Source of the DNA: Verrucomicrobiales bacterium | GTDB lineage: Bacteria > Verrucomicrobiota > Verrucomicrobiia > Verrucomicrobiales > V1-33 | Direction of reading: 5' to 3' | Length of the DNA: 40,613 bases | Assembly: GCA_028293125.1 (NCBI GenBank) | Contig: JAQGPJ010000095.1 | Location: forward strand, 1 to 40,613 | In this document: positions 1 to 40,613 of the stretch, one piece after another | Numbering within the stretch: the stretch's first letter is position 1 | Layout: the number at the start of each line of letters is the position of its first letter | Made by a program: the position numbers and the translations under genes | The notes under the pieces: model-generated | The model's input: the letters and a program-made list of their open reading frames with translations, nothing else | What the model was told of the DNA's origin: nothing | The model's database searches: none

Positions 1-23
1 TGTGCTCTCTCTTCGCTTGTGAG

Positions 24-84
24 GTGTCCGTAGGTTTTCAAAGGGGGGATAGGTTTGGTCACCACTCCCTTCACCTGCGGACAC
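24..84. other. Long imperfect hairpin, possible structured RNA
   Basis: GTGTCCGTAGG (24-34) pairs with CCTGCGGACAC (74-84) over 11 bp with one G-U wobble. Inside the loop AAGGG (41-45) can pair with CCCTT (67-71), giving an elongated two-part stem. It lies near the window edge, so whether it is a leader, a terminator of an upstream gene or chance cannot be decided. No T-tract follows. No known RNA family was recognised. Confidence 0.3.
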
Positions 85-275
85 TCTCATGTCATCCCCG
101 TTCGGCTTGGAACTTGAAACCGCCGGCGCTTTCCGGTTTTCAGTTTTGATTTCGGTGTTGGAGTCACTCCAGTGGATGCGTATTGATTGAGGAAAACAAA
201 CTCCGTTTTATTTCTCCAAAACCCAAGTCTGGCCTGCCCTTCCAGCTTTTCCACACCATTCCCATCCGATCCGCC

Positions 276-470
276 ATGCTGAGTTCTGCATTGTTTCTTG
301 CTGAGAGTTATCCCGTTGCCCAGAGCGGGGTGACTCTGGGAGCCGCCTTGGCCATTGTCTGCTCGTGGCAGCGGAACCGCTCCATTCTGTGGGCCATTCT
401 GGCGGGGATTTTCTCGTGGATCTATGTCATTTATTTCGCGCTCACCCGAACGCCTGATGAAAAAAGATAG
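276..470 (+). CDS. Small hypothetical membrane protein (64 aa)
   Basis: This is a short reading frame of unknown function. The ATG at 276 is preferred over the in-frame TTG at 183, because the extra N-terminal residues are polar and unremarkable. From 276 the protein has a moderately hydrophobic first segment (about residues 1-28) and a clear C-terminal membrane segment with aromatic residues (about 38-57), followed by a charged tail ending DEKR. A two-helix inner-membrane protein is the simplest reading. It lies 54 bases upstream of pdxJ on the same strand and could be co-transcribed with it. No family was recognised. Confidence 0.5.
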   Translation: MLSSALFLAESYPVAQSGVTLGAALAIVCSWQRNRSILWAILAGIFSWIYVIYFALTRTPDEKR

Positions 471-524
471 GGAGGCCCCTCCCTGTCCCGGCCCATCTCC
501 CTTTTCCCAAAATTATTTAATGTT

Positions 525-1274
525 ATGCTGGCACTTGGAGTGAACATCGATCACGTGGCGACGCTGCGGCAGGCGCGTTATGCGCTGATGCCAGAGGCGC
601 ACAATGCTGAACCCTTGCTGCTGGAGGCAGTGGCGGCCTGTGAAGAGGCGGGTGCCCACGGCATCACCATCCACCTGCGGGAGGACCGGCGGCATATTCA
701 GGATGCGGATGTGTATCAGATCCGCCAAGCGGTCAAAATCCATTTGAACTTGGAGATCGGCAACGCGCCGGAGATCGTGGAGATCGCCTGCCAGGTCCGC
801 CCGGACAGCGTCTGCCTGGTGCCGGAGAACCGTCAGGAGATCACCACGGAGGGTGGCTTGGATGTGGCGGGCCACGAGGCTGCGGTCGCCGCCACCACGG
901 CCCGGCTGCAGGAGCATGGCATCCGCGTCAGTCTTTTCATCGATCCCGATCCCGCGCAGGTGGAGGCCTCCGCCCGTGTGAAGGCGGACATGATCGAGCT
1001 GCATACCGGTGCCTACGCCAACACCCAGGGCGCGGAGCGTGAGGCCGAACTGCGCCGCCTCATCGCCGCCGGCCGGCAGGCCCGCGGCCTGGGGCTTCAG
1101 GTCAATGCCGGCCACGGCATCACCACCGCCAACCTGCCGCCGCTGCTGGACATCCCCGGCTTGGCGGAACTGAACATCGGCCACCACATCATCAGCCGTG
1201 CCATGCGGCTGGGACTGCGGGACGCCGTCCGGGAAATGCTCACCGCCATGCAGGCCGGTCCTTCAGGCTGCTGA
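525..1274 (+). CDS. pdxJ: Pyridoxine 5'-phosphate synthase PdxJ
   Basis: PdxJ condenses 3-amino-2-oxopropyl phosphate with 1-deoxy-D-xylulose 5-phosphate to make pyridoxine 5'-phosphate, the last ring-forming step of the DXP-dependent vitamin B6 pathway in the cytoplasm. The 249-residue length is normal for this TIM-barrel enzyme. Diagnostic motifs are present: GVNIDHVATLR near the N-terminus, GITIHLREDRRHI around residues 45-57, the CLVPE segment with the following E-rich strand near residue 100, the ELHTGAYA phosphate-site region near 160, and NAGHG followed by the C-terminal ELNIGH motif. The ATG at 525 gives the expected N-terminus. No strong Shine-Dalgarno sequence is visible, which is common in this group. 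The gene appears intact. Confidence 0.97.
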   Translation: MLALGVNIDHVATLRQARYALMPEAHNAEPLLLEAVAACEEAGAHGITIHLREDRRHIQDADVYQIRQAVKIHLNLEIGNAPEIVEIACQVRPDSVCLVPENRQEITTEGGLDVAGHEAAVAATTARLQEHGIRVSLFIDPDPAQVEASARVKADMIELHTGAYANTQGAEREAELRRLIAAGRQARGLGLQVNAGHGITTANLPPLLDIPGLAELNIGHHIISRAMRLGLRDAVREMLTAMQAGPSGC

Positions 1275-1365
1275 TTCCACCCCTTCTCTCTGCGGTTCCT
1301 TCCGCCATAACAAGGCCCGGCCCGGTTTCCGTCCGCCTTTTCCCACTCCTGAAAAAACCTGCTCC

Positions 1366-1590
1366 ATGTCCCCTGAATCCTATCCGGAAGAGGAGGCCTT
1401 CGCGCGCTCCAGCGCCGGCAGCTATTACCGCGAGTTTCTTGAGGACCACGAGGAGTTGATGCGCCACAAATGGCTGATGAGCGAGAAGGCCGGTCACGAT
1501 GTGGGGCTTGAGGCCGCCCTGATGGATTGGGTCATCCACCACCGCGCCGCCTTCCACCGTCAGCGCGCCAGCCGCCGGGCGGAGCCCTGA
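1366..1590 (+). CDS. Small hypothetical protein with an RHKWLMSEKAG motif (74 aa)
   Basis: This acidic-to-basic small soluble protein lies 91 bases downstream of pdxJ. The ATG at 1366 begins a frame of 74 residues; upstream extension in the same frame overlaps pdxJ and is unlikely to be used. The central part reads as a helical segment with the pattern YYREFLEDHEELMRHKW, then MSEKAGHDVG and DWVIHHRAAF. I have an impression of similar short proteins in other bacteria with an RHKW...SEKAG...DW core, but I cannot name a family with certainty. No membrane segment or signal peptide is present. The function is unknown. Confidence 0.6.
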   Translation: MSPESYPEEEAFARSSAGSYYREFLEDHEELMRHKWLMSEKAGHDVGLEAALMDWVIHHRAAFHRQRASRRAEP

Positions 1591-1762
1591 CAGCTTCCTT
1601 GTAAGCACTCCCGCCCCAGAACCAAATCCAGCCGCTGTGTCTTTAGGATGACCGCAGACTGACTGCGATTCAACCGCCGCGCGGCCAAGGTGAAGCTCCC
1701 GCTTTCGGCCACAGTCAGAAAACAGCGAACGGGACTGAGGCCGGGATCGGGAATTTTCCTCC

Positions 1763-2812
1763 ATGAGGGCTCATCATTGTTCGAATGACATCAAGCCATT
1801 TGTGTTTTCAATCGGGGTAATGAGGTTGGGAGGTGAGCAGCATTTACCCCCGGGCATCCCTCGGCAATGCCTGACCGCCGATTTCAGCCTGATCGTGGCG
1901 CTTATACCCAGTGCCTGCTCAACGGTCCGCAAAAGCAATACCCTCATTCCGGAAGCCGGGGACAGCGGCATCCGACTTCAGATTTTTCTGGATGGGAAAG
2001 GATTGGGACCGGGTGTTGCCGATGGCCGGAATGGGGAGTTCACTAGGAAAGCCCTCTATCTCTACAGGCAATCCCGCGGTCTGCCGCCATCCTTCGAACC
2101 GGACACCCGCTACATCCGTCCTTATACCGTTTACACCGTCACGGACAGTGATGCGGGCGCGCTGGGGGCCATGGCTGAATCACCGCAGGAGCTCGCCAAA
2201 CAGGAGAAACTGCCTTACATCAGGCTCAGCGAGTTCATCGGGGAGCGCTTCCACACGACGGAGGTGTTTTTGCAGGAACTGAATCCGGGAGTGGCCCTGA
2301 ACCGCATCCTGGCAGGAACAGTCCTGCGTGTCCCGAATGTCCGGCGGTCCTTCAGCTTCAAGCAATTTCCCTCCGGCTATCCCGCCGCCTTGGAATCCAG
2401 CGGCGGAGAGCGGAGAGTCGTGGTGGACACAGCATTACGCATGCTCAGGGTGCTGGACGCGGACAGGCTCATCGCGGCTTTTCCCATCACTTCCGGTTCG
2501 ACGGAGCATCCTGCACCCCTTGACTCTTGGAGAGTGGTGGGGCGGTTCTATCGCCTTGGTATCGATATGATGAAGGCGTGCTGAAGCGAGGGGAGCGCAC
2601 GGATGTGTTTTACCATTTGCCACCGGGTCTAAACAGCCCGGTTGGGATTTTGTGGGCGGGCTTGAACCGCCCCGGCGTAGGGATTCATGGAACCAGTTCC
2701 CCGGAAACCATCGGTCGCGCTGGAAGTCATGGCTGCATCCGGCTGGCAAACTGGGATGCGGCCACGCTTCACACCCTGATCGGCAAAGGCAACCCAAGTC
2801 ACGATTCAGTGA
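1763..2812 (+). pseudogene. L,D-transpeptidase (YkuD/ErfK type) broken by two compensating frameshifts
   Basis: Intact homologues cross-link peptidoglycan in the periplasm with a catalytic cysteine. The first frame (to a stop at 2582-2584) carries a possible lipoprotein-like hydrophobic stretch ending in PSAC near 1915, a peptidoglycan-binding-like segment (RLQIFLDGKGLGPG), and the first strands of the YkuD fold (RRVVVDTALRMLRV, ITSGS). The rest of the fold lies in the -1 frame from about 2540: PWYRYDEGVL, GIHGT (His at 2686-2688) and SHGCIRL with the catalytic Cys at 2734-2736. One missing G in the run 2539-2542 would join them as WRVVGAVLSPWY. An extra A at 2791-2792 then returns the frame, ending TQVTIQ and TGA at 2810-2812. 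The N-terminal start is uncertain (ATG 1763 or 1820). It is either a recent pseudogene or two sequencing errors. Confidence 0.8.
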
Positions 2813-3038
2813 GTCAGGGTCAATCCGGGCCTGCGGATGGTCATCAAAATCTCCAGGCTCTACCAGATAAAACGCTGAATTCAATTCCTCCTGATCAAAT
2901 TCACATTTGACGAGTATGAATTAATTGTCCATTGGCATGCATGGCGTGGCGGGGCTTCTCCAAGCCGCACTTCAATGCTCGGCTTTCCGCTCCCCTTCCG
3001 GCCTCTCCTCGTCCACCACTCCACCTCCCATCAACGCC

Positions 3039-3236
3039 ATGAGCACCACCCCCGAAGAACAGGCCGCCTCCGACTGGCTGGTTGTTGTCCGCGAAAAAGT
3101 CTCCTCCATGCGGTTCGGCTCGGTACAGATCACCGTTCACGACGGCCGCGTCACGCAGGTTGAATCCAATGAGAAGACCCGCATCGCCCCCGACCGCACG
3201 GAGTCCGCGGTGCCGGGCTCCAAGCTGAAAAAATAA
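3039..3236 (+). CDS. YezD family protein (DUF2292), 65 aa
   Basis: This is a small soluble protein of the YezD/DUF2292 family. The family core is plain: a helix (DWLVVVREKVSSM), then RFGSVQITVHDGRVTQVES, where the beta-hairpin around GSVQITVHDGRVTQ is the signature. The ATG at 3039 is chosen because the family starts just before this helix; the longer frame from 2925 adds a low-complexity stretch. The biochemical function is not established. In some bacteria relatives lie near sulfur- or metal-assimilation genes, but no such neighbour is seen here. The tail (SAVPGSKLKK) is basic and probably flexible. Confidence 0.85.
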   Translation: MSTTPEEQAASDWLVVVREKVSSMRFGSVQITVHDGRVTQVESNEKTRIAPDRTESAVPGSKLKK

Positions 3237-3598
3237 GTGGGGGGGGGATTTTTCCCATGCTGACGGGAGGCATCAGCATCGAATCAAATTCCCTAAATTA
3301 AATCATACTTAATTTGTAGAATTTAGTTGCCATCCGCCGGACATGAGGCATTTTCTTCCCAGCCTCAGGCAGCATGACCGGAACACCGCGCCGGAATGCA
3401 CCCCGGCGGATCGGAGCGCCCGGATCAGCGGCATTGGACCTGATCGCTTTTCCTGTCCACCCATCCTTCGATTGACCGGGCTTTTTCACGGAAAGCGGTG
3501 CGCCCGGAGGAACTCCATCCGCGTACCCCACCAATGCTGCCGTGCAGGGACACGGCTTGATCAGTCCACCTGAAAACCAAAACCGGAATCCAAACGCC
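3237..3598. other. Gene-free spacer with G9 run and inverted repeats
   Basis: No convincing gene is seen here. Just after the YezD stop there is a run of nine G (3239-3247) followed by ATTTTT. ATGCTGA (3257-3263) and TCAGCAT (3273-3279) form a 7-bp hairpin with a 9-base loop. CTAAATT (3293-3299) and AATTTAG (3320-3326) form a second inverted repeat in an AT-rich patch that could hold a promoter for the small downstream frame. Confidence 0.4.
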
Positions 3599-3826
3599 AT
3601 GCGCACATCCCAAAATCAGCCCCTTGGATACAAAAACATTTCCGCTGATGCCGCTCCTCCCGCCCGACGCTCCGGAGGGCAGCGGATTTCCCGGGAGGAC
3701 CGTATTTTCCGGCACATTCTGCCCAGCTCCCGGGTGGCCATCGGCGATTTCCTTCCGGATTCCGCCAACGACTGGGAGATCCAGATCCTGCGGGAGGGTG
3801 ATCTTCTCAGCCCGCTGAGCGTCTGA
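3599..3826 (+). CDS. Hypothetical protein (75 aa)
   Basis: The function is unknown and no family was recognised. The ATG at 3599 follows an AACGCC context like that of the neighbouring YezD gene. The N-terminal 30 residues are polar and rich in Q, P, A and R. The C-terminal half (ISREDRIFRHILPSSRVAI, then DWEIQILREGDLLSPLSV) looks like a small folded domain with alternating hydrophobic residues. There is no membrane segment. A strong hairpin followed by a T-run (3950-4020) lies downstream on the same strand and could end its transcript. Support is moderate at best. Confidence 0.4.
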   Translation: MRTSQNQPLGYKNISADAAPPARRSGGQRISREDRIFRHILPSSRVAIGDFLPDSANDWEIQILREGDLLSPLSV

Positions 3827-3920
3827 ATCCACCTTGGCGCTGGCTCCAGCCACGGGCGGCACCATTCAAATTTTCCACAGGGACACAAATGCCCCGGTGT
3901 GAACACCGCCGGATGCGGAT

Positions 3921-3949
3921 TTAAAAAATTGTATTCGTGAGGAGAATAC
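3921..3949 (-). terminator. Rho-independent terminator for the minus-strand DUF1501 unit
   Basis: Read on the minus strand, GTATTC and GAATAC (3931-3936 and 3944-3949) form a 6-bp stem with a 7-base loop, followed by AATTTTTTAA. It lies about 120 bases beyond the DUF1501 stop, on the expected side. The stem is short, so efficiency is uncertain. Confidence 0.6.
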
Positions 3950-4020
3950 GGAAGGCGGCGGGACATATCTGTATGACCGGTTGTGGTGCCCGGCCTGTTC
4001 CCGCCGCCTTCCATTTTTTG
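3950..4020 (+). terminator. 14-bp perfect stem with a T6 tail
   Basis: GGAAGGCGGCGGGA (3950-3963) is exactly complementary to TCCCGCCGCCTTCC (3999-4012), with a 35-base loop and T6 at 4014-4019. On the plus strand this is a plausible terminator for the small gene ending at 3826. Transcripts from the minus strand would also contain the stem just before the smaller hairpin. The long loop is unusual. Confidence 0.55.
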
Positions 4021-4069
4021 TTATTCATCAGCGGCGCCGGCGGCCTGAGGGCTGACACCGGAACCGGAA

Positions 4070-5536
4070 TCAGGCCAGCACAGACGGCACCACGTGGCCG
4101 TGCACATCCGTCAGGCGGAAGCGGCGGCCTTGGAAAAAATACGTCAGGCGCTCATGGTCGATGCCCATCAGGTGCAGCATGGTGGCGTGGAGGTCATGCA
4201 CATGCACCCCGTCCCGGGCCACGTTGTAGCTGAACTCATCCGTCTCCCCGACCACCGTGCCGCCTTTGGCTCCGCCGCCGGCCATCCAGACGGTGAAGCA
4301 CCGCGGGTGGTGGTCGCGGCCATAACCGTCCGGCGTCAGTTTTCCCTGGGAGTAAGCGGTGCGGCCGAATTCCCCACCCCAGACCACCAGTGTGTCCTCC
4401 AGCATGCCCCGCTGCTCCAGATCCCGCAGCAGGCCCGCGCTGGCGTGGTCGGTTTCCCGGCACTGGCCGCTGATGCCGCTTTTCAGGGAGCCGTGCTGGT
4501 CCCAGCCTTGGTGATAGAGCTGGATGAACTTCACGCCGCGCTCCGCCAGCCGGCGCGCCAGCAGGCAGTTGGCGGCAAAGCTGCCCGGCTTGTCCACATC
4601 CGGGCCGTAGAGGGCTTTGACGGATTCCGGCTCCGTCTTCGTATCCGTCGCCTCCGGGACGGACAGCTGCATGCGGGCCGCCATTTCGTACTGGGCGATG
4701 CGGGTGTTGATCTCATCATCCGCCGTGGCGGAGACCTGGGCCTCGTGCATCTCCCGCAGCCCGTCCAGCACCTGCCGCCGGGCTTCAGCATCAACGCCGG
4801 CGGGATTGCCCAGATACAGCACCGGATCCTTGCCGCCACGGAACTGCACCCCCTGATGCCGCGAAGGCAGGAACCCGCTGCCCCAGAGCCGGGAATACAG
4901 CGGCTGGTCCGGCGGCTTGCGGGTGATGAGCACCACAAAGTTGGGCAGATTGGCGTTGTCGGTTCCAAGACCGTAGGAAACCCATGACCCGATGCAGGGA
5001 CGACCGGAAATCTGGGACCCGGTCTGGAGGAAAGTGATCGCGGGATCGTGGTTGATCGCCTCCGTGAAGACACTGTTGATCACGCACAGGCGGTCCACCA
5101 CCTCCGCCGTCCGGGGCAGCAGGTCGCTGACCCAAGTGCCGGACCGGCCATGCTGTTTGAACCCGCAGAAGGGAGCGGCCAGCGGCAGCCGGGCCTGATT
5201 GCCGGACATGCCGGTGAGCCGCTGGCCCTTGCGCACGGAATCGGGCAGATCCTCCCCATGCCGGCGGATCAGCTCCGGTTTGTAATCCCAGGTCTCTGTC
5301 TGGGAGGGGCCGCCACTTTGGAAGAGATAGATCACCCGCTTGGCCCGCGCCGGAAAATGCAGGCCGTCCAGCACGCCGTGCATGGTTTCTGCCCCGGCCG
5401 CCTGCTCCCGCATCAGCAGCTGGCCCAGCGCAGCGCCGCCCAGTCCCATGCCGACACGGCCCAGCAACTGGCGGCGGCTGAGGTGGCCGGCGGGCAGCGG
5501 GCCGGTGCAGAGAGGGAGTGATGGTTTCATGTTCAC
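4070..5536 (-). CDS. DUF1501 family Tat-exported protein
   Basis: DUF1501 proteins are exported proteins with a sulfatase/alkaline-phosphatase-like fold, abundant in Planctomycetes and Verrucomicrobia; the exact reaction is not known. At the N-terminus SRRQLLGRVGMGL (residues 20-32) followed by a small hydrophobic stretch fits a twin-arginine signal. After this come the typical YLFQSGGPSQTETWDYKP, ITFLQTGSQ, GVKFIQLYHQGWDQHG, VVWGGEFGRT and GRDHHPRCFTVWMAGGG motifs, with the Asp/His/Glu residues that would hold metal in this superfamily. At 488 residues it is full length. It begins 58 bases after the end of the DUF1553 gene on the same strand, so the two probably form an operon. The family pair often co-occurs; a shared role in degrading a polymer is a common inference, not shown here. 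Confidence 0.95.
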   Translation of the reverse strand: MNMKPSLPLCTGPLPAGHLSRRQLLGRVGMGLGGAALGQLLMREQAAGAETMHGVLDGLHFPARAKRVIYLFQSGGPSQTETWDYKPELIRRHGEDLPDSVRKGQRLTGMSGNQARLPLAAPFCGFKQHGRSGTWVSDLLPRTAEVVDRLCVINSVFTEAINHDPAITFLQTGSQISGRPCIGSWVSYGLGTDNANLPNFVVLITRKPPDQPLYSRLWGSGFLPSRHQGVQFRGGKDPVLYLGNPAGVDAEARRQVLDGLREMHEAQVSATADDEINTRIAQYEMAARMQLSVPEATDTKTEPESVKALYGPDVDKPGSFAANCLLARRLAERGVKFIQLYHQGWDQHGSLKSGISGQCRETDHASAGLLRDLEQRGMLEDTLVVWGGEFGRTAYSQGKLTPDGYGRDHHPRCFTVWMAGGGAKGGTVVGETDEFSYNVARDGVHVHDLHATMLHLMGIDHERLTYFFQGRRFRLTDVHGHVVPSVLA

Positions 5537-5594
5537 GGCTTTTAATTTTCTATCTCTGTTCTGTTCCGTTGTATGCGTATGCGGCTCACCGGCC

Positions 5595-8500
5595 TTACCT
5601 CACGGTGACAAACTCATCATAGCTCATCAGCATCTGGGCGACACTGGTCTCCGCAGCCAGCAGCACCGGGTCCACGCTCCCCGGCACTGGAGTGGCTCCG
5701 GTCGCAGTGAAGGCTTTGGCGGCATCCGGACGGGCCGCGTACCAGTCCACCTGCCGGGCACGGAGGCGCAGCATCAGAGCCATCTCCTCCGGCTCCGGAC
5801 GGCGGGAGATCAGGCTGGTGAAAACCCGCTCCATCCGCTCCTTCAGCGGCCGGCCGGATGCCAGCCCGCGCTGCGCCAGCACCCGCGCGGCCTCAATGAA
5901 CTGGATGTCGTTCAGCAGCACCAGGGCCTGCAGGGGGGTGTTGGTGATTTCCCGCTTCACGGCGCAGACCTCGCGGGACTGGGAATCGAAGGTCAGCATG
6001 TTCGCCGGCGGCACCGTGCGCTTGATGAAGGTGTAAAGGCTGCGGCGGTAAAGCGCGTCGCCGGTGCCCTGATCATAACTGGCGCCGGTGCCGCTCTCCT
6101 CCCACAGTCCCGCCGGCTGATAAGGCTTCACGCTGGGACCGCCGAAGGTGGCCACCAGCAGGCCGCTGGCCGCGAGAGCGCGGTCACGCACCAGTTCCGC
6201 AGGCAGCCGGTGGCGGGGAAAGCGGGCCAGCAGCGCATTGCCGGGATCCCGCTCCCGCTGGTCCGCGGTGGCGGTGGAGGACCGGCGGTAGGCACCGCTC
6301 ATGACCATCAGGCGGCACAGCCGGCGGATGTCCCATCCATGCTCCTCAAAGTCCTTCGCCAGCCAGTCCAGCAGCTCCGGATGCGTGGGCAGCCGGCCCT
6401 GCATGCCGAAGTCATTGGTACTGGCCACCAGTCCCTGGCCAAAGAGCATCTGCCACAGGCGGTTCACATACACGCGGGCCGTCAGCGGCTGCCGGGGGCT
6501 GGTCATCCAATGCGCCAGGTCCAGACGGTTGGCCGGGGCGGGTTTCTCCCCGGCCCCCGCCTCTCCGGCCGGGGCCGCCGGCAGGGGCAGCAGACTGGCG
6601 GGAATGCCGGGACTCACCGGATCGCCGGGGCTGTCGTAAGCTCCGCGCACCCGCACCACCGAGGGACGGCGGGGTTTCATCTCCGCCATGGACATGATCT
6701 GGGGCTGGCTGTTGATCAGGGCGTTCTCCTCCCGACGCAGAGCGGCCAGCGCGGCAGCAGCCTCCCGGCTGGCGGTATCGGCATCCCGGATCCAAGCGGC
6801 CAGCGCGTCCGTCTCCGGCGCGGCGGCGGGTTTATGCCCAGCCAGTTCCCAGACTTCAGACGGGGTCAGCACCTGACCGAACAGCATCAGGTCATCCACC
6901 GCCCCGTCCCGGAATCCGGTGTCGCGGAACCGTCCCCCGATGGCCATATTGGCGCTGCCCAGGGTGCGGGTCAGATGGTCGCGGATGATCTCCGCCTCCA
7001 CTTTTTCCCCATTGAGATAAAGGGACACGCCCGCCGCGCGGCTGCCGCCATCGTAGGTGACCGCCACCTGTGACCAGTCACCGGGGGCCAGAGCCTTCCG
7101 GGCTTTGACCCGGATGGCGTCGCCAGGCCAGAAATGGATGAGCGAGAAAACCGGGAAGCCGTGGTCCAAGAGCAGTTCCCAGCCTTGGCTGGCGGCATCC
7201 TGCTCGGCGGCGCAGCGGTGCACGATCACCTGATGCGGGGCCAAGGCCGCCGGCTTCAGCCAGACGGACAGCGTGAAGGCATCCGTGCGCTCGAATGCCC
7301 CCGCCTGCCCTCCGCAGGACAGGCTGTTGTCACCGTCGAACTTCACCGCCTGCCCCCGCCTGCCCTCCACGGCGGCGGTGGCGTCGCCCAGACTCAGGGC
7401 ATCCTCCGGCTTGACCGAGGACACATATTTGCCCGCGGAGCGGTCATCAAAATCAAACACCGCCAGCGGCTTCGGCAGTTCCCCGGCCGCCGCGGCTGCC
7501 GCCGAGGCCGTCACGTTGGCGAACCGCTCCGCCGCCGCCTCCTGTGCGGCCCGTAGAACATGCTCCGCCGCTGCGATGCTCTCCTGCAGTTTCCGGTGCC
7601 TGGCCTCATTGTCCCCTTGGTAAAGGGTGGCGGCGGGCGTCGGCTCGGCATCGTTGAAATGCGCATAAAGTCCGAACTCGTCGATGTTGTCGAAGAAGGC
7701 CCCGATCCGGTAGTATTCCCGGATGGAGACCGGATCGTATTTGTGGTCGTGGCAGCGGCAGCACTCCAGCGTCAGCCCCAGCATGGCGGTGCCGAAAGTG
7801 TTCACTCGGTCCGCCACCCCTTCCAGCCGCATTTCCTCAGGCACACTGCCGCCCTCGTTGGTCAGACGGTGCAGGCGGTTGAAGGCGGTGGCCAGCCTGT
7901 CATCCTGGGTGCTGCCTGGCAGCAGATCGCCCGCCAACTGGGCGGTAATGAACCGGTCATAGGGCATGTTGGACCGGAAGGCCCGCAGCACCCAGTCGCG
8001 CCACGGCCAGAGATGGTTGGTGCGGTCGGCCTGATAGCCGTAAGTGTCCGCGAAGCGGGCCGCGTCCAGCCAGTCCAGCGCCAGCCGCTCGGCAAAGGCC
8101 GGCGACTCCAGCAGCCGGTCCACGGTTTGGGCATAAGCATCAGCCGGGTTGGAACTCCGCAGAAAGGCTTCCAACTCCTCCGGCGAGGGCGGCAGGCCGG
8201 TCAGGCCCAGGCTGACACGCCGCAACTGCTCCGCCTCACCGGCGTCCGGCGCGGGGGCCAGTCCTGCGGCATCCGCGCGGCTGGCCACAAAGGCATCGAT
8301 TTCATTCACCGCCCCGGCGCGCCAGGCCCCCGGCACCTCCGGCAACATGGCCTTCACCGGCGGCACGAAGGACCAGTGCGGCTCATACTTTGCGCCCTCC
8401 TGCACCCATTGCCTCAAAAGTGCCAGTTCAGCAGAGCTCACCGTCAGATGGCTGTCCGCCGGCGGCATTTTCTCATCGGTATCCGCAGTCTCCAGACGGC

Positions 8501-8747
8501 GGATCATCTCCGATGCCGGCGGATCGCCCGGCTTGATGGCGGCCATGCCGCTTTTGCCGCCGAGCAGGGCGGCATCCCGCTGGTCCAGCCGCAACGAGCC
8601 CTTTTGCTTGGCAACGTCGGGGCCGTGGCAGAAAAAGCAGCGGTCGGACAGGATAGGCCGGATGCTGAAGTTATAGCTCAGTTCCCCGGCGCGGATCTCC
8701 GCCGCCGTGGCCCCCAGCAAAATCAAAAATGGAAAAAGCCGTCGCAT
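5595..8747 (-). CDS. Planctomycete-type cytochrome c / DUF1549 / LamG / DUF1553 protein
   Basis: This is a large exported protein of the PSCyt1-PSD1 type. The start at 8747 (MRRLFPFLILLGATAAEIRAG) gives a good signal peptide; the longer frame to 8837 would run into the divergent gene. CFFCH (residues 37-41) is a c-type heme site, with a possible axial Met in DEKMPP near 94. DUF1549 follows (about 145-360: DWLDAARFADTYGYQ, CCRCHDHKYDP). A LamG/concanavalin-like insert lies at about 480-650 (GQAVKFDGDNSL, LYLNGEKVEAE). DUF1553 makes up the C-terminal part (about 750-1000: NRLWQMLFGQGLV, PTHPELLDWLA, PLQALVLLND). Electron-transfer or carbohydrate-related activity has been suggested for the family, but no function is established. 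It is the first gene of a likely operon with the DUF1501 gene and is divergent from the DUF5069 gene. Confidence 0.94.
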   Translation of the reverse strand: MRRLFPFLILLGATAAEIRAGELSYNFSIRPILSDRCFFCHGPDVAKQKGSLRLDQRDAALLGGKSGMAAIKPGDPPASEMIRRLETADTDEKMPPADSHLTVSSAELALLRQWVQEGAKYEPHWSFVPPVKAMLPEVPGAWRAGAVNEIDAFVASRADAAGLAPAPDAGEAEQLRRVSLGLTGLPPSPEELEAFLRSSNPADAYAQTVDRLLESPAFAERLALDWLDAARFADTYGYQADRTNHLWPWRDWVLRAFRSNMPYDRFITAQLAGDLLPGSTQDDRLATAFNRLHRLTNEGGSVPEEMRLEGVADRVNTFGTAMLGLTLECCRCHDHKYDPVSIREYYRIGAFFDNIDEFGLYAHFNDAEPTPAATLYQGDNEARHRKLQESIAAAEHVLRAAQEAAAERFANVTASAAAAAAGELPKPLAVFDFDDRSAGKYVSSVKPEDALSLGDATAAVEGRRGQAVKFDGDNSLSCGGQAGAFERTDAFTLSVWLKPAALAPHQVIVHRCAAEQDAASQGWELLLDHGFPVFSLIHFWPGDAIRVKARKALAPGDWSQVAVTYDGGSRAAGVSLYLNGEKVEAEIIRDHLTRTLGSANMAIGGRFRDTGFRDGAVDDLMLFGQVLTPSEVWELAGHKPAAAPETDALAAWIRDADTASREAAAALAALRREENALINSQPQIMSMAEMKPRRPSVVRVRGAYDSPGDPVSPGIPASLLPLPAAPAGEAGAGEKPAPANRLDLAHWMTSPRQPLTARVYVNRLWQMLFGQGLVASTNDFGMQGRLPTHPELLDWLAKDFEEHGWDIRRLCRLMVMSGAYRRSSTATADQRERDPGNALLARFPRHRLPAELVRDRALAASGLLVATFGGPSVKPYQPAGLWEESGTGASYDQGTGDALYRRSLYTFIKRTVPPANMLTFDSQSREVCAVKREITNTPLQALVLLNDIQFIEAARVLAQRGLASGRPLKERMERVFTSLISRRPEPEEMALMLRLRARQVDWYAARPDAAKAFTATGATPVPGSVDPVLLAAETSVAQMLMSYDEFVTVR

Positions 8748-8805
8748 CGCGGTAAACCATATCTGAAACCCACTGTGAAATCTTTCCAAATTCCTCTTTA
8801 ATCCC

Positions 8806-9231
8806 ATGACTTTTCCCCGTTCGGCCCACGACATCACCCTTGGTCTGGTCTATTTCGCCCGCATGCTGGACAAAATCCGGCTGCTGAAGCGCGGCGAACT
8901 GCCGGCGGACTATCTGGAGATGATTGCCCAGGGCTTTGATGGACGCATCTGCCGGTTCCTTTATGTCGATTATGAAGCCGTCCGCCAGCGTGAAGCTGAG
9001 GACGGCACGGATGAGGAAATCCTGGAGTGGTGCTTTGCCCATGGCCGCCGCCCCACGGAGGAGGAGATTCTGGTCTGGAACAAATACGCCGTGAAATTCG
9101 GGTGGCGGGATGAGGACACCGGCGCCACCGGGCGGCTGAAGGGTTTTATGGAGCGGTCCGGCTTCGGCCACCGGGACGACATCGTGACCTTTTTCGACTA
9201 CTACGATCTCGACGAGGGCCGGCGGCCCTGA
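8806..9231 (+). CDS. DUF5069 domain protein (141 aa)
   Basis: This is a small soluble cytoplasmic protein that I assign to DUF5069, a family common in Verrucomicrobia. The pattern fits: an N-terminal PRSAHDITLGLVYFARMLDK segment, then GELPADYLEMI, GFDGRICRFLYVDYE, EILEWCFAHGR, EEEILVWNKYAVK, GWRDED and a C-terminal DIVTFFDYYDLDEGR. The function is unknown. The ATG at 8806 lies 58 bases from the divergent DUF1553 start at 8747, so both promoters must fit in this short gap. No signal peptide or membrane segment is present. Confidence 0.88.
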   Translation: MTFPRSAHDITLGLVYFARMLDKIRLLKRGELPADYLEMIAQGFDGRICRFLYVDYEAVRQREAEDGTDEEILEWCFAHGRRPTEEEILVWNKYAVKFGWRDEDTGATGRLKGFMERSGFGHRDDIVTFFDYYDLDEGRRP

Positions 9232-9356
9232 TGTGTCCACAGCAAGGCTTTGCAGGGGCGGGGGATCTGTCTTTTTCTCCGATACGCTTTTACGGTTATA
9301 CCAATGCGGATGGCTTGGAGGCTTGACCACAGGCGGACGACGGGCACACTCGTGGC

Positions 9357-10907
9357 ATGAACACCCGTTTGCCCCGCCCCGCCTGGGTATTGGCGCTCCT
9401 GACCGCCTCCGCGCCATTATCAACGGCTGTCCGGGCGGACACGCAGCCATTTGATCTTGGCGGCGGTGTGCGGCTGGAGGTGGAGCGCATTGCCCAAGGA
9501 CAGTTCACCATGGGATCACCGGAATCCGAAACGGGCCGGAATCCTGATGAGAAAGCGCATCCGGTAACCCTGAGCCGGGATTTTTATCTGGGCCGCACAC
9601 CGGTGACGGTGGCGCAGTGGCAGTGGTTCGCCACGGAGACCGGCCACCGCAGCGAGGCTGAACACGGCGTCAGCGGCGGATACGGATGGAACGGCACCGC
9701 TTTGGAGCAGCGTGCCGGCTTCACGTGGAAAAATCCGGGATTTGCCCAGAGTCCGGACCATCCGGTGGTGATGGTGACCTGGGAGGACGCGCGGCAGTTC
9801 ATGAAATGGCTGGGCGGAAAGACAGGCTGGACCTTCGATTTTCCCAGCGAGGCGCAGTGGGAGTATGCCTGCCGCGCGGGCACTGCCACCGCCTGGTGGG
9901 CCGGGGAGGATGCCACCGCCGCCGGCCCCTCCCTGTGGTCCAAAGAGTCGTCAGAAAACCAGACCCATCCTGCGGCCACCCTGCCGGCCAATCCCTGGCG
10001 GCTGCATATCTCCGGCCATGTGTGGGAATGGTGCGCCGACTGGTATGGCCCCTATGACGGGCTGCCGGAGATGGATCCCCTGCAGAAAACTCCTCCCTCG
10101 TCGGACAAACCCCGCCGGGTGCTGCGGGGAGGTTCGTGGCTGCGGCCCCTCAAGGACACACGCTCCGCTGCCCGCTACCGCAATGACCCCCGCAGCCGGA
10201 ATGCGGACAATGGCTTTCGTGTGATGTCCTATGGCCCGGCCGCCGCCGCCACCGCCGGCGGCAGCGGTCCGCCCCCCATTGAGCCGCTGGGAAACGGGAC
10301 CGCCCCGACTGCGGAGACGGTGGATCCGGGTGATCTCCAGCCGGATCCGGCGGCGGAGAACCCGCACTCCGGCCAGTCCAAAACCACCTCCAGCGGCTCC
10401 GCCTTCTGGGTGAGGGTCCTGCCATGGGGGGTCGGGGCTCTGGCGGTGCTGTGGCTGCTGCGCCGGATGGCCCGGGGACCCGCAGATCCACTCCCTCCCC
10501 GTCTGCCCCGCAATGAACGCCGGCCCCCGCCCCCGCCCCCGCTGAACGGTCCGCTCGATCTAACCCCCGGCGCTTTTCTGGCCCGTCCCGTGGATGATGG
10601 CTTCTGGCTGAATGCCGGCTACGCCGCCGGCACCTGGCTGAACCTCGCCTGGCAGGATGAGCGGGGACAGCCCCGCGAGCGCCGGGTGTGCTATGAACCG
10701 GGAGACGACGGGCATTTCGTCTATACCGGAGCCCCGGCGGACCGGATTCAGATCCGCCCGGACGATGGGGGTGCCGAGGGAGGCATTCCGCCGCTGCCTT
10801 TGTCCTCCCCGCCGCCAATCGGCCCGCCCCCTTTGGATCCGGGCTCCGATCCCTCGTGGCAGCAGCCCGGCGGAGGCGGTCGCGGGCGCTTGCCGTCCGC
10901 CTATTAG
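9357..10907 (+). CDS. SUMF1/FGE-fold protein with membrane anchor and C-terminal domain
   Basis: The ATG at 9357 starts a signal peptide (residues 1-27, cut near AVRA-DT). Residues 32-293 form a SUMF1 (formylglycine-generating-enzyme-like) domain: GQFTMGSPESE, DFYLGRTPVTVAQW, HPVVMVTWEDA, FPSEAQWEYACRAGT, GHVWEWCADWYG, RVLRGGSW and a final NGFRV. The two active-site cysteines that true sulfatase-activating enzymes have after GGS(F/W) are absent: here it reads WLRPLKDTRSAARYR. It is therefore probably not a formylglycine generator. A Pro/Gly-rich linker, one membrane helix (about 350-369) and a Pro-rich cytoplasmic tail enclose a small domain of about 70 residues (399-468: LTPGAFLARPV, GTWLNLAWQD, HFVYTGAPADRIQIRP). 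It is followed closely by the double glycosyltransferase gene and may be co-transcribed with it. The substrate is unknown. Confidence 0.88.
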   Translation: MNTRLPRPAWVLALLTASAPLSTAVRADTQPFDLGGGVRLEVERIAQGQFTMGSPESETGRNPDEKAHPVTLSRDFYLGRTPVTVAQWQWFATETGHRSEAEHGVSGGYGWNGTALEQRAGFTWKNPGFAQSPDHPVVMVTWEDARQFMKWLGGKTGWTFDFPSEAQWEYACRAGTATAWWAGEDATAAGPSLWSKESSENQTHPAATLPANPWRLHISGHVWEWCADWYGPYDGLPEMDPLQKTPPSSDKPRRVLRGGSWLRPLKDTRSAARYRNDPRSRNADNGFRVMSYGPAAAATAGGSGPPPIEPLGNGTAPTAETVDPGDLQPDPAAENPHSGQSKTTSSGSAFWVRVLPWGVGALAVLWLLRRMARGPADPLPPRLPRNERRPPPPPPLNGPLDLTPGAFLARPVDDGFWLNAGYAAGTWLNLAWQDERGQPRERRVCYEPGDDGHFVYTGAPADRIQIRPDDGGAEGGIPPLPLSSPPPIGPPPLDPGSDPSWQQPGGGGRGRLPSAY

Positions 10908-10951
10908 CCTGATGGAATCACAACCCCAGATTGGCTCCGGTGACCGGCTTC

Positions 10952-13729
10952 ATGCATGGGGGAGGCTTCATCGCCACCTCTTCCTCCCTCCGCGCGCATC
11001 CGTGGCTGGCCAGCCGCACGGAACGCAGCCTGCGGGCCGTGGGCCTGTCCGCGAAGGCCATCGGCGCCGGGCCGGAGACGGACTGGATCCCGTGGGCGGT
11101 GTCGTCCGGGGCATGCCCGGACAGCCTGACAGTGATCCGGGCAGGGGCGTGGTTTCCACAGCCCCGGAGCGCCGCCGGGCCGGAGCCCAGCGCCACCGGA
11201 CGGCCGGTGGTGGCCTTCGGACTGAGCCAGTGCGGTCAGGATTCGCCATGGCGGACACTCCGGCGGCGGTCCGGCGGAGATCTGTCCGGCCATGCCACCA
11301 GGCTGCCGGCCTTGGACTTCCCGCCGGTGTTGGCGCTGGACCGGAGGGCCTGTGAAGCCCTGCGCGCCGGCATGGCCTGGGACTGGCTGCTGCGGGAGGC
11401 CCGGATCGTGCATCTTTCCACCCTGGATGTGCTGGAGGACGACGGACTGCGCGTCTGCCAAGCGGTCACCAGTCTGCAGTATGGCGGAGCGGAGCGCTTG
11501 GCGCTGGACCTTCACCGGGAACTGCGGCGCACCGGCACCGCCGCCCGGCTGCTGGTCCTGGGCAGACCGGGACGCAGCGCCTTTCCATGGCCGGAGGACT
11601 GCCTGGATCTGTCGGAAACCCCCGCGTATCCCGGCAACCGCGCCGTGGCGGTGAACGCGGCCACCGTCCAGTTCGGAGCCGATGTGTTGCACGCCCATCT
11701 GCTGGGCCCCGCCGAAATCAAAGCCCTGCGGCCCGACACCCCTCCCGTGGTGCTGACCCTGCACAACACCTGCGGCGGATGGCCGGCGGGCTTGGCCTCC
11801 CTGGGGAAAAACGACGTGGCCCTGCTGGCCGCCTGCTCCCTGGGAGTGGAGGAGGAGGCCCGCCGCCTGCTGCCCGCCCTGCCCGTCCGCACTGCATGGA
11901 ACGGGATTGACCTCCGGCAGTTCCAGCCCACCCCACAGCGGGCAGCGGCGGCGGTGGCCTTCCGCTCCGCCGTCTGCGGGTTGCCGGAAAACGGGCTGCT
12001 GCTGCTCACCCTTGCCAATCCGCGGCCTCAAAAACGGCTGGACCGCCTGCCGGCGGTGCTGGCGGCCTTGAAACGGCGCTGCCCGGACCGCCCCGTCAGG
12101 CTGCTGCTGGCCGGAGAGCCGGCGGCCTTCAATGCGGAAGCCGCCGCCTGCGTGGCGGCGGTGCGGCAGGCGGCCGGGGAGCACGGAGTGGAGGGGGAGA
12201 TCATTTTTCACGGCCCCTCGGCGGACCCCGCCACCCTGCTGGCGGCGGCGGATGTCCTGATTTCCACCGCGGCCCACGAAGGTCTGAGCCTGGCGCACCT
12301 GGAGGCCTTGGCCATGGGGGTGCCGGTGGTGGCGCTGGAGGCCGGCGGCACCGGCGAGGTGGCCGCCGCCGTGAAGTCCGGCGCCTTCACCCGGCTGCCG
12401 CAGCAGGCCGGTCCTGATGAACTGGCCGCCGCCGTGCTGACCGCCTCCGCCACGCGTGTCTCCGGGCGGGAAGCGGTCCGCCGCTGCTTTTCCTTGGAAA
12501 CCATGGCGCGGCGGTATCAGAGGCTTTACCGGACCGCCTTGATGGCTCCGGCCCGGACTGGGAAAACCATTTGGCTGATCACCAACAACTTCTCCACTGG
12601 CGGAGCCCAGTCCAGCGCCCGGCGGCTGCTGGCCTGGTGGCATGGGACACGCGGCTTTCCTGTCCGCGCGGCGGTGCTGCAGGAGGAGTCCGGAGAGCCC
12701 ACTCCCGGACGGACCGCTTTGGAGGAGGCCGGCATTCCCGTGCTGGTGCTGCCGGCGATCGGTCCCCGCGAAGCCGCCGAAACGCTGGAGCCCCTCTGGG
12801 CGGAACTCGCCGCGGATCCGCCCAGGGCGGTGCTGCTGTGGAATGCCGTCACCTCCTGCAAGCGGATGATCGCCGACGCCCTGCCGCACACAGCGGTTTT
12901 CGACATCAGCCCCGGCGGAATGTTCTTTGAGGCGCTGCATCCCTCCTTCGCCCGCCTGCGGCCCGATCTGCCCGCCCTGACGCCCGCAGCCTACGGAGCC
13001 CAGCTGGCCGGTGCGGTGGTCAAATACACCCGCGAGCAGGCACAGGCGGAGGCTGCGCTGGGATGCATGGTGAGCGTGATTCCCAACGGTGTGCCGCTGC
13101 CGGAGGCACCGGTGCCCTTCCGCCCCCACCCGTCCCCGCTCATTTTTGGCACCGCGGCCCGGCTGCACCCGCAGAAGCGGCTGGAGGATTTGCTGGAAGC
13201 CTTCCGCTTGGCCCTGCCCTCCCTTCCCCCCTGTGAGTTGCACATCGCCGGCGGGGTGGACGGCGGGGAAAGCGACTATGCCGGGGCTCTGCAGGCCGGG
13301 TCACTGGATTTGCCGGTCCACTGGCCGGGGGAAACCCTGCCGGTTTCCCGTTTCCACGCGGCGCTGGACGTTTTTGTGATGATTTCCGAGCCCGCCGGCT
13401 GTCCGAATGCCTCGCTGGAGGCCCTTGCCGCCGGCCTGCCGGTCATTGCCACCGATTATGGGGGCGTCTCCGAGCAGGTCATTGATGGACAAACCGGGCT
13501 GCTAGTTCCCCACCGTGATCCCGCCGCCCTGGCCTCAGCCCTGATCCGCATGGCCTCGGATCCGGATTTGCGCCGCCGCTGTGCGGAGGGAGCGCGGAGG
13601 CATGCGGTCCGGCATTTCACCATGGCGCGGATGGGAGAAGGTTATGAGCGCCTGATTCCGCCCGGCTTTGGAGACATGCAGGGAGGCAGTGACCCAATGG
13701 AGGTTTTGAAAAGGGAAAAACAGGCGTGA
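10952..13729 (+). CDS. Double GT4 (GT-B) glycosyltransferase with an extra N-terminal region
   Basis: The frame is open from 10913; the ATG at 10952 is preferred over the TTG at 10931. It encodes about 925 residues. Residues 1-165 match no family I know (low similarity expected; contains WLASRTERSL and GRPVVAFGLSQCG). The first GT4 unit is about residues 167-527: SLQYGGAERLALDLH, LHNTCGGWPA, WNGIDL, and HEGLSLAHLEAL with an E-x7-E donor site. The second GT4 unit is about 539-900: NNFSTGGAQSSARRL, IPNGVPLPE, AARLHPQKRLEDLLEAF, and SEPAGCPNASLEALAAGLP, where the two glutamates are separated by nine residues. Such enzymes transfer sugars from activated donors in the cytoplasm; tandem units could add two sugars or make a repeating link. 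There is no membrane helix. It lies 44 bases after the SUMF1-fold gene, probably in the same operon. Confidence 0.9.
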   Translation: MHGGGFIATSSSLRAHPWLASRTERSLRAVGLSAKAIGAGPETDWIPWAVSSGACPDSLTVIRAGAWFPQPRSAAGPEPSATGRPVVAFGLSQCGQDSPWRTLRRRSGGDLSGHATRLPALDFPPVLALDRRACEALRAGMAWDWLLREARIVHLSTLDVLEDDGLRVCQAVTSLQYGGAERLALDLHRELRRTGTAARLLVLGRPGRSAFPWPEDCLDLSETPAYPGNRAVAVNAATVQFGADVLHAHLLGPAEIKALRPDTPPVVLTLHNTCGGWPAGLASLGKNDVALLAACSLGVEEEARRLLPALPVRTAWNGIDLRQFQPTPQRAAAAVAFRSAVCGLPENGLLLLTLANPRPQKRLDRLPAVLAALKRRCPDRPVRLLLAGEPAAFNAEAAACVAAVRQAAGEHGVEGEIIFHGPSADPATLLAAADVLISTAAHEGLSLAHLEALAMGVPVVALEAGGTGEVAAAVKSGAFTRLPQQAGPDELAAAVLTASATRVSGREAVRRCFSLETMARRYQRLYRTALMAPARTGKTIWLITNNFSTGGAQSSARRLLAWWHGTRGFPVRAAVLQEESGEPTPGRTALEEAGIPVLVLPAIGPREAAETLEPLWAELAADPPRAVLLWNAVTSCKRMIADALPHTAVFDISPGGMFFEALHPSFARLRPDLPALTPAAYGAQLAGAVVKYTREQAQAEAALGCMVSVIPNGVPLPEAPVPFRPHPSPLIFGTAARLHPQKRLEDLLEAFRLALPSLPPCELHIAGGVDGGESDYAGALQAGSLDLPVHWPGETLPVSRFHAALDVFVMISEPAGCPNASLEALAAGLPVIATDYGGVSEQVIDGQTGLLVPHRDPAALASALIRMASDPDLRRRCAEGARRHAVRHFTMARMGEGYERLIPPGFGDMQGGSDPMEVLKREKQA

Positions 13730-13734
13730 TGTCC

Positions 13735-13741
13735 AAGGAGG
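13735..13741 (+). promoter_or_regulatory. Strong Shine-Dalgarno AAGGAGG deciding the start at 13750
   Basis: AAGGAGG is followed by an 8-base spacer and ATG at 13750. Most genes in this window lack such a site, so it supports the 88-residue frame as translated and favours 13750 over the ATG at 13729 that overlaps the preceding stop. Confidence 0.6.
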
Positions 13742-13749
13742 ATGTTTAC

Positions 13750-14016
13750 ATGACGCTGCCTGTGGCCGTGGATCATCTCCGCAGCAGTCCTGTCCACCGG
13801 ATCCGGCTGGCCATTCCTGAAGCGGCGGACAGGGAGTCCATGGACTGGAACTCGTCCCTGCCGTTTCCGTCACTATTGATGATGCCGGTTTCTCCCGCCG
13901 AATTATCAAAAATTATTTCTCTTTCCCATGGATCCCGGCATAGCTTTTGCCCCTCAATATTTGACCGCAAAACTTCGCCTGATGAAAAATATCATTCATT
14001 GATCCAATTATGCTGA
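13750..14016 (+). CDS. Hypothetical protein (88 aa)
   Basis: The function is unknown. The start at 13750 is favoured by an AAGGAGG site 8 bases upstream; an alternative ATG at 13729 overlaps the stop of the glycosyltransferase gene as TGATG. The sequence (MTLPVAVDHLRSS, RIRLAIPEAADRES, LLMMPVSPAELSKIISL) has no recognised domain and no clear membrane segment. Its stop overlaps the next start by seven bases, which suggests translational coupling to the following small gene. Base composition falls towards its end. It may be a lineage-specific protein; a chance frame cannot be excluded. Confidence 0.45.
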   Translation: MTLPVAVDHLRSSPVHRIRLAIPEAADRESMDWNSSLPFPSLLMMPVSPAELSKIISLSHGSRHSFCPSIFDRKTSPDEKYHSLIQLC

Positions 14017-14282
14017 CTTTTTTGAAAAATTTGGTGAAAGGCAGCTCTCCACGTCCGGCGGAGCCACAGGAGGACCGTGCCACCCGTGCGGCCAGGCTGA
14101 AAGCGGTGCTGACTGCCGAACTGAGCCAAACTCAGGTGGATGGACGCCCCGTGACTCATCGCAGACTGGAATCCCTGATACGGGCCACCGGTGCCGGCAA
14201 ACGGGAGACCGTCCAGCTGCTGCGTGAAATCGGAGCCCGTCCCTCCCGGCGGCGCGGATCGGAGCTTTGGACCATGGAATGA
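14010..14282 (+). CDS. Small basic protein, possibly helix-turn-helix-like (90 aa)
   Basis: The function is unknown. It starts at ATG 14010, overlapping the preceding gene by seven bases. After a hydrophobic/basic start (MLTFLKNLVKGSSPRP) come three predicted helices: RATRAARLKAVLTAEL, THRRLESLIRATG and RETVQLLREIG. It ends with SELWTME. The spacing of the last two helices resembles a small winged or helix-turn-helix unit (THRRLESLIRATGAGKRETV), which would fit nucleic-acid binding, but this is inference. No family was identified. An AT-rich spacer follows. Confidence 0.55.
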   Translation: MLTFLKNLVKGSSPRPAEPQEDRATRAARLKAVLTAELSQTQVDGRPVTHRRLESLIRATGAGKRETVQLLREIGARPSRRRGSELWTME

Positions 14283-14499
14283 AACCGGAATTCTTAATAT
14301 TACAGGCATTCCAGCGTTTTCAGATGCATTGAATAAATAAATAAATTTAACTCATTAATTAAAAATTAAATAAATTCGTAAAATAGCCATCCGAAGCATC
14401 AAAAACCGGTTCCGGTGTCTTCCCGTCCCGGGCATGAAAGGGAAAATGGCCTAAAATTCCGACAACATCCGGTGACATTGGAACGTAACAGTTTTTGCT
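14283..14499. other. AT-rich spacer
   Basis: No gene is seen. Positions about 14,330-14,390 are almost purely A and T (TAAATAAATAAATTT and ATTAAAAATTAAATAAAT), in sharp contrast to the GC-rich neighbourhood. It is suited to a promoter or an upstream AT element for the gene at 14500; no single -10/-35 pair stands out. Confidence 0.5.
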
Positions 14500-14751
14500 A
14501 TGTTCCTTCAGACCGACTCCCACACTTATGTGCCTGTGAATTCGATCAGAAAAATCGGATCAGGGCAGTCTCCGGATGACCTCAGCATCACACTCACGGA
14601 CGGCTCCATTTTGGCCGTGCCCGCCGACTGGGCTTCCAGCGTGATCAGCCAGATCGGGGCCCTTATCAAAAGCGCCAGTTCCCCAGCCCCCATGGAGGTG
14701 CGGAACTCCCCGGTGACCTCGCTCTCCTTTGGAGTCCACCGCCACCGATGA
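14500..14751 (+). CDS. Hypothetical protein (83 aa)
   Basis: A small frame of unknown function starts at ATG 14500. The N-terminal 55 residues look like a compact beta-rich unit: FLQTDSHTYVPVNSIRKIG, then DLSITLTDGSILAVPADWAS, then a helix SVISQIGALIKSA. The pattern (a residue-sensing start, a strand pair with a DG turn, a terminal helix) loosely recalls small LytTR-like or regulatory modules, but it is too short to assign. The tail SLSFGVHRHR is basic. It follows an AT-rich spacer that may hold its promoter. Confidence 0.5.
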   Translation: MFLQTDSHTYVPVNSIRKIGSGQSPDDLSITLTDGSILAVPADWASSVISQIGALIKSASSPAPMEVRNSPVTSLSFGVHRHR

Positions 14752-14979
14752 TGTCCATTCGGGCATATGACTTTAATCCGGCATTTGGGTTTCCAGCTTT
14801 TTGAAATAAAAAAGCCGACTCAAAATCTTGGCCGCCATCCGCGCCCAAACCGGCATCTGTTTAATTCTATTCGTCATCAGCGCTGGCAAGTGGTTCATTT
14901 TCAACGGTTTTTCTGTTTTGGCGTTTTCGCGGTCGGGAATTCCCTGTAACCGCAAAACCCCATTGGCGTAATCAAATGC

Positions 14980-15372
14980 ATGACCATTTCCACTCCTCCC
15001 CCTTCTGAATTTTTCCGGCGCAGTTCCGGACCGGGAAGTTTCCAGACCAGCACCCGGTTCAATCCGGGGAAACTGCAGGAGCCATGGAGCGTTGATGACT
15101 GGGGCCTGCCTCCCCATCACGAGGCATTTTCCGACACTCATGAGCCCCTGCACCGTGGCAGGATTTCCAGCCTGCCCTCCCACGGAAAGTCAGCTTCGGG
15201 TTCCGATTTTTGGGCGGAGGCAGGTATCGCCGTCGGCCTGATGCTCTGTGGCTGGGGGCTTTTGCTGCACTTTTGCTTGGGCGGATGGATTCTGACGGCC
15301 ATGCTGGTCTCGGGAGCCATCTCCATGGCCATCGGTCTAAACGGGCTGCGCAAAAAATCCGGGAAGCGTTGA
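14980..15372 (+). CDS. Hypothetical membrane protein with two C-terminal helices (130 aa)
   Basis: The function is unknown. The first 75 residues are polar and low in complexity (S, P, H and R rich; STRFNPGKLQEPWSVDDWG). Two adjacent hydrophobic helices follow: AGIAVGLMLCGWGLLLHFCL (about 80-99) and WILTAMLVSGAISMAIGLNG (about 102-121), with a basic end RKKSGKR. A helical hairpin anchored in the inner membrane with a cytoplasmic N-terminal tail is the likely topology. The ATG at 14980 is the first in frame. It is the last of four small unknown genes in a row on this strand. Confidence 0.6.
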   Translation: MTISTPPPSEFFRRSSGPGSFQTSTRFNPGKLQEPWSVDDWGLPPHHEAFSDTHEPLHRGRISSLPSHGKSASGSDFWAEAGIAVGLMLCGWGLLLHFCLGGWILTAMLVSGAISMAIGLNGLRKKSGKR

Positions 15373-15601
15373 TTGTTACTGCGGGAACGGAAATGCGTCG
15401 CCGGATATTCAGGATTTCTTAATTTAAATTACCGGCGTCCATAGCGACGGAAAATTTCGCACTGCCTCCGGAGTACCGTGCCGCGTCAGCTGGTAACCGG
15501 GATCAGGATCATCCAAATACCGACCCGGACGCAACTTGACCGGCCCTGTCGGCACCCGCTGAAAATGAAAACTGAAAACTTGAATACGCCCCGAAGCGGA
15601 T

Positions 15602-16378
<777 letters not shown>

Positions 16379-16409
16379 GGTCGTGGGAGGTGAAATCGGA
16401 AAGAGGTTT

Positions 16410-18374
<1,965 letters not shown>

Positions 18375-18444
18375 GGCTCGGAGAATGGGGAAAAGATTCG
18401 GGTTCGGACTCGGACTCGGCTTGGGACAGGTCAAATGGTGTCAG

Positions 18445-19146
18445 TCAGGACTTGAGGCCGGAGAGGATGGCCAGCGGAATGGAGACATTTCCTGCAAAAA
18501 CCCCCCAGGCGAAAATCAGGGACGCCACGTGGATGGGCCGGCGCAGCCGCGGAGTGGCCAGGCCAAGGGTTTGGAACACACTGGCGAAGCCATGGCTGAG
18601 ATGACTGCACAGAAGGAACATGCCCAGGATGTAGAAGGCTGAGACATACCACACGCGGAAGCCGTCGATCATCATGTTGTAAACATTGTGCGATCCGTCC
18701 GGCAGCCAGTAGCGGCTCACGGCGGGGTCGTAGTAGCCGTTGGTCCGGGTGATGGTGAAGTGCATCAGGTGGTAAATGATGAACACCAGAATCGTCACCC
18801 CGCTCCAGATCATGATCACCGAAGCTTTGGTGGCCTTCCGTGTCCCGTCCAAGGCGTATTTCTGTTTGCGCGCCGTCCGGTTTTCGCGGGTCAGCTGGAT
18901 GGTGAACACGATGTGCGCCGCCACCATGGCCAGCAGGCCCAGACGCACCACCCAGAGCAGCAGGCCCAGGTCATGCAGTTTTTTCGCGTAGGTGTTGATC
19001 GTGTCCGGTCCCAGGAAAATCTGAAGGTTTCCCAGCAGGTGGCCAAGGATGAATCCCATCAGTCCAAGGCCGGTGACGGCGACTATGATTTTTTTCCCGA
19101 TGGAGGAATGGTAGAAACGGCACAGGGACTGGACGATGGGAGACAT
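18445..19146 (-). CDS. sdhC: Succinate dehydrogenase cytochrome b subunit SdhC (type B)
   Basis: This is the membrane anchor of complex II, carrying quinone and heme b sites. The 233 residues hold five hydrophobic helices, as in the single-anchor type-B enzymes with two hemes. Candidate heme ligands are His36, His78, His126 (or 129) and His182 (or 185), spaced as in that family. The N-terminus FYHSSIGKKIIVAVTGLGL is typical. No separate SdhD is present or needed. It is the first gene of the sdhCAB operon, with sdhA starting 70 bases downstream. About 260 bases of non-coding DNA separate it from the upstream tRNA gene, where its promoter must lie or which may be read through. Confidence 0.96.
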   Translation of the reverse strand: MSPIVQSLCRFYHSSIGKKIIVAVTGLGLMGFILGHLLGNLQIFLGPDTINTYAKKLHDLGLLLWVVRLGLLAMVAAHIVFTIQLTRENRTARKQKYALDGTRKATKASVIMIWSGVTILVFIIYHLMHFTITRTNGYYDPAVSRYWLPDGSHNVYNMMIDGFRVWYVSAFYILGMFLLCSHLSHGFASVFQTLGLATPRLRRPIHVASLIFAWGVFAGNVSIPLAILSGLKS

Positions 19147-19409
19147 GGCTGAGGCTTATCTAAAATTGCCCCCCGCGAATGCAAGAGGATGAAACCAGCC
19201 TCCGCACATCCTTTTCCGCCGGGCAGTGCAATTTCGAACCGCAGGATGATACGCGGCGCACCAGCGGCCGGATGGGGAACTGACTCCGTTTTCCATCCTG
19301 AGGAGCCCGGCACGGCTCTTCCGTCTTTGCAAAAAGCTGTTTTGATTCCCACTCCCGCCGCTTCCGGGGAAAACCATCTCCTTGGACCTGCTGACTGGAA
19401 AAAGGGAGG

Positions 19410-19482
19410 TGGCCCGAGACGGATTTGAACCGCCGACACGTGGATTTTCAATCCACTGCTCTACCAACTGAGCTATCGGGCC
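19410..19482 (-). tRNA. tRNA-Phe (anticodon GAA)
   Basis: On the minus strand the cloverleaf is complete: acceptor GGCCCGA pairs with TCGGGCC, the D-arm is GCTCAGTTGGTAGAGC, and the anticodon stem GTGGA/TCCAC encloses the loop TTGAAAA with GAA. The T-arm is GGCGG-TTCAAAT-CCGTC. The discriminator is A and the following bases are CCT, so the 3' CCA is not encoded. It lies upstream of sdhC on the same strand. Confidence 0.97.
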
Positions 19483-19543
19483 TGAGTAACCGTCCTGCGG
19501 AGCGGTGGTTTCCGGTGAAACACTGTCCTGCGGTCGGGCGGTT

Positions 19544-19572
19544 GCTATAAGCGCCCCTTTGCGGACCGGCAA
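19544..19572 (-). promoter_or_regulatory. Sigma-70-type promoter of tRNA-Phe
   Basis: On the minus strand TTGCCG (19567-19572) and TATAGC (19544-19549) are separated by exactly 17 bases, close to the -35/-10 consensus. The -10 lies about 60 bases upstream of the mature tRNA 5' end, leaving room for a short leader removed by RNase P. Confidence 0.6.
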
Positions 19573-20203
19573 GGGATTTTTGAAAATTTTTGCAGAGGAA
19601 TATTTCGAGCTCCCTTTCAGCGGCAACACCCAGCGTCGCCAAAACAATACTGGAGGAAGGAAGCGTGGCCATACGGATTCTTTCAGCTCTCAAATTTTTG
19701 GTTTCGAACCTTTCCTGGGGCGGCCTTTCAGGGTCAAAACTGCAACAATTTCTTATTTAAAATATGAAATCAGGGCAACTTACCAATGAGCCCTGCCAAG
19801 CTATCCGAGGCTGCCTGTAATGTTGAAAACACGGATTCAAGGCCTTCAGAACCGCTCTCCCCAAACCGGACTTTTGGCATTGCTTACACAGGGCTGACCG
19901 GTTTCCTTTATTTGAAGCCATGCCATTTTCACGATTGCCACGGGCAGGCCGGCATCAGTTCGCCTCTGCGGCAGGCAGGTCTCTCAAGCCTGCCTAGCAG
20001 CTGCTAAAAATAATTATGAGTAACATTGAACAGATTCTCAAAACTGTAAAGTATATTTTAAAATAAGGAGCTTTTAATATTTTTTTTACTGGAAAATCAT
20101 TTTTTCCGCTATAGCGGACTCCGACCGGGATTTATAAGGAGGAAGTTCCGCGCGCACGCCCACCCCAGGCTTTTCCCGGTCCGGAATTTTCCTTAAAAAC
20201 AAC
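19573..20203. other. Gene-free region between the tRNA promoter and the kinase gene
   Basis: No convincing gene is seen; the open frames here lack coding character. The right half becomes AT-rich (about 20,010-20,105). AGGCAGG and CCTGCCT (near 19,973-19,996) form a 7-bp hairpin followed by AGCAGCTGCT, itself a palindrome. A 14-bp palindrome sits at 20105-20118. The promoter of the downstream kinase probably lies in the AT-rich part. Confidence 0.5.
20105..20118. promoter_or_regulatory. 14-bp perfect palindrome, possible operator
   Basis: TCCGCTATAGCGGA is fully self-complementary, lies in an AT-rich upstream region 85 bases before the kinase start at 20204, and contains TATA at its centre. 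It could be a dimeric regulator site. No known regulator consensus was matched. Confidence 0.35.
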
Positions 20204-22504
20204 ATGCCCGGCTCTGAAACCTCCGAGAACGTTCCGCTGCTGCCAGCCCCGCCGCCATCCTCCCCGGATCACACTGCGGAAATGCCAGGGAAGGAGATGG
20301 ACAATTTTGTGCCGCCCCATGGACACCACCGGCAGCCGGTGGTGGGCTTGGGAGGCTCGGCGGGGGCACTGCAGGAGGAGCTGGAGCAGACCCGCCAGGG
20401 GCTGCGCGACACCGAGGAGCAGCACCGGGCCTCCATCGAGGAGATGAAGGCCGGCAGCGAGGAGCTGCAGACTGTCAACCAGGAGCTCAAAAGCCACGTG
20501 GATGAACTCAGCCAGAGCAACACTGACCTGCGGAACCTTATGGCGGCCACGGATATCGCCACCGTGTTTCTTGACCGCGACCTGCGCATCAAGCACTACA
20601 CGCCCAGCGCGGCCACCCTTTTTAATTTCATCCCCGGCGATTTGGGCCGTCCGCTCCTTGATCTGACCCACCGGCTGGATTATCCAAGTATCGACGCCGA
20701 CGCGCACCAGGTGCTGGAGACCCTCGCCCCCGCGGAGCGGGAGGTGCAGGCGGGGGATCGCTGGTATCTGGCCAGACTTCAGCCTTGCCGCACCGTGGAG
20801 GACGGCATCGGGGGCGTGGTGCTCACCTTTGTGGACATCACCGAGCGCCGGGCGGCGGAGGAGAGACTAAGGCTGAACGAGCAGTGCCTCCGCAGCCTGG
20901 TGGAATCGCATGCGCAGGCGGTCTGGGAAACCGACCCTGCGGGGCTGATGGTGAAAGACTGCCCCTCCTGGCGGGCTTGCACCGGGCAGAGTTTCGAGGA
21001 ATGGACCGGCAGCGGCTGGTTGAATGCGGTGCACCCTGATGACCGGGAATATGCCGGCCATCAATGGCGGAAGGCGGTGGAAGCGCAGCGGAATGTCAAT
21101 ACGGAGTTCCGTCTGCGGCATGCGGAAAGCGGCGGCTGGCGCTGGATTAACACACGTGCCTCGCCCATACTTTCCCCGGAGGGGACGGTCCTGAAATGGA
21201 GCGGTATGAGCATCGATATCCACGCCCGCAAGGAAACGGAGGAGGCGATGGCGGCGGATTTGCTCGCCATGCAGGTGCTGCGCGAACTCGGCATGCGGCT
21301 GATTCCGGAAACGGAGATTCCATCCTTTTACGCGGAGGTGAATGCGGCAGCCATCCAATTCACCGGCGCGGACGCGGGAACAGTGCAGATTTCCGATCCC
21401 CACACCGGTGAACTGGTCATGCTGGCCAGCCACGGTTTCCCACCCGGCCACCAGGAGCGTTTCAGCCGTATGAATGCCACCGGCATCACTCTCTGCGGGA
21501 TGGCGTTGGCATCGGAGCAGAGGACTGTCATTGATTTTGACGATTCAAACCTGGAGGATCCTGAAGGAAACCTGCGCTGGCACGTGGAGGCCGGGTATCT
21601 CTCCGCGCAGTCCACACCCCTGCTGACCCGGTCCGGCAGGCCCATCGGCATGATCTCCACCCACTGGCGCACCCGCCGCCGTCTGACGGACCGGGAGAGC
21701 CGTCATCTGGATCTGCTGGCGCGGCAGGCGGCGGATGTCATTGAGCAGCGCCAGGCCTTCACGGAGATCCAGGCCGCGCATCAGGAGGTGGAGAGCGCAG
21801 GCCGGGCCAAGGACCACTTTCTGGCAGTCCTGAGCCATGAACTGCGCACGCCGCTCACTCCGGTGCTGCTGGCTCTGGATCATATTCTGCACGGGGATTC
21901 CTCTTTGACGCCGTTCATGCGCGGATCGCTGGAGATGGCCCTGCGCAATGTCGGGCTGCAGGTGCAGCTGATTGATGACCTGCTGGACATGACCCGCATC
22001 ACCCAGGGAAAGCTGGAAATTGCGCGCTGCCGGACGGATGTGCACAAAGTTTTGGAGAAGACGCTGGAAATCTGCCAGCCCGATCTGCTGGCTAAAAGAC
22101 ACCATCCGGAAGTGGACACCGCAGCGCCTGCCCATTGGCTGGAGGGCGATGCCACACGCCTGCTGCAGCTGTTCTGGAATCTGATCAAAAACGCCTGCAA
22201 GTTCACACCGCCGGGCGGCACTGTCAGCCTTGCCTCACGCAATCCCCGGCCGGGAGTGATCGAAATAACGGTCACAGACACCGGCATGGGGATAAAACCG
22301 GAGGCGCTGGAGCGTATCTTCGAACCGTTCACCCAGGCGGACAGCCAGGTGGGCAGGAGGTTTGGCGGGCTCGGGCTGGGACTGGCCATCTGCAAAGCCA
22401 TCACGGAAGCTCACAAAGGCACCCTGCGCGCAGATAATAGCGGGACTGGAAAAGGCGCGGTTTTCACCGTCACCCTGCCAGTGCTTCCGGTTGACGAACC
22501 CTGA
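20204..22504 (+). CDS. PAS/GAF histidine kinase with a remnant CheB N-terminus (internal domain deletion)
   Basis: This is a cytoplasmic sensor histidine kinase of 766 residues. Residues 45-57 (PVVGLGGSAGALQ) match the first strand and active-site loop of a CheB methylesterase domain. The sequence then passes directly into a coiled coil (about 58-110: EELEQTRQGL, EELQTVNQELK) that in full-length relatives comes after both CheB and CheR. Next are a PAS domain (about 112-215, VFLDRDLRIKHYTPSA), a second PAS (about 225-342, HPDDREYAG), a GAF domain (about 355-515), HisKA with His545 in SHELRTPLTP, and an HATPase with N (NLIKNACKF), G1 (DTGMGI) and G2 (GGLGLGLAI) boxes. No membrane segment or receiver domain is present. 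It closely parallels the large kinase at 24792, so it is probably a shortened paralogue whose partner regulator is unknown. Confidence 0.93.
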   Translation: MPGSETSENVPLLPAPPPSSPDHTAEMPGKEMDNFVPPHGHHRQPVVGLGGSAGALQEELEQTRQGLRDTEEQHRASIEEMKAGSEELQTVNQELKSHVDELSQSNTDLRNLMAATDIATVFLDRDLRIKHYTPSAATLFNFIPGDLGRPLLDLTHRLDYPSIDADAHQVLETLAPAEREVQAGDRWYLARLQPCRTVEDGIGGVVLTFVDITERRAAEERLRLNEQCLRSLVESHAQAVWETDPAGLMVKDCPSWRACTGQSFEEWTGSGWLNAVHPDDREYAGHQWRKAVEAQRNVNTEFRLRHAESGGWRWINTRASPILSPEGTVLKWSGMSIDIHARKETEEAMAADLLAMQVLRELGMRLIPETEIPSFYAEVNAAAIQFTGADAGTVQISDPHTGELVMLASHGFPPGHQERFSRMNATGITLCGMALASEQRTVIDFDDSNLEDPEGNLRWHVEAGYLSAQSTPLLTRSGRPIGMISTHWRTRRRLTDRESRHLDLLARQAADVIEQRQAFTEIQAAHQEVESAGRAKDHFLAVLSHELRTPLTPVLLALDHILHGDSSLTPFMRGSLEMALRNVGLQVQLIDDLLDMTRITQGKLEIARCRTDVHKVLEKTLEICQPDLLAKRHHPEVDTAAPAHWLEGDATRLLQLFWNLIKNACKFTPPGGTVSLASRNPRPGVIEITVTDTGMGIKPEALERIFEPFTQADSQVGRRFGGLGLGLAICKAITEAHKGTLRADNSGTGKGAVFTVTLPVLPVDEP

Positions 22505-22525
22505 ATTGGCCCGGGTGCCTTCTTC

Positions 22526-22545
22526 AGCCTCCGCAGGCTTTCGTT
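22526..22545 (+). terminator. Weak hairpin after the kinase gene
   Basis: AGCCT (22526-22530) and AGGCT (22535-22539) form a 5-bp stem with a CCGC loop, followed by TTCGTTAA, 22 bases after the kinase stop. The stem and T-run are short, so it is a weak candidate. Confidence 0.3.
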
Positions 22546-22573
22546 AATATTTGAAAATCCACTTCAATTGCAA

Positions 22574-22621
22574 ATTGCAACAAAGCCATGGCAGATTGCA
22601 ACAAAGCCATGGCAGATTGCA
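22574..22621. repeat. 21-bp tandem repeat, two perfect copies plus a partial
   Basis: The unit ATTGCAACAAAGCCATGGCAG occurs at 22574-22594 and again at 22595-22615, followed by ATTGCA (22616-22621). Each copy contains the palindrome GCCATGGC. It lies between the kinase and the small gene at 22728, where it could be a regulator-binding array or replication slippage. Confidence 0.85.
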
Positions 22622-22727
22622 TGATATGGTGTCCCTGAATCGAGTTTTTCCCCCATAGTTTCAGCTAAACACCTTCCGGCAAGGTTTCCGCTATGCAATC
22701 CATGGCTCTTAATAAAAAATTCACCTT

Positions 22728-23165
22728 ATGGAAACCTTCGTACCGACTCGCCAGGAACTTTCCGCCGCGGAGACCGCTCCTCTGCACTTTGTCAGTTTTG
22801 ATATGAACCGCAGGCGGTGCGTGTTTGGACCTTTTCTGTCCATTCAGGAAGCCCGGCACCGATGCAGTCTTTACAGCGGAGAGCGGTCCTTGGCGGACAA
22901 TTTCTGCATCATCAGCAGCTGCCTTCCCCGGTTGTGGCTTGTGTCCGAGGAAAAGGACCACGGAGATCCCTGCTACCATGGGCCCTTTGTGCGGCAGCTG
23001 GATGCGGTGCAGTTCCGTACGGAGTTCCAAGGCGGTTCCCGGATCCATGAAATTTGGAGGGACGGAAATTCGGTTCTGATGGACGGGCTGCCCGCCCGGC
23101 TGCCCGACCCGCCCTGCCTGCGCAAAAAGATGCTCGCAGCCGGCAGGGTGCCTATCCCCGCATAA
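22728..23165 (+). CDS. Hypothetical protein (145 aa)
   Basis: The function is unknown and no family was recognised. The ATG at 22728 has no clear Shine-Dalgarno sequence. The protein appears soluble and has six cysteines (for example RRRCVFGPF, RHRCSLY, DNFCIISSCLP, PCYHGPF and PPCLRKK), an unusual content for this window. The N-terminal part (LHFVSFDMNRRRCVFGPFLS) suggests a beta-strand pair followed by a helix (IQEARHRCSLY). The promoter region upstream holds the 21-bp tandem repeat. The gene may be real and lineage-specific; support is moderate. Confidence 0.5.
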   Translation: METFVPTRQELSAAETAPLHFVSFDMNRRRCVFGPFLSIQEARHRCSLYSGERSLADNFCIISSCLPRLWLVSEEKDHGDPCYHGPFVRQLDAVQFRTEFQGGSRIHEIWRDGNSVLMDGLPARLPDPPCLRKKMLAAGRVPIPA

Positions 23166-23582
23166 GAAAGCCTTTGCCGGAGTATGGGGGTGGTCACTTT
23201 TCAGGCTGCCGGAATTGAATGATTGGCAACTGCCGGGCTGAGGTCCGAAAAGAGAAGCAGTCGGGCTTCCCGGCGGCGTGATCCCGCATTCCGGCGCATA
23301 TCCTGCCTGGCTTGCCAAGGACCTCTTCCCGGCATGCAGGCACCCCGGTTTACGACCAAGGGTACCCACAGCCCGCCTGCACCAGAAAATCTGGTGCTCC
23401 GCAGCGGCTGCAGACATTCCCAGCTATGGAGGACGCCAGAACCACATCCATGCGAATCCGGCACACGACCATGAATTCAAAGTCCTCTTTTGCATAAACG
23501 CTTCAGAGACTCAGGGGAATTGAGGCTTCGGAATCCACAGACGGAGTATCGGGGGGGAAACAGAGCGGCCGGCCGCACGGTT
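23166..23582. other. Gene-free spacer with a hairpin
   Basis: No convincing gene is seen between the plus-strand gene ending at 23165 and the minus-strand DUF892 gene ending at 23583. GCACCAGA (23379-23386) and TCTGGTGC (23390-23397) form an 8-bp stem with an AAA loop and no T-run. A G-rich patch (GGGGGGG near 23,552) follows. Confidence 0.45.
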
Positions 23583-24077
23583 TCAGACCTCCGCCGGCAT
23601 GGAATGGATGTAACTGGCAACCACAGTGGGCAGATTGTCCTTCAGCCACGCGGCCATCCGCTCCTCGTCGGGGATGATGCGGCTGCACACCGCCGCGATC
23701 TGATGCTGTCCCAGTTCCAGCGCAGCCGCTTTCAGCGCCTGATAGCAGGCGATTTCAAAATGCTCGCTGGCATAGGCGGCCAGCAGATCCTTGACCCGCT
23801 CGTCCTGGGCGAATTTAGTGCCCAGCCCTTTGACGGTCTCAGCGGCCTCGGCAATGCCGGTTTTGATCATGGAGGTGTCCGTCCCCAGTGACTCCAGGCA
23901 GGCTTTGACCGACTCGGCATGCTGGCGGGTCTCCTCCAGGTGCACCGCGGCTTTCTCCCGCACGGAGGCGTGCAGGGTGTCGTTGTCCGCCTGTTTGCGG
24001 AGTGCGATCTCAAGCCCGCGCTCCATGGCGTAGGCGTCGCGCAGCCAGTCGATCAGAGTATCCAGATTGTTTGCCAT
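23583..24077 (-). CDS. Ferritin-like DUF892 (YciE/YciF family) protein
   Basis: This is a four-helix ferritin-like protein of the DUF892 family, which is linked to stress responses in several bacteria; a diiron site is expected but the reaction is not established. The ATG at 24077 (MANNLDTLIDWLRDAYAMERGL) gives the family N-terminus; the longer frame to 24476 is unlike the family. Likely metal ligands are present: Glu19 in AMERG, HLEETRQH (residues 46-53), the ASEHFEIACY motif (about 103-112) and the PDEER acid pair (136-140). The length of 164 residues is normal. It is divergent from the large CheB/CheR kinase, across a 714-base gap. A second, more diverged copy lies at 34092-34595. Confidence 0.92.
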   Translation of the reverse strand: MANNLDTLIDWLRDAYAMERGLEIALRKQADNDTLHASVREKAAVHLEETRQHAESVKACLESLGTDTSMIKTGIAEAAETVKGLGTKFAQDERVKDLLAAYASEHFEIACYQALKAAALELGQHQIAAVCSRIIPDEERMAAWLKDNLPTVVASYIHSMPAEV

Positions 24078-24791
24078 AATGTTGGAATTTGAAGTTAGGT
24101 CCGCAGTGCCCGGCGGACGACTCATGCCATGCACGAGCCGCGCCTCAAAAGTCCACGGGGGAAGTGCCTGTCCGCAGCCATCCCTGCCGTGCGGAATGCC
24201 AGATTCCACCCTCCCGATCATGCGGAATGCCTTTTTGGCGATGCAGGAACTGCTGAGGGGACCTGAAGCCTCCTGCAAGTCCCTGAGTATCAGGCTCGCC
24301 GCTCCAGGCCAAGGAAAATCCAGCATAACCCGCTTCGCTCGCCTCCGGCACTTAATCCGATTTTCCCTGGCCCTCCGTTCTGAGCCTGATGGGACGTCAT
24401 TATCGGATTTCACGGGGTGAAATGCCCTTTTGAAGGGCCTTTCAGGCGATTCCCTGCTGACCTTCACTCCCATCACCTTGATTCAGAGCTCCACTCATTC
24501 CCGTTACGCCGCCTTTTTTACCTTGCCACACCGACGTCGGACAGTCAGGATTTTCAGAACCTTCCGCACTGCGCAACTCATCATGAGGCCAATCCTCTTC
24601 AATGTTCCATGCTTCGAGCCTTCACGGAAAAGGTTTCCGTGTCCTGCCCTTTGAGGTGTCAGGCACTGAATCTGAAGATCGGAGGGGATGCCGGGCCGGG
24701 TGTCAGGATGCATGACGGAAATTTTTTCCACTCTGGAAACACTTTTTACTTACAGGCGGCTTTACCGCCACAAAGTTCGTTTGAAAAATTT
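24078..24791. other. Divergent intergenic region before the CheB/CheR kinase
   Basis: No convincing gene is seen. The kinase frame is open through much of it, but the translated residues (24417-24791) do not resemble any kinase N-terminus. GGCGG-CTTTA-CCGCC (24756-24770) is a short hairpin just upstream of the chosen start. It should hold promoters for both the DUF892 gene and the kinase. Confidence 0.5.
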
Positions 24792-27700
24792 ATGAGCGAT
24801 GCTGCCCGTCCTCCCCGGAGAAAGTCCAACCGTGGCAAAAAGCCAGAGTCCTCCGGAAAAATTGATTCTCCTCCTCCGGCTTCCCCGGATGCCGGGGAGC
24901 AGATGACCGCATACAATGGGGACCTGCTCAGCTATCAAACGCTGCCGGTGGTGGCCCTTGGAGGGTCGGCGGGCAGCATCCAGGCACTAAGGGAGTTTTT
25001 CGCACGCACACCCGCCGTCACCGGCTCCGCCTATGTGGTCATTATGCATTTGGCACCGGGACATGTGAGCATAATGCCCGAGCTGCTTCAGGGACAGACG
25101 GCAATGAAGGTGCAGACTGCGGAGGATTCCACGGAGTTGCAGCCCGACACAGTGTATCTGATTCCGCCTGGCAGTTTCCTGATGGTGAGCGGCAGCCGTC
25201 TCCGCCTCACCGAACTTGAGCCGGAGTATGGCAAGCGTGTGGTGGTGGATCTGTTTTTCCGCTCACTGGCCGATTCCCACGGGCCCCGCGCCACAGCGGT
25301 GGTGCTCAGCGGCATTGACAGCGACGGAGCCATCGGCATCAAGCGGATCAAGGAGCGCGGGGGGCTGACCATCGTGCAGGATCCCCAGGAGGCGGAGTTC
25401 AGCAGCATGCCGAACTCCGCCATCGCCACCGGCATGGTGGACTGGATTCTGCCTGTGGCCATCATGCCGGCCCGCATTCACAGCTACCGCGAGCGGGGGA
25501 CGAGGGTCCAGCTTCCGCCGGAGGAGGGCCCTCAGCCGGGAAAATCCGCTGGACCGGCTCCTGACCATCCCGAGACGCTGCTGCATGAGGTGCTGGTTTT
25601 CCTGCGGATGCGGACCGGGAAGGACTTCAGTCATTACAAGCGCACGGTTTTTCTACATCGTGTTTCACACCGCATGCAGATCAGCGGCATGGAGCATCTG
25701 GCGGACTATCTGAATTATCTGCGGACCTTTCCCGGAGAGGCCGGTGTTCTGGTCCAGGATCTGCTGGTCCCCGCCACCAATTTTTTCCGTGACCGGGAGT
25801 CATTCCAAGTACTGGAATCCCATATCCCGGAGCTTTTCCGGGATAAAAAGCCGGGTGACACGGTGCGGGTCTGGTGCCCGGCCTGCGCCACCGGGGAGGA
25901 GGCTTACTCCATGGCCATCCTTCTGCTGGAGCATGCAGGGAAGCTTGAGGCGCCGCCCATCCTGCAGGTGTTCGGATGCGATCTGAACAAGGAGGCCATT
26001 CAAACCGCGCGGGCCGGGTTTTACCCCGAAACGATAGCGACGGACATCAATGAGGAGCGGCTCCACCGCTTTTTCAGAAAGGAGGACAACGGTTACCGGG
26101 CTCTTCCCGAACTGCGGGAAATGATCCTCTTTGCCGCGCATGATCTTTTGAAGGATGCCCCTTTCTCGCGCATGGATCTTATCTCCTGCCGCAATCTGTT
26201 CATTTATTTCAACCATGATGCCCAGGCCAAAGCGCTGGAGATTTTCCATTTCGCTTTCAGGCCAGGCGGACTTCTGTTTCTGGGTCCTGCCGAAACGCCT
26301 GAGGAGCGGAGCACGCTGTTTCAGCCATTGAACAGCAGGCACCGGCTTTATCAGCAGCGCCCGGCCGAGCGGTACAGGGCTCCCCTGCCCACAGGCCTGA
26401 GCGAGAACACCATCCAGCGGGTGTTCCATGAGCATGAGCGCCTGAAAAAATTTTCGGCCACCCTGCCCGGCCGCTCCTTCACCGCCTGCCCGCCGGCAGT
26501 TGAGGGCGGAATGCGCGCGGGCGGTGACGGCATGGACCGGCTGGATCTGCACTTCAGGCTTTTGGCCCGCTTTGGGCCCCCCTCACTGCTGGTGAATGCG
26601 GACCACGATGTGGTGCATCTTTCGGAGAATGTGCACCCTTTTCTCCAGATTCCGGAAGGGGAACCGACCCGGAGCCTGATGGCCCTGGTCCATCCCATGC
26701 TCCGTCTCCATTTGCGGGCGGGTCTGCTGCGGGCTGCGGAGACGGGAGAGCCTGTGGAAATTCCGCAGTGTCCCTTGGACCTGCCCGGCGGTCCGGGGAT
26801 GGTCAGCATACGCCTCTTTCCAGGCGGCCGGACAGCCCCCGGCCATCTGCTGATTCTTTTTGAGGCGCACACCGCTGATCCCGCCACCCGGACAGCCACA
26901 GCCGGCTCCGGGCCGCCGCAGGAAACGCTTGGACCGGAAGCGGTGGTGCATCAGCTGGAGCGGGAGGTTGTCCGGCTCAATGCCGACCTGCGGGCCACCG
27001 TGGAACAGTATGAATGCACCAATGAGGAGTTGAAAGCCAGCAATGAGGAGTTGCAAGCCGCCAACGAGGAGTTGCGCAGCGTGGGGGAGGAGCTGGAGAC
27101 CAGCCGGGAGGAGCTGCAGAGCATCAATGAAGAGCTCACGACCCTTAATGAGGAGTTCCGCAACCGTGCCGAGGAGCTGGCAAGTGCCAACTCCGATCTG
27201 CTGAATCTGATGAATGCCACCCGGATCCCCACGGTGTTTCTGGACCGAGGACTGCAGGTGATGCGCTATACCCCCTCCGCGGCCCCTCTTTTCAATTTCA
27301 TTTCCGGCGATGTGGGCCGTCCAATCACCCACCTTAGGCGACGGCCGCACTATCCGGAAATGCCCAGTGATGCCGGGCAGGTGCTGCGCACGCTGGAGCC
27401 GGTGGAGCGGGAAATCCAGGACGGAGAGCGCTGGCTGCTGGCGCGGGTGATGCCCTACCGCACGGTGGAGGACCGTATTGCCGGCGTGGTGCTGAGCTTT
27501 GTGGACATCACCGCGCGGCGGAATGCGGAGATGGCATTGCGGCGCAGTGAGGAGATGTTCTCCGCCCTGATCGAAAATGCCCCGTTCGGAGTTTACCTCG
27601 TGGATTCCCGATTCCATCTGTGCACCGTCAATGCCGGCTCCCGCGCCATGTTCCAAGGCATCGAGCCGCTTATCGGACGTGATTTCAGTGAAATCCTGCG

Positions 27701-30209
27701 CATTGTCTGGGCGGAGCCCTTTGCCAGTAAAGCCCTGGCCCGGTTCCGCCACACGCTGGAAACCGGGGAAGCCTATATTTCCCCCCCCACCACGGAGGCG
27801 CGCGCCAATGTGGATGAGACGCAGTCCTACGACTGGCAGATCCACCGCGTGGCTCTGCCGGACGGCAGTCACGGCGTGGTCTGCTATTTCTATGATCTGT
27901 CGGAGCAGAAACGGCTGGAGTCAGCTGTCCACACCCATGCGGAGGAGCTGAGGGCGGTGGCCAACATCGTGCCCGAACTGCTTTGGAGCAGCGGGCCTGA
28001 CGGTGAAATGGTCTGGTGTAATGACCGCTGGACGGAATACACCGGCCAGCCCCCCGGCGGGGCGGGGGGCCAGGGCTGGGTTGAGGCCATCCACCCGGAT
28101 GATCTTGAAAAATTCACGGCACGCTATCTCGAGGCCGTGCAGGAGGCCCGGAAGCTCCAGCACGTGCAGCGCATCCGCCGTGCGGATGGTGAATACCGTT
28201 GGCATCTGATGCGGGCTGAACCGCTGACGCGGAAGGATGGGAGCCTCATCAAAATGTACGGCGCAGGCACGGACATCCATGATCTGCGCATGGCCACCGA
28301 GAGACTGCGTGAGAGCGAGAACCGCCTGCGCACCCTTGCGGATGCCGTCCCCCAGATCATCTGGACCAACTCCGCCGAGGGCAAAGCGGACTATTTCAAC
28401 CAACGCTGGTATGAGTATTCAGGTTGCTCCTTTGCGGAATCCGCCGGGCTTGGCTGGCAGCTGATCGTGCACCCTGATGACACCCCGCACTCTGTTGCCC
28501 TCTGGGAAAAAGCACTTTTGGAAGGCAGGATTTTTGACTGTGAATACCGACTGAGGAACCAGCAGGGCAACTACCGATGGTTCATTGCCCGCAATGTGCC
28601 GATGAAGAATTCCGAAGGCAGGGTGACCGGCTGGTTTGGCACGGCCACGGATATCCATGATTTGAAAAATGCCGCCTCGGCCCTGCTGCAGAGTGAGGAG
28701 CAGTTCCGCCGCGCGATCGAGGATGCGCCGATCCCGGTGATCATGCATGCGGAGGACGGACAGGTTCTGCAGATCTCCAGAACCTGGACGGAACTGACAG
28801 GCTACATGCCGGAGGACATTCCTACCTTCGATGCCTGGCTGAGCCGTACCTACAGCTCCGGAATGGACAATGTGCGCTCCCGCATGCAGGGCATTTTCGA
28901 AGGTGTCGTGCCAGTGCTGCATGAGGAGCTGAATGTGACCACCGCCTCCGGTGAAATCCGCCGCTGGGCCTTGTCCGCCTCGGCCCCGGGCACCCTGGGG
29001 GATGGGCGGCGCTTTGTGGTGGCCATGGCCTTGGACATCACAGAGCGCATACGGGCGGAAAAGGCGTTGCGTGAAAGTCAGCAGCGGCTGCGGCTGATCC
29101 TGGAGAATGCCCGGGAATACGCCATTTTCTCCTTGGATCCGGACCGGACCATCACCAGTTGGAACACTGGTGCCCAAGCCATTCTGGGCTATACCACGGA
29201 GGAGGCCATCGGACAGTCCGCTGACTGCATCTTCACCCCCGAGGACCGTGAAGCCGGCGTTCCCGTAAAGGAGGCGGTCACCGCTCTCGTCAACGGCAGC
29301 GCCGCTGACGAGCGCTGGCACATCCGCCAGGACGGCAGCCGCTTCTGGGGAAGCGGGTTCATGACCTCCATGCATGACCCCCAGGGTGAGCCGGTTGGCT
29401 TTGTCAAAATATTCCGGGACCGAACCAAGGAGAGAGAGGCCCGGGAAACACTGGAGCAGAATCGTCTGCAGCTCGCGGAGGCGCTGAAAAGCGCCGAGCA
29501 TGCCCGGGCGCAGGCGATTGCCGCCAGCCGGGCCAAGGACCAGTTCCTGGCGGTGCTTTCCCATGAACTGCGCACGCCGCTGACTCCGATTCTGATGGCC
29601 ACCCAGGTGTTGGCGGCCGGTGAAAACCTGCCGCCGAAAGTGCGCAGCACTCTGGCCATGATCGAGCGCAGCGTCCTGGTGGAAATCCAGCTGGTCAACG
29701 ACCTGCTGGATGTGACCAGCATCGCCAACGGCAGAATGGAGGTGGTCCGGGAGCCCATGGATCTGCATGACGCGATCCAGCAGGCCATTGAAATCTCGAG
29801 CCCGGATTTTGAGGCTAAAGACCAGCAGTTCTCAGTGGAGCTGGAAGCCGGGGAATATCAAATCCAGGGCGATTTCCGGCGCCTGCAGCAGGTGGTCTGG
29901 AATCTGCTTAAGAATGCCTCCAAATTCACTCCGAGGGGGGGGGAGATTGAAATTTCCTCCCGCAATGAGCCAGGCCGCATCGTGGTGGATGTCAGGGACA
30001 ACGGCATCGGCTTTGAACCTGACGCGCGGGAGCGCATTTTTACGCCCTTTGAGCAGGAGAGCCGGTCCATCACCCGCCGGCACGGCGGACTGGGCCTCGG
30101 CCTTTCCATTGCCAAAGCCACTGTCGAAGCTCATGGCGGCACTATACGGGCATGGAGCGCCGGACCGGGAACCGGGGCCATGTTCCGGATAGAGCTTCCC
30201 GTGGGTTAA
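24792..30209 (+). CDS. CheB-CheR-multi-PAS hybrid sensor histidine kinase
   Basis: This is a 1805-residue cytoplasmic signalling protein. The ATG at 24792 (MSDAARPPRRKSNRGKK) is chosen because the CheB domain starts soon after. Domains in order: CheB methylesterase (about 51-230) with the triad Ser59 (GGSAGS), His86 (VIMHLAP) and Asp178 (GIDSDGA); CheR methyltransferase (about 262-525) with the SAM motif VRVWCPACATGEEAYSMA; a degenerate PAS-like region (about 590-690); a coiled coil (about 715-800, repeated NEEL); PAS domains at about 802-908, 921-1040, 1050-1165, 1180-1290, 1300-1418 and 1432-1545; HisKA with His1591 (SHELRTPLTP); and HATPase (about 1690-1803, NLLKNAS, DNGIG, HGGLGLGL). CheB and CheR lack a fused receiver. 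A single-domain response regulator starts 76 bases downstream and is the likely phosphate acceptor. No chemoreceptor or flagellar gene is nearby, so a stress or adaptation role is more likely than chemotaxis. Confidence 0.95.
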   Translation: MSDAARPPRRKSNRGKKPESSGKIDSPPPASPDAGEQMTAYNGDLLSYQTLPVVALGGSAGSIQALREFFARTPAVTGSAYVVIMHLAPGHVSIMPELLQGQTAMKVQTAEDSTELQPDTVYLIPPGSFLMVSGSRLRLTELEPEYGKRVVVDLFFRSLADSHGPRATAVVLSGIDSDGAIGIKRIKERGGLTIVQDPQEAEFSSMPNSAIATGMVDWILPVAIMPARIHSYRERGTRVQLPPEEGPQPGKSAGPAPDHPETLLHEVLVFLRMRTGKDFSHYKRTVFLHRVSHRMQISGMEHLADYLNYLRTFPGEAGVLVQDLLVPATNFFRDRESFQVLESHIPELFRDKKPGDTVRVWCPACATGEEAYSMAILLLEHAGKLEAPPILQVFGCDLNKEAIQTARAGFYPETIATDINEERLHRFFRKEDNGYRALPELREMILFAAHDLLKDAPFSRMDLISCRNLFIYFNHDAQAKALEIFHFAFRPGGLLFLGPAETPEERSTLFQPLNSRHRLYQQRPAERYRAPLPTGLSENTIQRVFHEHERLKKFSATLPGRSFTACPPAVEGGMRAGGDGMDRLDLHFRLLARFGPPSLLVNADHDVVHLSENVHPFLQIPEGEPTRSLMALVHPMLRLHLRAGLLRAAETGEPVEIPQCPLDLPGGPGMVSIRLFPGGRTAPGHLLILFEAHTADPATRTATAGSGPPQETLGPEAVVHQLEREVVRLNADLRATVEQYECTNEELKASNEELQAANEELRSVGEELETSREELQSINEELTTLNEEFRNRAEELASANSDLLNLMNATRIPTVFLDRGLQVMRYTPSAAPLFNFISGDVGRPITHLRRRPHYPEMPSDAGQVLRTLEPVEREIQDGERWLLARVMPYRTVEDRIAGVVLSFVDITARRNAEMALRRSEEMFSALIENAPFGVYLVDSRFHLCTVNAGSRAMFQGIEPLIGRDFSEILRIVWAEPFASKALARFRHTLETGEAYISPPTTEARANVDETQSYDWQIHRVALPDGSHGVVCYFYDLSEQKRLESAVHTHAEELRAVANIVPELLWSSGPDGEMVWCNDRWTEYTGQPPGGAGGQGWVEAIHPDDLEKFTARYLEAVQEARKLQHVQRIRRADGEYRWHLMRAEPLTRKDGSLIKMYGAGTDIHDLRMATERLRESENRLRTLADAVPQIIWTNSAEGKADYFNQRWYEYSGCSFAESAGLGWQLIVHPDDTPHSVALWEKALLEGRIFDCEYRLRNQQGNYRWFIARNVPMKNSEGRVTGWFGTATDIHDLKNAASALLQSEEQFRRAIEDAPIPVIMHAEDGQVLQISRTWTELTGYMPEDIPTFDAWLSRTYSSGMDNVRSRMQGIFEGVVPVLHEELNVTTASGEIRRWALSASAPGTLGDGRRFVVAMALDITERIRAEKALRESQQRLRLILENAREYAIFSLDPDRTITSWNTGAQAILGYTTEEAIGQSADCIFTPEDREAGVPVKEAVTALVNGSAADERWHIRQDGSRFWGSGFMTSMHDPQGEPVGFVKIFRDRTKEREARETLEQNRLQLAEALKSAEHARAQAIAASRAKDQFLAVLSHELRTPLTPILMATQVLAAGENLPPKVRSTLAMIERSVLVEIQLVNDLLDVTSIANGRMEVVREPMDLHDAIQQAIEISSPDFEAKDQQFSVELEAGEYQIQGDFRRLQQVVWNLLKNASKFTPRGGEIEISSRNEPGRIVVDVRDNGIGFEPDARERIFTPFEQESRSITRRHGGLGLGLSIAKATVEAHGGTIRAWSAGPGTGAMFRIELPVG

Positions 30210-30222
30210 TAAAATAAAGAGA

Positions 30223-30252
30223 CCGCCGGATGGACCTCAGCCCTGCCGGCGG
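30223..30252. other. Hairpin between kinase and response regulator genes
   Basis: CCGCCGG (30223-30229) and CCGGCGG (30246-30252) form a 7-bp GC stem with a 16-base loop in the short gap between the two genes. It may tune expression of the regulator relative to the kinase; there is no T-run for termination. Confidence 0.4.
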
Positions 30253-30284
30253 CATCGCATTCATTTCAACAACCGCATGAACCC

Positions 30285-30710
30285 ATGACAACCAATCCTG
30301 CACCGCTGCGCATTTTCCTGTTGGAGGATCACTCCGACACTCTCGCTTACATGATCATGTATTTGGAGCAGCTGGGGCACACCGTGCTTCCGGCAAGCAG
30401 TATAGAGGAGGCGTTGGAGGCCCTGCCCGGAGCGGACTGCGATGTGCTGATTTCCGATGTCGGGCTGCCCGACGGTTTTGGCTGGGATCTGCTGCCGCGC
30501 CTGCAGCTCCGGAGTCCCTTGTATGCCATCGCCATGAGCGGCTTCAACCGGGCGGTCGATATCGCCCAGAGCAAGGCCGCCGGTTTCCACCACCATCTGG
30601 GAAAACCTTTCAATATTCATGAGCTGAACATGGTGCTGGAGGAGGCGCGGAAATTTCTGAAATCCTCTGAAAAGGAATCCTCCGGCAGCACAGTGCCGGA
30701 GGATAAATGA
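30285..30710 (+). CDS. Single-domain response regulator (CheY-like)
   Basis: This is a 141-residue receiver without an output domain. The acidic pocket is Glu14-Asp15 (FLLEDHSD), the phosphorylated residue is Asp58 (ISDVGLPDG), the switch residue is Ser85 (AIAMSGF) and the lysine is Lys107 (LGKPF). Residue 102-104 reads HHH before the lysine loop. The C-terminal 17 residues are polar and flexible. The gene directly follows the CheB/CheR kinase on the same strand and probably takes phosphate from it, and perhaps from the paralogous kinase at 20204, since neither kinase has its own receiver. It acts through protein-protein contacts, target unknown. Confidence 0.94.
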   Translation: MTTNPAPLRIFLLEDHSDTLAYMIMYLEQLGHTVLPASSIEEALEALPGADCDVLISDVGLPDGFGWDLLPRLQLRSPLYAIAMSGFNRAVDIAQSKAAGFHHHLGKPFNIHELNMVLEEARKFLKSSEKESSGSTVPEDK

Positions 30711-30767
30711 GGGATACCGTCCGGAAGTGAGACAGGCCGGAGGCAGGCCGGGTTTGCGAGAACTTTT

Positions 30768-32999
30768 CTATTCCCAGGTGATGGACACCGTGGCTCCCCC
30801 GGGAACGTCCATGCTCACCGCATCCGGACTTTCCCTGGATTTGCCGGACCGGCGGGCAGCCTTTCCATCCACCTTCAGTTTGAATGAAGGCTCTCCGGCT
30901 CCGTCCGGGAAAATTCTGATCACGCAGGACAGCTGTGCAGTCCCTCCCGTTCTGAATGTCAGAGCTCCGGAGCGGCGGTCCCCGGCGTGCTCCACATCAA
31001 AAACAGGATAGCTGCTGAAAAACACAAAGGGCACATCCTCAATGCGGTGCCAGCAATAGGAGGCCAGAATAAAGGGGGCCGCCGCCGCATAAACCGCCTG
31101 CCCCACTGTTCCCGCCTTGTCCTCCGGCCCGCCCAGTCCCTCCAAGGGAATATAAAGTTTGGGCTTCAGCACCCCCTCCTTCGGCTCCTTCACCACCAGA
31201 TCCTCCGGAAGCTCGGAAGGGAAATAAAACTGCCCGCGCGTCAGCAGGTGCTTCTGATATTCCGCGATCAAGAGAGCGAAGCTGTCCGGCAGAGCCTCCC
31301 GCATCTCATCCTGCCATGCCAGAAGGCCGGCCAGAATTTCCGCCTCCTCATAAAACGCCACGTAGGGGGCGTCATGAAGGGGCGGCAACCCCATGAAGGT
31401 GCGTGTCTCTCTCCCCAGCCACCACAGCCAAAGATGGCTGAAAGCGCTGGCGGCGGAGACCATGCTGAGATCCTTGTAAATGGTTTTTCCGGTGACCCGC
31501 CACAGCCGGGCCAGTGCCGCAGCCCCGAAAACCGTGTTGTTGGTCTGGTAAAGCACGCCAAAGGCGAGATCCTGAAGTTTGAGAGCGGCGGTTTCGGCCT
31601 CATCAAGGTATTCCTGATCATGGGTGAGAGTCCAGGCTTCAAGCATGATGTGCACATACAGGCCGCAGGCGTCCTGCTCCCCGCCCCTGCCCTCGCCAGT
31701 CTCCGCCTTGAAGACTTTCAGAGTCCTCTGATCATAAAAAACCGGCCAGTCGTATTTGAAATGCCGGGCCACCTTCATCAGAGTGGGCAAAGAGTCGAAA
31801 AACACCTTCCGGGCATTATCCATGCCCAGTTCCGCCATCCGGCCCAGATTCATGAGAGTGTGCAGCAGATACCAGGAATCCATGCGGTAGCGATGCTCCT
31901 CCTCGCTGCGCTCCTCCCTGGTGAACTCCGCATCCGCCAGCCACCGCACCGGGGTTTTCAGTCTGGAGTCATAGAAGCTGTCGGGCACATGCCGCAGTTC
32001 CTCCAACAGCGGGACCTCCTGCCCGCGCCACTCCGCATACTCCAGCAGAGGAACAATCAGGGCTCCCTGCACCATGCTTTCGGGCGGTTTGTAGGTGGAC
32101 CCCACATAAGCCTCCACATACGTTTTTCCGTTGACCACGCGGGTGCAGGCGGCGCTGCCCGCGAGGCTGCGCATGGTGGATTTGGCGAACTCCGGCCAGT
32201 CCTGAAATTTCCAGTCCGGCTGCGGGAGCAGGGGATAGAGGCGGGCCAGCGAGTCCACAAACATCAGGGCGGCATCCGCCTCGTGTTCCCGGAGGCCGGA
32301 ATCCACCGCCACAAAGAGATCGGCTATGGTCATCGGAACCGCCGCCTTCAGCGGTTTTTCCCCAAGGGGAAGTGTAAAACCGGCCTCCGGCCATTCCCCG
32401 CCCACGCATCCACCAGGTTTGGCGGCTGTATGGTTGAAGTAGTCCGCAAGCCCACTGAGGTTCTGAAAATAGAAAACGGTGCCACCCTCCTTCTCCAAAG
32501 GGCTGAAGAAGGCCTGCGCGGCGGTGTTGCCAGTCTGGCTGGTGAAAAGCCGCCCCTCCCCATGGTAGGGATTGAGCCGGCTGTCAAAAACACACAGATC
32601 CCGCGGCGCAGCGGTGATGCGGATATTCTCGTCCGGAGTCAGGACGGTGGTCAGCCGGAGCATGGGCGGCGACCCTTCAATGAAGGTTCCCCGGACGCGG
32701 TATTTACCCAGCCCCCCCGCGGCTGTGAACTCCATCTCCTTCTCCGTGGCTTTCACAAGGCGGGCGCTTTCCAGGCCGGTGGGGCAGAAGACTGCCCGGA
32801 TGCCAAGTCTGAAGGACTTCGACATGGTGAGGATGACCCACACACAGGAGGGCGTGCTCCGGATTTCCCAGTTCACCGGGGCTCCCACCGACCGGTGAAG
32901 AATCTCCGCAGTCCGGAGGGATTTTCCCAAACCGGCGCTCCATTGGGAAGCCGGAAGGGCGTTTTGATGCTGTGCTGTGAGCAGGGGTTGGCCTTTCAT
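30768..32999 (-). CDS. Large uncharacterised protein (743 aa), possible alpha/alpha-barrel type
   Basis: I do not recognise the family. The ATG at 32999 opens a 743-residue frame without signal peptide or membrane helix. The first about 220 residues look beta-rich (WEIRSTPSCVWVILTMSKSF, YRVRGTFIEGSPPMLRLTTV, RDLCVFDSRLNPYHGEGRLF). The middle (about 225-640) is helix-rich with repeated aromatic and acidic motifs (RMDSWYLLHTLMNLGRMAE, FKYDWPVFYD, DACGLYVHIMLEAWTLTHD, NNTVFGAAALARLWRVTG), resembling an (alpha/alpha) toroid as in some glycoside hydrolases and lyases. The end is beta-rich again (YPVFDVEHAGDRRSG, VSMDVPGGATVSITWE). This sandwich-toroid-sandwich layout is suggestive of a carbohydrate-active protein but is inference. 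It is convergent with the response regulator gene, 57 bases apart. Confidence 0.8.
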   Translation of the reverse strand: MKGQPLLTAQHQNALPASQWSAGLGKSLRTAEILHRSVGAPVNWEIRSTPSCVWVILTMSKSFRLGIRAVFCPTGLESARLVKATEKEMEFTAAGGLGKYRVRGTFIEGSPPMLRLTTVLTPDENIRITAAPRDLCVFDSRLNPYHGEGRLFTSQTGNTAAQAFFSPLEKEGGTVFYFQNLSGLADYFNHTAAKPGGCVGGEWPEAGFTLPLGEKPLKAAVPMTIADLFVAVDSGLREHEADAALMFVDSLARLYPLLPQPDWKFQDWPEFAKSTMRSLAGSAACTRVVNGKTYVEAYVGSTYKPPESMVQGALIVPLLEYAEWRGQEVPLLEELRHVPDSFYDSRLKTPVRWLADAEFTREERSEEEHRYRMDSWYLLHTLMNLGRMAELGMDNARKVFFDSLPTLMKVARHFKYDWPVFYDQRTLKVFKAETGEGRGGEQDACGLYVHIMLEAWTLTHDQEYLDEAETAALKLQDLAFGVLYQTNNTVFGAAALARLWRVTGKTIYKDLSMVSAASAFSHLWLWWLGRETRTFMGLPPLHDAPYVAFYEEAEILAGLLAWQDEMREALPDSFALLIAEYQKHLLTRGQFYFPSELPEDLVVKEPKEGVLKPKLYIPLEGLGGPEDKAGTVGQAVYAAAAPFILASYCWHRIEDVPFVFFSSYPVFDVEHAGDRRSGALTFRTGGTAQLSCVIRIFPDGAGEPSFKLKVDGKAARRSGKSRESPDAVSMDVPGGATVSITWE

Positions 33000-33233
33000 A
33001 AATCAGGAAGCGGACTGCCCGGGAAGATTGACCGCCGTCCGCAGGTTTTCGTGTCCGGAGAACAAAGCCCCGAAGGCTTTTCCCTTTTAGTTGAACGTTT
33101 CTTTCACGGAAGTGGATCGATTGAAAAAAGCTGAAGCAAGGACAGGCAAACTCGTGGGACTGTCCTGGACACAGTCTTCAGCCATGGCCGCCATCACCGC
33201 CGTACGGTGGCCGCATCGGGCCTTCGGGTGACT

Positions 33234-33860
33234 CTAATCCTGGACCGGAACTGGCCAGTTTTCAAACTCCACGGTCTCTTTCTGCCCGCTCCAATTACTA
33301 AGAATAGCGGAAAGTCTGTGACCGTAGGGCAGCGGCAGGGGTTTGAGCTGCCGGTTGGAGTAAATCCGCAGCGGAGCACTGTGAAGCCCTGTAGGGTGGA
33401 GGGTCACCGGACTAGGCAGACCGGCGTCGGCCAAGGCATCACGCAGTCTCAGTCTGCGCCTGTAATCCGCCTTGTAGGCCTCCAGAACGCGTTGCAGCGG
33501 TTTCACTGAAGGGGAAGGTATGACAAACCCCGCAGGCAGCGCGTCGGAAATGATTTTGCGTGATTCCGGTGGAAGGTCTTGAAAAGGCAGAATGACGATC
33601 CAGCCGGATATCAGGTTCAGATTCCAACATGGCTCCGGAGTTCCGGGAACTGCCGGAAGCCTGACCCGGATATGAATATATCCTCTTCTGAGCTCACAGC
33701 GTTCTGAGAGGTCGTCCATATTGCAGATCAGACATCCTGTATCGATGGACTCCGGCTCGCAGACTACAAATCCTTTGTCCGTAAGCATGGCCGCACAGCC
33801 GCGCCCGGAAAGGGTGACTCCAAAAGCGGGTTTCCCAATGATGGAATTAAGATAATGCAT
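33234..33860 (-). CDS. Hypothetical protein (208 aa)
   Basis: The function is unknown. The ATG at 33860 (MHYLNSIIGKPAFGVTLSGRG) is preferred to the frame start at 33908, whose extra residues are basic and unstructured. The N-terminal half appears beta-rich and has several cysteines (SGRGCAAML, VVCEPES, GCLICNMDDLSERCEL). The C-terminal half has a long basic helix (QRVLEAYKADYRRRLRLRDALADAGL) followed by a PTGLHSAPLRIYSNRQLKPL segment. No membrane segment is present. No family was recognised, though the smooth coding frame supports a real gene. Confidence 0.6.
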   Translation of the reverse strand: MHYLNSIIGKPAFGVTLSGRGCAAMLTDKGFVVCEPESIDTGCLICNMDDLSERCELRRGYIHIRVRLPAVPGTPEPCWNLNLISGWIVILPFQDLPPESRKIISDALPAGFVIPSPSVKPLQRVLEAYKADYRRRLRLRDALADAGLPSPVTLHPTGLHSAPLRIYSNRQLKPLPLPYGHRLSAILSNWSGQKETVEFENWPVPVQD

Positions 33861-34091
33861 TTTTCTCAGGGGTGAAAATTTTGCCGGCCGCCGCGTTATG
33901 GCAGCCATTCACGCGTGCGGGGCGGAGCTGCGGCCGACGGCGGATCCATGCCGAAAGTCCGGCTCCGCCGCGGTGCAGGGCGTGTTTTCCATGATGCGCA
34001 TTCCAGCCGTGGCCTGCTCCACGCGGCTGTGAATGCGGGATACAGCGCCTCTGGCACCCGTGCCGGAGGCTGTGGTTGCGGAAAAAGAGCT

Positions 34092-34595
34092 TCATTTCTT
34101 CCGCCCTCCTTTTTCCGCAAGCTGAAACAGGACGGGCTCCAAAGCCTCCAGCCCGCGGGCGGCGGCCATTTCCTGGGCAAGGATCCAGTCAAGGACAACG
34201 GATTCATGCCCCATGTCCAGCTTCCGGGCGAGCCGGAGGGCCAGACTGTAAACCGTGATTTCATAGCGCTCAATGCGGACGCAGTGCGCCATAATCACCA
34301 AATCCCGGGCCTGCGGGGCACGGACCCCACCCAAGCGGGCATCCATGCCGGAGGTCAGCCCCCGCATAGCTTTGCATTTACCATTTCCCGGTACTGAACC
34401 ATGCCTCCGGAGGATCATGTCCAGCAACTCCAGCTGTCGCGGAGTCTGCATCGCATGAGCAGCTATGAGGGCATACAATGACGAATGACGGGCGCGGGCC
34501 GCGAGACCCGGCAGTGTGTCTGACAACAGGGTCTCCATACGGTGGAGGTCACTGATCTGATTAAAAAGGAGTTCCACGAGGGTTGGAGCTCTCAT
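34092..34595 (-). CDS. Divergent ferritin-like DUF892 protein, probable metal ligands lost
   Basis: This second DUF892/YciE-YciF-type protein has 167 residues. The ATG at 34595 (MRAPTLVELLFNQISDLHRMETLL) gives the family N-terminus; the frame to 34682 adds unrelated residues. The family marker GKCKAMRGL (72-80) and the RIERYEITVYSLALRLARKL helix (108-125) are clear. Compared with the copy at 23583, the HLEETRQH ligand helix reads HAMQTPRQ here, the EHFEIA histidine is Arg110, and the terminal acid pair is reduced to QE (141-142). Glu21, Glu109 and Glu112 remain. It may be a structural or degenerate ferritin-like protein that no longer binds a diiron centre. The comparison is by eye. Confidence 0.8.
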   Translation of the reverse strand: MRAPTLVELLFNQISDLHRMETLLSDTLPGLAARARHSSLYALIAAHAMQTPRQLELLDMILRRHGSVPGNGKCKAMRGLTSGMDARLGGVRAPQARDLVIMAHCVRIERYEITVYSLALRLARKLDMGHESVVLDWILAQEMAAARGLEALEPVLFQLAEKGGRKK

Positions 34596-35136
34596 GGCGG
34601 CCGGAAAAAGCGTGTCGGGAATTTTCTGAGGGCTTCTATTTTGCCGGGTCAGGACCAACCAAATCGCGCGTTGCTGCGACACGGACCTCCAGAAATCACT
34701 ATAGCATGCCTTATTCCCACCGGAGTCACCATTGAAACCAGTCTATGGCCCAAATGCGGGTCAGCGGTGCGTGCAGACACCATACGCATTGTGTTTTTGA
34801 TACAATGATCCATAGTCAAATCTATATCTGGTTGCAAAATGCCATTAAATCAGTGCTTTCAGCAGCTGACTCCGTGTCATAGGTTTCCCTGCCGCAGTGG
34901 CCTGTTCCTATGCCAAATCCATGCCGCACATTTTTACCCGACAGGAAGGGCTAAACCGGTGCCGGAGTCCGGCAAATCGCACTATTTTTCATTTTTATTG
35001 CCGCATTTTGCCCTTTTTCGATGATTTTGAGGGTGAAATCCGCATTTGGATACGGCATTTTGCCACAAACGGTGCTTTGGGGTTTCCAATGCCATAGGGC
35101 ATCAAGACACTTTCCCTGGAGCTTTATACGGGGTAA
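34596..35136. other. Gene-free AT-richer spacer
   Basis: No convincing gene is seen in 541 bases. GCATTTTGCC occurs at 35003-35012 and 35055-35064, and its near-inverse GCAAAATGCC at 34834-34843. T-rich runs (TTTTTCATTTTTATTG near 34,985) break the usual GC-rich composition. The repeats may be chance or weak regulator sites. Confidence 0.4.
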
Positions 35137-35376
35137 TCAGCCCTCAGAGGCTGTCTGCTTCCACCAATCCGCACGCTTTCTCCAGTCCGGACTACCGGGC
35201 CGGTGGGACACTTCAGGGAAAGCATGGCGGGGTTCGGAGATGCTGGTGTTTATAAGGTCCTCCATCAGTTCCAACTCCCGCCCAAAGCGCTGTTGATGCC
35301 GGTGGATCCGCCATATACAGGCTCCAATCAGCACGAGAGGAAGTGATAATATACCCAGGAGGGTACAGGCCATCAT
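35137..35376 (-). CDS. Small membrane-anchored hypothetical protein (79 aa)
   Basis: The start is at ATG 35376 or the adjacent ATG 35373; GGAGG at 35382-35386 (minus strand) is 5 or 8 bases upstream, one of the better ribosome sites in this window. The N-terminus is a single membrane helix (ACTLLGILSLPLVLIGACIW), followed by a basic stretch (RIHRHQQRFGRELELM) and a polar tail (RPGSPDWRKRADWWKQTASEG). A cytoplasmic tail anchored by one helix is likely. The function is unknown. The longer frame to 35610 lacks a convincing N-terminus. Confidence 0.5.
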   Translation of the reverse strand: MMACTLLGILSLPLVLIGACIWRIHRHQQRFGRELELMEDLINTSISEPRHAFPEVSHRPGSPDWRKRADWWKQTASEG

Positions 35377-35860
35377 GTCCCCCTCCGGTGCGCGGGCCGT
35401 TCCGGAGTGTGGAAAAGCTTTTGGCGTATCCGGTGGATCTCCGGGAAACCCGGCTGTGCATACCACTTGCAGGGACGGATATGTTTTGAAAAGAGTGGTC
35501 ATGACGGTGGCTTTGAAATGGATTTCAGAAAAGGATTCCGCCTGAGCCAGGCAACCTGACAAATCCGGGGGGTTAAAAAAGCCCCGATGCGGGCCGGCTG
35601 GAGAAATCAATCAGCGTTAATCAGTTCCCATGCCGGGTTGTATTCATAACTGATGCCTGCATCGGCGGGACGCCCCCATTTCAGACATAAAATGGCTGCA
35701 GTCCCAAAGCTGGCCGGCACACGGAATCGAAAGGATTTTTTCGGATTTTCGTGCACCCCCTCCACCTTCGATGGTCGTCTTTCAGAAGACATCAGCCAGC
35801 CGACGGCGCTCTGATGGATGCCCGACGGGCATCGCTTCCAACCCGGCACCGAGCCAACTT
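35377..35860. other. Intergenic region upstream of ctaD with one doubtful small frame
   Basis: The region holds no certain gene. A 61-residue minus-strand frame (35607-35792) is listed separately with low confidence. The ctaD promoter should lie in the right half. No clear -10/-35 pair or terminator was picked out. Confidence 0.4.
35607..35792 (-). CDS. Doubtful small protein (61 aa)
   Basis: A minus-strand frame from ATG 35792 encodes a 61-residue basic protein (KKSFRFRVPASFGTAAILCL, DAGISYEYNPAWELINAD). The C-terminal part looks protein-like, with balanced aromatic and acidic residues, but no family, ribosome site or conserved neighbour supports it. It is divergent from ctaD. Confidence 0.25.
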   Translation of the reverse strand: MSSERRPSKVEGVHENPKKSFRFRVPASFGTAAILCLKWGRPADAGISYEYNPAWELINAD

Positions 35861-37816
35861 ATGGACACTTCCACCGCATCCTCCGCACCGTATCATGCCG
35901 CTGCGGACGACTCCGGGCACCATAGTCATCACCATCCCGGTTTCCTGCAGAGATGGGTTTTCTCCACTGATCACAAAATGATCGGTGTGCAGTATGGCAT
36001 CAGCGGTCTCACCTTTCTGGCCGTTGGTTTTCTATTGATGCTTGTCATGCGGTGGAGCATTGCCTACCCCGGAATGCCACTGCCCGCCGGACTGGACTGG
36101 ATCCTCAAACTGTTCGGCAGTGAATTTATGTCCCGCTGGGCGCCTGAGGCGCGCGTCTCAGGAGCGCTGTACAATATGCTCGGCTCCATGCACGGCACCA
36201 TCATGGTGTTTTTCGGAGTGGTGCCGCTGGGCTTCGCCGCTTTCGCCAATTTTGTCATGCCCCTTCAGATCGGTGCCCCCGACATGGCGTTTCCAAAGCT
36301 TAACATGTGGAGTTTCTGGCTTTTTTTCATCAGCGGCGTCATCATGCTGGCGAGCTTCTTTCTTCCTTCCGGCCCCGCGCAGTCCGGGTGGACCAATTAT
36401 TCCCCCCTTGCCACCCAGATTCACCGCAACACCGATTCGCATTTCTGGACCGGGCAAAGCCAGTGGCTTTTCGCCATGGTTTTCAACATCAGCGCCTCCC
36501 TGTTGGGCGCGGTCAATGTGCTGACCACGGTGATCAACCTGCGGGCGCAGGGGATGACATGGATGCGGCTTCCCTTCTTCTCATGGGCCATGTTCGCCAT
36601 CGCTTTTCTGCTGCTGCTGGCGTTCCCACCTTTGGAGGTGGCGGCGCTGATGCAGCTGAGCGACAATGTGCTAGGCTCCAGCTTCTTTCTGCCCACTGGA
36701 CTCCGTTCGGGAGGAACCCTGCTGGATGTCAGCGGCGGGGGGCATCCGGTTCTGTTTCAGCATCTGTTCTGGTTTCTGGGCCATCCGGAGGTCTACGTCC
36801 TCCTTCTGCCGGGACTCGCCATCACGGCGGAGGTCATCACCTGCAACACGCGCAAACCGCTCTGGGGGTACAAGTCCATGGTTTACGCCGTGCTCGGGCT
36901 CAGCTTTCTCTCCTTTCTGGTGTGGGCGCACCACATGTATCTGACCGGGATGGGAACGGTGGTGGCCACTTTTTTCCAGTTCACCACGGTGCTCATTTCC
37001 ATCCCTTCCGTGATTCTTCTGACTTGTCTGATGCTTTCCCTTTGGGGCGGCTCCATCCGTTTCACGGTCCCGATGCTGTTCGCGACCGCTTTCCTTCCCA
37101 TGTTCGGCATTGGAGGGCTGACCGGCCTGCCGCTGGCCTTCAGCTTCATTGATCTTTATCTGCACGACACCTACTATGTGATCGCGCATTTCCATTACAT
37201 CGTGGCGCCGGGAGTCATTTTTGGAATCTTCGCCGGGATTTACCACTGGTTCCCGAAAGTCACGGGAAGAATGATGGGGACCGTGCTGGGACATCTGCAT
37301 TTCTGGCCGTCGCTGGTGGCGATGAACGTCATTTTCGCCCCCATGTTTGTCCAGGGGATGGCGGGATTCCACCGGCGGTGGTTTGACGGCGGCCGGGTGT
37401 TCGAAATGGTGACCCACCAATATTTTTACCTCAACGAGGTTATTTCATGGGGTGCCTGGGCACTGGGATTGGCGCAGATCCCGTTCATTGTCAATTTTGT
37501 CTGGAGTATGTTCGCGGGCAGAAAAGTTCCGGACAATCCATGGCATGCCACAACCCTTGAATGGAGCACTCCGACGCCGCCACCGCATGGGAACTTCCTC
37601 ACGCCGCCCGTCGTGCACCGCGGGCCCTACGAATACAGCGTCCCAGGTGCGTCCCGCGACTTCAGTCCCCAGTGGGAGGCTCCATCCGTGGAGGAGAGCA
37701 TTGAGGAGGACAACGCCGGGCATCCGGCGGCCTCCATGGCGGAACGGGCTATTCATTCCGTGAAGGGCGAACCCGCAGGGCCGGATGTTTACCGGCCCGG
37801 CATGTCCAACAATTGA
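35861..37816 (+). CDS. ctaD: Cytochrome c oxidase subunit I (heme-copper oxidase), K-pathway lysine absent
   Basis: This is the catalytic subunit of a heme-copper oxygen reductase, with about 12 or more membrane helices. The ATG at 35861 (MDTSTASSAPYHAAADD) precedes a His-rich N-terminus and the family motif FSTDHKMIG. Ligands are all present: His111 and His445 (low-spin heme), His443 (high-spin heme), His308 with His357 and His358 (CuB), the cross-linking Tyr312, Glu310 in GHPEVY, and His435. D-pathway residues are kept: Asp141 in GAPDMAF, Asn130 and Asn148. In helix VIII, where classical A-type enzymes have GIK...WGGS, this reads SVILLTCLMLSLWGGS, placing Leu386 at the K-pathway lysine (Rhodobacter Lys362). 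The C-terminal about 100 residues form a soluble tail. No subunit II or III gene is adjacent. Confidence 0.95.
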   Translation: MDTSTASSAPYHAAADDSGHHSHHHPGFLQRWVFSTDHKMIGVQYGISGLTFLAVGFLLMLVMRWSIAYPGMPLPAGLDWILKLFGSEFMSRWAPEARVSGALYNMLGSMHGTIMVFFGVVPLGFAAFANFVMPLQIGAPDMAFPKLNMWSFWLFFISGVIMLASFFLPSGPAQSGWTNYSPLATQIHRNTDSHFWTGQSQWLFAMVFNISASLLGAVNVLTTVINLRAQGMTWMRLPFFSWAMFAIAFLLLLAFPPLEVAALMQLSDNVLGSSFFLPTGLRSGGTLLDVSGGGHPVLFQHLFWFLGHPEVYVLLLPGLAITAEVITCNTRKPLWGYKSMVYAVLGLSFLSFLVWAHHMYLTGMGTVVATFFQFTTVLISIPSVILLTCLMLSLWGGSIRFTVPMLFATAFLPMFGIGGLTGLPLAFSFIDLYLHDTYYVIAHFHYIVAPGVIFGIFAGIYHWFPKVTGRMMGTVLGHLHFWPSLVAMNVIFAPMFVQGMAGFHRRWFDGGRVFEMVTHQYFYLNEVISWGAWALGLAQIPFIVNFVWSMFAGRKVPDNPWHATTLEWSTPTPPPHGNFLTPPVVHRGPYEYSVPGASRDFSPQWEAPSVEESIEEDNAGHPAASMAERAIHSVKGEPAGPDVYRPGMSNN

Positions 37817-37949
37817 TGGATCAGGCACCGGTCATGATCTTTCCCACTCGGATCCGCGGCGAACAGGGAGACTTCTCCACACGGGAAAAGAACCCGCATC
37901 CCAGGGAATGCCGGAGCCGTTGCAGGAATAACCTTAACCCTTCATTCCC

Positions 37950-38165
37950 ATGTCCGATGATCCCAGGAAAAAATACAAGGACCGGTTCACGGTTGATCTC
38001 AATGACGCCCATGAACGGTCCTACTTTCACTCTGTGTTGAAAAAGGAGTTCCCCGGCAAATCCGACGCGGAGATTGAATCCGCGGTCCGGACCGCCGCCA
38101 AGGAGATTGCCCCTTCCGAAAGCCGGGAAAAGCTGACGGAGCATGTCCGGCAGCTGCTGAGTTAA
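37950..38165 (+). CDS. Small hypothetical soluble protein (71 aa)
   Basis: A short charged protein starts at ATG 37950. A first strand or loop (KDRFTVDLNDAHERSYFHSVL) is followed by a DAEIESAVRTAAKEI helix and a final SREKLTEHVRQLLS helix. The layout recalls small DUF3606-like proteins (a Rxx(I/V)(D/N)xxExxYW start), but the match is not close enough to assign. It follows ctaD by 133 bases on the same strand and ends just before a very strong hairpin. The function is unknown. Confidence 0.65.
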   Translation: MSDDPRKKYKDRFTVDLNDAHERSYFHSVLKKEFPGKSDAEIESAVRTAAKEIAPSESREKLTEHVRQLLS

Positions 38166-38174
38166 TAATTCATA

Positions 38175-38210
38175 CGGCGGCTCCGGCATGGCCGGAGCCG
38201 CCGGCATTCT
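38175..38210 (+). terminator. 13-bp perfect hairpin, likely terminator
   Basis: CGGCGGCTCCGGC (38175-38187) and GCCGGAGCCGCCG (38191-38203) form a 13-bp perfect stem with an ATG loop, 10 bases after the stop of the small gene. Only a broken T-run (GCATTCTTTCC) follows, so it may act with Rho or as an mRNA 3'-end stabiliser. It separates the ctaD unit from the next gene. Confidence 0.6.
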
Positions 38211-38245
38211 TTCCACCCCCACATTATGTCCAACACTCCCGGCTT

Positions 38246-39346
38246 ATGAGAACAGCACTTTCTCCTTTCCTCCTCGCCGCCGCGCTGGCCAGTTTTCCGG
38301 TATCCCATGGCAGCACCGCGGAGCTGGAGGTGGTGGCCAGCTTTCCCAAACAGCAGGTCACCGGAATCGGGGTCTCCAAGGCCAGTGGCCGCATCTTTGT
38401 GAACTTTCCCTTCTGGTCGGATGACCACACCATTTCCGTGGCCGAGGTGGGAAAGGATGGAAACCTGACCCCCTTTCCGGATGCTGAATGGAACCGCAAG
38501 GACGAAGGAAGCCCGGACAAGCGCTTTGTCTGTATCCAGAGTGTGGTGGTGGATGATAGGGACACGCTGTGGATTCTGGATGCCGGCTCCCCGAAGCAGC
38601 AGGGCGTGGTGCCCGGAGCCGCCAAACTGGTGAAAGTGGATCTGGCCAGCAACCAGGTGGTGAAGGTTTATCCCATGGAGGACACCGTGGCGCCTAAAAA
38701 ATCCTACCTGAACGACATCCGGGTGGACACCGCCACGGGTCATGCCTTCATCACGGAATCGGGAATCGGCTCCCTCATCGTGATCAATCTTGAATCCGGC
38801 GAGCAGCGCCGCCTGCTGGCCAACCATCCCTCCACCAAGGCCGAGATTGGCACCGAGCTGGTGGTGGACAGCATCCGGCCCATCGATCCGGAAACGGCGG
38901 GCACTCCCCAGTTCCATGCCGACGGCATCGCCTTGGATGCCAAAAACGGATGGCTTTATTTCCACGCCCTGACAGGCTACCAGCTTTACCGAATCCGGAC
39001 CTCCGTGCTGACCGATCCCAAAGCCACCATGGAGAAAGTGGGGAAGGCGGTGGAGAAAGTGGCCAAAACCGCAGCCCCCGACGGAATGCTGGAGGACGCG
39101 AAAGGCCGGGTTTACCTGGCGGCTTTTGAAAAGAACGCCATCATCCGGTTTGATCCGGACAGCGGGGAGTCCACGACGGTGGTGGAGGACAACCGCCTGC
39201 AGTGGCCGGACACCCTGAGCTGGGGGCCAAACGGGGACCTCTATGTCACCACCTCCCAGATTCACCGGACCCCTAAATACAACCGGGGCGTCAGCAAGCT
39301 GGAGGGGCCTTTCCAAGTGCTGAAAGTGAGCATGGAAAAGCCCTGA
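38246..39346 (+). CDS. Major royal jelly/yellow-family exported beta-propeller protein
   Basis: This is an exported protein of the MRJP/yellow family, first known from insects and present in many bacteria; bacterial members have no established activity (some annotations mention L-dopachrome tautomerase). Signal peptide residues 1-22 (MRTALSPFLLAAALASFPVSHG) support the ATG at 38246. The six-bladed propeller markers follow: GIGVSKASGRIFVNFPFW, CIQSVVVDDRDTLWILDAGSP, KSYLNDIRVDTATGHAFITESG, FHADGIALDAKNGWLYFHALTG, and PDTLSWGPNGDLYVTTSQIHRTP near the C-terminus. The 366-residue length is normal. It lies on the same strand between the ctaD unit and the SDR gene but is separated from the first by a strong hairpin. 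The role here is unknown. Confidence 0.9.
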   Translation: MRTALSPFLLAAALASFPVSHGSTAELEVVASFPKQQVTGIGVSKASGRIFVNFPFWSDDHTISVAEVGKDGNLTPFPDAEWNRKDEGSPDKRFVCIQSVVVDDRDTLWILDAGSPKQQGVVPGAAKLVKVDLASNQVVKVYPMEDTVAPKKSYLNDIRVDTATGHAFITESGIGSLIVINLESGEQRRLLANHPSTKAEIGTELVVDSIRPIDPETAGTPQFHADGIALDAKNGWLYFHALTGYQLYRIRTSVLTDPKATMEKVGKAVEKVAKTAAPDGMLEDAKGRVYLAAFEKNAIIRFDPDSGESTTVVEDNRLQWPDTLSWGPNGDLYVTTSQIHRTPKYNRGVSKLEGPFQVLKVSMEKP

Positions 39347-39411
39347 ACTGTAGACTCCGTCTTTTTGTTTCTCCAATCCTCTAAACTCCTCATTAAACCC
39401 TTCCCTCCGCC

Positions 39412-40299
39412 ATGAGCAATAATTCCAAACCTGAAAAAGAGCCTGATCCTCAGCGGCCCGCCCAAGAGCAGGATCGTCAGCCGGGAATAGAGGCGGAAAT
39501 GCGGCCCCAGCCCATGGCGGAGAACCCGCGGATCACCGGCAGCGGCCGGCTCTCGGGAAGGGTGGCGCTGATTACCGGCGGGGATTCGGGAATTGGCCGT
39601 GCCGTGGCTCTGGCTTTCGCCCGGGAAGGCGCGGACGTGGGGGTTCTCTATCTGGATGAAAAGGAGGATGCCGATGAAACCGCCCGGCTGGTGCGGGACA
39701 AAGGCCGGCGCTGTCTTTTGATTCCCGGGGATATTGGCAGTGAATCCCATTGCCGCGAGTCTGTCGGCGCCATCGTGGCCGAATTCGGCCGCTTGGATAT
39801 CCTCGTCAACAACGCGGCGGAGCAGCATCCCCAAAAAAGCCCGGAGGACATCACGGAAAACCAGCTTATGTCCACTTTCCGCACCAATGTGTTCCCGCTC
39901 TTCTTCCTCACGGCGGCCTGTCTGCCGCATTTGGAGAAATCGGAGCATGCGGCCATCATCAACACCACTTCCGTCACCGCCTACCGGGGAAGTCCCGAAC
40001 TGCTCGATTACTCCGCCACCAAAGGGGCCATCGTGGCCTTCACCCGGTCGCTGGCCACCCGGCTGGTGAAAAAAAACATCCGCGTCAACGCCGTGGCTCC
40101 CGGGCCCATCTGGACCCCTCTGATCGCCGCCACCTTTCCGGCGGAGAAAGTGGCGGTGTTCGGCTCCGACAGTCCGATGGGAAGAGCCGGCCAGCCATGG
40201 GAGTGCGCGGAGTGCTATGTGTTTCTGGCGGGGGAAGCCTCCAGCTATATCACTGGGCAGGTGCTCCATCCCAACGGGGGCGAGATCGTCAATGGGTGA
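39412..40299 (+). CDS. SDR-family oxidoreductase, general-stress YghA/GSP39-like
   Basis: This is an NAD(P)-dependent short-chain dehydrogenase of 295 residues. A polar N-terminal extension (about 1-45, rich in Q, P and E) precedes the Rossmann fold, as in the YghA/general-stress-protein-39 subgroup. The cofactor motif TGGDSGIG is at 55-62, NNAA at 133-136, the catalytic residues are Ser187, Tyr200 and Lys204 (YSATKGA), and the C-terminal GRAGQPWECAECYVFLAGE, SSYITGQ and PNGG motifs are typical. The substrate is unknown. Members of this subgroup are often stress-induced. It starts 65 bases after the royal-jelly-type gene. Confidence 0.94.
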   Translation: MSNNSKPEKEPDPQRPAQEQDRQPGIEAEMRPQPMAENPRITGSGRLSGRVALITGGDSGIGRAVALAFAREGADVGVLYLDEKEDADETARLVRDKGRRCLLIPGDIGSESHCRESVGAIVAEFGRLDILVNNAAEQHPQKSPEDITENQLMSTFRTNVFPLFFLTAACLPHLEKSEHAAIINTTSVTAYRGSPELLDYSATKGAIVAFTRSLATRLVKKNIRVNAVAPGPIWTPLIAATFPAEKVAVFGSDSPMGRAGQPWECAECYVFLAGEASSYITGQVLHPNGGEIVNG

Positions 40300-40381
40300 A
40301 GGCCGGTGCCGGCAAAGGGCGCAGCCAGGCTCAGGAAGCCTCCTCCTCTATACGGCACATCGCGATTGAAGACCGGGGCGG

Positions 40382-40613
40382 GTGGGGGATGGAGAGGTCG
40401 TGGCCCTGCCGGCGGAAACCGTTTACGGACTGGCGGCGGACGCCATGAATCCGGCAGGGGTGGCGCGGATTTTTGAAGCCAAGGGGCGGCCCTCCTTCGA
40501 TCCCCTGATCCTTCACCTGCCCCACCGCAAACGTCTGGAGGAGGTGGCCGCCATCCCGCCGGAGATCGCGGAGGCGGTGGCGGTGCTGACGGAGAAATTC
40601 TGGCCGGGACCGC
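40382..40613 (+). CDS. tsaC: L-threonylcarbamoyladenylate synthase (TsaC/Sua5/YwlC), 5' part only
   Basis: This enzyme makes threonylcarbamoyl-AMP for the t6A modification of ANN-decoding tRNAs. The visible residues are GEVVALPAETVYGLAADA, then VARIFEAKGRPSFDPLILHL and LTEKFWPGP, the standard ATP/threonine-site motifs. The window cuts the gene. The first possible start is GTG at 40382, after an in-frame TGA at 40367-40369; this gives only three residues before GEVVALP, about ten fewer than usual. A missing base in the G run 40384-40388 could restore a longer N-terminus from another frame (RHIAIEDRGG...), so the start is uncertain. Confidence 0.85.
   Translation, partial: MGDGEVVALPAETVYGLAADAMNPAGVARIFEAKGRPSFDPLILHLPHRKRLEEVAAIPPEIAEAVAVLTEKFWPGP

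Follow-up and report, generated by a model that had tools for sequence, protein, structure and literature searches.

Domain organization of the locus

The window analyzed here, a stretch of 40,613 nucleotides, belongs to a genome of 6.5 Mb in 120 contigs. An open reading frame on its forward strand, at positions 20204-22504, codes for a protein of 766 residues that we call W. Two paralogues from the same genome, named after their contigs, serve for comparison: C95 (L009:3037-6906, 1289 residues), with the order CheB-CheR-coil-PAS_10-PAS-HisKA-HATPase, and C13 (L010:3470-5737, 755 residues), which lacks CheB and CheR. The parts of W and the relevant neighboring genes are as follows.

20204..20335, + strand: leader, residues 1-44, disordered (pLDDT 32-36), with the motif MDNFVPPHGH; aligns with the leader of C95 (shuffle test, 0/2000)
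20336..20374, + strand: CheB stub, residues 45-57 (PVVGLGGSAGALQ), first strand and Ser loop, from the alignment with C95 CheB
20369..20374, + strand: junction codons CTG CAG (L56-Q57), from codon comparison of W, C95, and C13
20375..20527, + strand: coiled coil, residues 58-108 (BLASTP, comparison of the coil with relatives, model helix 53-115)
20528..20842, + strand: PAS_10, residues 109-213 (Pfam PF13596, E 3.8e-25, 89 bits)
20963..21205, + strand: second PAS (PAS_3 type), residues 254-334 (Pfam)
21332..21745, + strand: GAF (GAF_2), residues 377-514 (Pfam PF13185)
21806..22009, + strand: HisKA, residues 535-602, with the SHELRTP phospho-acceptor motif (Pfam PF00512, 50 bits, above cut-off)
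22145..22483, + strand: HATPase_c, residues 648-760 (Pfam PF02518, E 1.2e-28, 100 bits, above cut-off)
24792..30209, + strand: neighbor kinase, CheB-CheR-PAS_10-multi-PAS, 1805 residues (Pfam, trees)
30285..30710, + strand: stand-alone receiver, 141 residues, downstream of the neighbor kinase (Pfam PF00072)

As in sensor histidine kinases of the HisKA type, a HisKA domain with the phospho-acceptor histidine is followed in W by HATPase_c. The strong matches of both domains to their families, together with the phospho-acceptor motif, make it probable that W is active as a kinase. The succession of coil and PAS_10 is that of the CheB-CheR-coil-PAS_10 kinases, with which W also groups in trees. 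Pfam gave no match to PF01339 or PF01739 in W, which thus has no complete CheB and CheR, and the whole-genome CheB scan did not report it. The NCBIfam search yielded no family for this architecture; among the matches listed, all were below the cut-off except that of a generic PAS model on the neighbor kinase. Third-position GC is high throughout the open reading frame, stub included.

The stand-alone receiver is the nearest to W among those found, and the genome codes for a single MCP, whose gene is grouped on contig C76 with genes for CheW domains and with a CheB of its own. A tRNA-Phe gene (19408-19482, reverse strand) lies ~720 bases upstream of the W gene, and shortly 3' of its stop codon (22578-22622) there are two tandem copies of a ~21-base unit, GCAACAAAGCCATGGCAGATT.

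A CheB stub at the N terminus

The original prediction read residues 45-57 as the start of a CheB domain including the Ser loop, and the comparison with C95 bears this out. Residues 2-57 of W match residues 12-66 of C95 with 57% identity over 56 residues (pairwise BLASTP, E 8e-15), and a six-frame search of the whole genome recovered the same N terminus of C95 with residues 2-58 (E 3.7e-12). When leader and stub were each shuffled alone, 0 of 2000 shuffles attained the observed score. Conservation is uneven: over VVGLGGSAGALQ in the stub, W and C95 CheB agree at 11 of 12 residues, and in the leader W and C95 agree at 11 of 23. The leader carries a version of a motif specific to this subfamily of CheB-CheR kinases, IDN-VP--GY, that is also seen in L073, L147, L148, L150, L152, L153, and L154, and that sits just before CheB in distant relatives with a full CheB domain (all of these loci except L150).

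The CheB of C95 belongs to Pfam PF01339 and aligns with the solved CheB chains 6ymz and 3sft (1chd was matched as well), so the stub corresponds to the first strand of the domain and its Ser loop, with VVGLGGSAG of W aligned to C95 CheB. In CheB methylesterases, the Ser loop carries the nucleophile, while the active-site His and Asp lie further on. In W, Q57 runs straight into the coil, and both the His/Asp region and any trace of CheR are missing. As Pfam gave no match on residues 1-65, the stub escapes detection by profiles and is recognized through its homology to a paralogue. Judging from these alignments, residues 1-57 are homologous to the leader and the first 13 CheB residues of C95, which disposes of the objection that the segment could be unrelated to CheB. 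In the same genome, L177:2563-2928 (contig C99, ~95562-95928) matches the first 39 positions of the CheB profile before the frame is lost, and looks like a decaying CheB pseudogene.

Structure prediction around the stub had been proposed as a check. In an AlphaFold2 model of W (12 sequences, mean pLDDT 71.8, pTM 0.39), residues 1-52 have pLDDT values below 50 and appear disordered, and a helix running from residue 53 to 115 leads into the coil. In CheB, a helix comes after the Ser loop, so the deletion appears to join helix to helix, and a join of this kind would be easy to tolerate, without thereby showing a function.

The junction and the extent of the probable deletion

BLASTP aligned W with C95 in three collinear pieces that skip CheB and CheR, with residues 56-235 matching C95 720-927 (57%) and residues 511-760 matching C95 1033-1281 (54%). 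The CheB text of C95 (GGSAGSLQ) ends at residue 66, and its coil text (LEGALE) begins at residue 720. Relative to C95, W therefore lacks ~655 residues, with C95 L65-Q66 joined to L720-E721, and the frame remains intact; ~650 residues had first been estimated. In W, L56-Q57 is joined to E58, and the letters common to both sides are CTG CAG / CTG GAG, so that the junction CTG CAG can be read as ..SLQ of CheB and as ..LE of the coil. The coil is also 28 residues shorter than in C95, with the gap between residues 89 and 90 of W; these residues are present in all the CheB-CheR relatives compared, and approximately the same stretch is missing in C13.

At the DNA level, W and C95 share 67% identity in the leader, 75% in the stub, 73% in the coil, 72% in PAS_10, and 66% in HisKA. 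Because both flanks of the junction diverge by ~25-35%, a collapse of W and C95 during assembly is unlikely, and we rejected this explanation, which had been raised as a possible refutation of the domain loss.

Relatives within the genome and origin of the loss

The coil that follows CheB and CheR in the kinase at 24792 had been taken as the model for that of W. The coil does directly follow the stub, although the nearest full-length comparator is C95 rather than the neighbor. The further claim that the rest of W parallels the neighbor is too simple, as a GAF domain is present in W and its PAS domains number only two. Genome searches and trees put the neighbor further from W than C95 and C13, and we discarded it as the parent for this reason.

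No relative is closer to W than C13, which is 67% identical to it in GAF and 65% identical across the kinase region. W and C13 are sisters (99/95), with C95 outside at 96/98, and larger trees agree. The PAS_10, kinase, and combined trees all pair W with C13, and C95 lies next to the pair in the combined, kinase, and large PAS_10 trees. In the last of these, W is joined to C13 at 100/82 and the branch of C13 is very long. C95 and the CheB-CheR relatives around it in the trees retain both domains, so W and C13 show the derived state in having neither. The parent architecture of W is C95-like. The loss of CheB and CheR from a paralogue by internal deletion, as originally proposed, is thus supported.

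The W and C13 kinases have been rebuilt in several places, since their second PAS domains are unrelated and the GAF domain that both contain is missing from C95 (Pfam); in W, the shortening of the coil is a further such change. When the second PAS of W was compared with that of C13, BLASTP found no match except for 16 residues at the end of the domain; that of W matches the PAS repeats of the 24792 neighbor (35% over 121 residues). The second PAS of W is of a different origin from that of C13, a PAS swap between paralogues.

The coil shortening common to W and C13 suggests that the loss preceded their split. C13 has no recognizable CheB stub, and its text before the coil is GKVRRLEEELE, of which the coil start VRRLEEELE resembles the CheB-CheR family; read from the sequence, it could be either the native coil start of the family or a decayed stub. 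This coil start is a hint of possible independent losses in W and in C13, with end points that differ. A third kinase without CheB and CheR, L149, comes from another family of the order, has a full coil and a GAF before the last PAS, and probably lost the domains separately from W and C13. A single loss clade of W, C13, and L149 had a log-likelihood 10 lower and is not favored, though with an AU p of 0.077 it is not formally rejected.

Distribution in other genomes

Whether the stub-coil junction recurs elsewhere had been posed as a check, and the answer was negative: it was seen only in W across 142 relatives, 384 genomes of the class, and 388 genomes of the phylum, three sets that overlap and in which the best candidates alone were scored per genome. 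A scan of genome contigs gave no further junction of this kind, and no ortholog of W was found in 12 other genomes of the family or in the same three sets. Several candidates with short frames (L155, L158, and L163-L169) were dismissed because of frame breaks, contig ends, or a CheR that was still present. L155 (G096) and L158 (G218) have CheB-CheR and coil-PAS in two overlapping frames, with the frame change between CheR and the coil. L165 (G403) is a 467-residue coil-PAS_10-kinase frame near the end of that genome's contig C95, adjoining a separate 621-residue CheB-CheR gene. At L151 (G027, contig C1, reverse strand), a CheB-CheR kinase loses its frame where six T's follow one another, ~ten residues past GLGGSAG, which could be a sequencing error, a mutation, or frameshifting.

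Origin and function of the stub

We consider, with a probability of about 0.75, that W works as a kinase and that an in-frame deletion took away its CheB-CheR front half, leaving the stub as a scar. Under this reading, W would descend from a CheB-CheR-coil-PAS_10 kinase, and the loss would have occurred either on the line leading to W or in the ancestor that W shares with C13. Recombination at the short match CTG CAG / CTG GAG may have removed ~655 codons in frame, beginning just past the Ser loop of CheB and ending where the coil starts. The join would align the start of the first CheB helix with the coil helix, so that the kinase half could still fold. The product would be a soluble sensor histidine kinase (coil, PAS_10, PAS, GAF, HisKA, and HATPase), predicted to dimerize through the coil and to sense through PAS and GAF, with the HisKA histidine autophosphorylated and the phosphate passed to a separate receiver. 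It would have neither esterase nor methyltransferase activity, and the stub would lack a catalytic function, being tolerated in a disordered N terminus that leads into a helix.

The same sequence could have arisen in another way. A C95-like gene might have supplied its 5' end, with promoter, leader, and the start of CheB, to a C13-like kinase that already lacked CheB and CheR, in which case the stub arrived with the captured end and not by deletion in place. Such a recombination yields a sequence identical to that of an in-place deletion, and the leader of W does match C95 strongly and C13 weakly. Moreover, a grouping of W with C95 is not rejected in the PAS_10 half (AU p 0.24), while it is in the kinase half (p 0.015). 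Nevertheless, the large PAS_10 tree still places W with C13, whose very long branch explains, with no need for a crossover, why W seems close to C95, and W and C13 have the shortened coil in common, so we regard this origin as unlikely. An artefact of assembly or sequencing, in which the middle of a real CheB-CheR kinase collapsed, is less probable still. The junction is indeed known from one assembly only, but neither flank is near-identical to C95, C13, on another contig, likewise lacks CheB-CheR and matches W in domain order, and L149 shows a similar absence in a different family.

A different question is whether selection has maintained the 13 residues of the stub since the loss in a new structural or docking role where the coil begins, for example as a helix cap (N-cap) or docking peptide. 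The stub matches C95 better than the leader does, and if the loss predates the split of W and C13, it outlasted ~35% divergence of the kinase domain; its conservation would then point to selection. However, C13 has kept no recognizable stub, a later loss confined to W accounts for the match equally well with no need for selection, and the model shows no fold before residue 53. We find such a role doubtful, and favor the interpretation of the stub as a scar.

Comparison with known systems

The domain loss in W is real, unusually legible, and ordinary in kind. As a rule, clean domain borders are what the loss of a domain from a sensor kinase is deduced from; in W, the end point of the deletion can be read to a precision of one or two codons. 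W resembles the CheB-CheR-coil-PAS_10 kinases (C95, the 24792 neighbor, and those of many genomes of the class) in its leader motif and in the order coil-PAS_10-HisKA-HATPase, and C95 groups in trees as sister to W and C13. Unlike them, W lacks CheB past the first 13 residues, CheR, and 28 residues of the coil, and it has a GAF that is missing from C95. With C13 and L149, it shares the lack of CheB and CheR and the presence of coil, PAS_10, GAF, and a C-terminal kinase, but neither of them keeps a CheB stub; C13 differs further in its unrelated second PAS, and L149 in its full coil and in the position of GAF before the last PAS. Compared with the CheB methylesterases (PF01339; 1chd, 6ymz, and 3sft), W has the motif of the first strand and Ser loop and nothing past the first 13 residues, the active-site His and Asp included.

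The coexistence of full (C95), stubbed (W), and stub-free (C13) paralogues in one genome is a small natural experiment on whether the kinase half needs the CheB and CheR halves, and suggests that these large kinases can shed them. We found no report in the literature of CheB-CheR loss from this kinase architecture. In myxobacteria, two-component kinases have lost and then gained input domains (PMC4603909), and the kinases described here likewise differ by loss and gain of such domains. W differs from the myxobacterial cases in that a partial domain still marks the end point of its deletion.
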